64,000 nt of DNA from Octadecabacter arcticus 238 (GTDB lineage Bacteria > Pseudomonadota > Alphaproteobacteria > Rhodobacterales > Rhodobacteraceae). The position numbers and the translations under genes are program-made. The notes under the pieces were generated by a model. That model saw only the letters and a list, made by a program, of their open reading frames with translations, did no database searches and was not told where the DNA came from. Positions 1 through 64,000 of this stretch are shown piece after piece (position 1 is the stretch's first letter; each line of letters begins with the position of its first letter). Location: contig NC_020908.1 of NCBI RefSeq assembly GCF_000155735.2, positions 4,959,501-5,023,500 on the forward strand. The letters run 5' to 3'.

Positions 1-401
1 ATGATCTGAGTAAGTGCCTCGAGAAGTGGGCCGGTGATGTAAGCTTGGCAGTCGTTCTGGATCGCCTCGATCGCTGCTTTGCGCTTTTTGCCAGAGAGTG
101 CTGCCAACGCTTCTGGCGTCGCCGCATGACCAAGGTCGTCATGAAACACGGTCACGTCGATGTCTTCAGAAAACCTATCAATCAGACCGTATGCTTTTGA
201 CAGGGACGTACCGCCTTTGAATGAAAGTCTGGGGCCACCGGCGGGGAGGCGATGATAGAGCGCATTGAGAGTCCAGCACACCCAGAAGTCTTTCTCGATA
301 TTGATCAGCGGAGCGCCAAGCCGGTTTGCCGTTGAAAGAAAAAGATCAGATCGATCCGCGATGCTGGCCGAAATAATCGTCCGGAAGCCCTCTGTGCTCA
401 T
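1..401 (-). CDS. abiEii: AbiEii-family nucleotidyltransferase toxin (partial)
   Basis: The reading frame enters from the left edge and starts at 401 on the minus strand. The N-terminal 133 residues include FKGGTSLSKAYGL followed by SEDIDVTV, the GGTSLSK and D-x-D nucleotidyltransferase signature of AbiEii/AbiGii toxins. In this family the toxin is a type IV toxin that transfers nucleotides to an RNA target. It overlaps the upstream antitoxin by 4 bases (ATGA), so the two are translationally coupled. The C-terminal half lies outside the window, so intactness cannot be judged. Confidence 0.88.
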   Translation of the reverse strand, partial: MSTEGFRTIISASIADRSDLFLSTANRLGAPLINIEKDFWVCWTLNALYHRLPAGGPRLSFKGGTSLSKAYGLIDRFSEDIDVTVFHDDLGHAATPEALAALSGKKRKAAIEAIQNDCQAYITGPLLEALTQI

Positions 402-1063
402 CCCTGATCTCCCTCAGCCGTCTCAAACAGTGGCTGGCGCAAAATGTCCTGCATCCAGATTGGCATGGCCGACAGACCTGCCTTCAAATCACTTGCGAGG
501 CGCGGACCCGTTTTCTTATCGGCAAGCATGCGTCGCACAGTTTTGCGAACCGCGTCACTTTCGACGTCATTCGACATAACATCATGGAGCCAGTGCAAAG
601 CCTGAACCAGATACATGCCAGGTCGCCCGGCCCAGTAAAGCCGGCTTGGGGCCGCATGTTTGAAAACAATTTTTTGATTGCCCAAGGTGACGGGTTTTAG
701 CCGTGCATCGACCAGCACTTCGATTTTGGCCGGCACCGCGTTGGTGAGACCAAGCGTGTTTGCAGCAGTCATCCCATCGATCAACCAGCGGACTTGGTCA
801 CGGCGGGCAATCGCGTCGATGACGGACCTATAGTCTGGTACGGTAGATTTGCCTGTAAGCGCGTTTTGGACCGGTTTGTCGTAAAACCCTCGCTCAATGC
901 GCCGCAGTTGACCGGACGTGACCATGCGTTGCAGCGCTTTGTCGATGGCATCGCGACCGCCGATGTCGGCAAAATCGGCCGGGGTCCACACCTGGCGCGG
1001 CGCATCATTTATGCGCGCGCGGAGGCGATCTGGCAATGTTTTGGTTTGAGCAGCATCTGTCAT
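398..1063 (-). CDS. abiEi: AbiEi-type antitoxin/transcriptional repressor (DUF6088-like)
   Basis: 221 aa from the ATG at 1063. An N-terminal winged-helix part (PRQVWTPADFADIGG...ALQRMVTSGQLRRIERGFYDKP) is followed by a C-terminal region with VPAKIEVLVDARLK. This is the usual layout of AbiEi antitoxins, which repress their own promoter through inverted repeats. An ATG at 1111 would add 16 residues, but that extension runs through the operator repeats, so 1063 is preferred. No Shine-Dalgarno precedes 1063; a TATATT box sits 6 bases upstream of the ATG, which fits a leaderless transcript. First gene of the pair with the partial AbiEii toxin. Confidence 0.85.
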   Translation of the reverse strand: MTDAAQTKTLPDRLRARINDAPRQVWTPADFADIGGRDAIDKALQRMVTSGQLRRIERGFYDKPVQNALTGKSTVPDYRSVIDAIARRDQVRWLIDGMTAANTLGLTNAVPAKIEVLVDARLKPVTLGNQKIVFKHAAPSRLYWAGRPGMYLVQALHWLHDVMSNDVESDAVRKTVRRMLADKKTGPRLASDLKAGLSAMPIWMQDILRQPLFETAEGDQG

Positions 1064-1127
1064 GTCCGAAATATACCACAAGTTTCGGACAAATGCGAGT
1101 CCGAAGAACACTACATATTTCGGACAT
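1062..1127. promoter_or_regulatory. AbiE operator: four copies of GTCCGAA in two nested inverted repeats
   Basis: ATGTCCGAAATAT at 1062-1074 is matched by its exact inverse at 1115-1127. An inner pair lies between them: TTTCGGAC at 1083-1090 and GTCCGAAG at 1099-1106. The outer left copy overlaps the antitoxin start codon. AbiEi proteins are known to bind paired inverted repeats for negative autoregulation, so this is the likely operator. The symmetry also places an identical start context on the plus strand at 1126. Confidence 0.75.
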
Positions 1128-1188
1128 GAATACTAAACCAGACAATCTCGGCACCGCATCCAGAAAACGCGCCAAGCACATTCTTTAG
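1126..1188 (+). CDS. Short divergent ORF mirrored on the AbiE promoter (20 aa)
   Basis: MNTKPDNLGTASRKRAKHIL starts inside the right operator half-site, in the same context as the antitoxin start (ATATTTCGGACATG). It could be a leaderless small peptide or the stub of a divergent gene cut off by the rearrangement to its right. No homologous family is recognised. Low confidence that it is a functional gene; it is recorded because the start context is duplicated exactly. Confidence 0.25.
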   Translation: MNTKPDNLGTASRKRAKHIL

Positions 1189-1248
1189 TTTTCCCAGAAA
1201 TTCAGCGCTCATGACGCTGAAAATGACCATTTACTGAAGAGAAAGCAG

Positions 1249-1270
1249 CCAGACCGCCGAAGCGGTCTGG
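1249..1270 (-). terminator. Hairpin downstream of the DUF736 remnant
   Basis: Perfect 9-bp stem CCAGACCGC/GCGGTCTGG with a 4-base loop (TTCG on the minus strand), just after the stop at 1279 of the minus-strand DUF736 gene. A pyrimidine-rich tract follows, but no strong T-run. Probable terminator, possibly acting from both sides. Confidence 0.5.
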
Positions 1271-1278
1271 CTTGTTAA

Positions 1279-1593
1279 TTAAGCGGCGTCTTTCGGACCC
1301 CAAGGAATGATGGCCTGCAGGGTCATGTCGTCCTGGCTTGCAGCTTTGCCGAGATTGGCGTTGAAGGCGTGATCGCGGACCGTCAGGGTGAAGTAATCAG
1401 AGCCTGTGTCTTTGTTCTGTTTCTTCCAGATGCCACCACATTCGACCAGCTTGCCGCGAGGGGAGCGGCCAAGGACACGATGCATAGGTGCCATGGGGTT
1501 GCTGCTGGCAACAGGTTCGACCGTGATGTCGAGGTCGAAGGTCAGGGTTGAAATTGAGCCGATGCTTTTTGCAGTTTCGATATCTTGGGTTCC
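1279..1593 (-). pseudogene. DUF736 family protein, 5' end lost
   Basis: In frame, the minus strand reads SIGSISTLTFDLDITVEP...SSNPMAPMHRVLGRSPRGKLVECGGIWKK, then ...DYFTLTVRDHAF...LQAIIPWGPKDAA. This matches DUF736, small proteins of alphaproteobacterial plasmids and integrative elements (about 100 aa). Upstream of residue G of the first motif the frame runs into a TAA with no start codon; the sequence beyond is an IS1380-type end. The gene therefore seems to have lost its start when the IS arrived. DUF736 genes often mark conjugative or integrative elements. Confidence 0.7.
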
Positions 1594-2275
1594 TTAGCAT
1601 AAAGGTACGAAACCCGACATAGCGTTTGCGGTATGACATTGGATTGACTGGGTTTTTCTTGTTTTTACATCCCCCATTTTTGCACTGATTTTATGCTGCC
1701 TTTTTCGGGGGCAGTATTCTGAGGGTATCTTTGAGCTTTTCTTCAGAGAAATCATATTCCCCGAGCATGTTAACCCGCATTCCCCAAGTAACTCGACGTT
1801 TTCGCGCCTCTGATTGCCAGTAATGTGTTTTATTTCAGCATGTTAATTGGGCCGGAGTTTGCGGATTATGGATCACCCAGAGGGTGCAGGCAAAACGGGT
1901 GATGGGCGGCTTGGTTTTGACCGCGGGTGCGGCTGAAATTTCTTGGCACGCAGCTCAGTTCCGATGGCGGTTTGCTGGTGATGCGCGAGTTGGATGACGT
2001 GCTCGGATTGTCTAATCTTGCGTCGGGTGCGCTCAATAACAACCGCCGGGGCAAGAAAACCGTTCACCGGCTCGGGGGGATTTTTCGACAATCGGTCTAT
2101 GGTCTGCTTGCGGGCTACGAGGACGTCAACGACGCAGACCGACTGGCCCTTGATCCGGTCATGCGCCAGGTTGTCGGTGGCCGTGCAGTCGAGGTGCAGG
2201 CAGCATCGGCCTCGCAGATGGGACGGTTCGAGACCGAGACATAATCCTATGTCGCATTACGTACCTTTATGCTGA
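1594..2275 (+). mobile_element. Internally deleted IS1380-family element
   Basis: Inverted ends are recognisable: TTAGCATAAAGGTACGAAAC at about 1594 on the left and, inverted, TACGTACCTTTATGCTGA at the right (about 2258-2275). Between them lies only the 5' quarter of an IS1380-type transposase gene, which runs straight into the right end. The catalytic core is missing, so the copy is non-autonomous. Exact termini and the target duplication were not resolved. Confidence 0.65.
1868..2244 (+). pseudogene. IS1380-family transposase, N-terminal fragment with frameshift
   Basis: Starts at ATG 1868 (MDHPEGAGKTGDGRLGFDRG). One G appears lost near 1925, after which the next frame continues RLKFLGTQLSSDGGLLVMRE...LAGYEDVNDADRLALDPVMR...SQMGRFETET. 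LSSDGGLL and AGYEDxxDADRL are IS1380 hallmarks. About 125 of the expected 430-450 residues remain; the right IS end follows directly. Confidence 0.8.
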
Positions 2276-2740
2276 TAGACTCTGTCCGCTGCTCTTCACG
2301 CTAGTGGATGATTTGACCTCATAAAGGTTGATCGTGCCATCATCCATTATCACGTATCACGTCTGCTTTGGCATAGAGACCGCGTTGGGTTTAGAAGATT
2401 TACTGGAATGAATAGAAGGTTACATTTGGTTGATTTTTATAAGTTTTTGGACGTAAGCCTCGACTTAATACCCTTCAAATATCAGTTTTTTCATATAATT
2501 GGAAAACTAGCGGTGCGGATATTTGTCGGGTTTGTGCTTCAAAAGCCAAAGCGACATTGGGCAGTTCAGGTGGTGTATGAAGTCAGTCTTAGAAATCTGC
2601 ATATTTGCCCAATCACACCGTTGAGATGCCCTTCAATTCACCAACTATAGGCTGAGTGAAGACCACTTTAAGTGCTAACTATATGACGTTTTTAGCTGTG
2701 TCGCACTGGCCATATCCAAACACGCAATCAGAGGCTGAGG
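2276..2740. other. Intergenic stretch, nothing recognised
   Basis: AT-rich filler between the IS1380 remnant and the unknown minus-strand gene. An open frame of 80 codons (2408-2650) has no ribosome binding site and no family resemblance. No RNA gene or repeat was recognised. Confidence 0.4.
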
Positions 2741-3460
2741 TCAGTGCCGTTGTGCAGACTCAAGAATGTCGTTGGTGTCCAGTTTCAAAGCTGAGTTCCA
2801 AAGCGGTGTCTTGAAGTATTGGCTCCCACCTATTCGTTGATGCTCTGCTTCAACTTCGACAAGTAGCCCAGCCCAACACAACGGCTCCAACACGCAATGA
2901 CTAAACGCACCAAGTTCCCGCCAGCCAGATAGATCGTCAGGGGCCACACCGTATAACACCTCGTATAGTTGCTTGATGCTGCCTCCGTCTTCGACTTCGA
3001 TGTTGAGCACGTTCAGCCAAACATCCCAGTTGCCCACTGGACCATCCTTTAAGCGGGAATATGCGGCGTGATCGATCTCAAGCAGAAAGAACGGGATAAC
3101 TGCTGTAAACAGTGCAGCAGGTGACTTGAGCAGTGCAGTGCCACGCTTTGTTATGCGGAACTCGCCCTTGTAGTGCCGCGCCAGTTTCATTTGCACCAAG
3201 ATAAAATGCAGCAGTTCAAGTGGAGGGAAGTCATACTCGTTCAAGACCTTGTTCATTATGAACAGTTCGTCATGGCTCATACCGGGCCAATCGAAGTGTT
3301 CAGCGGCCCATTTGACAAACGCACGTTTGAACGCACTCGTCTTGGTTAAGCCAATCGGGCCATGATCTTGTGTGTATTGCAGGGTCAATTGCGCCACTCG
3401 CAACAAAGGCGAGTACGACAATTCGGGATGATCATCTGCTAGGTCTTGAAAATAGCTCAT
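2741..3460 (-). CDS. Hypothetical protein of Rhodobacterales type
   Basis: 239 aa from the ATG at 3460 (MSYFQDLADDHPELSY). A longer frame starts at 3574, but its first 38 codons run through an IS6 end, so the internal start is preferred. Visible segments: TLQYTQDHGPIGLTKTSAFKR, HFDWPGMS, NEYDFPPLELLHFILVQMK, GEFRITKRGTALL. No catalytic motif or membrane segment is evident. I associate the GPIGLTKTxAFKR...EFPPLELLHF pattern with uncharacterised proteins of roseobacters, but no function is known to me. A perfect palindrome lies 40-55 bases upstream. Confidence 0.65.
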   Translation of the reverse strand: MSYFQDLADDHPELSYSPLLRVAQLTLQYTQDHGPIGLTKTSAFKRAFVKWAAEHFDWPGMSHDELFIMNKVLNEYDFPPLELLHFILVQMKLARHYKGEFRITKRGTALLKSPAALFTAVIPFFLLEIDHAAYSRLKDGPVGNWDVWLNVLNIEVEDGGSIKQLYEVLYGVAPDDLSGWRELGAFSHCVLEPLCWAGLLVEVEAEHQRIGGSQYFKTPLWNSALKLDTNDILESAQRH

Positions 3461-3499
3461 GCCACAACCTGACACGCAAGCCAGAGCCCTGCCAACCCT

Positions 3500-3515
3500 A
3501 ACATGCTTACATGTT
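3500..3515. promoter_or_regulatory. Palindrome AACATG-CTTA-CATGTT
   Basis: A perfect 6-bp inverted repeat with a 4-base spacer, just upstream of the unknown minus-strand gene starting at 3460 and inside the gap to the IS6 element. A plausible operator for that gene; no regulator can be named. Confidence 0.35.
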
Positions 3516-3530
3516 GAGTGGTTCTTATGG

Positions 3531-4348
3531 CGCACTGTCAGAGCAAAATCGGTTGAGGCGGGCAGGGTGAGCAATTAGCGTCGCGGGATGACAAAACGCA
3601 GCCCTTTTCGCCACTTCAAGACGCGCCCATAGACCATGCGTCTGGCCGTGATGATGTATGTCCGTTTCCCGTTATCGCTCAGGAATGTCGAGGATCTGTT
3701 GCACGAGCGCGGCATCGACATCAGCTGTGAGACGGTTCGATTTTGGTGGAACAGATTTGGCCCGCTGTTTGCCGCTGAGATCCGCAAGAAAAGGGTCAGC
3801 TAGATGCGCGCATATTCAAATTGGCAGTGGCACCTGGACGAGGCGTTCGTGAACATCGACGGCAAGACGCTCTACCTTTGGCGGGCTGTGGATCACGAAG
3901 GGGAAGTCCTGGAAAGCTTTGTCACAAAGCGCCATGATCGCAAGGCAGCATTGAAATTTCTCAGGAAAACAATGAAGCGCTTTGGTCGAACATATGTCAT
4001 CGTGACCGACAAGTTACGTTCCTTCGGCGCGGCGATGAAGGTCATTGGCAACGCAGACAAACAGGAAACTGGGCGCTGGCTGAATAACCGAGCTGATAAT
4101 TCCCACCAGCCTTTTCGACGAAGAGAGCGAGCCATGCTGCGCTTCCGCCGAACGCGAAGTTTGCAAAACTTCGTCTCCGTCCACGCCTCAGTTCACAACC
4201 ATTTCAACCAAGAGCGCCATCTCTACAACCGATCAAATTTTAAGCTGAACCGCGCCGCCGCTCTTACCGGGTGGCGCGGCCTCTGCGCAGACTAAGAGAT
4301 TGAGGTTACTGGAAAAATGAGACTGGTTAGCTTTTGTCTGACAGCACC
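3531..4348 (+). mobile_element. IS6-family element, degenerate copy 1
   Basis: About 818 bp, ends related by GCACTGTCAGA (left) and TCTGACAGCACC (right). It shares its ends and protein with the IS6 copy at 42537-43354. The left end abuts the upstream region of the unknown gene at 2741-3460; the right end cuts a YkoF-like gene. No clear 8-bp target duplication was seen. Confidence 0.75.
3588..4295 (+). pseudogene. IS6-family transposase with two stops and an altered catalytic residue
   Basis: A 235-residue frame starting MTKRSPFRHFKTRP is interrupted by TAG after residue 14 and again before MRAYSNWQWHLDEAF. The DDE core shows WHLDEAFV and IVTDKLRSFGA, but the third acidic residue, which should be E in NRAENSHQP as in the other copies, is D (NRADNSHQP). 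Two nonsense codons plus this E-to-D change indicate an inactive copy. Confidence 0.85.
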
Positions 4349-4569
4349 CCCAGGCTGCCAAAATGAGTTGAGAGACCGGAACGTAAGCGCGACAAGACCA
4401 TGAGCGCGAAACCCGCCGGCAAGAAAGTTCCTCTGACACTGTCTCGAAATATCATCGGCCTCAATCCTCAACCGTCTCGCCAAGGATCAAGCGCGATCAG
4501 TGAACTTTTAATAACATCAACGAACCCGTCAGTCATCGGATAAAGTGAAACTTGTGCGCCTGCAAACAT
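4349..4569 (-). pseudogene. YkoF-like thiamine/HMP-binding protein remnant
   Basis: Minus strand from ATG 4569: MFAGAQVSLYPMTDGFVDVI..SLIALDPWRD, then a one-base frameshift near 4478, then LRIEADDIS. MFAGAQxSLYPM...WRDxLRIExDDIS is the signature of the YkoF family, which binds thiamine or hydroxymethylpyrimidine. Only about the first third is recognisable before the sequence runs into the IS6 right end. Confidence 0.6.
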
Positions 4570-4906
4570 ATCAATCCTCCTTGCTAAGCTGGCATTATCC
4601 AGATCAGCTTTGAGGGCCCGTGTGCTTGTCGCCCACATCTCAGCCGCAGCAGTATGCGACACCTCTGTGGTATCATCATTTTATGCAATTCGCGCCCCCA
4701 GTACGCAAGCCGGTTCGCGAACTACTTTCCTTAGATTGCTGAATGCGCGTATCCACATACTGGTTTAGTTTCTAATGATGCCGGTCGGTACTCGTTTAGC
4801 ATCTAAATAGGGCGAATATAGTATGGTTTCAAAACTACATACTTGCCGATATGATGGCTAATCCCTATATGAATCAATGAACTTATAAAAAAGGATAGAT
4901 TTCTAA

Positions 4907-5503
4907 ATGGACAGCAGCACTATCACCGAACAGCTTATGTACCTGGGACGAATTGCGTCAGGTGACGGCCTCGTGGAGGGTTTGACGCCGGGTCAGTGGG
5001 CTATTCTACGATATTTCGCCCACGCTAACCGTTTTTCGCAGACTCCATCTGCGTTTGCTGCGTTTCACGGCACAACCCGAGGCTCGGCCTCCCAAGCTAT
5101 CAAAAGTCTGGTGAAGAAGGGTTATTTGCATCAGGCCCGATCCGAGTCCGACGGACGCAGTGTGCGATTGGGCCTGACGGATAAGGCCGAAGCCATAATC
5201 GGCAACGATCCAATCCAAGCCTTGGTTGAGGCTGTGGAAGCTTTACCTCAAGGCGTACAGGGAGTGTTTTCCAATACTCTACAGCGCATGCTGGGGCGCG
5301 TCGCGCTTGCGACCGGAAAGCCACATTTTGGCGTCTGCGAAAACTGTGCGCATTTCGCTGATAGCGGCTGTTGTGAAGAAGGTTGGCCCAGCCATCTTTG
5401 TAAGTTCCAGAACGAACCGCTTATGAAGGAAGATCTGAACAGACTCTGCATCGATTTCACTCCGGTCAAGCTTGTGCCCAAAGTTGGGCTCGGCTTGCAA
5501 TGA
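4907..5503 (+). CDS. MarR-family regulator with a C-terminal cysteine cluster
   Basis: 198 aa. The N-terminal winged helix spans about residues 15-110 (LTPGQWAILRYFAHANRFSQTPSAFAAFHGTTRGSASQAIKSL..KGY, wing SESDGRSVRLGLTDK). The C-terminal extension is unusual for MarR proteins and carries six cysteines at about 144, 147, 155, 156, 165 and 181 (CENC..CC..C..C), suggesting an Fe-S cluster or zinc site. It is the first gene of a plus-strand cluster with an NADH dehydrogenase, a sulfurtransferase and Fe-S biogenesis genes, and probably regulates it in response to redox or iron (inference). Confidence 0.85.
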   Translation: MDSSTITEQLMYLGRIASGDGLVEGLTPGQWAILRYFAHANRFSQTPSAFAAFHGTTRGSASQAIKSLVKKGYLHQARSESDGRSVRLGLTDKAEAIIGNDPIQALVEAVEALPQGVQGVFSNTLQRMLGRVALATGKPHFGVCENCAHFADSGCCEEGWPSHLCKFQNEPLMKEDLNRLCIDFTPVKLVPKVGLGLQ

Positions 5504-5826
5504 CCTACTTTTCCTCAGTAATCGTAAACATAGCTGATCGCAACGTCGTGACCAACGCCAAGGCGTTGGCACCCAAACTTGGCGTTAACGTCAGATCTTT
5601 GAAGGGGAACATGGCTAACAGCATCGTTTGCATCGCCGCTGAGGTCAGCGTTAACGAAGACAAATGGCACACACGCCTTAATTCCCACTGCCTTGCGCGT
5701 GTCTGGCGCGTCATTACCGAAGCTGATGGAAGCTTGATCAAGGGCTCTGTGCCCTTCATCAAGACAAAGCCTAAAAGGTATCGGTTCGGCTTGTTTGAAT
5801 TAGCAAGGCACGGGGCGGATTGCTAG
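5500..5826 (+). CDS. Uncertain 108-aa ORF overlapping the MarR stop
   Basis: Begins with an ATGA overlap on the MarR stop, which favours coupling, but the protein (MTYFSSVIVNIADRNVV...) resembles no family I know. The opposite strand is also open here, so it may be a decayed gene. Followed by another small frame at 5820. Confidence 0.25.
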   Translation: MTYFSSVIVNIADRNVVTNAKALAPKLGVNVRSLKGNMANSIVCIAAEVSVNEDKWHTRLNSHCLARVWRVITEADGSLIKGSVPFIKTKPKRYRFGLFELARHGADC

Positions 5827-5978
5827 TACCTGGATCTTTTGCCGTAGCCTTCCTGCTTGGGCGCTTTATTGGCGATACTTCGAGACCAAAGTCATCAATA
5901 TTTCACAGAGCAGCGTTCATCACGGGGGCCGCGTTCTGTGCGGCCGCCTTAGAAGCCACTGCGAAGGACATTGCATGA
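5820..5978 (+). CDS. Small hydrophobic ORF before the NADH dehydrogenase
   Basis: 52 codons from a TTG at 5820; LLVPGSFAVAFLLGRFIGD and FITGAAFCAAALEA look like two short membrane-seeking stretches. The stop overlaps the ATG of the NADH dehydrogenase at 5975 (ATGA). It could be a small membrane protein or the tail of a degraded gene. No good ribosome binding site is evident. Confidence 0.25.
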   Translation: MLVPGSFAVAFLLGRFIGDTSRPKSSIFHRAAFITGAAFCAAALEATAKDIA

Positions 5979-7399
5979 CCTCTTTCATTTCAGAACTTAG
6001 AAAAGGGCCTCAAATGCACCTCACTGATGATCATGCCATCACATGGCAGCGACCGCGTGTAGCCATTGTCGGCACCGGTTTCGGTGGGCTCGCGGTCGCA
6101 AAGGATCTCGCCAGAACGCCCGTGGACGTCACGCTGATCGATCGCGAGAACCATCATCTCTTTCAGCCGCTGCTCTATCAAGTGGCGACAGCCGGGCTTT
6201 CGCCGGCGGACATCGCCTGGCCAATTCGTGGACTCGTCCGCCAGCAAAAGAACACGCGCGTGCAGATGGGCGAGGTTACCGGTGTCGACAAGGTTCGAAA
6301 GAAAGTCCTCTTGGGGGATTGCGAGATCGGCTACGACATCCTTGTTCTCGCAACTGGGGCGACTTACGGCTATTTTGGCAACGACGACTGGGCCGTTCAC
6401 GCGCCGGGTCTCAAGACGATCGATGACGCCACGGAGATCCGCCGCCGGTTACTCCTGGCGTTTGAGCGCGCCGAGGTTGAACCTGATGCGGAGAAGCGCC
6501 GTGGCCTTCTGAGCATCGTCATCGTCGGCGGCGGACCTACCGGGGTCGAAATGGCAGGCGCCGTCGTGGAACTCGCGCGAAAGACGCTGGCGGCTGACTT
6601 CCGCGCCATCAATCCAGAAGAAACCCGTGTCGTGCTGGTTGAGGCTGGCCCCAGAGTGCTTCCCGGGTTTCCGGAGCCTCTGTCGAGCTACGCCGCCAAC
6701 GCGCTTATGGGGCTGGGAGTCGACGTCCAGTTGGAACGCCCGGTTACGAAATGCGACGCGGACGGTGTTGTGATAGGCGATGAGCGCGTGATGGCTAAAA
6801 CAACAATCTGGGCCGCAGGCGTGACGGCTTCACCTGCGGCAACCTGGTTGGGGTTGGAAGGCGATCGTGCGGGGCGGGTCCCCATTGGGTCAGGCCTTAA
6901 ACCAACTGATACAGATGATATCTACGTCATCGGTGACACTGCGTTCGCTCATTATGCAGCTGGTGAGAAGCTGCCAGGTATCGCCCCAGTTGCCAAGCAA
7001 CAAGGCACTTATGTTGCCAATGCGATCAAGGCGCAAGTGTCCGGCAGGGCCGCGCCACCACCCTTCCATTACCGCGACCGGGGTCAACTTGCCACGATCG
7101 GTCGCAAGGCCGCGGTTATCACCTTTGGTCGCTTTCATCTCAAGGGATGGTTTGCCCGGTGGATCTGGGGCCTCGCCCACATTTTTTTCCTCATTAGTTT
7201 GCGTAACCGGCTAATTGTTATGACACAATGGCTCTGGTCGTACATCAGCTTTGAGCATGGCGCACGACTAATCACCGGTATGCGTCCTCAGCCCAAAAGA
7301 GAGCAAATAAAGATTAACCATGAAAAAGGTCCGCCGACTATCGTTCAAGAAGTAGCGTCAAAGAAGACACCGAAGGTCGATCGCAGAACGAGAGTTTAG
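5975..7399 (+). CDS. ndh: Type II NADH dehydrogenase (NAD(P)/FAD-dependent oxidoreductase)
   Basis: 474 aa, or 461 if the ATG at 6014 is used. First Rossmann motif GTGFGGLAVAKDL at 33-45; NDH-2 signature HHLFQPLLYQVATAGLSP; second Rossmann motif IVIVGGGPTGVEMAGA near 180-195; FAD site YVIGDTA near 316; APVAKQQGTYVA. The C-terminal region RWIWGLAHIFFLISLRNRLIVMTQWLWSY is an amphipathic membrane anchor. NDH-2 oxidises NADH and reduces quinone without pumping protons, on the inner face of the membrane. A basic 40-residue tail is longer than usual. It sits in a cargo block with rhodanese and Fe-S genes. Confidence 0.92.
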   Translation: MTSFISELRKGPQMHLTDDHAITWQRPRVAIVGTGFGGLAVAKDLARTPVDVTLIDRENHHLFQPLLYQVATAGLSPADIAWPIRGLVRQQKNTRVQMGEVTGVDKVRKKVLLGDCEIGYDILVLATGATYGYFGNDDWAVHAPGLKTIDDATEIRRRLLLAFERAEVEPDAEKRRGLLSIVIVGGGPTGVEMAGAVVELARKTLAADFRAINPEETRVVLVEAGPRVLPGFPEPLSSYAANALMGLGVDVQLERPVTKCDADGVVIGDERVMAKTTIWAAGVTASPAATWLGLEGDRAGRVPIGSGLKPTDTDDIYVIGDTAFAHYAAGEKLPGIAPVAKQQGTYVANAIKAQVSGRAAPPPFHYRDRGQLATIGRKAAVITFGRFHLKGWFARWIWGLAHIFFLISLRNRLIVMTQWLWSYISFEHGARLITGMRPQPKREQIKINHEKGPPTIVQEVASKKTPKVDRRTRV

Positions 7400-7587
7400 G
7401 TGTGTTCATTCAAACCAAAGCAAACCAGATTCCGACTCATTTCAGATTGTAGCCTCGTCGATTGGTTGCAGAAGTTTGAACGGCGAACTTCACAGCACAG
7501 GAGGATGCGTTTCTTCATCGTCGGAGCGGCTCCATACCAAGACATCGAGAGCGTCGCCAGCTCTCCTGAATAGGCAGTACCAACCAT

Positions 7588-7917
7588 ATGAAAATGAAAG
7601 CTCACGATATTGATGTTAACGCTCTAGCCGCGATGCGTGCGGATGGGATCGTTCACACCGTGCTCGATATCCGCGAACAAGTTGAGGTGGAGACCTGCTC
7701 CATCGCGGACAGCCGATGGATTCCCATGCAGAGTATTCCTCAACACATAGAAGTCTTGTCCCGTGGTTCTCCACTTATTGTGCTGTGTCATCACGGCGTG
7801 CGCAGCGCCATGGTGACAGAATTCCTGCGCAACAATGGCTTTGAAAATGCTTGGAACTTGGCCGGCGGGATTGAGGCCTGGTCCCGGTTAATCGAGCCGG
7901 ACATGCCGCGCTATTAA
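7588..7917 (+). CDS. Rhodanese-like sulfurtransferase, single domain
   Basis: 109 aa, full length for a single rhodanese domain. The active-site loop LCHHGVRSAMV holds the catalytic cysteine; the N-terminal LDIREQVEVETCSI and C-terminal NAWNLAGGIEAWSRLI match the fold. It carries sulfane sulfur as a cysteine persulfide, probably in the cytoplasm. It is followed after 11 bases by a YjbQ stub with a strong AAGGAGG ribosome binding site, and lies with nfuA, which points to sulfur supply for Fe-S or thio-cofactor chemistry (inference). Confidence 0.9.
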   Translation: MKMKAHDIDVNALAAMRADGIVHTVLDIREQVEVETCSIADSRWIPMQSIPQHIEVLSRGSPLIVLCHHGVRSAMVTEFLRNNGFENAWNLAGGIEAWSRLIEPDMPRY

Positions 7918-7928
7918 GGAGGACAAAA

Positions 7929-8085
7929 ATGAATATTTCAGCCACTCCACTTTACGTAAAAACGTTGACGCAAGATCGCCACACTGTGACTGCACCACGT
8001 CAGGGTCTCTACGAAATCACAGGAGATATCCTGAGCTGGATCGAGACACAGGCCGCAATCACCGGACTGCTTAGGCTCAAGTTTC
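7929..8085 (+). pseudogene. YjbQ/UPF0047 family protein, 5' fragment
   Basis: The start has a good site (AAGGAGGACAAAA before ATG). MNISATPLYVKTLTQDRHTVTAPRQGLYEITGDILSWIE...GLL is the N-terminus of YjbQ, a 130-140-aa family linked to thiamin phosphate synthase activity. After about 52 residues the frame enters an IS30 end. The downstream half was not found on the other side of the IS, so the gene is truncated, not merely split. Confidence 0.75.
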
Positions 8086-8480
8086 AAATGCAACACTCAG
8101 AGCCCTTTGGGCATAGGATGTTGTGATGGACATACGAAGCAAGCACCTCAGCAGCGAGGACCGTGGCGTGATATTAGCCGAGCATAATAGGGGCAGCAGT
8201 CAGCGGTTGATCGGCCAGCTTTTGCATCGCCCGGCGAGCACGATCTGCCGTGAGCTGGCGCGAGGTCGGCAGGAAGACGGCAGCTATTGCCCGCAAGCGG
8301 CGCGGCAGGCCTATGATGCCCGGCGTGCGCGCTGCCGCCGCGAGCGCAAGCTTGTGGAGGGGAGCGATCTTTATCGTTTTGTTCATGGCAAGCTCGTACA
8401 TCTGCACTGGTCGCCTGAGCAGATTGCGCAGAGACTGCGTCTCATGAAGCCTTATTTTCGTTCGATTTACTGAGCGAAGA
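8086..8480 (+). pseudogene. IS30-family transposase, N-terminal third (copy 1)
   Basis: The frame from GTG/ATG 8123-8126 is nearly identical to the first 110 residues of the full IS30 at 9845-10867 (MDIRSKHLSSEDRGVILAEH...HWSPEQIAQRLRLMKP), then diverges. The left end TCAAATGCAACACTCAGAGC is present; the DDE domain and right end are absent. It cuts the yjbQ gene. The sequence at 8480-8618 before nfuA contains no recognisable gene. Confidence 0.85.
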
Positions 8481-8618
8481 ACTCGGTTGGATGTGTACCG
8501 CCTTCGTCCGCCGGGAGGGTACGAAAGTGGCCTTTCGACGGGGGGCTCGTTTGCAAGGGAGTCCTGTGGCTGTCACGTTTCCAGCCTGAACAATCACCAA
8601 AACAAGAAAGTTGAAAAT

Positions 8619-9170
8619 ATGTTTATACAAAGCCAACAAACACCAAATCCGGCAACGCTCAAGTTTCTTCCCGGCGTCGCCGTAATGGAGCAGGGAACAG
8701 TAAGCTTCCCGACCCGGGAAGATGCCGCGCGCTCACCTTTGGCCAGCCAGCTATTTGACGTGAACGGCGTCGATGGCGTGTTCTTTGGCGGTGACTTCAT
8801 CACTGTCACTAAAACCGACGACATGGACTGGACGCCGCTCAAGCCTGCAATATTGGGCGCGATCATGGAACATTTTACGTCTGGACAGCCGCTGCTGAAC
8901 GAAGATGCAAGTATGTCCGACCATGCCGTATCGGATGATGATGACGAACTGGTAACTCAGATCAAAGAACTTCTGGACACGCGCGTCCGTCCGGCGGTCG
9001 CCCAAGACGGCGGCGATATCCTGTTTCATGGTTTCGAGCGAGGCGTCGTTTACCTACAACTGCAAGGAGCCTGCTCGGGTTGTCCTAGTTCGACGGCAAC
9101 GTTGAAAGGTGGTATCGAGAACATGTTGCGACACTACATCCCAGATGTGATCGAAGTGCGAGCGATATGA
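8619..9170 (+). CDS. nfuA: NfuA-type Fe-S cluster carrier
   Basis: 183 aa from the ATG at 8619; a longer frame from 8487 is rejected because its first 44 codons resemble nothing. The Nfu N-domain (MFIQSQQTPNPATLKFLPG...PLASQLFDVNGVDGVFFGGDFITVTK) is followed after an acidic linker by a NifU C-domain with LQGACSGCPSSTATLKGGIENML; the CxxC cysteines bind a [4Fe-4S] cluster between two subunits. It delivers clusters to apo-proteins. The stop overlaps the next small gene. Confidence 0.92.
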   Translation: MFIQSQQTPNPATLKFLPGVAVMEQGTVSFPTREDAARSPLASQLFDVNGVDGVFFGGDFITVTKTDDMDWTPLKPAILGAIMEHFTSGQPLLNEDASMSDHAVSDDDDELVTQIKELLDTRVRPAVAQDGGDILFHGFERGVVYLQLQGACSGCPSSTATLKGGIENMLRHYIPDVIEVRAI

Positions 9171-9379
9171 TGTCAAGACAGAACACCTACTGCGAGATGG
9201 ATGCAGCGGCGAAAGATCAGAATGCCTGGGCAGTGTTCACCACTATTGAACTCAAAACGAAGCTTGCAGAACTTCAGAAGCTGGTAGACAGCGGCATGTT
9301 GTCAGATCGTTCGTTGCAGCATCAGTTTATAGAAATGGGGATCATCGAAAATGAGCTGGCCGAACACCAAGATGCATGA
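9167..9379 (+). CDS. Small hypothetical protein (70 aa) in the nfuA operon
   Basis: Overlaps the nfuA stop and ends inside the start of the next gene, so its position supports it. Largely helical and acidic (ELKTKLAELQKLVDSGMLSDRSLQHQFIEMGIIENELAEHQ); no cysteine motif and no family recognised. Confidence 0.55.
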   Translation: MMSRQNTYCEMDAAAKDQNAWAVFTTIELKTKLAELQKLVDSGMLSDRSLQHQFIEMGIIENELAEHQDA

Positions 9380-9617
9380 CACTTATGCAAAGTTCAAGAA
9401 CGATCACGGCGTTCCCGAGATCCGAATTGGCGTGAAAGAGTTCAAGTGCGCTGGTGCTTCAGCGCCCCATGATCATCCGCATATTTATCTCCAGATGGTT
9501 GCGGCAGACACAATTCTCTGCCCCTATTGCGCGACCTTGTTTCGCTATGATTCCCAACTCGGTCCCAATGAGTCCGATCCACAGGATTGCGTATTTTTGG
9601 ACAATGTTAATAGATAA
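9372..9617 (+). CDS. Zinc-finger domain protein, zf-CHCC type
   Basis: 81 aa from ATG 9372 (an in-frame ATG at 9351 adds seven residues). The pattern FKCAGAS...DHPHIYLQM...ILCPYCATLFRYD gives the C-H-C-C ligand set of the family that includes the complex I accessory subunit NDUFS6 and many small alphaproteobacterial proteins. Likely binds zinc. It ends the operon starting with nfuA; its company with an alternative NADH dehydrogenase is suggestive. Function inferred only from the family. Confidence 0.75.
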   Translation: MHDTYAKFKNDHGVPEIRIGVKEFKCAGASAPHDHPHIYLQMVAADTILCPYCATLFRYDSQLGPNESDPQDCVFLDNVNR

Positions 9618-9763
9618 AAACATTGAATTTCCCACAATTCGTGCAGGCTTAGCAGCCAACGCACTCCATTTGGTGCTTAAATGTCCTACCAAGGCGACGT
9701 CTTGTCCAGATTTACACATATCCATGGACTCGCGGATCGGCCGTAAACAAAATTGGAATCTTA

Positions 9764-9844
9764 TTATCCGGGCTTCGAGCTGAAATACTTGTCGAACTTG
9801 TTCTCCATCCCGTCATATTCTTCAGCATTGGCCAGAGCTTGGAT
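9764..9844 (-). pseudogene. C-terminal tail of an unidentified gene cut by IS30
   Basis: The minus strand reads ALANAEEYDGMENKFDKYFS, a few residues and a stop at 9764, with protein-like composition, directly against the IS30 end. Too short to assign. The remaining 150 bases to 9617 hold nothing recognisable. Confidence 0.35.
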
Positions 9845-10867
9845 TCAAACATCAAGTGCAACGGTTGATTTAAAGGCCACGATTTCGTCGGCCATAGCTT
9901 CAGCGGGTGTTCTCCATCCGAGGGTTTTTCTTGGACGGTTGTTCATCAGGTTTGCAACGTCGTTGAGCCATGTTTGGCTTGCACCGTTCAGGTCAGTTCC
10001 TTTGGGCATGAACTGACGCAGCAGTCCGTTGGTGTTCTCGTTGCTGCCGCGCTGCCTGGGAGCATGCGGATCGCAGAACCAGATATCAATTTTCAATCGT
10101 CGCGCCAATTCACGATGGCAGGCCATTTCGGAGCCACGGTCATAGGTCATGCTCTTGCGCAAATCAGCGGGTAGTCGTCTCATCTGGCGGGTGAAGCTGT
10201 CAAGCGCGGCCTCGGCCCCATTGCCATCCATTTTGCAAAGAATGACAAAGCGTGTCTTGCGCTCGACCAAGGTCCCCACTGACGAGCGATTGAATGCGCC
10301 CTTGATGAGGTCGCCCTCCCAATGGCCTGGTACCAGTCGTGCTTCGATCTCTTCAGGGCGATTGATAATGCGCAATGATTCCGGGACCATAGCACTGCCC
10401 GCCGCTGTCCTGCGCTTGAGCCCACGCTTAGGCTTCGCTTGACGCAACGCCTCGATCATCGCCGCCTTCAGCCCGCCACGTGGCTGCGCGTAAATCGCGG
10501 CATAGATGGTCTCATGGCTCACATGGGCGGATGGATCATCAGGCTTCATGAGACGCAGTCTCTGCGCAATCTGCTCAGGCGACCAGTGCAGATGTACGAG
10601 CTTGCCATGAACGAAACGATAAAGATCGCTCCCCTCCACAAGCTTGCGCTTGCGGCGGCAGCGCGCGCGCCGGGCATCATAGGCCTGCCGCGCCGCTTGC
10701 GGGCAATAGCTGCCGTCTTCCTGCCGACCTCGCGCCAGCTCACGGCAGATCGTGCTCGCCGGGCGATGCAAAAGCTGGCCGATCAACCGCTGACTGCTGC
10801 CCCTATTATGCTCGGCTAATATCACGCCACGGTCCTCGCTGCTGAGGTGCTTGCTTCGTATGTCCAT
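9845..10867 (-). CDS. IS30-family transposase, full length (copy 2)
   Basis: 340 aa. N-terminal HTH (LSSEDRGVILAEHNRGSSQRLIGQLLHRPASTICREL) and C-terminal DDE core: VPGHWEGDLIKGA, MTYDRGSEMACH, and RGSNENTNGLLRQFMPKG with the catalytic E. The left end (TTCAAACATCAAGTGCAAC, about 9843) is present; the right terminus beyond 10895 is replaced by the next IS3 element, so the protein looks intact but the element has probably lost one end. It is inverted relative to the IS30 fragment at 8.1 kb. Confidence 0.93.
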   Translation of the reverse strand: MDIRSKHLSSEDRGVILAEHNRGSSQRLIGQLLHRPASTICRELARGRQEDGSYCPQAARQAYDARRARCRRKRKLVEGSDLYRFVHGKLVHLHWSPEQIAQRLRLMKPDDPSAHVSHETIYAAIYAQPRGGLKAAMIEALRQAKPKRGLKRRTAAGSAMVPESLRIINRPEEIEARLVPGHWEGDLIKGAFNRSSVGTLVERKTRFVILCKMDGNGAEAALDSFTRQMRRLPADLRKSMTYDRGSEMACHRELARRLKIDIWFCDPHAPRQRGSNENTNGLLRQFMPKGTDLNGASQTWLNDVANLMNNRPRKTLGWRTPAEAMADEIVAFKSTVALDV

Positions 10868-10935
10868 CACAACATCCTATGCCCAAAGGGCTCTGCGGAA
10901 CGTGTCAACGACTTTGAGACAGTGGCTTTTGGACT

Positions 10936-11949
10936 TTAGGCTTGGGTTTCTTCGGTTGGTTTTGGTGGGTTGATCCAGACGGCGGTCGGGATTTGAGGCG
11001 GTTTTGGTGGTTTGTGTACGAAGCGTTCGGGCGTGGCGAGGAATGCCGCGTCTAGTGTTGCTTGTCGCGCGGTGTAGATTTCTTGGGCCTGCCCAAAATG
11101 GATTTGGTCGGGCGTCATCAGACCAATCCCGGCGTGATGATGGTCTTGGTTATACCATGCAAAGAACCTGCGGCAGAATGCGCGAGCCTGCTCGATGGTT
11201 TCAAAGTTCTTGGGGAACTCTGGCTGATATTTCAGTGTTTTGAAGTGGGCTTCGGAGAACGGGTTGTCGTTTGAGGTGTGGGGCCGACTGTGGAACTTGA
11301 GCACACCAAGATCAACCAGCATCAGGGCTGTCGTCTTTGCCTTCATGGGCCCACCGCGATCTGCATGCAATGTCAGCTGATCGCGTGGAACCTCGTGTTT
11401 TTCCATCGCGTCGATGAACAGCTCTTTGAACTGGCTGGCGCTCTCCGCGTGCTCGACGCGCCAGCCAACAACGCGGCGGCTGAAGATGTCGAGGATGACA
11501 TAGAGATAGAAGTAGGACCATTTCACCGGGCCCCTCAGCTTGGTGATGTCCCAAGACCAGACCTGATTGGGGGCTTCAGCTAGAAGTTCAGGCTTTTGAT
11601 AGACGGGATGTGTGCGCTGTCGGCGGCGTTCGCCAACTTCGCCCTGCGCGGCCAATATCCGATACATCGTGCGGATTGAACACAGATAGGTGCCTTCATC
11701 CAGCAAGGTGGCAAAGACCTCTGTGGGCGTCTGATCCGCAAAGCGGGGTTCGCGCAGGTGGTGCAATACCTGGTCTCTTTCCCTTTCCGGCAGAGCCCGC
11801 GAAGACGCTGCGCGCGGTGGGCGTGTGCGTGGTGGTGCCGTCAGCGCCGCACGCTGTCGAAGAACGCTCGCGCGCGATAATGATAGCGCGGCGCAGACAG
11901 CCGAGGTCAAGCCGCTGCCGGTGGGCAATGCAATCGCGACGGCCATCAT
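10936..11949 (-). CDS. IS3-family transposase OrfB (DDE)
   Basis: 337 aa. HTH_21-like start ([24 protein letters not shown]) and rve core with VWSWDITKL (first D), LHADRGGPM (second D) and [15 protein letters not shown] (E). The frame overlaps the upstream OrfA by 4 bases, the usual IS3 arrangement for a frameshifted OrfAB transposase. No internal stop, so possibly functional. Confidence 0.9.
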
Positions 11950-12428
11950 GATTTGCCGCTGCGCTCTTGCGTCTGCTCCATCTCGTCCAGAAGTCCCGCC
12001 ACTTTTTTTTGGATGGCAATGATGGCTTCCGCCTGATCCAGACGGCGCCGCAAGGCTGTCACCTCACGGTTGGCCTTGGCCAGCTCAGCTTGCAATGGAT
12101 TGGCAGGTGCCTTTTGTGGGCCACGGCGCATTGGCTGCAATGCACCCAATGTGCCGGCCGCCCGCGCACGGCGCCAATCGGTCAGTGCAGAGGAATAAAG
12201 CCCCTCCCGCCGTAGAATGGCGGAAACCCCGCCAGTGTCTGCCACTTGGTCCGTCTCATCCAGAATGCGCAGTTTGTATTTGGCTGTGAAGTTGCGTCGC
12301 TTCGGGATGCTCGTCAGTTCCGCTGTGGGAGCCAACGGCGCATTAACAACGCGGGGAGGCGACGTCGGGGCCAAAACGGCTCCAGATCCAGCATCTGGCG
12401 AAAGTGGTGATTGTGAAGGCATAACCAT
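11946..12428 (-). CDS. IS3-family OrfA (HTH_Tnp_1)
   Basis: 160 aa. [22 protein letters not shown] and [23 protein letters not shown] form the helix-turn-helix; the C-terminal [35 protein letters not shown] is a leucine-zipper-type coiled coil. Partner of OrfB at 10936-11949. Confidence 0.9.
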
Positions 12429-12481
12429 GGGTTCGTTCTCCTACGCCCTCAAGTGTAAACTTTAGCCAGTCAATTGTCTCA

Positions 12482-12746
12482 CGCTTATTGGCACGGAGGG
12501 GGGCATCTATTTTTGTTCCGTGGCCGTCGTGGCCGTCGTGGCCGTCGTGGCGATCAGATCAAGATGATCTGGTGGGATGGTCAGGGCGCGTGCCTGTTTA
12601 CCAAACGGCTTGAACGTGGACGGTTCGTATGGCCCTCAGTCAAGGAAGGTAAAGTCAGCCTAAGCCGCGCACAGCTTGCGATGCTGATGGAAGGCATAGA
12701 CTGGCGTATTCTCAAGAAGACATGGCGTCCAAGTATGGTTGGATAG
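12482..12746 (+). pseudogene. IS66 TnpB fragment with an expanded 9-bp repeat
   Basis: GHLFLFRGRRG...DQIKMIWWDGQGACLFTKRLERGRF...WPSVKEGKVSLSRAQLAMLMEGIDWR is the C-terminal part of IS66 TnpB; the N-terminus is lost to the IS3 insertion at 12481. The FRGRRGD motif is expanded to GRRGRRGRRGD by three tandem copies of TGGCCGTCG at about 12521-12547. Confidence 0.85.
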
Positions 12747-12815
12747 CTGTATGTTTTATAGGACTTCTTGCCTTTGTGGGATTCCCATGATGCCCGAGAT
12801 TTGGTATGTAATGGC

Positions 12816-14510
12816 ATGAGTAAGACCCCTCCAAATCTGACTAATCTGCCCCCTGAAGTACAGGCATACGTTGCCGCGCAAACAGCGGAATTGTCAGAGC
12901 TGAAGCAAGCGTTTCTCGGGTCATCCCTTGGCTATGCGACGGTACAAAAACGCCTCAAGGATGAGATGGCATCAGTGGACGCCGCCCTGAGTGCCGAGCG
13001 CACCGCTCATGCGCGGGCCATCCAGAACCGAGACACCATCATCGCCGATCTTCGCCTGCAACTCCACGGTCACAACAAGCACCGCTTTGGCTCAAAGTCG
13101 GAAAGCAGTGCACAGCTGGCGCTTGAGTTGATCCTTGAAGAACTTGAGATCGAACAAGCCGTTGAGACAGATGATGAACCCTCTGACGCTGAGGCCAAGC
13201 CGCCCCGCACACCGCGCAAGCGCAAACCTTTCCCAAAGGGGCTGAAGCGTGTCCAAAAGACCATCACCCCCAGTGATGCTTGCACCGACTGTGGCGGCAG
13301 CTTCAAAGTGCTTGGAACGGATGTGATGGAGGAGTTGGAATATGTCCCGGGACATTACATCGTGAACCAAATTGGCCGCCCGCGTCTGGCCTGCACCTGT
13401 TGTGAGGCCGTTGTTCAGGCTGAGATGCCAAGCCGACCCATTCCGAAGAGCTTTGTCGGCCCCGCGCTGATGGCCCACATCCTGTGCTGTAAATACGGCT
13501 ATCATCTGCCGCTGTATCGCCAGAGCCAGATGTTTGCCAACGAGGGCATTGATCTGAGTGGATCGCTCATGGCGGGATGGGTCGGCAAATGCACCAAACT
13601 GCTGGAGCGCGTCTCAGATGCAATCTGCGATCACGTCTTTGAGGCGCAGGCGATCTTCATGGATGACACAACGGTCAAGCTGCTCCAGAAGGGCAATGGC
13701 AAAGGAAAGAATAAGACCAAAACCGCGCGACTGTGGGTCTATGCCCGAAAAGAAGACACTTGGGCCAGCGGCGCTCCACCTGCGGTGTGGTACCAGTTCT
13801 CCACCAGCCGTGAGGCGGAGCATCCCAGCAAGCATCTCGAAAGCTATGAAGGCTACGCCCATGCGGATGCCTATGCTGGGTATAATGACGCCTACCGCAC
13901 GGGGCGGGTCAAAGAGATGGCATGCATGGCCCATGTGCGGCGTGAGTTCTTTGACCTTTATGAAAGCACAAAGCTGCCCGTGGCGGGCGAAGCCGTGCTG
14001 CGGATTAAAAAGCTCTATGATGTTGAGACACAAGCGCGGTTCCTGCCCCCTGCGGAACGCGTGGCCCTGCGTCAGGAATACGCCAAGCCGATCTTTGATG
14101 ACCTGGAAGTCTGGCTTAAAGAGCAACTGGGCAAGATCTCTAGCAAGACGCCGCTGGCCAAGGCGATCAAATATGCACTGGCGCGCCTGCCAAAGGCACG
14201 GCCCTATCTTGATCACGGCTTTCTTGAGCTGGACAACAACACAGCCGAGCGCGCAGTGCGCCCTGTGGCCGTGGGACGCAAAAACTATCTCTTCATGGGA
14301 TCAGAAGCAGGCGGCAAATCTGCAGCAATTGCTTATACGTTGATAGAGACCGCCAAGATGAACAAAGTGAATCCCGAAGCCTGGCTCGCATGGGTGCTGG
14401 AACGCATCCAGGACCATCAAGCAAACCGTATCAACGATCTCATGCCGTGGGCCTATCAGGACATGATCGATGCTAAAAACGCCGAGGCCGAGGCAAAAGA
14501 CGCAGCTTGA
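12816..14510 (+). CDS. IS66-family transposase TnpC
   Basis: 564 aa from MSKTPPNLTNLPPEV; an upstream in-frame start at 12768 is less likely. N-terminal coiled coil, a basic linker (PPRTPRKRKPFPKG), zinc-finger cysteines (CTDCGG...CTCC), and the DDE core with IFMDDTTVKLL, HADAYAGYNDAY and LELDNNTAERAVRPVAVGRKN, then the C-terminal GSEAGGKSAAIAYTLIETAKMN..EAWLAWVLERI. Full length with no stops. Because tnpB is truncated, this IS66 is probably immobile. Confidence 0.93.
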   Translation: MSKTPPNLTNLPPEVQAYVAAQTAELSELKQAFLGSSLGYATVQKRLKDEMASVDAALSAERTAHARAIQNRDTIIADLRLQLHGHNKHRFGSKSESSAQLALELILEELEIEQAVETDDEPSDAEAKPPRTPRKRKPFPKGLKRVQKTITPSDACTDCGGSFKVLGTDVMEELEYVPGHYIVNQIGRPRLACTCCEAVVQAEMPSRPIPKSFVGPALMAHILCCKYGYHLPLYRQSQMFANEGIDLSGSLMAGWVGKCTKLLERVSDAICDHVFEAQAIFMDDTTVKLLQKGNGKGKNKTKTARLWVYARKEDTWASGAPPAVWYQFSTSREAEHPSKHLESYEGYAHADAYAGYNDAYRTGRVKEMACMAHVRREFFDLYESTKLPVAGEAVLRIKKLYDVETQARFLPPAERVALRQEYAKPIFDDLEVWLKEQLGKISSKTPLAKAIKYALARLPKARPYLDHGFLELDNNTAERAVRPVAVGRKNYLFMGSEAGGKSAAIAYTLIETAKMNKVNPEAWLAWVLERIQDHQANRINDLMPWAYQDMIDAKNAEAEAKDAA

Positions 14511-14952
14511 TCAAGGGCAGCGTTGATGCTTACTTTAAAACTGAATGTTCAATAAAAGATGCGCAGCGGGAAAATTGAAACAAACCAGCATGACTGGCCG
14601 CTATTTCAAATTGCCGACTATTTCGCAGAAATTGGACCAGCCGAGTGTAGTTCCTGTCTTTTTGCTTCCTTGCTTAGGGCGCCGCGCAAAACGCGCGATT
14701 TTAGTGGTTCGAAAAACCTGACGTTAGCGGTATAGCCCATGCGTTGCATCGCGGCAGCCTCCTGCGGGTGTGCGGGCAGTGTCAGGGATGCCCAACTCAG
14801 CATAGCAAGTTGTCGCTTGCTGCCCACGGCATCGCTAAGGCCGGACAGAGCAGGCAACAGCACTTGCTCAATGGTGACCTGCCCCGGCCTTGTTGCATGG
14901 ACCTCCAGTCCACTGATATCGGCTGCGGTCTGTCTTCTTGAGGATGCTGTAA
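14511..14952. other. Region without a recognisable gene
   Basis: Contains the unassigned right end of the IS66 element and a minus-strand open frame (14618-14863, with RMGYTANVRFFEPLKSRVL) that I cannot place in any family. GGCCTTGTTGCATGG near 14886 resembles the ends of some alphaproteobacterial IS5 elements and precedes an IS5 fragment. Confidence 0.35.
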
Positions 14953-15091
14953 ATGCCGCACAAATTCAACGCTCATCGTCGCGCCAAGATCCCAAAGCAA
15001 AAGCGTCGTGTGACCAACTGCGCCGATTACGATGAAAGCCTGCGGCGGCGTGGCGATCTGACTGTTTGGATCAGCGAGGATGCACTTGCGG
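14953..15091 (+). pseudogene. IS5-family transposase, N-terminal fragment
   Basis: 46 codons, including KQKRRVTNCADYDESLRRRG and DLTVWISEDALA, align with the start of the complete IS5 transposase at 21077-22033 (EYNQGLRRRGDLTVWISDEALG). Cut by the TGTCG end of the next element at 15092; the rest of the gene was not found on the other side. Confidence 0.8.
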
Positions 15092-15114
15092 TGTCGTTGT
15101 ACCCTAATTAATCA

Positions 15115-16469
15115 GGCTCTTCTCCGCTTTGTTGAGTAAGAAAAGATGCTGACCATCAAGTAACCTGTTGATATGTTAGGTTTCTGACAACTTTACATAG
15201 GGCAGGTATATGACCATCGACATCTCGCAACATATTTTACGCCTGAAGGGGCAACGTGTAAATGAAATTGAGCTGGCTGAAGACGGTGCGAAGGTTATTG
15301 TTCAGTGCAGTCGGGATGCCCGCAGGAGCGCTATAGACCCTGCAACCGGCAAGAAGGGTAGCATCAACCAACATATTCGCCGACAAGTAAACGACATCCC
15401 GTTTTTTGGGTATCCTTGTGTGATTGAGATTGAGCTAGCGCAGGTTTTTATTAGCAAGGGTGAGCGCCGCATTGAGGCGTGTCCTTTTGTTGATAAAGGG
15501 TGCCGTTTCACCCATCGATTTTGCCATCTTATCAGTGGATTGTGCCGTCATTTATCCATTCTGGCTGTCTCCAGGCATTTAGGTATACGATGGGAGACGG
15601 TAAAGAATATCGACAAGGCATACCTGATGGAAACGCTCCCTGCGCTTGATCCCGCACAGCTTGCTGGCTTGGAATACATTGGTGTCGATGAAGTGGCCCG
15701 GGCGAAAGGTCATGACTATATGACGGTGGTCTACGATATGGTCGGAGGGCATCTGATCTGGGTGGAAGCCGGTCGAACTGCCGAAGTTTTTTCAAGGTTT
15801 TTGAAACAGCTGCGGCCAGATACAGCCCATAAAATAAAGGCCGTGTCGATGGATATGGGGCCTGCCTACCAAAAGGCTGTCAGGGAGTCCTTGCCGATGG
15901 CCGACATCGTATTTGACCGTTTCCACGTCATGAAAAACTACAGCAAGGCTATCCATAATCAGCGTCGCCTTGAGTTCAGGAAGGCCGATCCAAGTGGTAA
16001 AGAGTTGATGAAGGGCACGCATTATCTGTTGCTCAAAAATGCGGATAAGTTGAATGAAAAACAAAGTAACAAGCTGCAAACGTTGCTGGAGAGCAATAGC
16101 AACCTGAATACGCTTTACGTCTTAAAAGAACAGCTTCAGGCTCTGTGGAGCGCCCCATCATTTGAGGGGATGTCAGAGCAACTGGAAAATTGGTGCCTGA
16201 TCGCAGATCAGTCACACATGCTCTATCTGAAAAAGTTCGCAAAATCCCTAAGAAAACATTGTGTGGGCATATGCAACTACGCGAAACACAAGCTGACAAG
16301 CGCCAGGATAGAGGCTGGTAATGTCAGTATAGGAATGATCCGCAAACGAGCCAGGGGCATCAGGGATACCGAATACTTCAAACTCAAAATTAGACAATCA
16401 TCCATCCCAGATAATCAATCTATGTTCTATTTGAAATCCTAGAATAACTCAACAAAGCGGAGAAGAGCC
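15115..16469 (+). mobile_element. Complete ISL3-family element with 8-bp TSD
   Basis: The termini share GGCTCTTCTCCGCTTTGTTG as an inverted repeat, and an exact 8-bp target duplication ATTAATCA lies at 15107-15114 and 16470-16477. 1355 bp with one intact transposase gene. A recent-looking insertion, within the end of the miniature element. Confidence 0.95.
15210..16442 (+). CDS. ISL3-family transposase
   Basis: 410 aa, typical length. Zinc-ribbon-like N-terminus is weak; the catalytic domain shows YIGVDEVARAKGHDYMTVVYD (first D), AVSMDMGPAYQKAVRE (second D), IVFDRFHVMKNYSKAI and C-terminal GNVSIGMIRKRARGIRDTEYFKLKI. No stops, intact ends and a perfect TSD suggest it is functional. Confidence 0.93.
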   Translation: MTIDISQHILRLKGQRVNEIELAEDGAKVIVQCSRDARRSAIDPATGKKGSINQHIRRQVNDIPFFGYPCVIEIELAQVFISKGERRIEACPFVDKGCRFTHRFCHLISGLCRHLSILAVSRHLGIRWETVKNIDKAYLMETLPALDPAQLAGLEYIGVDEVARAKGHDYMTVVYDMVGGHLIWVEAGRTAEVFSRFLKQLRPDTAHKIKAVSMDMGPAYQKAVRESLPMADIVFDRFHVMKNYSKAIHNQRRLEFRKADPSGKELMKGTHYLLLKNADKLNEKQSNKLQTLLESNSNLNTLYVLKEQLQALWSAPSFEGMSEQLENWCLIADQSHMLYLKKFAKSLRKHCVGICNYAKHKLTSARIEAGNVSIGMIRKRARGIRDTEYFKLKIRQSSIPDNQSMFYLKS

Positions 16470-16853
16470 ATTAATCAGAATCGATTGTGATTTTATCCTT
16501 TGTTTTCAGTATGAGTTGGTATCGTTAATTGCAGCATTGTACCCTCAATTACCATACGGTCGTTGTCTGTGCATAAGTGACGGCTTCGAAGTCCTAAGGA
16601 ACCCAGGTTTTGAACAGTAAGCCGCCGTCAAGGCGTCAGAGAACGTTCTTGCAGCTGCGCGTCATGCAATGTCAAAGCTCGGTTCTTCAGCGGACCGTCA
16701 GGCGTTCTTGGCGTGAGCGAATGCAATCTGGAGGGGGCAAAGGAAAAGCGACATCGACCAAGCTCAGCCTGTGGATATATTGTAATTAAGGGTACAAAAA
16801 CGCCCGATACACCCATGAATCCGCAGAATCTGATTAATTAGGGTACAACGACA

Positions 16854-17009
16854 CCCGCATTGGCATGTGAACTGACGCACGGGCTGGCCGCAGCCAAGAT
16901 CCAGAACCTTGGCCCCAACGGGAAGCGGCGACATAAAGGCTTTCAATGCCTTACTTACGTGCCCGCGATGCATGAGGTCTGCGTATGGTATCGTCAAGTT
17001 GCGGGACAT
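16854..17009 (-). pseudogene. SAM-dependent methyltransferase, N-terminal stub
   Basis: Minus strand from ATG 17009: MSRNLTIPYADLMHRGHV, then ALKAFMSPLPVGAKVLDLGCG. VLDLGCG is motif I of class I SAM methyltransferases. The frame stops making sense against the TGTCG element at 16853, so only about 50 residues remain. Substrate unknown. Confidence 0.55.
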
Positions 17010-17032
17010 CTCAAAAGCCGGTACGTGGGCGT

Positions 17033-17707
17033 ATGACCAAACCCAAGCAATCTGGTGCCTTTTCAGGCCACCGTTTCCCACCTGAGATTATCTCATACGC
17101 CGTCTGGGCCTATCATTGATTTCCCATGAGTTTGCGCGATGCTGAGGATCTGTTAGCCGCACGCGGTGTTGTGGTCAGCTACGAGACCATCCGCGCTTGG
17201 GTTGCTAAATTCGGGTTACAATATGCCAAGGCGATCCGCCGAGATCGACCTAAAGTGGCGGACAAATGGCACCTGGACGGAGTCGCCCTTCCGATAAATG
17301 GTAAGAAGTATTGGCTGTGGCGCGCTGTCGACAGCAAAGGTGATGTGCTGGACATCCTCGTGCAGTCTCGGCGCAATAAACGGGCCGCCATTCGGTTCTT
17401 CCGCAAACTATTCAAGGCATTTGGTGAGCCACGGGTGATCGTCACCGATAAACTCCGAAGCTATGGCGCCGCCTTGAAGGAGCTTGCTCCGGGAATAGAG
17501 CATCGCAGTCATAGGGGGCTCAACAATCGATCCGAAGGGTCACACAGGCCGACCCGACGGCGAGAAAAGGTCATGGGGAGGTTCAAATCGCCGAGGCAAG
17601 CCCAGCGATTTCTTTCCGTTCATGATCAGGTCCAAACCGTCTTCCGCCCGCGCCGCCACACCCTTTCAGCAGCTGCCTATCGCCAGACGAGAGCCGATGC
17701 CCGTTGA
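17033..17707 (+). pseudogene. IS6-family transposase with an in-frame UGA
   Basis: Full frame from ATG 17033: TKPKQSGAFSGHRFPPEIIS, YAVWAYH, then TGA at 17117-17119, then FPMSLRDAEDLLAARGVVVSYETIRAW. DDE residues intact: KWHLDGVAL, VIVTDKLRSYGAAL, NRSEGSHRPTRRREK. A different IS6 subtype from the copies at 3.5 and 42.5 kb. A restart at ATG 17126 would lack the N-terminal helix. Confidence 0.85.
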
Positions 17708-17988
17708 GTTTGGGACGGCATCACGCGTGAGCTTAAGGCTGCTTGAGATCTAGCGCCCCGGCTATCGTTGCGAAGATAGCCAACAACTTGACGATGCCGG
17801 AAGGCGACCTGATTGGCGGATCGAAGAACAGCTATGTGGCAAAGACTGGAGCCAATGCTTGCGCGTTTTGAGAATTTCCCGACATTTGTACGCGACAAAA
17901 GGCAAGGTTTCTTTGGCAATTTTGATTGCCGCGTCGGAAAACCGCACCAGACTAGCGGCAAACAACGATGGGGTGCCTTTTTATTGGA
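17708..17988. other. No gene recognised between IS6 and the small minus-strand gene
   Basis: Frames are open on both strands here but give no family resemblance and no ribosome binding site. It probably holds the right end of the IS6 element and eroded sequence. Confidence 0.3.
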
Positions 17989-18210
17989 TCAACGCCGACA
18001 CCGCGCTCTGCCAGATTTTGACCTGATGGATTCAACAGGTTGATCAGCCTCTTTTTCAAAACGGGCCTTGCGAAGTTTGGCGGACTTTTCATAGCGTTTA
18101 TGAGCGTCTTCATCGTTAATCTGCTTTACAACGCGTGTAGTCTTGTCGAGCATCGTTTCCTTTTGAGGTTGTGCTCTAGGAACCTCAATCGTCTTTTCTG
18201 GATTTGCCAT
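17989..18210 (-). CDS. Small charged hypothetical protein (73 aa)
   Basis: A clear AAGGAG site precedes the ATG at 18210. The sequence is highly charged and helical (KETMLDKTTRVVKQINDEDA..RYEKSAKLRKARFEKEA). It follows the universal stress protein gene on the same strand after a 105-base gap, so it may share its transcript. The last residues (SGRARCRR) may be non-native. Function unknown. Confidence 0.6.
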   Translation of the reverse strand: MANPEKTIEVPRAQPQKETMLDKTTRVVKQINDEDAHKRYEKSAKLRKARFEKEADQPVESIRSKSGRARCRR

Positions 18211-18315
18211 TAACTTTTCTCCTTAATCTATTCCGCGCTGGGTCGCGGCGGCGCAACGTCAGCTTTCATGTCTGGTCATTTTAGCCCTTTGGCCCAACTG
18301 CAAACAGCCGACGGG

Positions 18316-19047
18316 CTACGCGGCCTCTGGCACGACCAAAACAGGACAGGGTGCGGATTTAGTGACCCTGCGCGCGATGGAAGGATCGAACAAAGTTTTG
18401 AGCCAAGACCGGTTAGGAGACCCGACAACAATGACATCAGCGTCGCAGTCATCGGCGTAATCGACGATCACTTTCTCGACGTCGCCGCCTCGCACCTCAA
18501 TCTCTGTCTCGACATTCGAACCGCTTTCGACCCGCAACTCCGCTAGTTGCTGACCACGGTCTTCGATGATTTGCGCATTATCAGCCACGACGATAGGGAT
18601 CGTGGTGCCTATTCGCCCTGCAGCGACCAATCCGGCCCCTTCAAATTGCGACGGGACGACATTCAACAAAAACACCTTACCGCCGGTAACCTCCGCCATA
18701 TCATAGGCGAAATCCGCAATCTCACGGTTTAAGTCCTGATCAACTGTTGTCACAACCATGATCCGTTGGAAGCGGGCAGTTTGAAGATCTATGCTCTCAA
18801 CTGTCTCGGCCTTTTTGATTTTTTCCAACTGGATCAACGCAGATTGAAGGTCCTTTGAACTATACGACAAATTGCCGACAGCTATACCTTCGGCCGTGGC
18901 TTCAATCGACAAATTCGCGTCGAGTACCATGGATCGCAAGACCTTTTCTTTATCGTCCAAGCTCAGCTTTTTATCGCACAGAACTTGTTCTGGCGTTTCA
19001 AAATAGGGTGAAGGGTTCGATATTCTCATTTTTGAATAGATGGTCAT
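18316..19047 (-). CDS. Universal stress protein (UspA family) with N-terminal extension
   Basis: 243 aa; the ATG at 19047 is chosen because an AAGGAG site lies 4 bases before it. Residues 1-90 form an extension (SPYFETPEQVLCDKKLSLDD..KVLRSMVLDANLSIEATAEG) that looks like a helical accessory part. The UspA domain follows: FQRIMVVTTVDQDLNREIADFA, VFLLNVVPS, then DVIVVGSPNRSWLKTLFDPSIARRV and CPVLVVPE. The GxxGxnGS/T nucleotide loop is not canonical, so ATP binding is uncertain. Cytoplasmic stress response role by family. Confidence 0.85.
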   Translation of the reverse strand: MTIYSKMRISNPSPYFETPEQVLCDKKLSLDDKEKVLRSMVLDANLSIEATAEGIAVGNLSYSSKDLQSALIQLEKIKKAETVESIDLQTARFQRIMVVTTVDQDLNREIADFAYDMAEVTGGKVFLLNVVPSQFEGAGLVAAGRIGTTIPIVVADNAQIIEDRGQQLAELRVESGSNVETEIEVRGGDVEKVIVDYADDCDADVIVVGSPNRSWLKTLFDPSIARRVTKSAPCPVLVVPEAA

Positions 19048-20049
19048 GGATCTCCTTTTTGGTCGCGACCGAATATTAATCGGGCAACTTTCGTAGGTAG
19101 ATTGTTTTTTTCGACTGCCAAGTTTAGTTGAGCCGACTAGGAACCTGCGGGCGATTTGAACGTTGTCCACTGCGCGCATCTGACCCAGCTGTCATGTGGG
19201 CTTTGTTAGTTCTGATACCAATAACATATAATAAAAAAAGGAAAAAATCAAGGTCACGGCCGTCGGGTGTGTCCTCATGATGGTGTTTTCGCTGTTTCGG
19301 ATTAGCTTCGTAAGGCACACAAAGTGTACCAAAACATGTCGTGTTGTCCGGCATGTTTCCTTTCAAATCAGCATAACACGATCAACTGCGCGGCCCTTCG
19401 CCCGATGATCCCTGCGCGGTGCGTTTGCCCCCAAATGCGCCTGCACGTAGAGCTATGGCAGATGAGGAAGATGCGTTTGAACATCGGGCGGCCACTATTG
19501 AATACGAGGGAGACTTCGCGCAGTAGTTCGCAGAGGTCTTAGCGAGGCAAGGCAGGGGGTAGTGGGAAGGCCGTTTTGCCGAGATGGGCGATACAATGCA
19601 GCGCAAGTATAATGTGCTACGCAGTAGCATCTGCATCGGTGCGTAGTATTGCCGCTATCTGCTCAAAAGGGGACCTCCAAGATCGAAGCCTCAATCTCCG
19701 CTCCCTAGTCTTTCTAGCTTGAAACATCTTGACCCCAAGCGACCAATAGCTTTGCATAACGGGATCAGCCAAGGAGGCTACCCTAATGCCGTTTGTAAAT
19801 ACGCTCGCAAAGCAATTGATGGCTTATGCAGCGGCGCAGAACTTTGTGGGCGTCTGCCAAAGTTTTCGGCCCCATCTGGAGGGCGGCGTCAAGATGCTCA
19901 GTTCGCGTTTTGCACCCTGATGCATCCGCTAGAAAGCGCTCTAAAAGTCAAAAACATCTGTGGCATGAGGCTTCAGCAATGATCCAGGCTGCCAAGTTCC
20001 ATCCCACTATTGAAGAGGCGGACTGCGCCTTTGTCGATAACAAGCAGCT
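19048..20049. other. 1-kb stretch of decayed fragments
   Basis: Two hints of lost genes. Near 19456 a frame reads ADEEDAFEHRAATIEYEGDFAQ before a stop, like small acidic proteins of integrative elements. At 19970-20050 a frame ends AAKFHPTIEEADCAFVDNKQL, a plausible C-terminus of an unidentified protein. Neither is assignable; no RNA gene seen. Confidence 0.35.
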
Positions 20050-20958
20050 TTGAGGCAGAGCGGATTGCAACACTCTCCCTCTTATGGTGTTGGCCTCGCT
20101 CTGGCTGGGGCACTCTTGTTGACGCCAGATGTGCTCCTCATGCGCATTTCCGGCATGTCCACCTTTCAGATGCTGGGATGGCGTGGGCTCTGTCTCGGGC
20201 TTATTTTCCTCCTGGCTTGGTGGCTGACAAGTAAAGTCTGGCGCGCCGACCTTGCAGCGCTTGGAAGCAGTACTGCGCTCATCGTGATCGCATGCCAAGT
20301 AATGAACACGACGCTTTTTCCCATGGGGATTTCAATAGCGCCGGTCGCGCCGGTTCTGCTAGGCGTCGCTACTGTGCCAATCTGGTCAGCGTTGCTGGCC
20401 CGGCAGCTTTATGGCGAAACTACAACCCGCGCGACATGGATCGCCATCACTCTGGTTATGGTGGGCTTGACATTGGCCGTGACTGACAAGGGTGAGGACG
20501 CTCTGGACGCATATGCCCTTGCCGGAGCAGCTTGCGGGCTTGGCGTCGCCTTCGCCCTCGCACTGACTTTCGTCATATTGCGCCACAACCCCAGCCTGCC
20601 GCTACTCTTGGTGATTGGCCTAGGTTCGCTGGCGTCGGGCACTTCTGGCTGGCTGATCATTGGTCCAGCTCAGATGACTGATGGAACGGTCTGGGCCGTT
20701 TTGGTGAGCGCCTTGCTCATCTTGCCGTTGTCTTTCTTCGCGCTCAACGAGGCCTCCCGACACACCGCCGCCGCTAATGTCAGCTTGCTGCTGTTGTTGG
20801 AGACGGTGCTTGCGCCAGTCTGGGTGTGGCTTGGCACCGGCGAAGCGCCATCACCACGCATGATGGCCGGAGGTGCAGTGGTGGTCGCTACACTCACGGT
20901 CTACGTGCTCAGCGCGCGGCGCCTTCGTGGTCAGCCACCGAACACCCACATTATCTAA
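20050..20958 (+). CDS. EamA/DMT-family transporter
   Basis: 302 codons from TTG 20050, whose start overlaps the preceding remnant; the true start may differ. About ten hydrophobic helices in two EamA halves (YGVGLALAGALLLTPDVLLM, LGLIFLLAWWL, ... GAVVVATLTVYVLSARRL). Drug/metabolite superfamily exporter; substrate unknown. Typical length about 300 aa, so apparently complete. Confidence 0.82.
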   Translation: MRQSGLQHSPSYGVGLALAGALLLTPDVLLMRISGMSTFQMLGWRGLCLGLIFLLAWWLTSKVWRADLAALGSSTALIVIACQVMNTTLFPMGISIAPVAPVLLGVATVPIWSALLARQLYGETTTRATWIAITLVMVGLTLAVTDKGEDALDAYALAGAACGLGVAFALALTFVILRHNPSLPLLLVIGLGSLASGTSGWLIIGPAQMTDGTVWAVLVSALLILPLSFFALNEASRHTAAANVSLLLLLETVLAPVWVWLGTGEAPSPRMMAGGAVVVATLTVYVLSARRLRGQPPNTHII

Positions 20959-21076
20959 AACAAAATTCGCGACTGGGCCAGTCATGCACAGGATTGCGTC
21001 ACTATATTTCTAATCTTTCATGGCCGAGTTGCACGGATCAACTTTAGCTTGGACCGCGCCCTACCCGAGACGGATT

Positions 21077-22033
21077 TCAGGCGGTGCGTTCGAATTGCGG
21101 GCGACCGAGTTCGGTCATCCGGTTCAGCACGCGGACGCCAATCTTCGCTTCCGTTTTCTGCTTTTCGAAGGCGCGAGCTTTTAGCTTGGGCCCGATGACG
21201 GCCTTCCAGCGGCCCATGAGGGTTTCGCCTCGGCTGCGTTGATTGTAGCCAGAGGCTTTCTGCCAGGCCATCCTCCCGCGGGCTGCGATGTCGGCGATAT
21301 GGCAGTCTCGCGCCGTCGAATCCTGGCCCGCAATGGCGCTCAGGATCGCGGTTTTGGGAGGTGGGATCGTGACCTCGATCATCGATCCGAACCGAGCGGC
21401 AAGCAAATCAGATGTTGGTTCTCCATCGTAAGCGCCGTCCATTGCCCGGCAGGCGATGCTTGCATCGCTGAGAGGGGCCAGAAAGAGAGCAACCGGGCCG
21501 TCGACCTGATCAAGCAGGCCAGGCAAGGCCGTTGGATCTCCGACTTCATCTGTGGTCAGATCGGAGCTGACAATCTCGCCACTGACAAGATCGAGACCGA
21601 GGTGCAGCTTGCGCCAAGAGCGCCGTTTGCGTTTGGTTTTATGCTTTTCCTCAAGCCATTCGCCTTTACCGAATATCTTCAGGCAGGTACTGTCAACGAC
21701 GAGGCGTATCGCGGCTTGCTTGTCCGCCCTTGGACTCGTCTGCAATATCACGCCGTTCCCCCAGCGAGACAGGGTTGAGAAATCAGGCACTGCAATCTCA
21801 ACCCCCAGTATTCCCGTGATGCCGCGCATAAAGCCTTGGGTCTGGCGCAGCGGTTGCTTGAAAAGCATGCCCAAGGTCAGACAAAGTTCAATCGCTAGGT
21901 CCGAGTAGCGCGGCTGCCCTCCACGTGTCGTTCGGCGCGCCGCCGACCACATACCAAGCGCCTCATCGCTGATCCAAACCGTCAGATCACCGCGCCGCCT
22001 CAAACCCTGATTGTATTCAGCCAAGTTGGTCAC
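21077..22033 (-). CDS. IS5-family transposase
   Basis: 318 aa, intact. N-terminal RRRGDLTVWISDEALGMWSA; DDE core IRLVVDSTCLKIFGKGEWLEEKH (D), LSDASIACRAMDGAYDGEP (D), GYNQRSRGETLMGRWKAVIGPKLKAR (E). It lies between two EamA genes. A fragment of the same type is at 14953-15091 and a decayed copy at 23.2-23.5 kb. Confidence 0.93.
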   Translation of the reverse strand: MTNLAEYNQGLRRRGDLTVWISDEALGMWSAARRTTRGGQPRYSDLAIELCLTLGMLFKQPLRQTQGFMRGITGILGVEIAVPDFSTLSRWGNGVILQTSPRADKQAAIRLVVDSTCLKIFGKGEWLEEKHKTKRKRRSWRKLHLGLDLVSGEIVSSDLTTDEVGDPTALPGLLDQVDGPVALFLAPLSDASIACRAMDGAYDGEPTSDLLAARFGSMIEVTIPPPKTAILSAIAGQDSTARDCHIADIAARGRMAWQKASGYNQRSRGETLMGRWKAVIGPKLKARAFEKQKTEAKIGVRVLNRMTELGRPQFERTA

Positions 22034-22072
22034 CTGATGCTTTTGCTTCGGGATCTTCGCACGGTGCTTATC

Positions 22073-22954
22073 TTATGCTGTCTGTCGGCTTTCCCGAATA
22101 ACGATGAATATGCCGCTCACCACAATCACAGCCGCTCCCGCGAGCGTCCACATTTCGGGGGTGTCACCCCAGATCAGCCACCCGAATAGGGACGCCCAGA
22201 TCAGCGCCGTATAGTCGAACGGTGCTACCACCGCCGCGGGCGCAAAGCGGAAGGCCTGCCCGATCAACGTGATCCCCAGTGTGCCAAACACAGCCAGCGC
22301 TACAAGGAATGGCAAATCACTGACCTGCACTTGCACCCAAACTACGAAAGCTAAGGGTGCGGCATAGAGCATGGGAAAGAGCATTACGAAGAACATCATC
22401 GTCCACATACTCTCCCGGGGGCCAAGAAAGCGCGCGCTGATCATAAAGAGCGCATAAAGGCCGGCTGTACCAATCACGTAAAGTGATGCGGGTTGAAAGG
22501 TAGCCCCACCGGGCCGCACGATGATAAAGACACCGATGAACCCGACCAGCACCGCGCCCCACCGTCGCCAGCCGACCGTCTCTCCCAGCAGTGGAACCGA
22601 GAGGGCAGTGATAAAAATCGGGGCCGAAAAGACCAGGGCGGTGGCCTCGGCCAGCGCTAAAGCCTCGAGCCCCTTGAAAAACATGTAAGCCCCTCCCAGC
22701 ATCAATAGGCCGCGTATTGCATGGACACGCAGGTGGTTTGAGACAAAACCAGAGACCCCAATTTTATACATCACCACGGCACCCACCATGGGCAAGGCAA
22801 TGAGGTTGCGCAGAAACACGATCTGTACCGGATCGTAGCGCTCGACCAGCAATTTCGCGATGGCGTCGTTCATAGAAAGGAAAGCGACACCCGCGCATAT
22901 TGTCAGGATCGCCTGCCGCGTACGACCAGCTTCGATCGCGGTTCTCGCTGTCAT
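22073..22954 (-). CDS. EamA/DMT-family transporter
   Basis: 293 aa with ten predicted helices. Roseobacter-type DMT: FLSMNDAIAKLLVERYDPVQIVFLR at the start, IRGLLMLGGAYMFFKGLEALALAEATALVFSAPIFITALSV in the first half, and GQAFRFAPAAVVAPFDYTALIWASLFGWLIWGD in the second. Inner membrane exporter of small metabolites; substrate not predictable. Confidence 0.9.
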   Translation of the reverse strand: MTARTAIEAGRTRQAILTICAGVAFLSMNDAIAKLLVERYDPVQIVFLRNLIALPMVGAVVMYKIGVSGFVSNHLRVHAIRGLLMLGGAYMFFKGLEALALAEATALVFSAPIFITALSVPLLGETVGWRRWGAVLVGFIGVFIIVRPGGATFQPASLYVIGTAGLYALFMISARFLGPRESMWTMMFFVMLFPMLYAAPLAFVVWVQVQVSDLPFLVALAVFGTLGITLIGQAFRFAPAAVVAPFDYTALIWASLFGWLIWGDTPEMWTLAGAAVIVVSGIFIVIRESRQTA

Positions 22955-23209
22955 CTTTTACTTCCCCTCCTCGTCTGCATGGCAGGACTAGCAGGCGTGC
23001 ACGTATGATACCACGGCAGACCTGTTTTACTGTTCCGCGAGCCCCGTCTCCAGCAACTTCTCATGGTTTGGCGGAACACGCAGGCCCTCCAACCCGATGG
23101 CCACCAAGAGCCGTCAGTTGTTACGAATGCACAGCAAACGCCACGACGTGGGCTGCGGAACTGGCGGCAAGGAAGCTGGGACGTAGGGCTGAGCGTGCGG
23201 TTACCTCTG

Positions 23210-23490
23210 TCCCTTCGAAACGTTGAGAATGTTTGTCCCAATCCTGGCTTCAGTTTTTTGGTTTGGAAAGTTCCGAGCTTTCAGTTTGGGGCCGATGACC
23301 ATCTTCCAGCGGCCCATTTGTGCTTCGCCTCGGCTCCGGTGATTGTAGCCGCTGTTAACTTGCCATGCCAGGCGTCCCTAGTCTCGAATCTCCGCGATGT
23401 GTTTATCCCGGGGCGTTGGATCACGGGCAGCATCGAGGCTGAGAACGGCCGTGATCGGAGGCGGGATTGCTGGGAGTTGCGATCGCGGTG
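23210..23490 (-). pseudogene. IS5-family transposase C-terminal remnant
   Basis: The minus strand, across frameshifts, reads PPPITAVLSLDAARDPTPRDKHIAEI and then QVNSGYNHRSRGEAQMGRWK, MVIGPKLKARNFPNQKTEARIGTNILN, parallel to the C-terminus of the IS5 at 21077-22033. At least one frame change and an internal stop; the N-terminal half is missing. Confidence 0.75.
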
Positions 23491-23635
23491 CCGGATTTCT
23501 CCACCCTCTCGCGCAGGGGTGAGGGTCTGACTTTGCACGCGACGCGCAAGACGGTCCGATCTGATCCCGGGCCTTGCTGAACTTCGCATCATGCATATCT
23601 CTTAATAGTAAGACTTGAAACCAGGAGGATATCAG

Positions 23636-23808
23636 ATGGCAGGCAACTTGAATGCTTTGAAAGAAAACATGCATCGCTCGAAAAGAACATCACCCGCGAG
23701 CAAAAGCGCCCCGGCAGCGATGATCTCGAAATCAAAGATATGAAGAAGCGTAAGCTGGTCATCAAAGAGGATATCCTCCTACTTGAACACCGCGGCGCAA
23801 CCGCTTGA
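23636..23808 (+). pseudogene. DUF465/YdcH-family small protein, frameshifted
   Basis: A good site (CCAGGAGG) precedes ATG 23636. It starts MAGNLNALKE, then one A appears missing in the A-run at about 23666; the next frame continues HASLEKNITREQKRPGSDDL, EIKDMKKRKLVIKEDILLLE, the YdcH/DUF465 coiled-coil pattern (HxxLExxIxxEQKRPGSDDLEI). Short cytoplasmic family, function unknown. Confidence 0.75.
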
Positions 23809-23857
23809 TGTCATCGGGACGCGGGCAAGACCCACGCCCTTTGTTATTTAAGGCTCA

Positions 23858-23995
23858 GGGGAGAGTACCCCAAAGCGTGGGGCAATTGCGTTTTCGGGAT
23901 GATCTGACATATTTCCTCGATGCCTGTACCGTTGGAAATTCTTCAACTCAAACTTCAGCTTCTGGGGACCAGCCCCACGCTTTGGGGTGCTCTCC
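23858..23995. repeat. Small inverted-repeat element (about 136 bp)
   Basis: GAGAGTACCCCAAAGCGTGG at 23861 is mirrored by CCACGCTTTGGGGTGCTCTC ending at 23994, 22-23 bp arms with one mismatch. A half copy, GAGAGTACCCCAAA.CG, occurs alone at about 25173. This looks like a MITE or a repeated structured intergenic element. The intervening 90 bases encode nothing convincing. Confidence 0.6.
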
Positions 23996-24210
23996 ATCAA
24001 GTCGTACACGAACAAGACGTTAGACAAAGAAATTCCGGGCACAAAGGCCCAGCGAAGTACAACAGGGAGATATAAAGCGGCAAAACCGCTCTACCCTGTA
24101 TATTTATGAGGCAGAGTTGAAGCGAACAAGCACTAACGGCTATCTTGGACGCATCCCCGCCATGCGTTTGTCGCATAGGTCACGACCCTGAGCGATGTGA
24201 TGAGATGCAT

Positions 24211-25122
24211 TTAAGCGATCGCGGCGGCGCCATCACGAATACGGCGGCGATGGGTAATAATCTCATCCTGAACAAAATCGCGGAACGCCATGATGCGTTT
24301 GGATTGCCGCAGCTCTTCAGGATAGGCAAAGTAAACAGGGACTTCGCCGCTTTCAACCTCAGGCAGAACGCGCACCAGTGTGGGGAAGTCCTCGATCACA
24401 TAATCAGGCAAAACGCCAATACCGAGGTCGGACAGTACCGCCTGAAGCACACCAAAGTAATTGTTCACATGCAAAAGACTCGGTTTGTCATAGCTGAGCA
24501 GATGCCCAACCAGCGTCGCCCCCGCCGCCACCTGAAACGCGCTGGGGCTTTGACAAATGAGCCGATGACGGCCGATGTCCTCGATTTCATCGAAACCACC
24601 CACTTTGTCGAGGTATGCCTGCGACGCATAAAGCCGCATGCGCACTGTCATCAGCTTTTTGCGAACCAGATCGGCCTGTGAGGGTTCTTTCATGCGAATT
24701 GCCACGTCGGCTTCGCGCATTGGCAGGTCGAGCACGCGTTCTTCCAGCATCAGGTCGATGTTCAGGTCCGGATATTTTTCATAGAGTGCAGGCAGACGCG
24801 GCGCGAGCCAGAGGGTGCCAAAGCCTGTGGTGGTGGTGACCTTCAGTTCGCCAAAGACTTCTTCGGCGGAATCTTTAATTCGTGCACTGGCGACATCTAG
24901 GCGGCGCGACATGGATTTGGTTGCATCAAACAGCAGTTCGCCCTGTTCGGTCAGGATCAACCCACGGGCGTGACGGTGAAACAGAATCGTCGACAGTGAT
25001 TCTTCGAGCGCGCGAATTTGGCGTGACACTGCAGATTGCGACAAGTGTAGCTTGTCACCCGCAGCGGTCAGCGACCCTGCGTCAGCGACCGCGTGAAAAA
25101 TTCGTAACTTGTCCCAGTCCAT
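24211..25122 (-). CDS. LysR-family transcriptional regulator
   Basis: 303 aa from ATG 25122 (MDWDKLRIFHAVADAGSLTA); an ATG 6 codons upstream exists. HTH: GSLTAAGDKLHLSQSAVSRQIRALEESLS. Effector domain: VTTTTGFGTLWLAPRLPALY, VLDLPMREADVAIRM, VLQAVLSDLGIGVLPDYVI. Full length for LTTRs. Its usual divergent target is not visible: upstream is the solo GAGAGTACCCC repeat and eroded sequence, so the target may have been lost. Confidence 0.92.
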   Translation of the reverse strand: MDWDKLRIFHAVADAGSLTAAGDKLHLSQSAVSRQIRALEESLSTILFHRHARGLILTEQGELLFDATKSMSRRLDVASARIKDSAEEVFGELKVTTTTGFGTLWLAPRLPALYEKYPDLNIDLMLEERVLDLPMREADVAIRMKEPSQADLVRKKLMTVRMRLYASQAYLDKVGGFDEIEDIGRHRLICQSPSAFQVAAGATLVGHLLSYDKPSLLHVNNYFGVLQAVLSDLGIGVLPDYVIEDFPTLVRVLPEVESGEVPVYFAYPEELRQSKRIMAFRDFVQDEIITHRRRIRDGAAAIA

Positions 25123-25172
25123 CGGATATCCTTGCTGCATCTGTTACCGCTCACATGTTGGCACTTGTTACG

Positions 25173-25195
25173 AGAGTACCCCAAACCGCGTAGGA
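25173..25195. repeat. Solo half of the GAGAGTACCCC element
   Basis: GAGAGTACCCCAAACCGCG matches one arm of the inverted-repeat element at 23858-23995 with two differences. It lies in the upstream region of the LysR gene. No second arm is found within 300 bases. Confidence 0.4.
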
Positions 25196-25316
25196 AATAA
25201 CAGAACGTGGGAAATGGTGGCCTTTGAGGCGCAGCTGGGACCTCTGGCAGATCATCGGTACGCGCTACGACCAACCAGCATTATGGTCAACAACTTGACA
25301 ATGCCACGCGCAAGTT

Positions 25317-25345
25317 GGGGTCGAGTCCGGTAGGGGGCTAAATCG
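25317..25345. repeat. Solo Tn3-like terminal repeat
   Basis: GGGGTCGAGTCCGGTAGGGG followed by GCTAAATC resembles the 38-bp ends of the miniature element at 30525-30776 (GGGGTCGATTCTGGTAGGGG). Both are preceded by AGTT. The second end is absent, so this is a relic. Confidence 0.45.
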
Positions 25346-25466
25346 TATCATAAGGAATTTCGACCCTGGCTTTTGGCAATCTATATTCAGCGGCTGTCGC
25401 GATGCCCTAATTAACCAGATTCCAGAAAAAAACTATCGTTTGTTTTCAAGGCTAAATTGTACCGCG

Positions 25467-26531
25467 GATTCAACCCGCCAGTGCAACTTTACCCATGGTA
25501 TGATGCGTGAGGCAGCGATGCCCAAATGCTTCTCACCGTCTAAAGTAAAGGAACACAAATGCGAGCCTATCACCGCCTCACTGAGGGGCAGCGTAACCAG
25601 GTTTATGCGTTGAAGAAAGCAGGTTTGAAGCAATATGCCATTGCTGATTAGATCGGCGTGAACAAGTCGACGATTTCGCGGGAATTTAAGCGCAACACAG
25701 GCCTGCGCGGATATCGCCCCAAGCAGGCGCATCGTCTGGCTTGCTCGCGGTAGGCACAAATCTGCCGGACCCGTATCTCGGATGCGGCGTGGACTGGGAT
25801 TGGAGAGATGATCCGCGAAGACTGGAGCCCCGAGCAAATCACAGGCCATCTGAAAGACATTGGTGAGCCAAGCATCAGCCCAGAATGGATTTACCAGCAT
25901 CTCTATGCAGATAAGCGTAACGGTGGCGACCTTCACGACCGCCTGAGATGTCAAAAGCAACGGCGCAAGCGCTATGGCAGTACCGAGCGGCGCGGGCAGA
26001 TCAAGAATAGAGTATCCATTGAGAAACGCCCTGCAGTCGTTGACTTGCGTAGCCGCGTTGGGGATTGGGAAGCCGATACCTTGATCGGCAAGCAGGGACA
26101 CTAAGTCCTTGTGACACTGGTTGAGCGCAAGACGCGATTTACCGTTGCCATAAAGGCAGTCAATAAAACAGCGCGGGCTGTCACGGATGCGATCTGTGAT
26201 CACCTGAGGCCCTATCAGGAAAGGGTTCTCACCTTGACCTACGACAATGGCAGAGAATTTGCTTACCATAAAGAGATTGCCCGCGAGCTGACTGCCGAGG
26301 GTTTCTTCGCGCACCCCTATCACTCCTGGGAGCGGGGCCTCAACGAAAACACCAATGGTCTGATACGGCAATACATCCCAAAGGGAAAAGACATTGATGA
26401 TCTGAGTGATGAGGACGTGGCTAAGATCATCGAAAAGATTAACAGCCGGCCCAGAAAATGCCTTGGCTTTAAAACGCCAAATCAGCTATTCCTAGGGCCC
26501 AAACAGCATGTTGCACTGGCAAGTTGAATCC
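25467..26531 (+). mobile_element. IS30-family element, inactive copy
   Basis: Ends GGATTCAACCCGCCAGTGCA (left) and the near-inverse TGCACTGGCAAGTTGAATCC (right, ending 26531). Holds a stop-riddled transposase gene. The right end touches a second, inverted, truncated copy (26532-27227). Confidence 0.85.
25559..26527 (+). pseudogene. IS30 transposase with three nonsense codons
   Basis: 322-residue frame MRAYHRLTEGQRNQVYALKK...; stops at AIAD*IGVN, ACSR*AQIC and KQGH*VLV. DDE residues remain: GDWEADTLIG (D), LTYDNGREFAYHK (D), RGLNENTNGLIRQYIPKG (E). The inverted copy at 26.5-27.1 kb carries Q, Q and S at these three places, showing that these were sense codons. Confidence 0.9.
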
Positions 26532-27227
26532 GCGTGCCTTTATAGCAACGGTAAATCGCGTTTTGCGCTCAACCAGTGTCACAAGGACAGAGTGTCCCTG
26601 CTTGCCGATCAAGGTATCTGCTTCCCAATCCCCAACGCGACTGCGCAGGTCGACGATTGCAGGGCGTTTCTCAATGGATACTCTATTCTTGATCTGACCG
26701 CGCCGCTCGGTACTGCCATAGCGCTTGCGCCGTTGCTTTTGACATCTCAGATGGGTGTGAAGGTCGCCACCGTTACGCTTGTCTGCATAGAGATGCTGGT
26801 AGATCCATTCTGGGCTGACGCTTGGCTCACCAATATCTTTCAGATGACCTGTAATCTGCTCGGGGCTCAATTCCTCCCGGATCATCTTTTCAATCCTAAT
26901 CCACATTACATCCGAGATACGGGTCCGGCAAATTTGTGCCTGCCGTGAGCAAGCCAGACGATGCGCCTGCTTGGGGCGATATCCGCGCAGGCCTGTGTTG
27001 CGCGTAAATTCCCGCGAAATCGTCGATTTGTTCACGCCGATCTGATCCGCAATGGCATATTGCTTCAAACCTGCTTTCTTCAACGCATAAACTTGGTTAC
27101 GCTGTCCCTCAGTGAGGCGGTGATAGGCTCGCATTTGTGTTCCTTTACTTTAGACGGTGAGAAGCACTTGGGCATCGCTGCCTCACGCATCATACCGTGG
27201 GTAAAGTTGCACTGGCGAGTTGAATTC
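26532..27227 (-). pseudogene. IS30 transposase, 5' half, inverted copy
   Basis: From ATG 27134 the minus strand encodes about the first 195 residues of the same IS30 transposase without stops, up to ERKTRFTVAIKA, then runs into the end of the first copy and read-through residues. The right IS end (ACTGGCGAGTTGAATT) is at 27211-27227. With copy 1 it forms an inverted duplication of about 670 bp per arm. Confidence 0.88.
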
Positions 27228-27276
27228 GCGCTGTGTTTTTAATTGGTATTGCCGTTTAAGCCGTTCATATAGAGCC

Positions 27277-28152
27277 ATGCTTTTCATATCTCTAAAATCA
27301 GTTTTACATCACGTCAGATACTTTCCTTTGTGGTCGGCTTTGACTGTTCTTCGATGGCGCGCCTTTGATTTGCGGTCACGTGGGTTAGGAACGACATTCG
27401 GTTTGATTCTGCGTTGGTTTCCGCCAGCAAGACGCCGGTTTGACCGTGAAGCCAAACGGGTTTTCCCGGATATGAAGCGTGGTGCGCGCGCTAAGCTTGG
27501 TCAAAAAATGGGCATGCAAATGGGGCGGACGCTCTTTGAGATCTATCACGACGCTGAGTTTCAAACCCAACACCACAAATTCAACACCTCAGGCCCTGGT
27601 CTTGTTGCACTGAAAGAGGCTCAAGCGGCTGGCAAGGGAGCGATCATTGTTTCTGGCCACTTTGGGCAATGGGAAGCTGTTCGCGCCGTGGTCAAAATGC
27701 ATGGGCTCGAAAGCGGAGCTGTGTATCGACCGAACAAGAACCGCCATTACGAACGCCGCATTCTTGGGGGGATTGAAGCAGGGGGAAAGCCAATTTTGGC
27801 AACCGGCAGCGTGGGAACCAGGGCCCTAGTGCGGCATCTGCGGGATGGCGGTATTATCTCAATCTTATTAGATGAGAAGTATTCGGAAGGTGTGCGAATA
27901 CCTTTCCTTGGGTATGATGCTCTTACGTCTCTCTCTGCGGCCCAGCTTGCACTCAAATACGACCTACCCATGATACCAGCCTATGGTATCCGCACTGAAG
28001 ACGGGAACGCGTTCAACGTGGATTTCGAAGCCCCAATCCCACACACCGACAGCATTACAATGACCCATGCTTTCAATGACAGCCTATCTGCGCGGATCAT
28101 GACTGATCCAGAACAGTGGTACTGGATGTTGAGGCGTTGGGATGGTGTGTGA
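27277..28152 (+). CDS. Lysophospholipid/lipid A acyltransferase family protein
   Basis: 291 aa from ATG 27277; a longer frame from 27220 begins inside the IS30 end and is rejected. LPLAT motif I GHFGQWEAVRAVV (the H-x4-E acyltransfer pair), motif II-like VYRPNKNRHYERRI, then GIISILLDEKYSEGVRIPFLG and C-terminal PEQWYWMLRRWDG, as in LpxL/HtrB-type enzymes. Transfers an acyl chain to a (lyso)lipid acceptor at the inner membrane. The IS30 array lies just upstream and may affect its promoter. Confidence 0.87.
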   Translation: MLFISLKSVLHHVRYFPLWSALTVLRWRAFDLRSRGLGTTFGLILRWFPPARRRFDREAKRVFPDMKRGARAKLGQKMGMQMGRTLFEIYHDAEFQTQHHKFNTSGPGLVALKEAQAAGKGAIIVSGHFGQWEAVRAVVKMHGLESGAVYRPNKNRHYERRILGGIEAGGKPILATGSVGTRALVRHLRDGGIISILLDEKYSEGVRIPFLGYDALTSLSAAQLALKYDLPMIPAYGIRTEDGNAFNVDFEAPIPHTDSITMTHAFNDSLSARIMTDPEQWYWMLRRWDGV

Positions 28153-28420
28153 CCTTGGGGTCTGATACCGGAGGGGGCAGCACCGTCAGCCCGGTATAGC
28201 TTCAGCAATCGAAACATTTGCCGCTTCGTGACGTCCAACATGTTCGCACCGTTCTGAACGCTCAGGCGTCCATCATCGACCTGCGCCAACACCTCAATGC
28301 GATTTAGCTCGCGTTCGCTCATAATCACCAGTCCCATGTCCAATCTCCCGTTGTTCATTTGAACAAGAGAGTGACATTTCTGAATTGCACAGGGGTGACA
28401 TTATCGCTTTGCAGCTACAA
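28153..28420 (-). pseudogene. ISNCY (IS1202-type) remnant
   Basis: From ATG 28322 the minus strand reads MSERELNRIEVLAQVDDGRL, SVQNGANMLDVTKRQMFRLLKLYRADG, the N-terminus of an ISNCY transposase, then loses homology against the acyltransferase stop. Its outer end (AAGAGAGTGACATTTCTG...GCTACA, about 28362-28420) adjoins the intact relative at 28426. Confidence 0.75.
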
Positions 28421-28425
28421 CTGAC

Positions 28426-29999
28426 TGTTGCAACCAAGTTAAAATGTCCGTCGTTCCGCAAAGTAGAAATGTCTCACTTGGTGGTGTGGGAGCATGGCTG
28501 GGCTGGGTGGAGACCTCACACATCGCAGCCCGGACCAGCCATGCGGGCGTGGTTATTCCGCGGCGTGTGGCGTGGCAGCCTCGGCCTTCTCCTTCGCGCG
28601 TTTAGCCAGCTTTGAATTCCAGCCGTTGTTGCGTTTGCCAGTCGGTTGATAGCGCGTCGCTTGCTTGCCGGCGCGGCGTTTTTTTGGAGCCGCTTTGTCC
28701 TGTTCGGCTTTGATGTGCTCCAGGACCGCGCTGAGATGTTTGTTCTTGGTGATGGCTGCGTGGGTCACACGCTGATCTTTATCAAAGATGGAATAGGGGA
28801 TGGAGACACCTTTCCAGCGGACCTCAAATCGCCCATCCGGGAAGGCAAACGTGTCCACATATTTGCCCGGCAACCCGCGCGTCATCTCATTCTCGGCAAG
28901 GATGATGCGTTGGCGTTCATAGGAGAACGCAAGTTGAGCCCCAACAAGCCGTTCGTCTTGGAGCGCGAACACATCTCGCAATCGATCGGGCTCGATGTTC
29001 ATCGGCCGATGCAAGTTGTCGGCACGGCGCGGGACCTTTGCGAACTTGGCGTTATAGCTCTCGGTGAAGCTGGGCAGAAACGCATTAGCGGCGTCCATAT
29101 CCGAGATGCCTGCAAGCCTGAGCTCTTTGACCAAACGGTCCTGTAATGTGCGATTGGCGCGCTCGACGCGGCCTTTGGCCTGAGAGCTGTTTGCACAGAG
29201 AATCTCGACGTTTAGCGCGTTTAAAGCCCGACCGAATTGCGTCATCCCGTGCCCGGATTTGGCGGACTGGTTGGCGACGCGGAACACCGTTTGCTTGTCA
29301 GAATAGAACGCAACCGGCCGGCCATGTGCTGCCAGATACAAATCGAGCGCCTCAAAGTAACTGAACGTGCTCTCAGACGTCACAAACCTCAGCTGCATCA
29401 AAGTGCTGGTCGCATCATCGATGAAGACGAGCAGGGTGCATCGCGGACCACGATCCTCAAACCAATGGTGATCAGATCCATCGATCTGGATCAGTTCGCC
29501 GAAGCATTCCCGACGCAAACGAGGCTGATGGAACGTGCGGCGCTGTTTGCGGCTCAACCAGATCCCAGCGTCCTGCATCCACTTGCGCAGCGTCTCACGC
29601 GAAACCTTCAGGCCATGATCTTCTGCCAGCTTCTCAGCCGCAAACGTCGGGCCAAAGTCGATGTAGTTCTCGCGGACCAGTGTCACCGCAAACTCACTCA
29701 CCGCAGGGTCGATCCGGTTGTTCGATCTTCGGCCGCGCGCTTTGTGGCGGATCGCAGCGGGACCATCGGTCTGGAAATCCTTCAGCAATCGATGCACTTG
29801 TCGTCGGCTCAGTCCAAGCACGTTGGCCGCAGTCACAGCCGTCATCCGGCCTTGTGTCACTTGGCTCAATACTTCAATGCGGTTCAGCTTGCGTTCGCTC
29901 ATAATCACCAGTCCCACAGCCACACTCCAATCCTGCTTCAACAGGGAAGTGTGCCATTTCTACTTTGCAGATGTGGGACATTCTAACTTTGCGAGTACA
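28426..29999 (-). mobile_element. Complete ISNCY-family element with 5-bp TSD
   Basis: TGT...ACA termini with related subterminal repeats (AAGTTAAAATGTCC and CAAAGTAGAAATG at the left; their inverses at the right), flanked by CTGAC at 28421-28425 and 30000-30004. 1574 bp, one intact transposase gene. It landed immediately next to a relative's end. Confidence 0.9.
28553..29902 (-). CDS. ISNCY/IS1202-type transposase
   Basis: 449 aa from ATG 29902 (MSERKLNRIEVLSQVTQGRM). HTH: VTAANVLGLSRRQVHRLLKDFQ. DDE integrase core: LIQIDGSDHHWFEDRG (D), PVAFYSDKQTVFRV (D), SSQAKGRVERANRTLQDRLVKELR (E). Lysine-rich C-terminal tail. Intact, with clean ends and TSD, so probably active. Confidence 0.92.
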   Translation of the reverse strand: MSERKLNRIEVLSQVTQGRMTAVTAANVLGLSRRQVHRLLKDFQTDGPAAIRHKARGRRSNNRIDPAVSEFAVTLVRENYIDFGPTFAAEKLAEDHGLKVSRETLRKWMQDAGIWLSRKQRRTFHQPRLRRECFGELIQIDGSDHHWFEDRGPRCTLLVFIDDATSTLMQLRFVTSESTFSYFEALDLYLAAHGRPVAFYSDKQTVFRVANQSAKSGHGMTQFGRALNALNVEILCANSSQAKGRVERANRTLQDRLVKELRLAGISDMDAANAFLPSFTESYNAKFAKVPRRADNLHRPMNIEPDRLRDVFALQDERLVGAQLAFSYERQRIILAENEMTRGLPGKYVDTFAFPDGRFEVRWKGVSIPYSIFDKDQRVTHAAITKNKHLSAVLEHIKAEQDKAAPKKRRAGKQATRYQPTGKRNNGWNSKLAKRAKEKAEAATPHAAE

Positions 30000-30054
30000 C
30001 TGACTTATCGCATAATAGTAGTTATGTTAAATATAGCAGAGTCACTGACCTTTG

Positions 30055-30387
30055 TCAGAGGTTTGCGTCAATCCATTTTGACATCATCTCACGATCTCGG
30101 AAACATTCCTGTGGCACTTCACGCCGTTTCATTCGCGCAATCCGCTCAGCAAAACCAACCTGCTTTGATGTTGGATAGTTTGAAAATTGACCAGTTGGCT
30201 TCGCGATTTTGTGCGTATCAATCCAACGGGAAAGCGCATAGCGATTCTGCTGAACTTCCCAAGGAAGAACAACGCCAGAGCGTGTAGCGATTTGCCGCGC
30301 ATAGGCCATCTGTTTTTCGGTAACTGGGGCCTGATGGTAGTCGTTATACGGCGCCGACGCGGCAGCCGTTTGTTGGATAGCACTCAT
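30055..30387 (-). CDS. Hypothetical protein with a duplicated 35-40-residue motif
   Basis: 110 aa. Two copies of one motif: TEKQMAYARQIATRSGVVLP, WEVQQNRYALSRWID (about residues 23-57) and TSKQVGFAERIARMKRREVP, QECFRDREMMSKWID (about 73-107). Pattern: T/S-x-KQ-x3-A-x2-IA...P-x-E-x3-R-x2-SxWID. I have seen this pattern in small proteins and topoisomerase tails of Rhodobacterales mobile DNA, but it has no assigned function. A purine-rich site and start at 30387 look acceptable. Confidence 0.65.
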   Translation of the reverse strand: MSAIQQTAAASAPYNDYHQAPVTEKQMAYARQIATRSGVVLPWEVQQNRYALSRWIDTHKIAKPTGQFSNYPTSKQVGFAERIARMKRREVPQECFRDREMMSKWIDANL

Positions 30388-30524
30388 GGGAATTTCTCCT
30401 CACTTTAGTTTCTATTGAAGGTAGAACATTTAGAGGAGCAAATCAATATGTTGTATATGAAATCTATAGCATCACATTATCTGGTGCGTGACGTATTATT
30501 CTACGTCGATCTCAGTGCGTAGTT

Positions 30525-30776
30525 GGGGTCGATTCTGGTAAAGAGCAGAATGACACCTTAACGCATTTTCAAAGATCCGAACGGATACTTATTGCTACGG
30601 AAAGTCAATCGCTTGTGAGTTTTGCTTTGTCCTATTTGATGGAGTGTCTGTTTTGGACAATTTCTGGCTCAACAAAAACAACGGCTTACTGGTTAAAAAA
30701 ATCCAATAGGTTCAACTGGTACACCGAGTAGTAATTTTCTTAGGGTGTCATTCTGCCCCCTACCAGAATCGACCCC
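30525..30776. mobile_element. Tn3-derived miniature element (252 bp)
   Basis: Both ends begin GGGGTCGATTCTGGTA and continue to CAGAATGACACC; the right end is a full 38-bp Tn3-type repeat closing with CTAAG. Start GGGG, 38-bp length and TAAG closing match Tn3-family IRs (Tn5393-like pattern GGGGTCG...GGGGGC.GAAT). No transposase inside. The flanks show no 5-bp duplication. This is a TIME-type non-autonomous element. Confidence 0.72.
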
Positions 30777-31008
30777 TCACCTCGGAGAAGGTCGAACCCC
30801 GAGGGCGCGTCTATCGAGTTAGAAACACCAATGTGTGATTTCACGGTGACTCAGCTTGTTTCAAGCATCTCTGTTTCTTGCAGAATCCTACAGTATGCGG
30901 ATGCTGGCCGTTGAGGTTTCGCCTGTATGATACCTCAACTGCTCAAGGTGGTGCTGTCCGCACCGCTTTACCTGTCTCAGACTGTGCCAGCCTCGCGCTG
31001 GCCCTTTT
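30777..31008. other. Short stretch between the miniature element and a phage-like block
   Basis: No gene recognised. The segment at 30780-30830 (read on minus: ...RPRGSTFSEV...) may be the tail of an eroded mobile-element gene. Confidence 0.3.
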
Positions 31009-31362
31009 TTATTTGCCTGCTTTCAGGGCGGCGGTAATTTGGGCACGCGTCATGCCAAACTGCCGTGACAACGCTGCTGGCTTCACCCCCGCTTGGATAG
31101 ACGATCGGATCAAGCTGATCTGCGATCCGGTCAATTGCGACAGGACAGGATCTGGTGCGTTTTTGCGTGGCGGCTGATTTTTCTCCTTCGCTGCTGTAAG
31201 CCCGCGGCTCCCCATTTCGACAGCCAATGCCTCTGTCAAACGCATAATGTCATGCTCAGGCAAATGTTTTAACGATGCCGCAAGATTATGCGGCAGGACA
31301 GTGCGTAGCACCTCGCCCCCACCCGTTGACCGGCGCGCGTTATGATCTTTTTGACGACTCAT
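31009..31362 (-). CDS. Hypothetical protein with C-terminal helix-turn-helix
   Basis: 117 aa from ATG 31362 (MSRQKDHNARRSTGG); an upstream extension to 31557 overlaps another gene and is rejected. Middle: VLPHNLAASLKHLPEHDIMRLTEALAVEM. C-terminus: LTGSQISLIRSSIQAGVKPAALSRQFGMTRAQITAALKAG, a resolvase-type HTH. It follows a DUF7220-like membrane protein and a DNA methyltransferase remnant, the sort of set seen in prophages and plasmids. Confidence 0.6.
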   Translation of the reverse strand: MSRQKDHNARRSTGGGEVLRTVLPHNLAASLKHLPEHDIMRLTEALAVEMGSRGLTAAKEKNQPPRKNAPDPVLSQLTGSQISLIRSSIQAGVKPAALSRQFGMTRAQITAALKAGK

Positions 31363-31366
31363 GCAG

Positions 31367-31600
31367 TCATGTATCGCCCCCCGGCAATCCTTTGCCAAGC
31401 CGCACGAACAAGCGCCGCAGCAGGTAACCCCTTGCCAAAGACACTCCGACGAAGGCGACACCGATCGCCAGATGTGCGTCCAGCGTAGCCTCGATGCCAA
31501 ACCATGGAAACACAGCAATCTGGGTGACGATGGCGAGGATATAGCCCACGGTGACATTGGTGGCGGCTTCTACAAGAGACATCATGCGCGACTGGGTCAT
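31367..31600 (-). CDS. Small membrane protein, DUF7220-like
   Basis: 77 aa. MTQSRMMSLVEAATNVTVGYILAIVTQIAVFPWFG, then HLAIGVAFVGVSLARGYLLRRLFVRL: two membrane segments separated by a short loop. I recognise this pattern from phage- and plasmid-borne small proteins. Overlaps the upstream methyltransferase stop by 4 bases, so they were co-translated. Confidence 0.65.
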   Translation of the reverse strand: MTQSRMMSLVEAATNVTVGYILAIVTQIAVFPWFGIEATLDAHLAIGVAFVGVSLARGYLLRRLFVRLGKGLPGGDT

Positions 31601-31930
31601 GCCGCGTCACTCGGGCTTTTACGCTCAGCTTTCAGATCCGCGAACGCCCTCCCATCACCATCAAGCACTGCCGATTGCCCCGAGAAAGCAGGCCAACGTT
31701 CAACAGCAACATCTACATACGCCGGGTTCAACTCGATCCCGTAGCACACGCGGCCTGTGGTCTCGGCCGCGATCAGCGTGGTGCCAGACCCCATGAACGG
31801 CTCATAGACCGCCTGCCCAGGGCTGGAATTGTTAAGGATGGGCCGACGCATGTATTCCACTGGTTTCTGCGTCCCGTGTATCGTCTTGGCATCCCGATCC
31901 TTGCTCGGGATTTACCACAGCGTCGTCTGC
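31597..31930 (-). pseudogene. Site-specific DNA methyltransferase C-terminal remnant
   Basis: In frame: QTTLW, TAA, IPSKDRDAKTIHGTQKPVEY, MRRPILNNSSPGQAVYEPFM, GSGTTLIAAETTGRVCYGIE, LNPAYVDVAVERW. HGTQKP and EPFMGSGTT (SAM-binding FxGxG) define N4/N6 DNA methyltransferases. The TAA replaces what is normally a sense codon after TLW, and the catalytic (D/S)PPY part upstream is missing, so the enzyme is dead. Confidence 0.78.
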
Positions 31931-32223
31931 AGCCTGCGCTATACTCGACCGCACGCACGGTCGGCCACGCGCGTCACCGTTGCATGGGCTTTCTGGCGGA
32001 TTGAATGAGCTATTGTCACCCTGACACCCAGGGGCCGGACATTTAAAGCGTAGCATCACGGTCTGCGCGTTTTGACATTCCCGAAGTCGATGTGGCCTAT
32101 AAAAGAGCGCGCGTCTCAGCTCAATGAAGGCCAAAAAAGGATTCCGAAACGCAGACACAAACGGTCGTTTCTGGAAGGTCTGCGGCACGGTTTGATGAAG
32201 CATTATCGATGTTAAAGTCAAAA

Positions 32224-32673
32224 CTATATTTTGGGCTCGATGAGATGACGTGGGCCGGTTCCAGACGAACGAGCGCGATCCTGAGGATTATAGAGCTCAC
32301 ATTTTTTTAGCGAAAGACAGCCGCAGCCAATGCATCCATCCAGGGTGTCTCTTAGTCGCTGTGCTTTGGTAATGCGTGCATCGAGATCCTTGCGAAACTT
32401 AGCTGACATTCGCGTCCAATCCGCACGCGAGGGTGCACGCCGTTCTGGTAAGGTCTGCATTAGGACACCAAGGTCACTCAAAGAAACACCTAACTCTTGG
32501 GCTATCATCACAAAGCTGAGTTTGCGAATGTCCGAGCGGTCATAACGCCGGTGGCCTGACGCGTTTTTGAGCGGGGCAACTAGCCCATGAGTTTCATAAA
32601 ATCGGATGGCTGATACCGCCAAACCGGTGCGATCGGCCACGGCCCCTATCGTCAAACCTTGTGAAATAGGCAC
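32224..32673 (-). CDS. soxR: Redox-sensitive MerR-family activator SoxR
   Basis: 149 aa. MerR HTH: LTIGAVADRTGLAVSAIRFYETHGLV and GHRRYDRSDIRKLSFVMIAQELGVSLSDL; dimerisation helix; then DGCIGCGCLSLKKCELYN, the C-x2-C-x-C-x5-C cysteines that bind the [2Fe-2S] sensor cluster of SoxR. It responds to redox-cycling compounds or nitric oxide by twisting an over-long promoter. Divergent from a VOC-family gene; a SoxR box lies between them. Confidence 0.93.
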   Translation of the reverse strand: MPISQGLTIGAVADRTGLAVSAIRFYETHGLVAPLKNASGHRRYDRSDIRKLSFVMIAQELGVSLSDLGVLMQTLPERRAPSRADWTRMSAKFRKDLDARITKAQRLRDTLDGCIGCGCLSLKKCELYNPQDRARSSGTGPRHLIEPKI

Positions 32674-32687
32674 GGCAAAGAAACCTC

Positions 32688-32718
32688 TTGATCTAAAGTT
32701 AACTTGAGGAGTTACACC
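32688..32718 (+). promoter_or_regulatory. SoxR box in a MerR-type promoter
   Basis: TCTAAAGTTAACTTGAGG (32692-32709) matches the enteric SoxR site CCTCAAGTTAACTTGAGG at 16 of 18 positions. A candidate -35 TTGATC (32688-32693) and -10 TACACC (32713-32718) are 19 bp apart, the unusual spacing of MerR-type promoters. Read toward the VOC gene at 32751; the soxR promoter may overlap it. Confidence 0.8.
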
Positions 32719-32750
32719 ATGAAGTAGAGATATTTACAAAGGATAAAATC

Positions 32751-33128
32751 ATGGCTGAGCTTAAACATCTTAACATAACAGTAAAAGACACCGCAGCCAC
32801 CGCAGAAATGTTATGTGATCTGTTTGGATGGAAAATACGCTGGGAAGGCGCTTCAATCTTTGATGGGCATTCCGTGCATGTCGGAAGTCCGACCACCTAT
32901 CTGGCACTTTATTCACCACCCACTGATACAGATACTGCTGCCGAGAGCTATCACAGACGCGCAGGTCTGAACCATGTTGGTATTACTGTCGATGATCTGG
33001 ACGCAACAGAGGCCAAAGTCAAAGGGCACGGATATGTGCCCAACAGTCACCAAAACTACGAACCTGGCAGGCGGTTCTATTTTGATGATGAGAATGGGAT
33101 CGAGTTCGAGGTAGTATCTTACTCTTGA
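32751..33128 (+). CDS. VOC/glyoxalase-superfamily protein, likely SoxR target
   Basis: 125 aa, two beta-alpha-beta-beta-beta halves: LKHLNITVKDTAATAEMLCDLFGWKIRWEG and RAGLNHVGITVDDLDATEAKVKGHGYVP, ending RRFYFDDENGIEFEVVSYS. Metal ligand candidates H6-equivalent (KHLNI), H (NHVGI) and E (IEFEV). Such proteins include glyoxalase I-like enzymes and antibiotic/redox-drug binders. The SoxR box upstream suggests a role in disposing of redox-active compounds (inference). Confidence 0.88.
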   Translation: MAELKHLNITVKDTAATAEMLCDLFGWKIRWEGASIFDGHSVHVGSPTTYLALYSPPTDTDTAAESYHRRAGLNHVGITVDDLDATEAKVKGHGYVPNSHQNYEPGRRFYFDDENGIEFEVVSYS

Positions 33129-33301
33129 GTTTCGTGGGCAGATGATAATCTTATAACGGGAGGTGAGGGCCATCGTCGTTTTACGCAACGGCTATTTTAG
33201 AGCCTTCCAAAAACGCTCCAGACTGTGTGAAAACAATCGAGTGCTCTACAAAGCGCCACAAACCCCATTCAAAACCCAACAGGTTGTTGAACGTTTTTGG
33301 C

Positions 33302-33592
33302 TTACGGTATCTCGCGCTGACTGGCCTTGTTGTAGACATCGTTACGATCACGCCGTCCAACTGCGACGACGACGATCAATATTTCCGCATCTTTGACCTC
33401 GTACACCAGTCGACAGCCAACGCCGCGCAGTTTGACTTTGTAGCGGTCTTTCCCGCCGGAAAGCTTCGCCGATGGAATGCGAGGTTGCTCGCACCGCTCA
33501 ACAAGCTTCTTTTTGAACCGAGACTGGGTGGTCTTGTCGAGTTTGCGCCATTCCTTCAGCGCAGCTTCAATAAAACCGAGATCAAAGCTCAT
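33302..33592 (-). CDS. relE: RelE-family toxin
   Basis: 96 aa. LGFIEAALKEWRKLDKTTQSRFKKKLVER and KLSGGKDRYKVKLRGVGCRLVYEVKDAEILIVVVAVGRRDRNDVY are the RelE/YoeB-type ribonuclease fold with the basic YKVKLR..CRLVY strand. Cleaves mRNA on the ribosome. Overlaps its antitoxin gene by 11 bases. Confidence 0.88.
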   Translation of the reverse strand: MSFDLGFIEAALKEWRKLDKTTQSRFKKKLVERCEQPRIPSAKLSGGKDRYKVKLRGVGCRLVYEVKDAEILIVVVAVGRRDRNDVYNKASQREIP

Positions 33593-33830
33593 CCAGCGTC
33601 ACCCTTACGATAGGATCGCCTTGGCGTGCATCCGCTATCGCGTTCAGCTCGATGTCCTCAAGCCGATCCATCATGTCCTCATACGCCGCAGCAGGCACGC
33701 AGTAGAAAGCGGGTTCGTTTCGATTGAGAATCGCTACGGCCGCACCTTCCCCTGCTGCAACTGTGCCCATGGGGTTTTTCTTAAGCTCCGAGATACTCGC
33801 AGCGATGTCCGCCATCACATTGTAGGTCAT
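33582..33830 (-). CDS. RelB/Phd-type antitoxin
   Basis: 82 aa. MADIAASISELKKNPMGTVAAGEGAAVAILNRNEPAFYCVPAAAYEDMMDRLED is a Phd/YefM DNA-binding domain; the C-terminal ELNAIADARQGDPIVRVTLDEL would wrap the toxin. First gene of the operon, with the toxin gene overlapping downstream. Expected to repress its own promoter. Confidence 0.85.
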   Translation of the reverse strand: MTYNVMADIAASISELKKNPMGTVAAGEGAAVAILNRNEPAFYCVPAAAYEDMMDRLEDIELNAIADARQGDPIVRVTLDEL

Positions 33831-33990
33831 AGGTCCTCCGGTATATCCTTAAGCGCTTTTAATAGCACTCCTAAAGGCACAAATAAAGATGTCTTTTGAG
33901 GTTCTCAATGTGAGATTAAATGTTTTGAGCGAGGCTTGAGCACGCCTGCCGGTGTAGCCACATCCGCCACCCGCAGCCGTACCAGATCCG

Positions 33991-35209
33991 CAGGGGAATC
34001 GCGTTTGGAACTGAGTGAGTAAAGGATTGCTCTTGCAGGTGATGGCGGGATGGATTCTGGATGGGTGGTTGTTCTCATCGGGTGCTCATCGCCATGCATA
34101 TTTTTCTATCCGCCTTCGACGAAGTTCCTGATCCGCGCGCCAGTAACGTGCGCCACGACCTTGGTGAACTGCTCGTTATCGCCTTCGTGTCGGTCTTATG
34201 TGGATCGACCTCCTGCGCCGAGATGGCCGCATTTGGCCGTGCAAAAGAGAGCTTTTTCAGGAACTTCCTGAAACTCAAGCATGCCATTCCATCGCATGAT
34301 ACCTTCTCGGAGGTCTTCCGGATCATCGACCCGAAGGCACTCGATGCGGCCTTCAGTAAGGTACTTGCCGATGTGACCAAGCTCCTCAAAGACGGTGATA
34401 TCATCGCGATTGACGGCAAAGCGTTACGGGGTGCGCGCGACCCGAGCGAAAGCGCACGGACCCGCATGATGTCTCAGCCTATGCCTCGCGGCTGCGCCTG
34501 ACGTTGGCGACAGTACCTGCCGACTGAGGCACAGAACTCAGCGCGGCCATAGAGGCGCTTGGGTTGATCGATCTGCGGGGCAAGGTGGTCACCGGTGATG
34601 CATTACATTGCAACCGCCGCACGGTTGCCGCAATCAACGCAGGCGGCGGTGATTGGTGCCTCGCCCTCAAGGGTAACCAGGAATCCCTGTTGTCTGACGC
34701 CCGTGGATGTTTCAGCAAGGGGCACAAAAGCGATCCAACAGCCGTTACGGAAAATACCGGCCATGGAAGAAAAGAAACCCGTAAGGCGGTTGTGGTATCG
34801 GCTAAGGCATTGGCAGAATACCACGAATTCCCTGGCCTCAAGGGGTTCGGTCGCATCGAGGCGACCAGAGAGACGGGCGGAAAGGTGACCTCAGAGACCC
34901 GCTACTTCGCGCTGTCTTGGGTTCCCACACCTGAGGTGCTGTTGGCCGCTGTCCGCGACCATTGGGCCATCGAAAATGCCCTTCATTGGCAGTTGGATGT
35001 GTCTTTCCGCGAGGACGCCGCACGCAATCGGAAAGACAACGGTCCCGGCAACATCGCCGTTCTACGTCGCCGCGCACTCGACGTCCTCCGGCGTGACACA
35101 TCCAAGGGCTCTCTCTCCATAAAAATCAAACGTGCAGGCTGGGACACCACCTTCTTACGCAGCATTCTCAGTGACTTGGCAACAACATGAGCCAAACGCG
35201 ATTGCCCTG
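33991..35209 (+). mobile_element. ISAs1-family element with 10-bp TSD
   Basis: Inverted ends CAGGGGAATCGCGTTTGG and (right, inverted) CAGGGCAATCGCGTTTGG, flanked by ACCAGATCCG at 33981-33990 and 35210-35219. 1219 bp. The boundaries are exact because the host integrase frame closes when it is removed. Confidence 0.93.
34094..35190 (+). pseudogene. ISAs1-family transposase, frameshift plus stop
   Basis: N-terminal half: MHIFLSAFDEVPDPRASNVR, HDLGELLVIAFVSVLCGSTS and DIIAIDGKALRGARD. One base is lost near 34466, then the frame continues SAYASRLRLTLATVPAD, TGA, and IEALGLIDLRGKVVTGDALH, CNRRTVAAI...DWCLALKGNQ...RDHWAIENALHWQLDVSFRED. Two lesions in an otherwise full-length ISAs1 DDE transposase. 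Confidence 0.9.
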
Positions 35210-35502
35210 ACCAGATCCGAGCCCTGGAAACTGCTATCAAGGGCCACTTTGAACAGCGCCAGATCACGCAGCGCGCGATCCTGGCGCGGGATCATCCGGA
35301 TCAGGGATACCTGGTCAGGCGTCAGCGGTGGCTTTTTGCCTACAACGCGGCCTTTGTTCTAGGTGGTTTCGGGTACAGTCGGCACCTACAAATCCTTGCG
35401 TGCTTATTGGATAAATATACCCATAAACCGTGCATGATGAAAGTAGCATGTTTTGCGATGTGGCGCTTTACTTAAGTTTTGATGGATTTTAGTCTACGGT
35501 TC

Positions 35503-35532
35503 CATGCGAGCTTTTAACAGAAAGCTCGCATG
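35503..35532. terminator. Perfect 12-bp hairpin
   Basis: CATGCGAGCTTT / AAAGCTCGCATG around the loop TAACAG. Stable and symmetric, but without a T-tract. It may be a transcription stop or a recombination or protein-binding site; no neighbouring gene clearly ends here. The 400 bases around it (35371-35802) hold no recognisable gene. Confidence 0.4.
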
Positions 35533-35802
35533 AATTGCAGGCGATGATTGCGCAATTCGGTAATGCCGTTCGACATGATCGGCCCATTACTGCCATTCAA
35601 CAGTAGGCCGAGATGGCTGCGGCGCTGCCCGTCGAAGGAGACACTCGCCACGCGTGCTAAATTCAAGCCACGTCGAATTCACACCGTCCAGGAGAGAACC
35701 CGACTTTCGCACTCCGCTTGCCGCTGTTAACCTGTGCTGAGATGGCCATCGCGTTACTGCATTTGACGCGGTGGGCAGCAGCAAAAAGTTGGGAGGGCAT
35801 AG

Positions 35803-37881
35803 ATGTCTGAAATCATTGATAATTGTATCTTGGATCGGCCAACCACAGGTGATCCAGGCAGAACGCTGTTGTGGGTGGATCGATGGGCGGCGCCTCTTTC
35901 TCATAATCCCGAAGCAGTTCTGGAGCTCGTCGACACGCTGTCAGATGTTGACACGGAATGCACCGATGATTGTCTTTCCCTTATCGAGCGCATCTTGGAC
36001 GTGGCGCGTATGAACAATGAAAATGAGGAGCCGGGGGCGAGTCATTTTTTCCAGACCTTGGCGGCGGGCCTCGCAGGGCGGGCTGAGGCGGGTCAGCTTG
36101 GTGCCGAGTCCTGCTTCAGTCTCTGCCAGACCTACCTCCGTGCCGGTCTCACCCCTCCCGACCAGCTGCGCACAGCACCAGACACCCTCGAAGTTCTTGA
36201 ACGGGACGAGATGCCCGAGCTTCCAGACGTCGCGGAGCTCGCGGAAGGGCTTGTCCCTAACGGGGCTACGCCTTTTGAAACCTATAATGCGCTACGTGAA
36301 ATTGCTGGCGCTATGCCGGTACAAATGACAACGGCATTTCTGACGCAGATGATCGGGCAAGGCGATCCACGCATGATTGCCGTGGGGCGGTACTTTCTGC
36401 TCGATCCTGTCGCGGAGATGCGCGATGCGGCCATCACCGGGTTTGGGCTGCTTGCTGAAAGCGCGCATGTGAATGCGGCCTTGCTGTCCGATCTCCTCCT
36501 GATCCGTAACTGGCTGTCAAACGGCGAAGCGCTCGATGCGCTGATCAAGACTGCGCTGCGGCGGGAACCTTCAGGCGGAACTATTCCGCAACCTTGGCAG
36601 CTTCATCGAGTGATGACGTCGCTTCCTGACGGCACCGGCTCGCAAAGCATTATAGGCGTCTGTAGTCGTGGAAGCGCGCGCGCGGTGGCTGCGGCAATGA
36701 TTAAGGAAGGACACGGGATAAAGGACGCTTATGTCATTCCATGTACAAGCAGAGGCGATCAGAAAACCATCGTTGAGCAACTTGAACAAATGATGACGAT
36801 GCATGACGTGTCGCCTTCGTACCTTTCCCCTGCTTTTCGCTGCGCCCTTGGCGACGGGCTGGCGCGCGGTGCAGTGACAGCACCAGGCTTCTTGGATGTC
36901 GCTCCAATGTTCGGTATTGGCGATGTAACGCCACAAACTGGGGGGAATGCGGCGCTTTTCGCGGCGGTTGATCCAGAAGATGAGCTCGCGGCTCTATCAG
37001 ACAATCGCCGGGGCCGGTTAATCAGCAAGAGCAGAGACTGGTTTTCTGAGCATGACATCTCTAGCAGCTGGTTCGTCTCAGATGCCACTTTGATGGAAGC
37101 GCTTGAAGAGGCGTCGACCGTTGCAAGCGCAAAGAAGATCGTCGCGAGTCATCTCCATGAAAGCCGCGACCGCTGGGCAAAACTCTTTGCCCGATCAGCG
37201 CTTATCCTGCGCCATGACTGCAACGCCCCGCCTGACGCGTGGATGAGCTTTGCCGCTCTCGGCCAGGCACTGGAAGATGGACGAGAGATCAAGAACATGC
37301 CCGTCTTTGAGGACATCCTCCGGCAAACGTTGGAGGCCGCAGCGGCGCGCGCACTGGAAGACGATGAAACGGAGTGGGACAATGAAGGTTCCGAGCCGCC
37401 TGACATCGAGCCTGAGCGGAAGGGCGAGTTGGCCAAGTTACTCAAGGGCAGCCCGCTCAACCCGGATCAGATTGATGGCTACCTAACCGCTGTTTTGATC
37501 GCGCCAGAATTCTCATCACCCAATGAGTGGCTAATGCCGCTGATGGACGGAATCGAGGTGAAGGGCCACGGTTCCGTTCAACGTATCTTTGACATCGTTA
37601 TGTTGCGATATGGCGCGCTGAACGAGGCTGTGACCCTCGGCGAGATCGGTGGAGACCTCCGAGACCTGCCCCCGAAACGTTTTCAAGCTTGGACCGAAGG
37701 CTTCGCGCAGGCGGTAGATGGCATCAAGGGTGCTTGGCCGAAAAGAGCACTGAGCCGCGATGACAAACAGGTCCTCAGTATGATCCGAAGCTCCGCCAGT
37801 GATAGTCCAATACCAACCTTGAAGCCGCTCCTGCCCAGCTGGCTCCAGATGACTGCCGTCAAATGGCAGGAAATTTTGTGA
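35803..37881 (+). CDS. Large HEAT-like protein with C-terminal UPF0149 (YecA/YgfB) domain
   Basis: 692 aa with a good GGGAGGG site before ATG 35803. Residues 1-520 are helical and repeat-like without catalytic motifs (for example DAAITGFGLLAESAHVNAAL and PEAVLELVDTLSDVD). An acidic linker (ALEDDETEWDNEGSEPPDIE) leads to residues 540-692: KLLKGSPLNPDQIDGYLTAV, LIAPEFSSPNEWLMPLMDG, the UPF0149 signature, then WTEGFAQAVDG. No signal peptide or membrane segment. UPF0149 proteins are usually about 200 aa; this fusion is much longer. It stands alone between integrase and Tn3 debris. Function unknown. Confidence 0.8.
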   Translation: MSEIIDNCILDRPTTGDPGRTLLWVDRWAAPLSHNPEAVLELVDTLSDVDTECTDDCLSLIERILDVARMNNENEEPGASHFFQTLAAGLAGRAEAGQLGAESCFSLCQTYLRAGLTPPDQLRTAPDTLEVLERDEMPELPDVAELAEGLVPNGATPFETYNALREIAGAMPVQMTTAFLTQMIGQGDPRMIAVGRYFLLDPVAEMRDAAITGFGLLAESAHVNAALLSDLLLIRNWLSNGEALDALIKTALRREPSGGTIPQPWQLHRVMTSLPDGTGSQSIIGVCSRGSARAVAAAMIKEGHGIKDAYVIPCTSRGDQKTIVEQLEQMMTMHDVSPSYLSPAFRCALGDGLARGAVTAPGFLDVAPMFGIGDVTPQTGGNAALFAAVDPEDELAALSDNRRGRLISKSRDWFSEHDISSSWFVSDATLMEALEEASTVASAKKIVASHLHESRDRWAKLFARSALILRHDCNAPPDAWMSFAALGQALEDGREIKNMPVFEDILRQTLEAAAARALEDDETEWDNEGSEPPDIEPERKGELAKLLKGSPLNPDQIDGYLTAVLIAPEFSSPNEWLMPLMDGIEVKGHGSVQRIFDIVMLRYGALNEAVTLGEIGGDLRDLPPKRFQAWTEGFAQAVDGIKGAWPKRALSRDDKQVLSMIRSSASDSPIPTLKPLLPSWLQMTAVKWQEIL

Positions 37882-38338
37882 GTCTTAAGCTGGTTTGGTT
37901 GGCTGTTTCCGGCCCTGAGCCGCCATTGGCCACCACCTCAAATGTTGCAGCGCGGCCCGTCATCGCGGCCATTCGTGCAGAGCGCAGCATTTTGTCGGCT
38001 CAAACGTCGGTGTGCGGGACTTTTCTGCCGTTCGATGAAATTGGCCAGATGTATATTTTTGATAGTTCCACTTAGCTGAGACTATCGGTTCAATGTTTGT
38101 CCGAGTTCGCATTCCTTTATGGCATGTTCTCCACTTCCTGCTGTAAAGAGCGTACCGTCAGGAGACATCGGCAGGGCCTTGTTGCACAAATGGGCTGATG
38201 GGATTCACTGTATGAATCCAGCGTGATAGATGAGTGGAATGAGCAGTTGGGCCCCTACGAAGTACAAGGCCCCATCGCAAGGTTTGTTCGTAGGGTTACC
38301 CTAGACGTGAACAAAGAGGGAACCTTTGCTATTTGATG
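37882..38338. other. Intergenic region with mobile-element ends
   Basis: GGGCCTTGTTGCACAAATGG near 38175 resembles an IS5-type end, and TAGGGTTACCCTA near 38293 is a small palindrome beyond the Tn3 transposase stop. No gene recognised. Confidence 0.35.
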
Positions 38339-38760
38339 TTATGAAGCCCATTTTCTCGTGGCGCTGAGGTGCAATGGTCGGGCATTCATGCGTTCAGCGG
38401 CCCCAGAATTCCAAACAAAATCACCTGTCAGATTGATGTGCATCCAGCCTAATGGCGAGACGTGCCGGAGCAAACTGGGATCAGCCAATTGGCCCGCCTT
38501 CAGAAGGTGTTGAGCTGCCTTATCCATGTACATGGTATTCCAATAGACGATAGCGGCAATAACAAGGTTTAACGCCATGGCACGCTTTTGTTGAGCGTCG
38601 GCTGATCGATCATGGATTCGACCCTGTGAATGAGCAAATACAGCCTTGGCCAGCGAATGACGGGCTTCCCCTTTATTCAATCCGGCTTGGCATTCCATGC
38701 GCTGCTTCGGATTTTCCATCCAATCCAGCATAAAGAGCGTCCAGGCATTCGATGGAACGT
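38339..38760 (-). pseudogene. Tn3-family transposase C-terminal fragment
   Basis: The minus strand reads WTLFMLDWMENPKQRMECQA, GLNKGEARHSLAKAVFAHSQ, ALNLVIAAIVYWNTMYMDKA, VSPLGWMHINLTGDFVWNSG. This is the last ~130 of about 980 residues of a Tn3 DDE transposase, including the HINLTGDFxW motif near the third catalytic residue. Everything upstream is gone. Confidence 0.9.
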
Positions 38761-38834
38761 ATTTTACTGAAATCGTCCATATCAGTGGAAATGTCGTGTT
38801 CTTTCACTCTGCGTTTGTTGATTACGATGACCAG

Positions 38835-38851
38835 TTGGCATATATTGCCAA
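38835..38851. promoter_or_regulatory. parDE operator palindrome
   Basis: TTGGCATATATTGCCAA is a perfect 6-bp inverted repeat around TATAT, 15 bases before the ParD start and overlapping a TATATT -10-like box. It fits a ParD-controlled promoter; an AAGGAG site follows. Confidence 0.65.
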
Positions 38852-38866
38852 TAAGGAGATAGACCT

Positions 38867-39124
38867 ATGGTTACACTCAATGTCGTACTGACAGAGTCCC
38901 AAGATGAGCTGGTGCAAGGCCTGATTTCGTCGGGACGATACCAAAATGCGAGCGAAGCTCTGCGCGCAGGTTTACGGCTTCTTGAGCGCGAGGAAGCTGG
39001 TTTGATCGAGCTTCGAAATGGATTGCGGCTGGGTCTCGCACAGATCGAATCTGGAGACCTCGCCGAAGGGACCGGGGCCGACGCCATTCGACGTGCCTTT
39101 GGTAAGGGCCGTTCGGGAACTTGA
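38867..39124 (+). CDS. parD: ParD-family antitoxin
   Basis: 85 aa. Ribbon-helix-helix start MVTLNVVLTESQDELVQGLISSGRYQNASEALRAGLRLLEREE, then a toxin-binding tail. Binds its own operator as a dimer and neutralises ParE. Its stop overlaps the toxin start (TTGA). Confidence 0.92.
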   Translation: MVTLNVVLTESQDELVQGLISSGRYQNASEALRAGLRLLEREEAGLIELRNGLRLGLAQIESGDLAEGTGADAIRRAFGKGRSGT

Positions 39125-39459
39125 CCCGTTCATTTAGACTGACAAGGAAGGCTGAAGACAGCTTGGTCGATATCGCGCGTTGGACGATTGAGCAGTTTGG
39201 TGCACGACAGGCCGATCTCTATGAGACCGAACTGGTCGCGAGATGCGAAGCACTTGCGCGCGGTGATGCCGTATCGCGTAGTTGTGCCATCCTTGTCGAT
39301 GACGAAATGGAGTTGCGCTACGTGAGGGCAGGAGAGCATTTTGTCGTATTCTTGGAACGCTCTGCTGAGGTGTTGGTTGTGGATATCTTGCATTCGCGAA
39401 GCGATTTACCCCGCCACATCGCTGCTTTGGGAGCACTCAAAAATGACGGGTCGAACTAG
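39121..39459 (+). CDS. parE: ParE-family toxin
   Basis: 112 aa from TTG 39121. MTRSFRLTRKAEDSLVDIARWTIEQFGARQADLYETELVARCEALA and LRYVRAGEHFVVFLERSAEVLVVDILHSRSDLPRHIAAL are the ParE fold. Family members poison DNA gyrase. Complete, with its antitoxin, so probably active; it may stabilise the adjacent recombinase module. Confidence 0.92.
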   Translation: MTRSFRLTRKAEDSLVDIARWTIEQFGARQADLYETELVARCEALARGDAVSRSCAILVDDEMELRYVRAGEHFVVFLERSAEVLVVDILHSRSDLPRHIAALGALKNDGSN

Positions 39460-39480
39460 GATTAGCGTCTCGCCAACACC

Positions 39481-40578
39481 TTACAGGCCTGCAGCCTTGG
39501 TCAGGTTGACACGGAACCGATCGCGGCGGCGTTGGTAGCGGCGGGTCATCTCGGCTGACGCGTGGCCGAGGTGTTTCTGGACGTAGCGTTCGTCAACTTC
39601 GGCAGAACTCGCGAGGCCGGCGCGCAGGGAGTGGCCCGAGAACAGCGCGATGCGTTCTTTTTCGGGGAGGTGGGACCGGATGCCAGCATCCAGCACTGTT
39701 TGCTTAATGAGCCGCGCGACGTGTTTGTCACTGAGCCGCGCCTCCAGAGCCTTCGTGCAATCACGGGACGTGCGGACGAACACAGGACCAAAACCGATCT
39801 TGGCAAAGTGCAGCCAGTGTTCCAGCGCATGCACAGGGCAGGTCTGGTTGCTCGATCCCCGACCGATTTCCACTTCGCGCCATCCGGTCTTTGCGTTGAG
39901 CGTGAGCAGGGCGCCCTGGTCAAGAATATCAATCCATCCTTCCGAGTCCGGTGTGTCGTCCTTATGGACGTCAAGGCTGACGATCTCGGAACGCCGCAAC
40001 CCGCCCGCATAGCCCAGAAGCAGGATAGACCGATCGCGCAGCCCACGCAGGTCGTAGGGCAGGGTAGCGACCATGGCCAGAATGTCATCGCGTAGGATGG
40101 CTTCTTTCTGCACCGGCGGGCTGGCATGTTTGCGTTTGATCCCGGCCAGTACGGTCGCGATATGGCGATCCTTACGATCAAGGATGATGCCACGTTTCTG
40201 GTATTGCCAGGCGAGACCAGACAGGCGGCGCTCGATCGTACTCACGGACAGGGCTGGGGTCTTGGTATCTGGTGCCGCGCAGTTGGCAATGTAGAGGCCG
40301 ACCAGTTCTGGAGACGGGGGCAGGGGGTCGGCACCACGTCTGCGGCACCAGCTGGAGAAATGAGCCCAGTCCTTCTTATAGGCCTTGTTGGTGTTCTCGG
40401 ACGTCGCTTGGCGGGCATAATCGCGCGCGGTATCGACAAGACGATCGAGGGTGCCCGAGCCAGCGACATGTATGGGAAGGCTGATCCCATCGTTTTTTTC
40501 TTGATCTCTCTCGTCGTCAGGAGCATCGTTGAGCTTATCAGAGTGCGTTAAATGCGATTTTTCGTACATTTTGGTCAT
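39481..40578 (-). CDS. Tyrosine recombinase/integrase
   Basis: 365 aa. SAM-like core-binding domain (ARDYARQATSENTNKAYKKDWAHFSSWCRRRG) and catalytic domain with YAGGLRRSEIVSLD (first R), HSLRAGLASSAEVD (H-x-L-R), KHLGHASAEMTRRYQRR (H and the nucleophile Y). All catalytic residues are present. Divergent from the DUF1403-ScpB-WGR operon across a 155-base gap with inverted repeats, and convergent with parE. It resembles integrase-like proteins of roseobacter plasmids and genomic islands. Confidence 0.92.
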   Translation of the reverse strand: MTKMYEKSHLTHSDKLNDAPDDERDQEKNDGISLPIHVAGSGTLDRLVDTARDYARQATSENTNKAYKKDWAHFSSWCRRRGADPLPPSPELVGLYIANCAAPDTKTPALSVSTIERRLSGLAWQYQKRGIILDRKDRHIATVLAGIKRKHASPPVQKEAILRDDILAMVATLPYDLRGLRDRSILLLGYAGGLRRSEIVSLDVHKDDTPDSEGWIDILDQGALLTLNAKTGWREVEIGRGSSNQTCPVHALEHWLHFAKIGFGPVFVRTSRDCTKALEARLSDKHVARLIKQTVLDAGIRSHLPEKERIALFSGHSLRAGLASSAEVDERYVQKHLGHASAEMTRRYQRRRDRFRVNLTKAAGL

Positions 40579-40656
40579 TTTCCTGAAAATCCACCGATGA
40601 AATGAAACTTTTCATTAGCCTATATTTTTATGTCCGATAATGCAAACTTATTGGAC
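40577..40656. promoter_or_regulatory. Inverted repeats between the recombinase and the DUF1403 operon
   Basis: ATTTTC-CT-GAAAAT at 40577-40590, covering the recombinase start, and GTCCGATAA (40632-40640) with TTATTGGAC (40648-40656), one mismatch and a 7-base spacer. Either could be an operator for one of the two divergent genes or, given the recombinase, part of a recombination site. Confidence 0.45.
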
Positions 40657-40734
40657 GTAACTTCCTACAGCATGCTACGGCGGTTTTAGTGGTAATTTCT
40701 GGTATTAAGCGCCGTTATGGTTTAGGCTTCGGGT

Positions 40735-41637
40735 ATGACATCCAATCTGAACATGCATGACACTGCTGCAGAAACAGTATCCCATATGCCGGCTTGGGTC
40801 ACCTCTGCACGCGCGCAGGTCCTTGAAGATGTGGCGTTTTTGTCAGGGGCCGCACTCGCAACACTGCAACTCGTGCTAGGTCGTCAAGACGTGCCTCAGA
40901 CCTTGCTGCGCGCCCGTTTGGCGTTGTCTGCAGCTGAGGCCTGCGTGGCCTTTTCGGGCCGTCCAGAACGGGCAAGGGATCTACGCGACGCGGTGCACTT
41001 GCTGCGACCTGGCGATTTACCCGGGCCAGCAGGCGAGGTCTACCTGTGCTGGCAGCGCGCGGTTGAGCGGCCTGTTTCAATCAAGGCGTTGCACCGGGCT
41101 TTGCCACTGCAGTCGCCAGATAAGATTGCCCGTTGGCTTGATGCGCCCAGCACGAGCCTTGCCCGCACGCCGATCGCGCAGGCAACGCAGGTGCTGGAGG
41201 CAGTTTTGACCCAAAGCTCGCGCGCAGAAATGTCAGGCCTGATCCTTGCAGATGCGGCGCTGTCAAAGGCCTTAGGCTGGGGCCATATCGTGCCGCTCCT
41301 CGCGTCAGGTTTAAAGCGCAGCGATTTGCGTAAACGAGGCGATGACCTGCGGCTTGCCTGTCATCGGGCGGTGACTGCATGCGCCGCAGACGCTGTGCGG
41401 ACGGCGAACGATCTTGCACAGAGGACTGCGCGCTTGAACGCCGTCGCGCCCAAGCTGCGGGCGAAGGGGGCAGGTGCTGCGCTCGCGTTGTTCCTGACGT
41501 TGGACGCGGTGACACCTGCTGCGTTGTCATCGCTCAACTCGGATCGCGCGGCGCGGCGGTTTTGTGACCGGCTCTTCGGACTAGGGGCCATACGTGAATT
41601 GACGGGGCGTGACACGTTCCGCCTGTACGGGGTCTGA
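40735..41637 (+). CDS. DUF1403 family protein
   Basis: 300 aa, typical length. Recognised by PAWVTSARAQVLEDVAFLSGAALATLQLVL, RARLALSAAEACVAFSGRPERARDLRDAVHLLRPGDLPGPAGEV, KALHRALPL, GLKRSDLRKRGDDLRLACHRAV, VAPKLRAKGAGAALALFL and the end GAIRELTGRDTFRLYG. All-helical, soluble, no known catalytic motif; the family is uncharacterised. First gene of a three-gene operon with an ScpB-like and a WGR protein; the stop is one base before the next ATG. Confidence 0.88.
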   Translation: MTSNLNMHDTAAETVSHMPAWVTSARAQVLEDVAFLSGAALATLQLVLGRQDVPQTLLRARLALSAAEACVAFSGRPERARDLRDAVHLLRPGDLPGPAGEVYLCWQRAVERPVSIKALHRALPLQSPDKIARWLDAPSTSLARTPIAQATQVLEAVLTQSSRAEMSGLILADAALSKALGWGHIVPLLASGLKRSDLRKRGDDLRLACHRAVTACAADAVRTANDLAQRTARLNAVAPKLRAKGAGAALALFLTLDAVTPAALSSLNSDRAARRFCDRLFGLGAIRELTGRDTFRLYGV

Positions 41638-41638
41638 T

Positions 41639-42238
41639 ATGGCAAAGGATAGCCCCGATCTTGATCGTGAGTTGATCGACCTGCCACCCGAGTTGCGTTG
41701 GCGGGAATGGATGCGGCGGGTTGAGGCGGTTCTGTTTGCCAGCGCGTCGCCAGTTTCGCGCGATGCTCTGGGACGCGTCGTGGGGCAGGCGGCCTCGGTC
41801 GATCTGCTGGTTGAAGATCTATCAGCAGAGCTCGCGGAACGTTCCTATGAAATCGCCTGCGTCGCGGACGCTTGGATGTTGCGCACCCGCACGGCTTACG
41901 CACCGGTAATCCGAGCAGCTGCCAACGTGAGTGACCAAGCGCTAGACCTCAGTGAGTTCGATGTCGCGGTGCTCGCCGCCGTCGCCTATCACCAGCCGGT
42001 CACCCGTGACGGGCTCAAGGATATATTTGGCAAAGAAATTAGTCGTGATCTGATTGGGCGTCTGCACGTGCGAAAATTGATCGCGACGGGTCCCCGTAGC
42101 CCTCGACGGGGTGCGCCCTACACGTTCGTAACGACGCAACAGTTCCTCTTAGCCTTTGATTTGGAAAGCCTGCGGGACCTTCCAGATCGCGAGCAGCTGG
42201 ACGATGCTGGGATCGTTGGGACGCCGATGGCGCAATGA
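41639..42238 (+). CDS. ScpB-like (SMC-Scp) winged-helix protein
   Basis: 199 aa from ATG 41639. RRVEAVLFASASPVSRDALGRVV..AASVDLLVEDLSAEL..SYEIACVADAWMLRTRTAYAPVI is the first winged helix, and LDLSEFDVAVLAAVAYHQPVTRDGLKDIFGKEISRDLIGRLHVRKLIATG..RRGAPYTFVTT the second, as in ScpB/MukE-type KITE proteins that bind kleisin in condensin complexes. The housekeeping scpB normally neighbours scpA; here it sits instead between DUF1403 and WGR, so it is a paralogue of unknown job. Confidence 0.87.
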   Translation: MAKDSPDLDRELIDLPPELRWREWMRRVEAVLFASASPVSRDALGRVVGQAASVDLLVEDLSAELAERSYEIACVADAWMLRTRTAYAPVIRAAANVSDQALDLSEFDVAVLAAVAYHQPVTRDGLKDIFGKEISRDLIGRLHVRKLIATGPRSPRRGAPYTFVTTQQFLLAFDLESLRDLPDREQLDDAGIVGTPMAQ

Positions 42239-42513
42239 GGATAAATGATACATCTCTGGATTTTCAGGTTTGCCTTGAGAAGATCAATCACATCAAGCGG
42301 CAGCGCCGGTTCTATCTGCTGGGCGTCATGCGCACATTGTTTGGCGAATGGTGCCTTGTCCGGGAATGGGGACGCATTGGCGCGGCGGGTGGTCAGAGCA
42401 AGAGAACTTACTTTGCATCGCGTCAGGATTGCGAAGCGGAATTGCAAAAGATCAAATCAACCAAAGCCAGGCGGGGCTATGCCACGATCCCAATTCAGCT
42501 CGAGCTGTTTTGA
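42235..42513 (+). CDS. WGR-domain protein
   Basis: 92 aa, overlapping the scpB-like stop by 4 bases. INHIKRQRRFYLLGVMRTLFGEWCLVREWGRIGAAGGQSKRTYFASRQDCEAELQKI..TKARRGY is a lone WGR domain (signature here WGRIG), the nucleic-acid- or protein-binding module seen in PARPs and bacterial MolR-type proteins. No catalytic partner domain. The IS6 element follows 23 bases downstream, so the operon may originally have been longer. Confidence 0.88.
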   Translation: MRINDTSLDFQVCLEKINHIKRQRRFYLLGVMRTLFGEWCLVREWGRIGAAGGQSKRTYFASRQDCEAELQKIKSTKARRGYATIPIQLELF

Positions 42514-42536
42514 AGACGAGGCTGAGATAGAGGGGA

Positions 42537-43354
42537 GGCACTGTCAGAAGAAAACTTGTTGAGGCGGGCAGGGCGAGGAATTAGCGTCGCGGGATGACAA
42601 AACGCAGCCCTTTTCGCTACTTCAAGACGAGCCCAGAGATCATACGGCTGGCCGTGATGATGTATGTTCGTTTCCCGTTATCGCTTCGGAACGTTGAGGA
42701 TCCGTTGCACGAACGCGGCATCGACATTAGCTATAAGACGGTTCGACTTTGGTGGAACAGATTTGGCCCGCTGTTTGCCGCAGACATCCGCGAGAAAAGG
42801 GTCAGCCAGATGCGCGTATATTCAAATTGGCAGTGGCACCTGGACGAGGCGTTCGTGAACATCAGCGGCGAGACGCACTATCTTTGGCGGGCTGTGGATC
42901 ACGAAGGGGAAGTCCTGGAAAGCTTCGTTACGAAGCGCCGTGATCGCAAGGCAGCATTGAAATTCCCAAGAAAAACAATGAAACGTCATGGTCGCGTACA
43001 TGTCTTTGTCACCGACAAGTTACGTTCCTACGGCGCGGCGATGAAGGAGATCGGCAACGCTGATCGGCAAGAAACCGGCCGCTGGTAAAACAACAGGGCT
43101 GAGAATTCACATCAGCCATTTCGATGGCGAGAACGGGCTATGCTTCGCTTTAGACGGATGCGAACTTTACAGAAATTCGCCGCCGTTCACGGCTCAGTTC
43201 ACAACCATTTCAACGCGGAGCGGCACCTTTACAGCCGATTAAATTTCAAGCTGAACCGCGCCGCCGCTCTAGCTGAGTGGCGTCAACTTTGTTCAGCATA
43301 GGTTCCGGCGTTTGGCAGCCCACTGAGACTGGTTCGCATTCGTCTGACAGCACC
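42537..43354 (+). mobile_element. IS6-family element, copy 2
   Basis: Ends GGCACTGTCAGA (left) and TCTGACAGCACC (right). 818 bp, the same length as copy 1. Its right end joins directly to the interior of a third IS6 copy, a sign of recombination between copies. Confidence 0.85.
42594..43301 (+). pseudogene. IS6 transposase with one nonsense codon
   Basis: MTKRSPFRYFKTSPEIIRLAVMMYVRFPLSLRNVEDP... with WHLDEAFV (D) and VTDKLRSYGA (D), then TAA at 43086-43088 in place of the residue after ETGRW, then NNRAENSHQPF with the E. A single lesion in an otherwise complete 235-residue frame. Confidence 0.9.
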
Positions 43355-43444
43355 AAGCGCCGTGATCGCAAGGCAGCATTGAAATTTCTCAGGAAAACAA
43401 TGAAGCGCTTTGGTCGACCATATGTCACCGTGACCGACAAGTTA

Positions 43445-44742
43445 TGAACTTCGTCCCGTTTTCCGGACAGTTTGCTTATTGAGCCTATGCTGCCATTTTC
43501 CAAGTCATATCTTCGAAAGCCTGTTTTGGCGTTTTGTAGCCGACGCCTGAATGACGGCGCTGGCGGTTGTAGAAGACCTCAATGTATTCGAAGATGGCGG
43601 CCTTGGCCTCAGCGTGTGTTCTAAAGCGCCGCTGGTGAACCATCTCCTTTTTCAATGAAGCAAAGAAGCTTTCCATCGGCGCATTGTCGAGGCATTGGCC
43701 CTTGCGGCTCATGGATTGAGTGAGTTTCGCCTTTTTGATCAGCTTGCGATAGTCCCCGCCAGCATATTGGCCGCCCCTATCGGAGTGGTGTATCAATCCC
43801 GGAACCGGGCCTCTGCGTCCCAGAGCCATCTCGAGGGCGGCGCAGCAAAGCTCCGCACGCATGTGATCCTCCATCGCCCAACCGACGATCTCACGCGTGG
43901 TCATGTCCTTCACGCCAGCCAGATAAAGCCAGCCTTCGTCCGTGTCGATATAGGTGATATCCGCCAGCCAAACGGCATTAGGCGTCTGGCTGTGGAATTT
44001 CTGTTCCAACAAGTTTGGGGATGGCTTCAGCTTATGATTGCTGTCCGTTGTGATTGGCTTTCTACGCTTGCGAAGAAGCGGGGACACCTTGTGTTCCTTC
44101 ATTATTCTCGCAACACGGCGCTCGGAGACGACCTCACTATCCGCCAGTAAGTCTTGGTGAATACGCTTTGATCCATAACATTTCTTACTGGCCTTGAAGA
44201 AGGTTTTTATCTTGGGAAGCAACGCCTGATCCCGAGCGTCGCGATTAGCTTGACGCTGATCACGTGCAGGCTGACTGGCTGGGAACCCGTAGAACCAGCC
44301 CCGGGATATCTCTAGAAGACGGCATAATATTGAAACCGCGTATTGAGCTTTATGGGCGGTGACGAAAGCACGCTTGTTCGTCATGGTTTCACCGCCCGCG
44401 CCGCGAAAAAAAGCGGATGCTTTGTGCAAAATCTCCACTTCCTCAGCAAGCCGCTTGTTGTCTTTGCGAAGGTGGAGCAATTCAGCCGCATCCGCCTGCT
44501 GACGCCGTTTGGCTTCAACTGAGCCAAACGCCTCAATTTCCAAGCGCCACGTCTTCAGCTGCGTCCCAGTGATCCCAAGCTCCTTGGCAACGCTGCCTTG
44601 CGTCGCACCAGGCTCATATAACCGCTCAACTGCAGCTGCCTTATAATCGTCTGTATAATTGCGTCGATGTTGTCCCATTTGGTGCCCCTTTCACGGACTG
44701 GGGTAAAGTACCCCAATGTCCGGCAACAGGGACGAAGTTCAG
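43445..44742 (-). mobile_element. Complete IS3-family element with 4-bp TSD
   Basis: Both termini begin TGAACTTCGTCCC (inverted), flanked by GTTA at 43441-43444 and 44743-44746; the interrupted sequence GACAAGTTACGTTCC matches the uninterrupted IS6 copies. 1298 bp. Confidence 0.93.
43485..44678 (-). CDS. IS3-family transposase, OrfA and OrfB fused in one frame
   Basis: 397 aa. OrfA part: YTDDYKAAAVERLYEPGATQGSVAKELGITGTQLKTWR with a coiled coil; OrfB part from about residue 97 with AVWLADITYIDTDEGWLYL (D), LIHHSDRGGQYAGGDY (D), DNAPMESFFASLKKEMVHQR (E). The two halves meet at a T7 run (GCTTTTTTTCGC), exactly where IS3 elements usually frameshift. Here no shift is needed to make OrfAB. Confidence 0.9.
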   Translation of the reverse strand: MGQHRRNYTDDYKAAAVERLYEPGATQGSVAKELGITGTQLKTWRLEIEAFGSVEAKRRQQADAAELLHLRKDNKRLAEEVEILHKASAFFRGAGGETMTNKRAFVTAHKAQYAVSILCRLLEISRGWFYGFPASQPARDQRQANRDARDQALLPKIKTFFKASKKCYGSKRIHQDLLADSEVVSERRVARIMKEHKVSPLLRKRRKPITTDSNHKLKPSPNLLEQKFHSQTPNAVWLADITYIDTDEGWLYLAGVKDMTTREIVGWAMEDHMRAELCCAALEMALGRRGPVPGLIHHSDRGGQYAGGDYRKLIKKAKLTQSMSRKGQCLDNAPMESFFASLKKEMVHQRRFRTHAEAKAAIFEYIEVFYNRQRRHSGVGYKTPKQAFEDMTWKMAA

Positions 44743-44982
44743 TTACGTTCCTTCGGCGCGGCGATGAAGGTCATTGGCAACGCAGACAAACAGGAAACTG
44801 GGCGCTGGCTGAATAACCGAGCTGAGAATTCCCACCAGCCTTTTCGACGAAGAGAGCGAGCCATGCTGCGCTTCCGCCGAACGCGAAGTTTGCAAAACTT
44901 CGTCTCCGTCCACGCCTCAGTTCACAACCATTTCAACCAGGAACGTCACCTTTATCCACGCACCAATTTTAAGCTAAACAGA

Positions 44983-45245
44983 GGTGGTCGCAGGATTTCG
45001 GACCAGTAGTTAAGGTGGATCAACTTGTGAAAGAGATGGTCCAAAATGACGAAACGAAAGAACCACTCGCCCGATTTCAAAGCCAAGGTTGCGCTTGAAG
45101 CGATCCGCGAAGAAATGGCGATGGCGGAGTTATCGAAGAAGTACGGCGTTCACCCGACCCAGATCGGCACATGGAAACGCGCGGTGATTGAGAACATGTC
45201 GACGGCATTTACGCGCCGAGGTTCCATTCCTGAGCAGGTGAGCAT
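44983..45245 (+). pseudogene. IS3 (different group) OrfA stub with its left end
   Basis: GAGGTGGTCGCAGGATTTCG at 44984 starts the element. ATG 45046 opens MTKRKNHSPDFKAKVALEAI, REEMAMAELSKKYGVHPTQI, GTWKRAVIENM before homology is lost near an IS200-like end. The same left end, inverted, occurs at 63620-63711. Confidence 0.82.
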
Positions 45246-45272
45246 TGCAGACGTTGACTTTCCACAAACGGG

Positions 45273-45306
45273 ATTAAAGCCACCGGCTTCCAGCCGGTCC
45301 GCTTTA
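45273..45306. repeat. Imperfect palindrome, probable IS200/IS605 left end
   Basis: AAAGC..CCGGC-TTCCA-GCCGG..GCTTT, the kind of imperfect hairpin bound by Y1 HUH transposases at their element ends. It lies 80 bases before the TnpA start. Confidence 0.55.
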
Positions 45307-45320
45307 GCGTAATGTACTAT

Positions 45321-45385
45321 AATCTTCCCTCTCATTTTTAAGACCCCGCGAAGCGGTAAGGGTCTTAAAAATGAGAGGGAAGATT
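45321..45385. promoter_or_regulatory. 25-bp perfect inverted repeat abutting the tnpA start codon
   Basis: Left arm 45321-45345 begins AATCTTCCCTCTCATTTTTA; right arm 45361-45385 ends AAATGAGAGGGAAGATT; a smaller CCGC-GAA-GCGG hairpin sits in the loop. The right arm contains the GAGAGGGA ribosome binding site and ends at the ATG (45386). Transcripts would fold it into a long hairpin hiding the site, as described for IS200, where a 5' leader structure limits transposase synthesis. Confidence 0.7.
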
Positions 45386-46069
45386 ATGATCTATTCCACA
45401 GGAAGCCATACCAAATTTTATCACCGATTTCACGTCGTCTGGACAACAAAATACCGATACAAAGTTATGCGCGGTGAAATGCGTGAGCGTATCCGTGAAA
45501 TCATTATCCAAACATGCCAAGAACTTGGCGTGCATATTGAGACGGGCGTATTGTCGACCGATCACGTCCACATGTTCATATCGGTCCCGCCTCAGATAGC
45601 TTTGTCAAAGGTGATGATGCGGATCAAGGGACGCTCGTCTTATAAGATACAGCGCGAGTTTCCCGAACTCCCCACGTCGGTTCACCACGGCATCCTCACC
45701 AAATACATGGCGATCCTCACCGAGGGCCTCGCCTTCCATGAGCGACAAGACCCACTGGCTAGACGCACTGGTGCGCGAGGCCGAAAAGCCAGGCGGCCAG
45801 GCCATAACCTTCTGGTCCGCTTGCGCGACTACCGTGATGACGTCCTAAGGTTCCTTACGGACTTCACAGTTCCCTTCACCAACAATCAGGCCGAACGGGA
45901 CCTGCGCATGATGAAGTTGCGCATGAAAATCTCGGGAACTTTCCGCACCCTCGAGGGCGCGCAGGTCTTCGCTGACATCAGATCCGTCATCTCGACGGTC
46001 AGAAAACACGGGGGCAATATCCTCGAAACACTCACCCTATCACCACAACAGATCATCGCTCGGCCCTAA
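45386..46069 (+). pseudogene. Chimeric ORF: IS200/IS605 TnpA fused to IS66 transposase tail
   Basis: From ATG 45386 (MIYSTGSHTKFYHRFHVVWT). The first ~95 residues are a Y1 HUH transposase with LSTDHVHMFISVPPQIALSK (HUH); the catalytic tyrosine region is lost. From about 45700 the same frame continues as an IS66 C-terminus: ILTEGLAFHERQ, GRKARRPGHNLLVRLRDYRD, VPFTNNQAERDLRMMKLRMK, GTFRTLEGAQVFADIRSVIS. The join is in frame by chance of recombination. Neither half should be active. Confidence 0.85.
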
Positions 46070-46190
46070 CGTCGCAAGGGCAACACAAAACCCGATATCC
46101 GATGGGGTCCTTGGGAGTTACCTTTTTTCCTGAAATTGGACCAATTGAGGAAGCATATTTGCACTGTAATCCATCAGTGCGGAGGGCGTC

Positions 46191-47117
46191 ATGCCGACGA
46201 GTTATACAGACCAGTTTTACGTTATCGATCCATACAGTCCGCCGCCGACTGGGACGGCACTGAATTTTGTCAACTACACGTTGACGGATGAGAACGATGA
46301 CGGGGATCTTGATCGCTTTAACAACGATTCGATCAATGGTTTTGACATTCAGTCATCGTGGCCCGGCGACGTTGTGAACGTCGACGTTGGGGGCACGATA
46401 TTCAGCTATAAGGGCACCACGTTTTATTTGTCGAATGGGACGCAGGTCTTTACGCCGACAGACGGTCAGGCGTTGCAAAACGGAAACCTATCGAATGCGA
46501 GCGCAGTGACGACACAAGGCCCGCTGGATGTGGGCGATTTTGGGCCGCCTTGTTTTACAGCTGGCACATTGATTGAAACTGATCGTGGGATGACGCCTGT
46601 GGAGCAAATTCAGGTTGGCGACCTCGTGCGCACGTTGGACAATGGTTTGCAGCCCGTGCGGTGGCATGGCAGCCGCGGTGTTCCTGCATTGGACAAACGG
46701 GCGCCGATCCGGTTCGCGCCAGGTGCGATTGGGAATGTGCGTGAACTGTTGGTGTCTGCGCAACATAAGATTCTGGTGTCCGGCTGGCGCGCCGAATTGT
46801 TTTTTGGTGAAACTGAAGTTTTGGTTGCCGCAACCCATTTGTTGAACGCCGACACGATCCATCGCGCACCGCGCCGTTATATTGATTATCACCACCTGAT
46901 GTTTGATCGCCACGAAGTGCTGCTTGCCGAAGGTGTTCCGACGGAAAGCTTCTATCCCGGCGAATATATTTTACAGGATTATGCGTTGCGCGAAGAGATA
47001 GAGCACTTGTTCCCGGAAATGATCGGGCTGGTCGATCGGGGCTGGGAAGCCGCGCGAACTGTGTTGGGCGGACAAGAAGCTAAGGTGCTTTGTGGTGACA
47101 TTTTGCATGCGGCGTAG
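46191..47117 (+). CDS. Hint-domain (Hedgehog/intein-type) protein
   Basis: 308 aa. Residues 1-115 are a low-complexity, Asp/Asn/Gly-rich leader without a classical signal peptide. The Hint domain starts PPCFTAGTLIETDRGMTPVEQIQVGDLVRTLDNGLQPVRWHG, with the nucleophilic Cys at about 123, and includes RELLVSAQHKILVSG. It ends with YHHLMFDRHEVLLAEGVPTESFYPG. This layout is common in roseobacters, often in multiple copies, and may be an autoprocessing or secreted protein. First gene of the conserved chromosomal block. Confidence 0.88.
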   Translation: MPTSYTDQFYVIDPYSPPPTGTALNFVNYTLTDENDDGDLDRFNNDSINGFDIQSSWPGDVVNVDVGGTIFSYKGTTFYLSNGTQVFTPTDGQALQNGNLSNASAVTTQGPLDVGDFGPPCFTAGTLIETDRGMTPVEQIQVGDLVRTLDNGLQPVRWHGSRGVPALDKRAPIRFAPGAIGNVRELLVSAQHKILVSGWRAELFFGETEVLVAATHLLNADTIHRAPRRYIDYHHLMFDRHEVLLAEGVPTESFYPGEYILQDYALREEIEHLFPEMIGLVDRGWEAARTVLGGQEAKVLCGDILHAA

Positions 47118-47123
47118 GTTTGC

Positions 47124-47891
47124 ATGCTTGACCCGAGCTCTGGTGCTGCGATGAATAGCGCCATGGCTCGTAAAACACGCAAAATTGTTAAGGACCCCAT
47201 CCGGCTCCGTGATCGCCCGAGATTGTTCGTGCGGCGGGCGATAAAATATATTTTTCGAGGCATTTTGACTATGATCGCATTGGCAGTTTTGCTGACGGCA
47301 ACGTTCAGCGTCGTGAACCCACCAACCACTCCGTACATGTTTTCTGAAAGCCGACGCGTCGGTGGTGTGAACCAGATATGGGTGGCGATGGACGACATTG
47401 CGCCGGTGATGGCGCGGTCCGCCGTTGCAGCAGAGGACGCGGATTTTTGCATCCACTGGGGGCTGGATCTGACGGCGATTCAAGCCGCGTTGGAAGACGG
47501 CGCAAATCGCGGTGGTTCGACAATTTCCCAGCAGGTCGTGAAGAATGTGTACTTGTGGCAGGGGCGGTCGTGGTTTCGCAAATCGCTGGAGGCATTGATA
47601 ACGCCGTTAGTAGAAGCGGTCTGGAGCAAGGAGCGCATTCTTGAGGTCTATTTGAACGTGGCCGAATTTGATGATGGGGTGTTCGGTGTCGAAGCTGCAG
47701 CGATACATTATTTCGGTGTCACGGCGGCAGAATTGTCGCCCGTGCAAGCCGCGCGGCTTGCTGCGATCCTGCCAAGCCCGAAAACGCGGTCCGCATCCCA
47801 GCCGACGTCTTATATTCGCAGCCGCGCCGCTAGCATCGTTGACGGCGCCGCTACAATTCGAGCGGATGGTCGCGCGGCCTGTTTTGAGTAG
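47124..47891 (+). CDS. mtgA: Monofunctional peptidoglycan glycosyltransferase
   Basis: 255 aa from ATG 47124; internal ATGs at 47151 and 47163 are alternatives. An N-terminal membrane anchor (ILTMIALAVLLTATFSVV, about 50-67) precedes a GT51 domain: SAVAAEDADFCIHWGLDLTAI with the catalytic E, RGGSTISQQVVKNVYLWQGRSW, KERILEVYLNVAEFDDGVFGVEAAA. Polymerises lipid II into glycan strands at the periplasmic face. Confidence 0.93.
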   Translation: MLDPSSGAAMNSAMARKTRKIVKDPIRLRDRPRLFVRRAIKYIFRGILTMIALAVLLTATFSVVNPPTTPYMFSESRRVGGVNQIWVAMDDIAPVMARSAVAAEDADFCIHWGLDLTAIQAALEDGANRGGSTISQQVVKNVYLWQGRSWFRKSLEALITPLVEAVWSKERILEVYLNVAEFDDGVFGVEAAAIHYFGVTAAELSPVQAARLAAILPSPKTRSASQPTSYIRSRAASIVDGAATIRADGRAACFE

Positions 47892-47957
47892 CGTGCTGGG
47901 ATTGTAACGGCTCGTCTGTTGAGGCATTGAAGGGGCAGTCTTTATCTGGGGCCTTTG

Positions 47958-48623
47958 ATGAACCGTCTCTACCATTATCCGCTGTCACCTTTTTCGCGCA
48001 AAGTGCGCTTGTCGCTGGCCGAGAAGCGGATCGAGGTCGAGCTGGTTGAAGAACGATTCTGGGAACAGGATGCAGATTTTCTGCGCCGTAACCCTGCGGG
48101 CAAGGTGCCGGTGTTGAAAATGGGCAATCGATTGATGGCCGAGAGCAGCGCAATTTGTGAATATTTGGAAGAGACGCACCCGACGCCGTCGTTGCTGCCG
48201 AGCGATGCGGACGGTCGATATGAGGTGCGCCGTTTGGTGGCGTGGTTTGACGATAAATTTAATTCCGAAGTGACGAACAAGCTGATGGGCGAACGCGTTT
48301 TTCGCAAGATTATGGGCACGGGATATCCTGACAGCGCCAACGTGAAAGCCGGAAGCAAGGCGATAAAATACCACCTCGATTATATGCATTGGCTGTTGGA
48401 CCAGCGGCGCTGGCTGGCGGGCAATGAGTTGTCATTGGCGGATTTTGCCGCTGCCGCGCATCTGTCGTGTCTGGATTATGTGTCGGATGTGGACTGGAAC
48501 CGGAGCGTGATCGTTAAGGACTGGTACGCGAAGATCAAGTCACGGCCTGCGTTCCGCTCGATTTTGGCAGATCAGATTTCAGGCTTTCCACAGCCGTCGC
48601 ATTATAGTGATCTGGATTTTTAG
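47958..48623 (+). CDS. Glutathione S-transferase family protein
   Basis: 221 aa from ATG 47958. Thioredoxin-like N-domain: LYHYPLSPFSRKVRLSLAEK (S/Y active-site region), NPAGKVPVLKMGNRLMAESSAICEYLEE (cis-Pro and the ES glutathione site). Helical C-domain: WLAGNELSLADFAAAAHLSCLDYV. Cytoplasmic; substrate unknown. Neighbour of queG in the same direction. Confidence 0.92.
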   Translation: MNRLYHYPLSPFSRKVRLSLAEKRIEVELVEERFWEQDADFLRRNPAGKVPVLKMGNRLMAESSAICEYLEETHPTPSLLPSDADGRYEVRRLVAWFDDKFNSEVTNKLMGERVFRKIMGTGYPDSANVKAGSKAIKYHLDYMHWLLDQRRWLAGNELSLADFAAAAHLSCLDYVSDVDWNRSVIVKDWYAKIKSRPAFRSILADQISGFPQPSHYSDLDF

Positions 48624-48633
48624 GCCGTTTCGA

Positions 48634-48703
48634 ACAGGCTTCGCCTGTCCGATCAAAGAGGGGCCAGCCCCCCGTCCTACGGACTCCCCCCGGGATATTT
48701 TTG
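48634..48703. terminator. Hairpin plus CCGGGATATTTTTGA motif after the GST gene
   Basis: ACAGGC-TTC-GCCTGT (48634-48648) is followed by CCCCCGGGATATTTTTGA (48686-48703). A variant, CTCCGGCGGGAATATTTATG, follows petR at 53183-53206. The recurrence after gene ends suggests a Rhodobacterales terminator-like intergenic module. Confidence 0.5.
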
Positions 48704-48725
48704 AAGCAAAGACGGGGCCGTTAGT

Positions 48726-49766
48726 TTGACAGAGTCGTTGAAGGATCGGCTTCGTGCCAAAGCGTTAGAAGAAGGATTCGCTGGCTTTGGTGTGTGCCGC
48801 CCTGACAGCGTGCCTCGGTTGCCGCAGCGTTTGAAGCAGTTTGTGGATGAAGGCTATCATGGCCAGATGGCTTGGATGGCGGAGCGGATGGCGTGGCGCA
48901 GTGATCCGACTGCATTGTGGCCAGAGGCGCGGTCGGTTGTGATGTTGGCGGAACCTTATACGCCTGAACATGACCCGTTGGCGGTTTTGGAGCAGCGGGA
49001 CCGCGCGGCGATCAGCGTTTATGCGCAGAACCGCGATTATCATGATTTGGTGAAGAAGCGATTGAAGCGCGTGGGGCGGTGGTTGGTTGATGAGGCTGGT
49101 TGCGAAATCAAGGTCTTTGTCGATACTGCCCCTGTGATGGAAAAACCGCTCGCGGCGGCGGCGGGGCTGGGATGGCAGGGCAAACATACAAATTTGTTGA
49201 GCCGCGAGCTTGGGAACTGGTTTTTCCTCGGCTCGATTTTCACGACTTTGGATTTGGAGCCGGACAAAGCTGAGGCTGAAAAGTGCGGGTCGTGCACGGC
49301 GTGTTTGGACATCTGTCCGACGAATGCTTTTCCGGCGCCATTCCAGCTCGATGCGCGGCGGTGCATTTCGTATTTGACGATTGAGCATAAAGGCCCTGTG
49401 CCGGAAGACCTACGCGCTTTGATGGGCAACAGGATCTACGGCTGTGATGATTGTTTGGCGGTGTGCCCGTGGAACAAGTTTGCAGTTGAGGCGCGTGAAA
49501 TCCGGTATGCGGCGCGGCCTGAACTGGTTGCACCGCCGTTGCGTGATTTGGTCGCTTTGGATGATGGCGCGTTTCGGGCGATGTTTTCGGGCAGTCCAGT
49601 GAAACGGATCGGGCGGAACAGGTTTGTGCGCAATGTGCTGTATGCGATTGGTAATTCAGGTGACGCGGCGTTGACGGATGCAGCCGCGGCGTTAACGGGC
49701 GATCCTGCCGCGGAGGTCGCGGATGCAGCGGTTTGGGCGGTGGCGCAGTTGGGTGGAAAAGAATGA
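48726..49766 (+). CDS. queG: Epoxyqueuosine reductase QueG
   Basis: 346 aa from TTG 48726. DUF1730 cobalamin-binding N-domain: [41 protein letters not shown] [27 protein letters not shown]. Then two 4Fe-4S motifs, [16 protein letters not shown] and [19 protein letters not shown]-like C-tail follows. Catalyses the last step of queuosine tRNA modification. Overlaps the next gene by 4 bases. Confidence 0.95.
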
Positions 49767-50692
49767 CGGCAGCGATCCAAAACAATGTGACGCGGGGCAT
49801 CTTTTTGATGATGTCGGCGATAACCGTGTTCACCGTTATGTCTGCGTTCATCAAGGCGGCGGACCGTGTGCCTGCCGGTGAGGCGATGTTTTTCCGATCC
49901 CTTATGGCGATGCCGATCGTTTTGATCTGGTTGGTGTCACACGGGGGTATTATGGCGGGAATTCGCACCAAATCCGTTCGCAATCACGCTGTGAGGGGAA
50001 TTGTTGGGTCCTGCGCTATGGGGTTGGGATTTGCAGGTCTCAAGTATTTACCGCTGCCTGAGGTGACCGCGATCCGTTTTGTGTCACCGATCCTGATGGT
50101 TGTTTTGGCGGCGATTATTTTGGGGGAGAAGTTTCGTTTTGTCCGCATCGCGGCGGTCATGCTGGGCTTTGTCGGCGTAGTTATTATCGTGGCACCACGT
50201 TTGAGCGTCGGTCTGGGGACAAATGAGGCCTTGGGTGTAGGGTTGACGTTGGGGTCGGCGTGTCTGGCGGCCTTGGCGCAGGTGTTTGTGAAGGGCATGT
50301 CGGGCAGCGAAAGCACCACGGCGATTGTGTTCTGGTTTTCGGCGACGGCGACGGTTTTATCTTTGCTGACGCTGCCGTTTGGCTGGGTTTGGCCGAATGG
50401 ATTTGAACTGGCGTTGCTGATTGGGGCTGGGGTCATCGGCGGGCTTGGACAGATTTTGCTGACGGCGAGTTATCGGTTCGCCGAGGCAGGTGTGTTGGCG
50501 CCGTTCACCTATATTTCGATGCTGTGGTCGGTGTTGATCGGATATTTTTGGTTCAACGAAGTGCCGACAATGGCGATGCTGATTGGCGCGGCGTTTGTGA
50601 TTGCTGCAGGGGTCATCATTGTGCTGCGTGAACGGGCGCTGGGCGACGATGCGACGGCGCGGCGCAAGGTGAGGGCAAAGGGGCTGCAGTAG
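49763..50692 (+). CDS. EamA/DMT-family transporter
   Basis: 309 aa from ATG 49763, coupled to queG by ATGA. Ten helices in two EamA repeats: [70 protein letters not shown] and [36 protein letters not shown]. Inner membrane; substrate unknown. Confidence 0.92.
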
Positions 50693-50752
50693 CGGTAGGG
50701 TGAATTTTCGTCCAAAGTGTGATATGACCCTTCCGATAGAGGAGGAACTGCC

Positions 50753-50938
50753 ATGACCCGACATATCACTGACCAACCCCAAGCGACACAGACCAACAAA
50801 CGTGCGGCGGTGTTTTTGAAGCTTTACCGACGCCGGCTGGTTCAAGCAGCACGGCGTCGGACGTTTGAGCAGGCGCGGACATCAGGAAACGGGCGTCTTG
50901 TTCAATATCTGAGGATTGAACGCGGGCGGACCGTTTAG
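50753..50938 (+). CDS. Small basic hypothetical protein (61 aa)
   Basis: A strong GAGGAGG site 8 bases before the ATG supports translation. Rich in Arg/Lys: KRAAVFLKLYRRRLVQAARRRTFEQAR. It could bind nucleic acid or the ribosome, but no family is recognised. Convergent with ilvE. Confidence 0.6.
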   Translation: MTRHITDQPQATQTNKRAAVFLKLYRRRLVQAARRRTFEQARTSGNGRLVQYLRIERGRTV

Positions 50939-50945
50939 CTTTCGA

Positions 50946-51815
50946 TCAGACGCGGACCAGTTTTTCGTATTCGGCAGCTAGATCTTTGACCAAGGTGCCG
51001 ACTTCGAATTTGTGATCTCCGATCTGTCCGACGGGTGTGACTTCGGCCGCGGTGCCGGTGAGCCAGCATTGTTCAAACCCGTCAAGTTCTTCAGGCATGA
51101 TGTGGCGTTCGATCACGGTGATGCCTTTGTCGCGCAGCATGCCGATAACCGTTTGTCGGGTGATGCCGTTGAGAAAGGCGTCAGGTGTGGGCGTGTGGAC
51201 TTCGCCGTTTTTGACAAAGAAGATGTTGGCTCCCGTCGCTTCGGCAATGTAGCCGCGATAGTCATACATCATCGCGTCCGAACAGCCCTTCGCTTCGGCG
51301 GCGTGTTTGGACATTGTGGCGATCATGTAGAGGCCAGCAGCCTTGGCTTGGGACGGCGCACATTCAGGTGACGGGCGTTTCCATTTTGCAATATCGAGTT
51401 TTGCGCCTTTGGTTTTGGCATCGCCGTAATAGTTGCCCCATTCCCAAACGGCCACGGCCATATGCACGGGGTTGCGCGACGACGCGACGCCCATGTCTTC
51501 ACCAGCACCGCGCCATGCAACGGCACGCACGTAGGCGTCTGTCAGGCCATTAGCATCAAGTGCGGCTTGTTTGGCAGCTTCGATTTCATCAATTGTGTAG
51601 GGGATATCGAAGTCGATCATCTTACCGGATGCGAGCAAACGTTCGGAATGCTGGCGGGATTTAAAAATCTTGCCATTGTAGCAACGCTCACCTTCGAATA
51701 CGGAGGAGGCGTAGTGCAGGGCGTGGGTGAGGATATGGACTTTGGCATCGCGCCATTCGACAAGCGCGCCGTCCATCCAGATTTTGCCATCACGATCATC
51801 ATAAGCACCAGCCAT
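50946..51815 (-). CDS. ilvE: Branched-chain amino acid aminotransferase
   Basis: 289 aa, class IV PLP aminotransferase. VHILTHALHYASSVFEGERCYNGKIF at the substrate site; the PLP lysine lies in a short conserved segment (PSQAKAAGLYM); GYIAEATGANIFFVKNGEVHTP and LNGITRQTVIGMLRDKGI; CWLTGTAAEVTPVGQI. Final step of Val, Leu and Ile synthesis and first step of their breakdown. Transcribed away from petP; the two share an intergenic control region. Confidence 0.95.
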   Translation of the reverse strand: MAGAYDDRDGKIWMDGALVEWRDAKVHILTHALHYASSVFEGERCYNGKIFKSRQHSERLLASGKMIDFDIPYTIDEIEAAKQAALDANGLTDAYVRAVAWRGAGEDMGVASSRNPVHMAVAVWEWGNYYGDAKTKGAKLDIAKWKRPSPECAPSQAKAAGLYMIATMSKHAAEAKGCSDAMMYDYRGYIAEATGANIFFVKNGEVHTPTPDAFLNGITRQTVIGMLRDKGITVIERHIMPEELDGFEQCWLTGTAAEVTPVGQIGDHKFEVGTLVKDLAAEYEKLVRV

Positions 51816-51963
51816 GTAGTAGCCTCCCTAGTTTTGCGAATATTACGCATTTAAGTCCGGTGTGGACACTTTATTGCGCGCAACCTGTGATTCGATACCG
51901 ATGCCTGCTTGGAATGTCAACAAAGCTGACGTATTATGACTGCAAATGTGAAGGGACGTTCAG

Positions 51964-52467
51964 ATGGAAGGTAGCGGAAGAGACACTGGCAACGCGCTGT
52001 TGTTCCTAACGGATGAACAGCTTCGCAAGGGAATTGAGGCGATGTTTTTCGCCTATCGCGGCTTTACAGCGGACCCGGATCGAATTTTAGCGGACATTGC
52101 CTATGGGCGGGCACACCACCGAGCGGTGCATTTTATTCATCGATCCCCCGGAACGACAGTCAATAATCTATTGGCGATGCTGGGCGTTACAAAGCAATCG
52201 CTTAACCGTGTGTTGCGGGCATTGGTTATGGATGGTTTGGTCCGCAATGAAGTCGGTAAGCGCGACAAGCGGGAACGGCATTTGTATTTGACGCCAGACG
52301 GCGAAGCGTTGGAGCGGCAATTGTCGGATGCCCAGCGCGACCGGATGCGCACCGCCTACCGCGCCGCGGGGCCTGAGGCCGTGACAGGGTTCAGGCAAGT
52401 GCTTGAGGCGATGATGGATGAAGACATGCGCAATCGTTATGATGCGTTGAAAGACCTGAAGGGGTAA
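51964..52467 (+). CDS. petP: PetP, MarR-family regulator
   Basis: 167 aa. AYGRAHHRAVHFIHRSPGTTVNNLLAMLGVTKQSLNRVLRALVMDGLVRNEVGKRDKRERHLYLTPDGEAL is the MarR winged helix. The name rests on its position 4 bases before an OmpR-type regulator, the petP-petR arrangement described in Rhodobacter capsulatus, where it affects cytochrome bc1 and c levels. Confidence 0.85.
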   Translation: MEGSGRDTGNALLFLTDEQLRKGIEAMFFAYRGFTADPDRILADIAYGRAHHRAVHFIHRSPGTTVNNLLAMLGVTKQSLNRVLRALVMDGLVRNEVGKRDKRERHLYLTPDGEALERQLSDAQRDRMRTAYRAAGPEAVTGFRQVLEAMMDEDMRNRYDALKDLKG

Positions 52468-52471
52468 CACA

Positions 52472-53173
52472 ATGCACAGTGAACAGCCACATTTGCTGAT
52501 TGTCGATGATGATGAGCGTATCCGCGTGTTGTTGCAGAAATTTCTGGTGCGCAACGGGTTCCTCGTGACGGCCGCACGCGATGCAGCCCATGCACGGCGG
52601 ATTTTGGCGGGCTTGGATTTTGATATGCTTGTGCTGGATGTGATGATGCCCGGTGAAGACGGCGTGACGCTCTGCGCTGATCTGCGCCGTGAACGCGACA
52701 CGCCGATTTTGTTGCTGACTGCAAAGGCGGAGACTAGTGACCGGATCGCGGGACTTGAGGCGGGGGCAGATGATTACCTGGCCAAGCCGTTTGAACCCAA
52801 GGAATTATTGCTGCGGATCAATTCGATCTTGCGGCGCGTGCCGCCATCGGAAGCCGAAAGTGTCGTGCCCAAAGTGCTGCATCTGGGGCCGTTGCGCTAT
52901 GAGATGGAACGCGGCGAGATGTGGCGCGGCGAGGATTTGGTGCGGCTGACCGCGACAGAGGTTCAGTTGATGAAAATATTCTCGACCACGCCGGGGGAAG
53001 CGATAAGCCGTGAGGATTTGGTAGATCGTTTGGGTCGATCTGGCGGACAGGCGCAAGAGCGTGCTGTCGATGTGCAGATCACACGGTTACGCCGCAAACT
53101 GGAGGCGGACCCTAAACAGCCGCGCTATCTGCAGACGGTGCGGGGTGCGGGATATATGTTGGCGCCTGATTAA
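52472..53173 (+). CDS. petR: PetR, OmpR-family response regulator
   Basis: 233 aa. Receiver: LLIVDDDERIRVLLQKFLVRNGF, phospho-acceptor LVLDVMMPGEDGV, LLTAKAETSDRIAGLEAGADDYLAKPFEPKELLLRI. C-terminal winged helix: LTATEVQLMKIFSTTPGEAISREDLVDRLG..AQERAVDVQITRLRRKLEADPKQPRYLQTVRGAGYML. No cognate kinase nearby, as in R. capsulatus. Controls respiratory cytochrome genes by analogy. Confidence 0.9.
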   Translation: MHSEQPHLLIVDDDERIRVLLQKFLVRNGFLVTAARDAAHARRILAGLDFDMLVLDVMMPGEDGVTLCADLRRERDTPILLLTAKAETSDRIAGLEAGADDYLAKPFEPKELLLRINSILRRVPPSEAESVVPKVLHLGPLRYEMERGEMWRGEDLVRLTATEVQLMKIFSTTPGEAISREDLVDRLGRSGGQAQERAVDVQITRLRRKLEADPKQPRYLQTVRGAGYMLAPD

Positions 53174-53182
53174 GAGACGTAT

Positions 53183-53206
53183 GCCTCCGGCGGGAATATT
53201 TATGAG
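53183..53206. terminator. Terminator-like motif after petR
   Basis: GCCTCCGGCGGGAATATTTA, a variant of the motif after the GST gene. GCC-TCC-GGC can form a short stem followed by A/T-rich sequence. Confidence 0.45.
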
Positions 53207-53232
53207 ACAAAGGCAATGACGAGGGGGCCGAG

Positions 53233-54156
53233 ATGGTAACTGCATTGATTACGCATAAGGCGTGTTACGATCACGTAACGCCGCAAGGACATCCCGAGCA
53301 AGTGGCGCGGTTGGATGCGGTTTTGGGCGCGTTGGCTGGTATGGATTTGCTGCGCGTTGACGCGCCGTTGGCTGCGGATGACGATTTACTGCGCGCGCAT
53401 CCCAAGGGGCATGTTGATACGATCAAAGCAGCGGCCCCGTCCGAGGGGTGGCGGTCGTTGGATGCTGACACGCATATGTCTATTGGCACATTGGAGGCAG
53501 CGTATCGTGCGGCGGGTGGTGTCGTTAAGGCTGTCGATCTGGTGATGGCGGGCGAAGCTGGTAATGCATTTGCCGCGGTGCGCCCACCTGGACATCACGC
53601 AGAGCGCGAGACTGCGATGGGGTTCTGTTTCTTTGGCTCTGTTGCAGTGGCGGCCAAGCATGCCCTTGAATTCCACGGGTTGAAGCGTGTTGCGATATTG
53701 GATTTTGATGTGCACCACGGCAATGGTACGCAAGATTTGGTTGAAGGCGATGCGCGGATTCTATTCTGTTCGAGCCATCAGATGCCATTGTACCCCGGCA
53801 CGGGGGCGGCGCATGAAACTGGCGTCGGCAATGTTGTGAATGTGCCGCTGCCGGACGGCTGTGGATCGGCCAAATTCAGGGCCGCGTGGGAGCGCGAGGT
53901 GTTTCCGCGCGTTGAAGCGTTCAAGCCGGAGCTTTTGTTGATATCGGCAGGATTTGATGCGCATGCGGATGATCCATTGGCGGGGATGATGTTGCATGAG
54001 GACGATTTCGCGTGGATCACTGGCAAGCTATGTGATCTGGCGGACAAGCATTGTTCAGGCCGTGTGGTATCCGCGCTTGAGGGCGGTTATGATCTTGAAG
54101 CCTTGGGCCGTTCGGCGCGGGCGCATGTAGACACATTAAAGGAGCGCGCGCGATGA
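53233..54156 (+). CDS. Histone deacetylase-family amidohydrolase
   Basis: 307 aa, class II-like. HPEQVARLDAVLGAL; TAVRPPGHHAE-type motif AAVRPPGHHAERETAMGFCFFGSVAVAAKHAL (active-site His pair); VAILDFDVHHGNGTQDLVEGD (Zn ligands D and H); LLISAGFDAHADDPLAGM (Zn D). Hydrolyses an acetylated amine or polyamine, cytoplasmic. Overlaps xseB by 4 bases. Confidence 0.93.
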   Translation: MVTALITHKACYDHVTPQGHPEQVARLDAVLGALAGMDLLRVDAPLAADDDLLRAHPKGHVDTIKAAAPSEGWRSLDADTHMSIGTLEAAYRAAGGVVKAVDLVMAGEAGNAFAAVRPPGHHAERETAMGFCFFGSVAVAAKHALEFHGLKRVAILDFDVHHGNGTQDLVEGDARILFCSSHQMPLYPGTGAAHETGVGNVVNVPLPDGCGSAKFRAAWEREVFPRVEAFKPELLLISAGFDAHADDPLAGMMLHEDDFAWITGKLCDLADKHCSGRVVSALEGGYDLEALGRSARAHVDTLKERAR

Positions 54157-54389
54157 GTGCAGACGTAAAGAGCATGAGTTTCGAGGACGCGCTGCGCGAG
54201 CTGGAACAGGTAGTCGGCAAGTTGGAGCGTGGCGAGGTTCCTCTCGACGAGTCTATTGCGCTGTATGAACGCGGGGCCGCCTTGAAGAAACGCTGTGAGG
54301 CGAAGCTGAAAGAGGCCGAAGAAAAGGTCGCTAAGTTGACTTTGGATGGTGACGGGCAACCGACGGGTACGGAACCTTTGGATGGCTGA
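54153..54389 (+). CDS. xseB: Exodeoxyribonuclease VII small subunit
   Basis: 78 aa. MSFEDALRELEQVVGKLERGEVPLDESIALYERGAALKKRCEAKLKEAEEKV is the complete XseB helical hairpin. Partner of XseA in single-strand DNA degradation. Located before ispA and dxs, the standard gene order, and overlaps ispA by 8 bases. Confidence 0.95.
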   Translation: MSADVKSMSFEDALRELEQVVGKLERGEVPLDESIALYERGAALKKRCEAKLKEAEEKVAKLTLDGDGQPTGTEPLDG

Positions 54390-55251
54390 TGCATTGAAAG
54401 ATGCGTTGAAGTATGCCGCAGAGGTTGTTGAGGCAGCAATCGCGGCAGCCGTGCGGCCAGTGAAAACACCTATCCCCGAAGCGATGATGTATGCAGTGCG
54501 TGGCGGAAAATCGTTGCGCGGGTTTCTGGTTCTTGAGGGCGCGCGTTTACACGGCGTTCAGGAGCGGATCGCGGCACCGATTGCTGGCGCAATCGAGGCG
54601 ATGCACGCCTATTCCCTGATCCATGATGATTTGCCCTGTATGGATGACGACGATCTGCGACGTGGCAAGCCAACGGTGCACCGCAAGTGGGACGAGGCGA
54701 CGGCGGTGCTGACCGGTGATGCGTTGCAGGCCTTGGCGTTTGAATTGATTATGCTGGCAGATATCACGCCAGAGACGAAGGTCGTTCTGGCGCATATGTT
54801 GGCTGTTGATGCTGGTGAGCGCGGAATGGTTGGCGGGCAAGCCGCGGATATCGCAGCGGAGTCGGCGGCTGCGGCGCTGACGCTGGGTGAGATTGAAAGT
54901 TTACAGGCCAAAAAGACTGGTGCGTTGGTTGAATGGGCCTGTGCGGCAGGGCCACGAATTGCTGGCGCGGACGAAATGCCAATGCGCCAGTACGGACGTG
55001 CGCTGGGCCGTGCATTTCAGATTGCCGACGATATTCTGGATGTAACAGGCGACGCGGAGGCGGTTGGTAAGGCCGTCGGGAAGGATCATGCTGCGGGTAA
55101 GGCCACCTTTGTCTCGCTTTTAGGGCTGGATGGGGCGAAAAGCCGCGCAGTTGAGTTAGTGGACGAAGCATGTGATGCATTAGATGTCTATAGAGAGGCG
55201 GCTAACACATTGAAGGCTGCTGCGCGGTTTGTCGTGCAACGCACACATTGA
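54382..55251 (+). CDS. ispA: Farnesyl/geranyl diphosphate synthase
   Basis: 289 aa from ATG 54382 (MADALKDALKYAAEVV). Conserved GGKSLRGFLVLEGARL; first aspartate-rich motif SLIHDDLPCMDDDDLRRGKPTVHR; GGQAADIA; second motif AFQIADDILDVTGDAEAVGKAVGKDHAAGKATFVSLLG. Condenses IPP with DMAPP and GPP. Coupled to xseB and followed by dxs, so the operon feeds isoprenoid chains for quinones, carotenoids and undecaprenyl lipids. Confidence 0.95.
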   Translation: MADALKDALKYAAEVVEAAIAAAVRPVKTPIPEAMMYAVRGGKSLRGFLVLEGARLHGVQERIAAPIAGAIEAMHAYSLIHDDLPCMDDDDLRRGKPTVHRKWDEATAVLTGDALQALAFELIMLADITPETKVVLAHMLAVDAGERGMVGGQAADIAAESAAAALTLGEIESLQAKKTGALVEWACAAGPRIAGADEMPMRQYGRALGRAFQIADDILDVTGDAEAVGKAVGKDHAAGKATFVSLLGLDGAKSRAVELVDEACDALDVYREAANTLKAAARFVVQRTH

Positions 55252-55287
55252 GCGTCTTGAACTGTAATTGCTGAAGGATGGCCTGAT

Positions 55288-57195
55288 ATGGCTGAGAGAC
55301 CAAAGACCCCGCTTTTGGATCAGATCGATCTGCCGAGTGACCTAAACGGGTTGTCCGATTTGCAGTTGCGCACGCTCGCCGATGAGTTGCGGGCAGAGAC
55401 GATTTCGGCTGTGTCAGAAACCGGCGGACATTTGGGGGCCGGGCTTGGTGTAGTTGAATTGACCGTGGCGCTGCATGCGGTTTTTGATGCGCCCAAGGAC
55501 AAGATTGTCTGGGACGTGAGCCACCAGACCTATCCGCACAAAATCCTTACAGGACGGCGGGACGGAATCCGCACCTTGCGTCAAAAGGACGGGTTGAGCG
55601 GGTTCACCAAGCGGTCTGAATCGCCTTACGATTGCTTTGGTGCGGCGCATTCATCCACGTCGATTTCTGCCGCCCTCGGCTTTGCTGTTGCGCGGGATTT
55701 GGGTGGTGAGGGTGGCGACGCGATTGCGGTCATAGGCGATGGGGCAATGTCTGCGGGCATGGCCTACGAGGCATTGAACAACGCAGGGCATTTAAAGAAA
55801 CGTCTGATCGTAATTTTGAACGACAATGAAATGTCGATTGCACCGCCCGTCGGGGCGATGTCGTCATATTTGTCGCGGCTTTATGCGGGTGATCCGTTTC
55901 AGGAATTTAAGGCGGCGGCCAAAGGTGCCGTTTCGTTCTTGCCCGGACCTTTGCAAGAAGGCGCGCGGCGGGCCAAGGACATGTTAAAGCATATGACCGT
56001 TGGCGGCACTTTGTTTGAGGAGTTGGGCTTTTCGTATCTGGGGCCAATTGACGGGCACGATATGGAACAATTACTGTCGGTCCTGCGGACCGTGAAAACC
56101 CGCGCAACGGGGCCGATCCTGATCCATGCGATCACTAAAAAAGGTAAGGGCTACGCTGAAAATCGCGCGGATCGCGGTCATGCGACGGCGAAGTTCGATG
56201 TTGTCACGGGCGAGCAGAAGAAGACGCCGAGCAATGCGCCATCCTACACGTCGGTGTTTGCGGAAAGCCTGATCAAACAGGCGACCAAGGACGACAAGAT
56301 CGTGGCGGTGACGGCGGCGATGCCAGACGGCACAGGCTTGGATCGGTTCATGTCACGGTTTGCGTCGCGTTGTTTTGATGTCGGAATTGCCGAACAACAT
56401 GCGGTGACATTTTGTGCCGGCCTTGCGGCGGGTGGGATGAAGCCATTTTGCACGATATATTCGACGTTCCTGCAACGCGGGTACGACCAGATCGTGCATG
56501 ATGTGGCCATTCAGCGCTTGCCTGTGCGGTTTGCAATTGATCGCGCCGGGCTTGTCGGCGCTGATGGCGCGACCCATGCGGGATCGTTTGATGTGGCGTT
56601 TCTGGCGAACCTTCCGGGATTTGTCGTGATGGCCGCCGCTGACGAGGCTGAGTTGACGCGCATGGTCGCGACAGCTGTGGCCCATGACAGCGGACCTATC
56701 GCGTTCCGGTTTCCACGTGGTGAAGGTGTCGGTGTTGAAATTCCCGATGACGCGCAGCCGCTGGAAATTGGCAAAGGCCGGATGATCCGCGAAGGGTCTA
56801 GGGTTGCTATTTTGTCGTTCGGCACACGGTTGCAAGAAGTTGAAAAAGCCTGCGAAGCGCTGGCCGCGAAAGGTATCACGCCGACGGTTGCGGACGCACG
56901 GTTCGTCAAGCCGTTAGACCGTGAAATGATCCTTGGGTTGGCCCGCGATCACGAGGCGCTGATCACCGTCGAAGAGGGCGCAGTCGGCGGGTTCGGGTCA
57001 CATGTGGCGCAATTGCTGGCCGAAGAAGGCGTGTTCGATCACGGCCTGAAATTTCGGTCCATGGTGTTTCCAGACATCTTCATCGACCAAGCGGGCCCGC
57101 GCGAAATGTATGAAGTTGCAGGCATGAACGCTGAACATATCGAGGCGAAAGTGCTGGATGTTTTGGGAGTCGGCGTGATTGGCAAACGCGCCTAG
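55288..57195 (+). CDS. dxs: 1-deoxy-D-xylulose-5-phosphate synthase
   Basis: 635 aa, full length. [50 protein letters not shown] motif [39 protein letters not shown]; transketolase pyrimidine domain [67 protein letters not shown]. First enzyme of the MEP pathway, condensing pyruvate and glyceraldehyde 3-phosphate. Convergent with the ion channel; the stop codons almost overlap (57192-57195). Confidence 0.97.
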
Positions 57196-57964
57196 GGCTG
57201 CTTCGGTAGGCGCTTTTCGATCGCTTCAAGACGCACAAGGACTTCGTCGCGATAGGTGTCGGTTGCAGCGTTTGATTCTTCGTGGTGGGCGTCTTGCATT
57301 GAGTTGACGATCAGGCCGACAAGCAGGTTCACCACCGCAAAAGTCGTGACCATGATGAACGGAATGAAGAACGCCCATGCGTATTGGAACTCAACCATCA
57401 CTGGGCGCACGATGCCCATCGACCAGCTTTCCAATGTCATGATTTGAAACAGGCTGCAGGCGGAATGGCCCAAGCTGCCGAACCATTGCGGGAACGTTTC
57501 GCCGAACATTTTGTTGCGATCACCGACCCGATGTAAAAGATCAGAGACATCAACATGAACACGCTGCCCATGCCGGGCAAAGCGGTCAAAAACCCTTCTA
57601 CGACGCGGCGCAAGCTTGGCACTGCTGAGACGACGCGAAGCACTCGAAGAATACGAAGCGCGCGCAATACCGAGAACGCCTGCGCCGCAGGGATTAGTGC
57701 AATTCCAACGATTACAAAGTCAAAGACATTCCAGCCAGACCTAAAGAAGCGGAAATGCTGCGTAAAGAGTTTTGCCAGAATTTCGAGCACGAAAATCCAC
57801 AGACAGATCGTGTCGAGCGTGTCGATCAACGTGCCCGCGTTGTTCATGATTGTGTCTGAAGACTCTAAGCCAAGAATCACTGCATTGAACAGAATAACGC
57901 CAATAATCATTTTTTGGACCCAATTGGTCGCCAGAATTTGCGCGGTCTTCTCTCGTACTGTCAT
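57192..57964 (-). pseudogene. Bacterial voltage-gated sodium channel (BacNav), single frameshift
   Basis: MTVREKTAQILATNWVQKMIIGVILFNAVILGLE (S1); FVLEILAKLFTQ (S2); [15 protein letters not shown] (S3); [28 protein letters not shown] (S4 with gating arginines); S5. After VIATK one base is missing from an A-run near 57508; the next frame continues [34 protein letters not shown] (pore, selectivity filter LESW), S6 [27 protein letters not shown], and a C-terminal coiled coil. Otherwise complete at about 257 residues. Recent pseudogene, phase variation or sequencing error. Confidence 0.88.
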
Positions 57965-58023
57965 CAATGGCCCCTTGGTTGAAATTCATATGGCTATTGG
58001 ATTCCCCAAGGGCAAGTCGCGCA

Positions 58024-58881
58024 CTATGGATTTCCGGTTTCTGCCGCCAGAAGCGCGGCAAGGCCCGCGCGGTAATCGGGATAAGTCAATTTTACACCGA
58101 GATCGGTTTTTATCCGGTCGTTGCGAACCTTTTTACTTTCGGCATAAAAACTACGCGCCATTGGCGTCAGATCAGCATTGGCGAAATCTTGCTCTGGCGG
58201 GATTGGCAGGCCAAGCAATTCAGCGGCATGTGCGATGACGTCTTGGGGCGGGGCTGGATCATCATCGCACAGATTATAGATCGCACCCGGGTTTGGTTGC
58301 GCGATGGAAGCGGCAAGCGTTTGGGCGATGTCCGCCACGTGGATACGGCTGAAGACCTGACCGTCTTTGATAATGCGCCGTGCCGTGCCGTTGCGCACTT
58401 TGGAAAATGGCCCACGACCGGGTCCGTAAATTCCTGCAAGTCGGAAAATATGAAGTGGCAGGCCGAGCAATTGCCAAGCCAATTCGGCGTCCACCCGCAT
58501 CTGACCGCGTTTCGTAGACGGGCTGAGGGGCGTGTTCTCATCGACCCAGCCCCCGTCATGATCGCCGTAAACGCCTGTCGTAGACAGATAACCAACCCAT
58601 TCAAATTGGTCGCGACGGTCAGCAATTTCGTCGCGCAATTCGTTAAGGACTGGATCGCCGGCCTCGGAAGGACCGGCAGAAATCAACAGGTGTGTTGCGG
58701 ATTTAAGCGCTGGCGTGAGGTCCGCACCCGGCCAAATGCGCGGCTCGATCCCTTCTGCCATCAGCGCGGCGGCCTTATCTTCACTGCGAGTCGTTCCGAT
58801 CACGCGCCAATCATCGGGCAAGAGCGTTGTAAGCGCGCGGGCTGAATAGCCGTGGCCAAAGGACAGGAGAGTTTTTGTCAT
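58024..58881 (-). CDS. SDR-family NAD(P)-dependent epimerase-like protein (YeeZ type)
   Basis: 285 aa. N-terminal nucleotide loop LLSFGHGYSARALTTLL (GxGxxA variant with HGY), WVGYLSTTGVYGDHDGGWVDENTPLSPST (the TTGVYG of YeeZ-like proteins), FRLAGIYGPGRGPF, SRIHVADIAQTLAASI. Substrate unknown. Typical length. Confidence 0.88.
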   Translation of the reverse strand: MTKTLLSFGHGYSARALTTLLPDDWRVIGTTRSEDKAAALMAEGIEPRIWPGADLTPALKSATHLLISAGPSEAGDPVLNELRDEIADRRDQFEWVGYLSTTGVYGDHDGGWVDENTPLSPSTKRGQMRVDAELAWQLLGLPLHIFRLAGIYGPGRGPFSKVRNGTARRIIKDGQVFSRIHVADIAQTLAASIAQPNPGAIYNLCDDDPAPPQDVIAHAAELLGLPIPPEQDFANADLTPMARSFYAESKKVRNDRIKTDLGVKLTYPDYRAGLAALLAAETGNP

Positions 58882-58934
58882 GCCTCTTGGTCGCGCAAGA
58901 TGTCGAGCGGTGCAAGGTGTGTTATGATCTAATC

Positions 58935-59110
58935 ATGACAGATCATGATCTAAATCTAGAGGGCGCTTATGCGCTGAAGACGCCGCAGGATACCAAGCGG
59001 CTGTACGTAGCTTGGGCTGATACCTACGACGATTATTTCAGCGATGCGCAGGGCTATTTGATCCCGCGCGAAGTGGTGCGGGTTTACACCGGTGCAGGCG
59101 GGCGTGGTCG
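58935..59110 (+). pseudogene. Class I SAM methyltransferase, N-terminal half (split gene)
   Basis: ATG 58935: MTDHDLNLEGAYALKTPQDT, KRLYVAWADTYDDYFSDAQG, YLIPREVVRVYTGAGGRG, then the frame leaves the family. The continuation is found at 63712-64000. Roseobacter homologues run ...AGGRG-P-VLDVGAGTG... at this point, so the interruption falls just before SAM motif I. Confidence 0.85.
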
Positions 59111-59165
59111 GCGATTTCAATGGGTCGACGGAACACTTTAGTCTTTAGCCAAAGATGGAGTGTAA
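59111..59165. other. Junction sequence between methyltransferase and IS630
   Basis: About 55 bases of unknown origin, possibly the end of a further mobile element. Confidence 0.3.
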
Positions 59166-60332
59166 TACCAACGGCCGAATTAAGTGACCCTTGCCCATTC
59201 TCGATCTGTGATTGAACTTATTCGCTCTGGGTCGTTCGCAAAGAAGTTCCAAGCTTGTGCACATTTGTCGAGTATTTCGTCATAGGTGTCGAAGACTGTG
59301 ATTGCGAGTTTATTGGCTCGCAGATAAGCCCAGACGTTTTCCATGGGGTTGAGTTCTGGTGAATACGGTGGCAGCTTAACGAGCGTAATTTTATCTGGCA
59401 CCTGTAAACAATTTGCGCCATGCTACCCCGCCCCATCAACAATCAGCAAGGCATGTGAGCCGGGTGCGACAGCTTTTGCGATCTCATCAAGATGCAGCCC
59501 CATAGCCTCGGCGTTGACGTAGGGCAGGACGAGACCTGCGGCGGTACCACGTGCGGGACAAGCGGCACCAAAGATATAACTCCATTTGAAGCGTATATCA
59601 CGGGGTGCGCGCGGGCGAGTTCCACGCTTGGCCCATTTACGGGTGAGTGTCCCCTGTTGTCCAACGCGGGCTTCATCTTGGAACCATACTTCAAGAGGCT
59701 TCCCCTTTGCATGTTCTGGCAGAGTATCGTTTACGAGGCTCGCAAAGTTTTTTTAAAAGCCTGCTGCGCTTCGCGATCAGTTTTCGGATGCTCTGGACGC
59801 ACAGACAGGCGGCGAAAGCCATGCTTGGTTAGATATTTCCCAATCGTACGCACATGCAGTTTCACGTCGAACTCCTCTTCAACACGAGCCTGCAAGTCGA
59901 CACAACGCCATCGTACTACGCCATCTTTTACTGGGTCGGGCCCGGCCTCCACCCACGCCACAAATTGCGCCTGTTGCTTGGGCGACAACCGTGGTTTTGC
60001 CCCCTTGCCATTCCGATCCGATAACCCCTCAATGCCTTCTGCGTTAAAGCGATGCGCCCAATCCCGAAGTGTTTGTCGATCCATACCACTGCTGCGGGCA
60101 GCCGTTTCACGATCCACCCCATCAAGCACCAGCGCTATGGCCAGTAGTCGCCGTACAACCCGCCCATCCTTGGTTCGCTTTGCCGCACGGCGCAAATCTT
60201 TCGCAGACATATCCGTGCGCGTAATTTTTATGGCTCCACCCATGAGCACCTCCCAATCTATGGAGGTCATTGATTCAGAGTTTACCAAAAATTAAAACCA
60301 AAAAAATGAGTCAGATATTCTGGCCGCTGGTA
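59166..60332 (-). mobile_element. IS630-family element
   Basis: Ends CCAACGGCC (left) and GGCCGCTGG (right), each flanked by TA, the IS630/Tc1 target dinucleotide. Carries a two-frame transposase gene with one nonsense codon. Confidence 0.85.
59180..60288 (-). pseudogene. IS630 transposase in two frames, with an amber codon
   Basis: First frame (59731-60288): homeodomain-like HTH, MSAKDLRRAAKRTKDGRVVR, GMDRQTLRDWAHRFNAEGIE, RTIGKYLTKHGFRRLSVRPE. At an A7 run (TTTTAAAAAAAC, near 59750) a -1 shift continues FASLVNDTLPEHAKGKPLEV, WFQDEARVGQQG (D), LIVDGAG then TAG then HGANC (the second D motif is normally DGAGWH), and VKLPPYSPELNPMENVWAYL (E). The A7 shift may be programmed; the TAG replacing W is not. 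Confidence 0.88.
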
Positions 60333-60338
60333 TAAGTT

Positions 60339-60971
60339 ATGGCCTATCGTCGCCGCGTATTTTTCACGGACAAGCAGAAGTCGGAGATTTGGGACCCTCT
60401 CAGCGATGCTGAGCATCGCCTGCCGGGCAGTGGATGGCAACGTGGAGAGTCGATGAGCTCGATTGGCCGTGTGTTTGATCGGGGGTCATCATCAATTTAC
60501 CCGCTGTTTGAGCGGACTGGCAGCATCCGTCCTGCGGACCGCATCAGGTCGCGGCTTGCTCTAACCCCGATCGATCGAGAGGAGATATCGAGGGGCCTTC
60601 GAGCGCAGGTGTCCCTGCGGTCTATCGCACGAAGTTTGAAGCGATCAGCCTCCACAATCAGCCGTGAAGTCCGGCGCAACGGAGGGATCAAAGACTATCG
60701 TGCCGCGCCTTCAGATGTCGCAGCCTGGGATCGCTCTCACCGCCCGAAGCTGTGCAAGCTGGCAGGCAACGCCTATCTCTGTCCACTGCCCGGCAACACA
60801 TGCTTGCATGTGTGAGAGGGGGCGATATCGACTAAGCTGATCCGCATGTGGTCCCCGCAACAAATCGCAGGTTGGCTGATGCGAGAACATCCCGATGATG
60901 AGAACAAGCGCGTTTCTCACGACGATCTGCCGAAGCTTTTTTATCCAAATTCGTGGCGTACTTTAGAAGGA
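60339..60971 (+). pseudogene. IS30-family transposase, first part (interrupted)
   Basis: MAYRRRVFFTDKQKSEIWDP, MSSIGRVFDRGSSSIYPLFE, LTPIDREEISRGLRAQVSLR, SIARSLKRSASTISREVRRN, then frame changes, IRMWSPQQIAGWLMREHPDDENKRVSH and FFIQIRGVL followed by TAG. A different IS30 subtype from those at 9.8 and 25.5 kb. IS5 interrupts it at 60972; it resumes at 62163. Confidence 0.85.
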
Positions 60972-62162
60972 GAGGCCTCTGCATAAGTCTGGGATTCCCC
61001 TGAAGGTTTAATTTTGCTATTTTAAAGCCATGCAGAAGCCATTTTCCACCCAACCCGAACTCTTCATTACCAGCGCTGATCTTGAGCATGCGAGCCTGCA
61101 AGGGTTGGACGGTGCCGAGGCGATTTTGGACTGGGTAAAGCTCGAACAAATCATGGCCGAAATCTATGCCAGCAAGACTGGCCGTCCGAGCTATCCATTG
61201 CTGACTTTACTCCGCGCGTCATTGCTGGGCATCTGATATCGCTTGAGTGATGCTGAGCTGGCTCTGTCCCTGTTTCGCGATCTGTTGTTCAGGAAATTCT
61301 GTCACCTCGAATTGGGTGGGGATGTCCCTGACGCCACTACCATTGGGCGCTTTCGGGCGAGGTTGATGGAACTGGGCCTGTGGGAGGTTTTACTGGGCGA
61401 AGTGAACCGCCAACTTGAAGCAAAACATATCATCATGACTGAAGGTCGCATCAATATCATCGATGCCACTCCGGTTGAAGCGGCGCAGTCGGGGTACGGC
61501 AAAGACGCCAATGATGAACCCACGCGCGACAAGGATGCGGGCTGGCACGTAAAGGCCGACAGTCGCGGTAATATAAAGTCCACCTACGGCTACTCGGTCC
61601 ACACTGGCGTCGACGAAGATGGCTTCATCCACCGCCAAACGGTCACACCAGGCAATGCCCATGACAGTACCGAACGGGACACGCTATTGCTGGGCGACGA
61701 GGCAGCGCTTTACGCGGATGCCGCCTATTCTTCGCAAGCCACACGCGAAAAATTGGCGCAGTTTGGTATTGATGATCAAGTGCAGCGCAAGGGCTATCGG
61801 GGCCACCCTTTGTCCAAAGCGGATTTGGTCCGCAACAAAGAGATTGCCGTGATCCGCTCCGGCGGCGAGCGCCCCTTTGCCACCTATAAATCCCGCTATG
61901 GATTGGCTCGAACGCGGCTGAGGGGGCTGGCTAAAAACCTGACCCTGTTCGGCCTGGCAGCCATCGCCCATAATATCGCGAAGGGGGCAAAGTTCTTGGC
62001 GCTCTACGGCCTGCCAGACCGGAACCCACTGGATAAGTGCGACCAAAATCAAAAAATAACGCCTGAAACCCAACGCTACAGACACCTAAGAGCGTAAACA
62101 CAGGCAGCTTTTGGAAACACATGACCAACGGGAACCCAAACAACAGGTTATGCTGAGGTCTC
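60972..62162 (+). mobile_element. IS5-family element with 5-bp TSD
   Basis: Ends GAGGCCTCTGCATAAG and (right, inverted) GAGACCTCAGCATAAC, flanked by AAGGA at 60967-60971 and 62163-62167. 1191 bp. Excision restores ...FFIQIRGVL*KELLAHLRATR of the IS30 host. Confidence 0.9.
61030..62097 (+). pseudogene. IS5-family transposase with one UGA
   Basis: MQKPFSTQPELFITSADLEH, RPSYPLLTLLRASLLGI, TGA (61234-61236, normally a W codon), YRLSDAELALSLFRDLLFRK. DDE: INIIDATPVEAAQSG (D), LYADAAYSSQATREKL (D), ERPFATYKSRYGLARTRLRG (E). One nonsense codon in an otherwise complete 355-residue frame. Confidence 0.9.
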
Positions 62163-62560
62163 AAGGAATTACTAGCGCATCTACGGGCAACGCGGGCCAT
62201 CCGCCGATCTCGCCATGCCACCATGAAGCGTAGTGGTCTGGGCCAACCTCCCGGTGATTGCTGCGCAATCGCCTGCCGGTCAATGGTTCAACGACGCAAT
62301 ATCGATCCTTGACAGGCCAGCCGAGGTGGAAGATCGGGCCGTGCCTGGTCATTGGGAGGGTGAGCTCATCGCAGGATCTGGCAACAGCTTCATCGCAACA
62401 TTGGTCGAACGGAGCACGCGCTACGTGATGCTGGCAAAGGTTGGCAACAAAGACAGCCACAACGTCATTCAGGCGCTGATCAAGTAGCCCCGTAAGCTGT
62501 CCAAAGAGCTGTATCGCTCCCTGACTTCGGACCGTGGGTCGGAGATCGCTGGGCATCCTT
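62163..62560 (+). pseudogene. IS30-family transposase, continuation
   Basis: KELLAHLRATRAIRRSRHAT, MKRSGLGQP, then RPAEVEDRAVPGHWEGELIA, GSGNSFIATLVERSTRYVML (first D region partly altered: HWEGEL instead of HWEGDL), TAG after ALIK, LTSDRGSEIAGHP (second D). Ends against the IS110 element; the third catalytic residue is missing. Confidence 0.85.
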
Positions 62561-62603
62561 GGGCTTTGGGCCCGCATGACAAGACAAGGTTAGGAAGAGA
62601 CAC

Positions 62604-63576
62604 ATGGAAGATACCATTGGGATCGACATTTCGAAAGACACATTGGACGCTTATTGGTTGTCCTCGCGAGAGCACAGGCAGTTTTGCGATGACAAAGCTG
62701 GCGCTAAGGCACTCGCATTTTGGGCGAGAAAAACAGAAGTTTCCCGCGTCATTTTTGAAGCAACAGGCATTTATCACAGGTGCATCGAAACGGGCTTGGC
62801 TCAACACGGGATCAGCTTTGCACGGGTCAATCCGCGTCAGGCCCGCCGGTTCTGCGAAGGTGAGCGATTTGGTCGCCATCGGTTCAAGACTAATCGCGAA
62901 CGGCCGGCTGGCCAAAACGGACCGGGTGGACGCTGCGCTATTAGCCAAAATGGGCGCACTTCTGGAATTGAGAGCAGACCAACCCAAAAGCGAAACACTT
63001 CATGATCTCAAGCAGCTGGCAACAGCCAGGCTGGCATTGATCAAGGACCGGACCGCAGCAAAGGCACGACTTGCCGCAACGACGCACGTCTTGCCTTCCC
63101 AGCAGATCAAACGACGTCTGAAACAGATCGAACGTGACTTGTCGCAAGTTACCGAGGCAATCGATGCCATCGTTGCGGCAGACAAAGATCTCGCTGCACG
63201 CGCCGAGATTCTTACAAGCATTCCGGGCATCGCAAAGGTAACAGCCTGTGCGATATTAACCGAAATGCCCGAACTCGGACATTTGAGTGGCAAGAAAGCA
63301 GCGGCGCTGGCGGGCCTTGCACCCATATCGAGGCAATCGGGAAAGTGGCAAGGCAAGGAACGCATCCAGGGCGGTCGCGCCAGCGTCAGGCGCGCAGTCT
63401 ATCTGCCAGCGGTTGTTGCTACACGCTTCAATCCAGACATGAAGGCAAAATACGAACATCTGATATCGACTGGGAAATGCAAGAAGCTGGCGATCACAGC
63501 CGTTATGCGAAAGCTGATTGTCACCGCAAATGCCCTTCTACGGGATCAGCGAAAATGGGGCGAATATCCAGCTTGA
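62604..63576 (+). pseudogene. IS110-family transposase, frameshifted by a short insertion
   Basis: MEDTIGIDISKDTLDAYWLS, FEATGIYHRCIETGLAQHGI, RQARRF, then about 43 bases that break the frame near 62855-62897, then ANGRLAKTDRVDAALLAKMG (DEDD-type RuvC motif), LTSIPGIAKVTACAILTEMP, LAGLAPISRQSGKWQGKERI, GGRASVRRAVYLPAVVATRF (Tnp_20 domain with the serine). Otherwise complete. Confidence 0.87.
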
Positions 63577-63619
63577 CCAATACGGATACTCAGTGAATGC
63601 GTATCGACTGCCGAGCGAG

Positions 63620-63711
63620 GGACGAATGGTTCTTTCGTTTCGTCATTTGGGATCACTTCTTTCACAAGTTGATCCACCTTAACTACTGGTCCGAAATCCT
63701 GCGACCACCTC
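63620..63711 (-). mobile_element. IS3 left-end fragment
   Basis: Nearly identical to the inverse of 44984-45075: it contains the left end, the leader and the first codons (MTKRK) of the OrfA seen at 45046. The rest of that IS3 is gone. It touches the methyltransferase sequence at about 63712. Confidence 0.85.
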
Positions 63712-64000
63712 TGTCAGCATTGGGCCGATTGATGCGCTTGATCTGTCGGAAGACATGTTGCGCGTCGCCAAGGGCAAAGGTGTTTACCGCAACTTGATCG
63801 CAGCTGACGTGACTGAGCCATTGGGCTTGACCGGATATCGCGGAATCGTAAGTGCGGGCACATTTACCTTGGGCCATGTTGGACCCGAGGGAATTTTGCC
63901 GCTTCTGGAGATTGCTGAGAAGGGGTGTCTGTTCGTCATTTCAGTCAACGCGCAGCACTACCAAAGTGTAGAATTTGAGGTGCTATTCGCCAAGATAGAC
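63712..64000 (+). pseudogene. Class I SAM methyltransferase, C-terminal half (split gene, runs off the window)
   Basis: LGPIDALDLSEDMLRVAKGK, GVYRNLIAADVTEPLGLTGY, RGIVSAGTFTLGHVGPEGIL, EKGCLFVISVNAQHY. DALDLSEDML is SAM motif II and IVSAGTFTLGHV motif III/IV. Continues the gene begun at 58935; together they resemble the 210-220-aa methyltransferases of roseobacters, missing motif I at the insertion point. The gene end is outside the window. Confidence 0.85.

Follow-up and report, generated by a model that had tools for sequence, protein, structure and literature searches.

A backbone module of large alphaproteobacterial plasmids links DUF1403 and an ScpB-like protein to a tyrosine recombinase and its probable crossover site

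The genes described here lie in a 64-kb window of the Octadecabacter arcticus 238 genome (the whole stretch of DNA that was analyzed; all coordinates are positions in it) and represent a module that is widespread in the backbones of large alphaproteobacterial plasmids, of the repABC type and some others, and that is stranded here in the chromosome. The best explanation of the whole, and one that we regard as fairly probable, is a backbone site-specific recombination module in which a recombinase and a 33-bp site would serve multimer resolution with DUF1403 and the ScpB-like protein as helpers. The module probably helps large plasmids toward clean inheritance.

A 365-amino-acid Cre/Xer-like tyrosine recombinase (39481 to 40578, minus strand; PF00589, 56.6 bits) diverges from three plus-strand genes encoding DUF1403 (40735 to 41637; PF07183, 286.5 bits), a plasmid-clade ScpB-like double winged-helix (KITE-type) protein (41639 to 42238; PF04079, 111 bits), and a lone WGR-domain protein, an optional passenger 3' of ScpB (42235 to 42513; PF05406, 63 bits). 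The ScpB-like ATG is 1 base past the DUF1403 stop, and the ScpB-like and WGR open reading frames share 4 bases (ATGA). Genes for a parD-type antitoxin (38867 to 39124; PF03693, 44.3 bits) and a parE-type toxin (39121 to 39459; PF05016, 45 bits), both on the plus strand, are optional neighbors. The initial annotation had described this divergent arrangement with parDE alongside, and all of its parts are in place. It made no mention of two inverted repeats in the gap between the recombinase and DUF1403 genes, neither of which is assigned to a strand. The first is a 33-bp candidate recombination core site (40628 to 40660) with 13-bp arms TTATGTCCGATAA and TTATTGGACGTAA around the 7-bp spacer TGCAAAC; the second (40679 to 40713), GGCGGTTT and TAAGCGCC separated by N19, is a candidate operator or accessory site of DUF1403-ScpB. 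An anti-phage defense system was also considered and set aside, as no PADLOC model matched the recombinase, DUF1403, ScpB, or WGR at an E value of ≤0.01.

The neighborhood of DUF1403 was sampled at 80 loci with a 10-kb window, although some loci reach a contig edge before 10 kb. In 80/80 loci, ScpB was no more than 1 kb from DUF1403, and the divergent tyrosine recombinase was within 10 kb in 68/80. RepA was within 10 kb in 65/80 loci and parD/parE in 13/80, while WGR was that close in only 4/80. The proposal that the trio is conserved as a unit thus holds for DUF1403-ScpB and fails for WGR as a core member; the conserved unit is DUF1403-ScpB with the recombinase as a regular partner. A tblastn search turned up DUF1403 matches in 624 of the 72,556 plasmid records searched, and the whole block had blastn matches in 783 plasmid records, 120 of them covering at least 80% of the block, a recurrence far beyond chance. 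The distribution of DUF1403 is patchy, since it occurred in 12 of 61 genomes of the family sample and in 1 of 115 genomes of a class-wide sample, that one being O. arcticus 238 itself.

The suggestion that the trio is a free mobile unit was not borne out, as the RepA counts place the module in the plasmid backbone near replication genes. A tyrosine recombinase and chromosomal copies in O. arcticus 238 would also be expected if the block were a small integrative element that moves as a unit, with the recombinase as its integrase, but this reading is already disfavored and in our estimate very improbable. RepA is near most loci, and core-site copies at ≤1 mismatch number at most one per contig across 61 genomes, so that no paired att-like copies are present in them. 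The copy in the window is chromosomal and lies amid insertion sequence (IS) elements; there are three chromosomal ScpB-type copies in this genome, and DUF1403 is cut or missing in two of them, both amid IS elements.

The recombinase residues R195, K230, H316, R319, H339, and Y348, which we take to be the tyrosine recombinase catalytic set (R-K-H-R-H/W-Y), are invariant in an alignment of 11 sequences. All nine PDB sequences that match the recombinase at an E value of ≤1e−3 are Cre. Identity as XerC or XerD was rejected because scores against the NCBIfam equivalog models (49.3 bits for XerC and 43.1 bits for XerD) fall below the cutoffs of 335.15 and 329.6, respectively. The earlier suggestion that the recombinase serves integration or dimer resolution can be narrowed to recombination at one specific, defined site, in most cases close to repABC, with the integrative half of that suggestion disfavored.

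The core site was found in 75 of the 80 loci at ≤9 mismatches, and the recombinase and the candidate cis site are both present on the plasmid backbone. Its arms covary, since arm cells are complementary in 88.3% of cases versus 29 to 41% when the arms are slid, and 5 of 13 arm positions have changed on both sides. The 33-bp repeat is probably the crossover site of the recombinase, presumably for plasmid multimer resolution. Alternatively, it could be an operator that serves both of the divergent promoters and to which the recombinase, DUF1403, or ScpB binds, with plasmid mosaicism arising by homologous recombination and replicon shuffling. Its place between divergent genes would suit an operator, as would the DUF1403 start codon (ATG, GTG, or TTG) lying exactly +91 from its center in 82 of 88 loci. 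The repeat is also kept in 6 of 8 recombinase-less loci having at least 3 kb upstream, which suggests that the core could have a further role in the expression of DUF1403. However, the site accompanies the recombinase in L149, where DUF1403 is missing, and in L111, where DUF1403 lies at a distance of 2.4 kb. A dual-role site, both crossover and operator, would be compatible with the recombination module, as is reported for RP4 parCBA, where the resolution site likewise falls within the region that regulates the module's genes (PMC6312765). We consider a purely regulatory repeat unlikely.

The distribution of exchange breakpoints argues further against that alternative. The complete plasmids L019 and L022 agree at 5494 of 5499 positions to the left of the site and at 1333 of 1594 to the right. 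When pairs were compared in 380-bp windows, 22 of 3240 had one side ≥95% identical and the other <80% at the site, compared with 0 to 6 at six control offsets located 300 to 900 bp away, and the correlation of left and right identity was 0.25 at the site versus 0.51 to 0.72 at the control offsets. After de-duplication, the site bin held 10 breakpoint clusters versus ∼1.1 per average 50-bp bin elsewhere. These comparisons indicate that plasmids have repeatedly exchanged DNA at the 13-7-13-bp repeat. The concentration is less clear in 150-bp windows, which are noisier than 380-bp windows and gave 49/76 at the site with secondary peaks at +420 (48/97) and −240 (37/75); raw tract ends also accumulate at +800 to +900 (35 ends, 4 clusters). 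At base level, 16 of 26 pairs had ≤3 mismatches in the first 70 bp from the center on the shared side; the other 10 had ≥5 mismatches over this distance, so the break in these pairs does not coincide sharply with the site.

One natural cointegrate was examined. NZ_CP087085 (197,672 bp) looks like NZ_CP087052 plus NZ_CP087053 (87 + 110 kb = 197 kb), and its junction lies not at the core site but 4 to 5 kb off, inside a shared Mu-type transposase gene; informative positions place the switch between 501 and 1250 of L113, where the core site is at ∼5,330. This case counts against the simple claim that cointegrates form at the core site, which we dropped. The core-site spacers of the two parent plasmids are TGCAAAC and TGCAAGA, and because they differ, recombination between the two sites would not be expected.

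The second inverted repeat lies ∼52 bp from the core-site center, or about five helical turns, and is placed the same way with respect to the core in 82 of 88 loci, exactly so in 80. By eye, it is still found upstream of DUF1403 where the core and recombinase have been lost or displaced (L101, L107, L111, L151, and L030), although it is imperfect in L101 and L107. The second repeat thus travels with DUF1403 and is a better operator candidate than the 33-bp core site, a further point against an operator role as the main function of the latter.

DUF1403 is predicted to have a Fic-like fold followed by a C-terminal winged helix and to lack the Fic motif. The best fold-search matches of its predicted structure were Fic chains. 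Fic proteins with a C-terminal winged helix are represented by SoFic (3eqx), to which DUF1403 has 12% identity and from which it differs in having no HPFx(D/E)GNGRxxR motif; the motif region aligns to nonmatching DUF1403 residues in an alignment that is itself not significant. Profile comparison of DUF1403 with Fic by hhalign was not significant (2.5%), and Pfam Fic (PF02661) was not among the matches listed at an E value of ≤5 for 12 DUF1403 members, a search in which HMMER filters drop most matches above ∼0.1. The idea that DUF1403, which occupies the place of scpA upstream of scpB, is a kleisin was abandoned because the listed fold matches were Fic chains; the absence of kleisins from the matches listed does not in itself count against one.

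Like ScpB of the SMC-ScpAB condensin, the plasmid protein has an ScpB domain, which scores above the PF04079 cutoff, and it matches ScpB in the PDB at an E value of 1e−20. It differs from condensin ScpB in scoring below the TIGR00281 cutoff (80.1 versus 89.2 bits) and in being paired with DUF1403 instead of ScpA. The initial annotation raised the possibility that it stands apart from housekeeping ScpB, and this proved correct: a tree of 63 rows separated 32 plasmid-type sequences (3 own copies, 11 from plasmid records, 4 from other genome loci, and 14 from the 80 loci) from 31 housekeeping sequences on a 100/100 branch recovered in 100% of 200 bootstrap trees. A second scpB beside scpA was likewise located, in that the housekeeping scpB adjoins the only scpA detected; a second ScpA was looked for in the O. 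arcticus 238 genome and not found. Any ScpA partner of the plasmid ScpB would thus have to be the host's. Together with the clade split and a C-terminal stretch, TT..FL..FGL.SL.DLP, common to solved ScpB, this would fit DUF1403-ScpB as a plasmid-specific adaptor recruiting the host SMC-ScpA condensin to the replication/resolution locus, with the recombinase an independent neighbor. We think this doubtful: no SMC or ScpA is named in the gene tables for the surroundings of DUF1403 in 13 annotated plasmids, although these tables are incomplete and those of loci L024 and L022 include AAA-type ATPases, and DUF1403 is predicted to resemble Fic chains rather than a kleisin. The AlphaFold model of ScpB was poor (pLDDT 57), and only its C-terminal half was used. 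No direct evidence was found for condensin-type work on DNA topology, one of the roles earlier proposed for the trio.

In the recombination module that we favor, the recombinase would bind the 13-bp arms and swap strands in the 7-bp spacer, plasmid multimers would be converted to monomers through recombination at the core site, and occasional crosses between different plasmids would yield the mosaic pattern. More tentatively, DUF1403 and ScpB may occupy the second repeat together, repress the promoter from which they are expressed, and favor intramolecular recombination, by analogy with accessory proteins at cer/psi-type sites. An elaboration that strikes us as improbable is a resolution system of new design. 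In it, a DNA-binding protein with a dead Fic fold and a KITE protein (ScpB) dedicated to the system would assemble into an accessory complex, encoded by the plasmid and positioned at a fixed helical phase relative to the crossover site; the KITE protein would link recombination to the loading of host SMC-ScpA, making monomerization and segregation one event at the replication/partition locus.

The module resembles Xer/dif and Cre/lox in having a recombinase with the RKHRHY set and a short two-arm inverted site (13-7-13) beside its gene, and Cre in particular supplies its sole PDB matches at an E value of ≤1e−3. Spacers are 6 bp in dif and 8 bp in lox; here the spacer is 7 bp, DUF1403-ScpB and a second repeat are linked, and the recombinase falls below the XerC/XerD cutoffs. 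With cer/psi-type and RP4 parCBA modules it shares a plasmid backbone location and proposed accessory proteins. The parCBA resolvase is of the serine type, in contrast to the tyrosine recombinase here. The cer and psi sites are served by host XerCD with PepA, ArgR, and ArcA, whereas the candidate helpers here, DUF1403 and a KITE-type protein, are plasmid encoded; PMC6312765 describes cer and psi as purely cis-acting sites. Rhizobial plasmids carry a conserved Cre-like "XerD" recombinase with toxin-antitoxin genes after repABC, for which dimer resolution was suggested (PMC10194956), similar to the recombinase and the optional toxin-antitoxin genes described here. In the consulted part of that paper, the two following coding sequences are "hypothetical," no site is named, DUF1403 and ScpB are not discussed (the term ScpB is absent by term search), and no recombination evidence is given; a candidate site, exchange breakpoints, and DUF1403-ScpB are described here. 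Searches of open-access PMC found no literature on DUF1403 (most subscription papers lie outside that scope), none joining repABC, ScpB, plasmid, and recombinase or Fic domain, plasmid, and repABC, and none on "segregation and condensation" with repABC plasmids or ScpB with the Ti plasmid.

Symbiosis plasmids, Ti plasmids, and marine Roseobacter plasmids are among the repABC replicons, and the two linked genes in the backbone close to their replication locus carry no annotation beyond DUF1403 and "SMC-Scp complex subunit ScpB." If correct, the proposed module would explain how low-copy-number megaplasmids stay monomeric and why a single point serves for swapping replication backbones and cargo. 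It would also assign a function that can be tested both to DUF1403 and to a large clade of ScpB proteins now labeled condensin by automatic annotation.

Pfam searches and the sequence itself bore out every element that the initial annotation had claimed here: a divergent Cre/Xer-like tyrosine recombinase on the minus strand (39481-40578), plus-strand genes for DUF1403 (40735-41637), an ScpB-like protein (41639-42238), and a WGR protein (42235-42513), and parD/parE (38867-39459). The spacing claimed for the trio, a 1-base gap and then a 4-base overlap, was also correct. Transposase genes flank the module on either side, and upstream of parDE lies a gene for a 692-amino-acid protein with a C-terminal UPF0149 domain (35803-37881, plus strand).

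A blastn search of 72,556 plasmid records with the block matched 783, with at least 80% of the block covered in 120; tblastn with DUF1403 matched 624 of these records, 500 with at least 80% coverage. The ten commonest genus names shown for the DUF1403 matches belong to Rhodobacterales or Rhizobiales. ScpB follows DUF1403 in 13 of 13 annotated plasmids, including one (L032) where both genes are annotated "hypothetical" and were assigned by alignment. The order is repABC-parDE-recombinase/DUF1403-ScpB on the Sulfitobacter faviae plasmid and repABC-TA-serine recombinase-recombinase/DUF1403-ScpB-WGR-Fic on Dinoroseobacter pDSHI03. DUF1403-ScpB also occurs on pRL10, a Bradyrhizobium plasmid, and pTi15955, and the Ruegeria TM1040 megaplasmid has it but with another replicase.

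The same linkage was found in the best 80 of 532 confirmed genome loci, which are nonindependent closest relatives, mostly Roseobacter-type, some cut short by contig ends. Within this set, ScpB lies within 1 kb of DUF1403 in all 80 loci. The recombinase is no more than 10 kb away in 68, including 61 at 1 kb or less, and the same 10-kb range takes in RepA in 65, RepB in 64, and RepC in 49; parD (13), parE (13), and WGR (4) are optional neighbors. In 24 of the 80, repABC is also accompanied by a serine recombinase, an enzyme of the kind represented by RinQ, cited in PMC10194956; its usual place is between the tyrosine recombinase gene and the rep genes. Fic matches lie within 10 kb of DUF1403 in 10 of the 80, and Fic genes with an intact HPFxDGNGR are often downstream of ScpB(-WGR) (L020, L021, L152, L153, and others). 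DUF1403 was found in 12 of 61 genomes of the family, and all 11 over the cut-off also contain ScpB of a second class (103 to 123 bits versus 154 to 172 for housekeeping ScpB). This ScpB occurs without DUF1403 as a full-length protein in G015 and a fragment in G044. In a class-wide sample, DUF1403 was present in 1 of 115 genomes, that of O. arcticus itself.

Intergenic alignment revealed a core block with many columns of at least 95% identity. In the window it is a 33-bp inverted repeat between the recombinase and DUF1403 genes (40628-40660), TTATGTCCGATAA-TGCAAAC-TTATTGGACRTAA. At up to 9 mismatches it was found in 75 of the best 80 of 532 loci and was missing in L037 (contig edge), L073, L090, L101, and L107; by eye, L090 retains a shortened remnant, and L073 and L101 retain the right arm only. 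A start codon for DUF1403 lies exactly +91 from the core center in 82 of 88 loci. Both arms are altered together in pRL10 (GAACGATAA-N7-TTATCGTTC) and in the Bradyrhizobium plasmid (GACCGATAA-N7-TTATCGGTC). Across 30 chosen sites (29 distinct, G-T read as standard), 88.3% of arm cells were complementary versus 29 to 41% for slid partners, and 5 of 13 arm positions had changed on both sides; against shuffles, the pair types were unexceptional (246/500) and the double-change pairs only mildly exceptional (28/500). The pattern at up to 1 mismatch was present in 11 of the 61 family genomes, adjoining a DUF1403 match by coordinates in 10, and its reverse in none. In G026, the eleventh, DUF1403 is missing, and the core has repABC and a broken recombinase as neighbors.

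One of the strongest rival readings is that the core is an operator only, and the core is indeed retained in 6 of 8 recombinase-less loci having at least 3 kb upstream. Sequence comparison across the core bears on this reading, since it points to exchange at the site. Left and right identities are nearly uncoupled there (r = 0.26; 85 loci, 3570 pairs). Among 81 loci (3240 pairs), 22 pairs were at least 95% identical on one side and below 80% on the other at the site, versus 1, 0, 6, 4, 2, and 2 at control offsets of -900, -600, -300, +300, +600, and +900, and the left/right correlation was 0.25 at the site versus 0.66, 0.72, 0.51, 0.51, 0.70, and 0.58 at these controls. Base-level views covered 26 one-sided pairs from the 85-locus set, several with a common haplotype (L057 and L116, for instance, match in this region). 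In 16 of these, the shared side had no more than 3 mismatches over the 70 bp nearest the core center and the other side dropped to background within or just past the 33 bp; in 10 (e.g., L041/L045, L081/L099, and L062/L080), the shared side had at least 5 mismatches in the same 70 bp, so that the break is less sharp there. Tract-end mapping placed 21 of 180 sharp ends in the site's 50-bp bin; after merging of locus-sharing pairs, 10 of 66 breakpoint clusters fell in this bin and 5 in the next.

The cleanest case is a pair of complete plasmids, Sulfitobacter faviae NZ_CP139729 and Sulfitobacter sp. NZ_CP136691, identical at 5494/5499 positions on the replication/recombinase side and 1333/1594 on the DUF1403 side. 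L100/L105 has the opposite pattern (right 1595/1600, left 3407/4460). L022/L080 is less clean over long distance (right 1487/1600, left 3860/4770), as is L066/L106 (left 3817/4708, close only near the site; right 1141/1523). Three observations count against exchange at the site: fine windows are noisier, tract ends also pile up at +800 to +900, and the cointegrate NZ_CP087085 (L113, L114) switches inside a transposase gene. This natural 197-kb cointegrate joins 87-kb and 110-kb Pseudosulfitobacter plasmid types inside a Mu-type (Tni) transposase gene common to both.

A second inverted repeat (40679-40713) lies between the core and DUF1403. Its loose pattern, GGCGnTTn-N-nAAnCGCC, occupies positions +35 to +70 relative to the core center in 82 of 88 loci, 80 of which have it at exactly this place; the two repeats are thus about 52 bp apart center to center, or roughly five helical turns. 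By eye, it is upstream of DUF1403 in all five inspected loci with core and recombinase absent or displaced. The repeat is perfect in L151 (TGCGGCGCTTTG..CAAAGCGCCGCA), present in L111 and Beijerinckia L030, and imperfect by eye in L101 and L107; it is kept beside the core in L149, where DUF1403 is lost. Rhizobial versions are altered in both arms (GTGCGGTTAT / TAAACCGCAC in pRL10). We propose that DUF1403, ScpB, or both bind this repeat and that it may double as an operator.

The genome (5,478,249 bases in three contigs, C1 to C3, with the window at C1:4959501-5023500) contains four ScpB copies, the best at 163.7 bits and the other three at 109 to 112 bits. The initial annotation had proposed checking for a second scpB next to scpA, and the 163.7-bit copy does adjoin the only ScpA match. 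The other strong rival reading is that ScpB recruits condensin. DUF1403 is represented by the window copy, a C-terminal half at C1:4438017, and an N-terminal scrap on C2. Beside the ScpB copies at C1:4437463 (L012) and C1:4499363 (L013), DUF1403 is truncated or missing, and both copies lie among IS elements. The L013 remnant has a Fic-like gene downstream. At up to 2 mismatches, the core pattern occurs only at C1:5000132, in the window, and C2:7523, each exact. The C2 site belongs to a decayed second copy (L018, C2:3500-13500 of a 118-kb contig) with a perfect core at L018:4020-4052, the second repeat, and the first ~50 DUF1403 codons, followed by unrelated DNA; its 10-kb stretch has no recombinase match. 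Three further lone WGR genes (C2:109148, C1:4523160, and C3:81922) have no match to DUF1403, ScpB, or the recombinase in the stretches around them, which agrees with WGR being a small gene that stands independently. The recombinase's top match among plasmids is on Octadecabacter sp. SW4 pow42 (83%), and repC was detected on C3 only. The window copy is probably a piece of plasmid backbone in the chromosome.

In the literature searched, as far as its covered portions extend, no description of DUF1403 or the core site was found. The covered part of PMC10194956 places toxin-antitoxin genes and a Cre-like recombinase downstream of repABC on rhizobial plasmids and suggests dimer resolution, and its account of that block names no site, DUF1403, or ScpB. 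The module is absent from the covered parts of PMC5613091, PMC12153318, PMC6312765, PMC13342612, PMC3794950, and PMC6090056, and a term search of PMC9025767 gave no occurrence.

The gene linkage, the two repeats, and exchange at the core are steps established at the level of sequence, and upon them we propose the enzymology, multimer resolution, the assignment of proteins to repeats, and an accessory role for DUF1403-ScpB. In the most likely mechanism, the core site is where the recombinase would resolve plasmid multimers, with DUF1403-ScpB acting through the second repeat to control both the recombinase and their own promoter.
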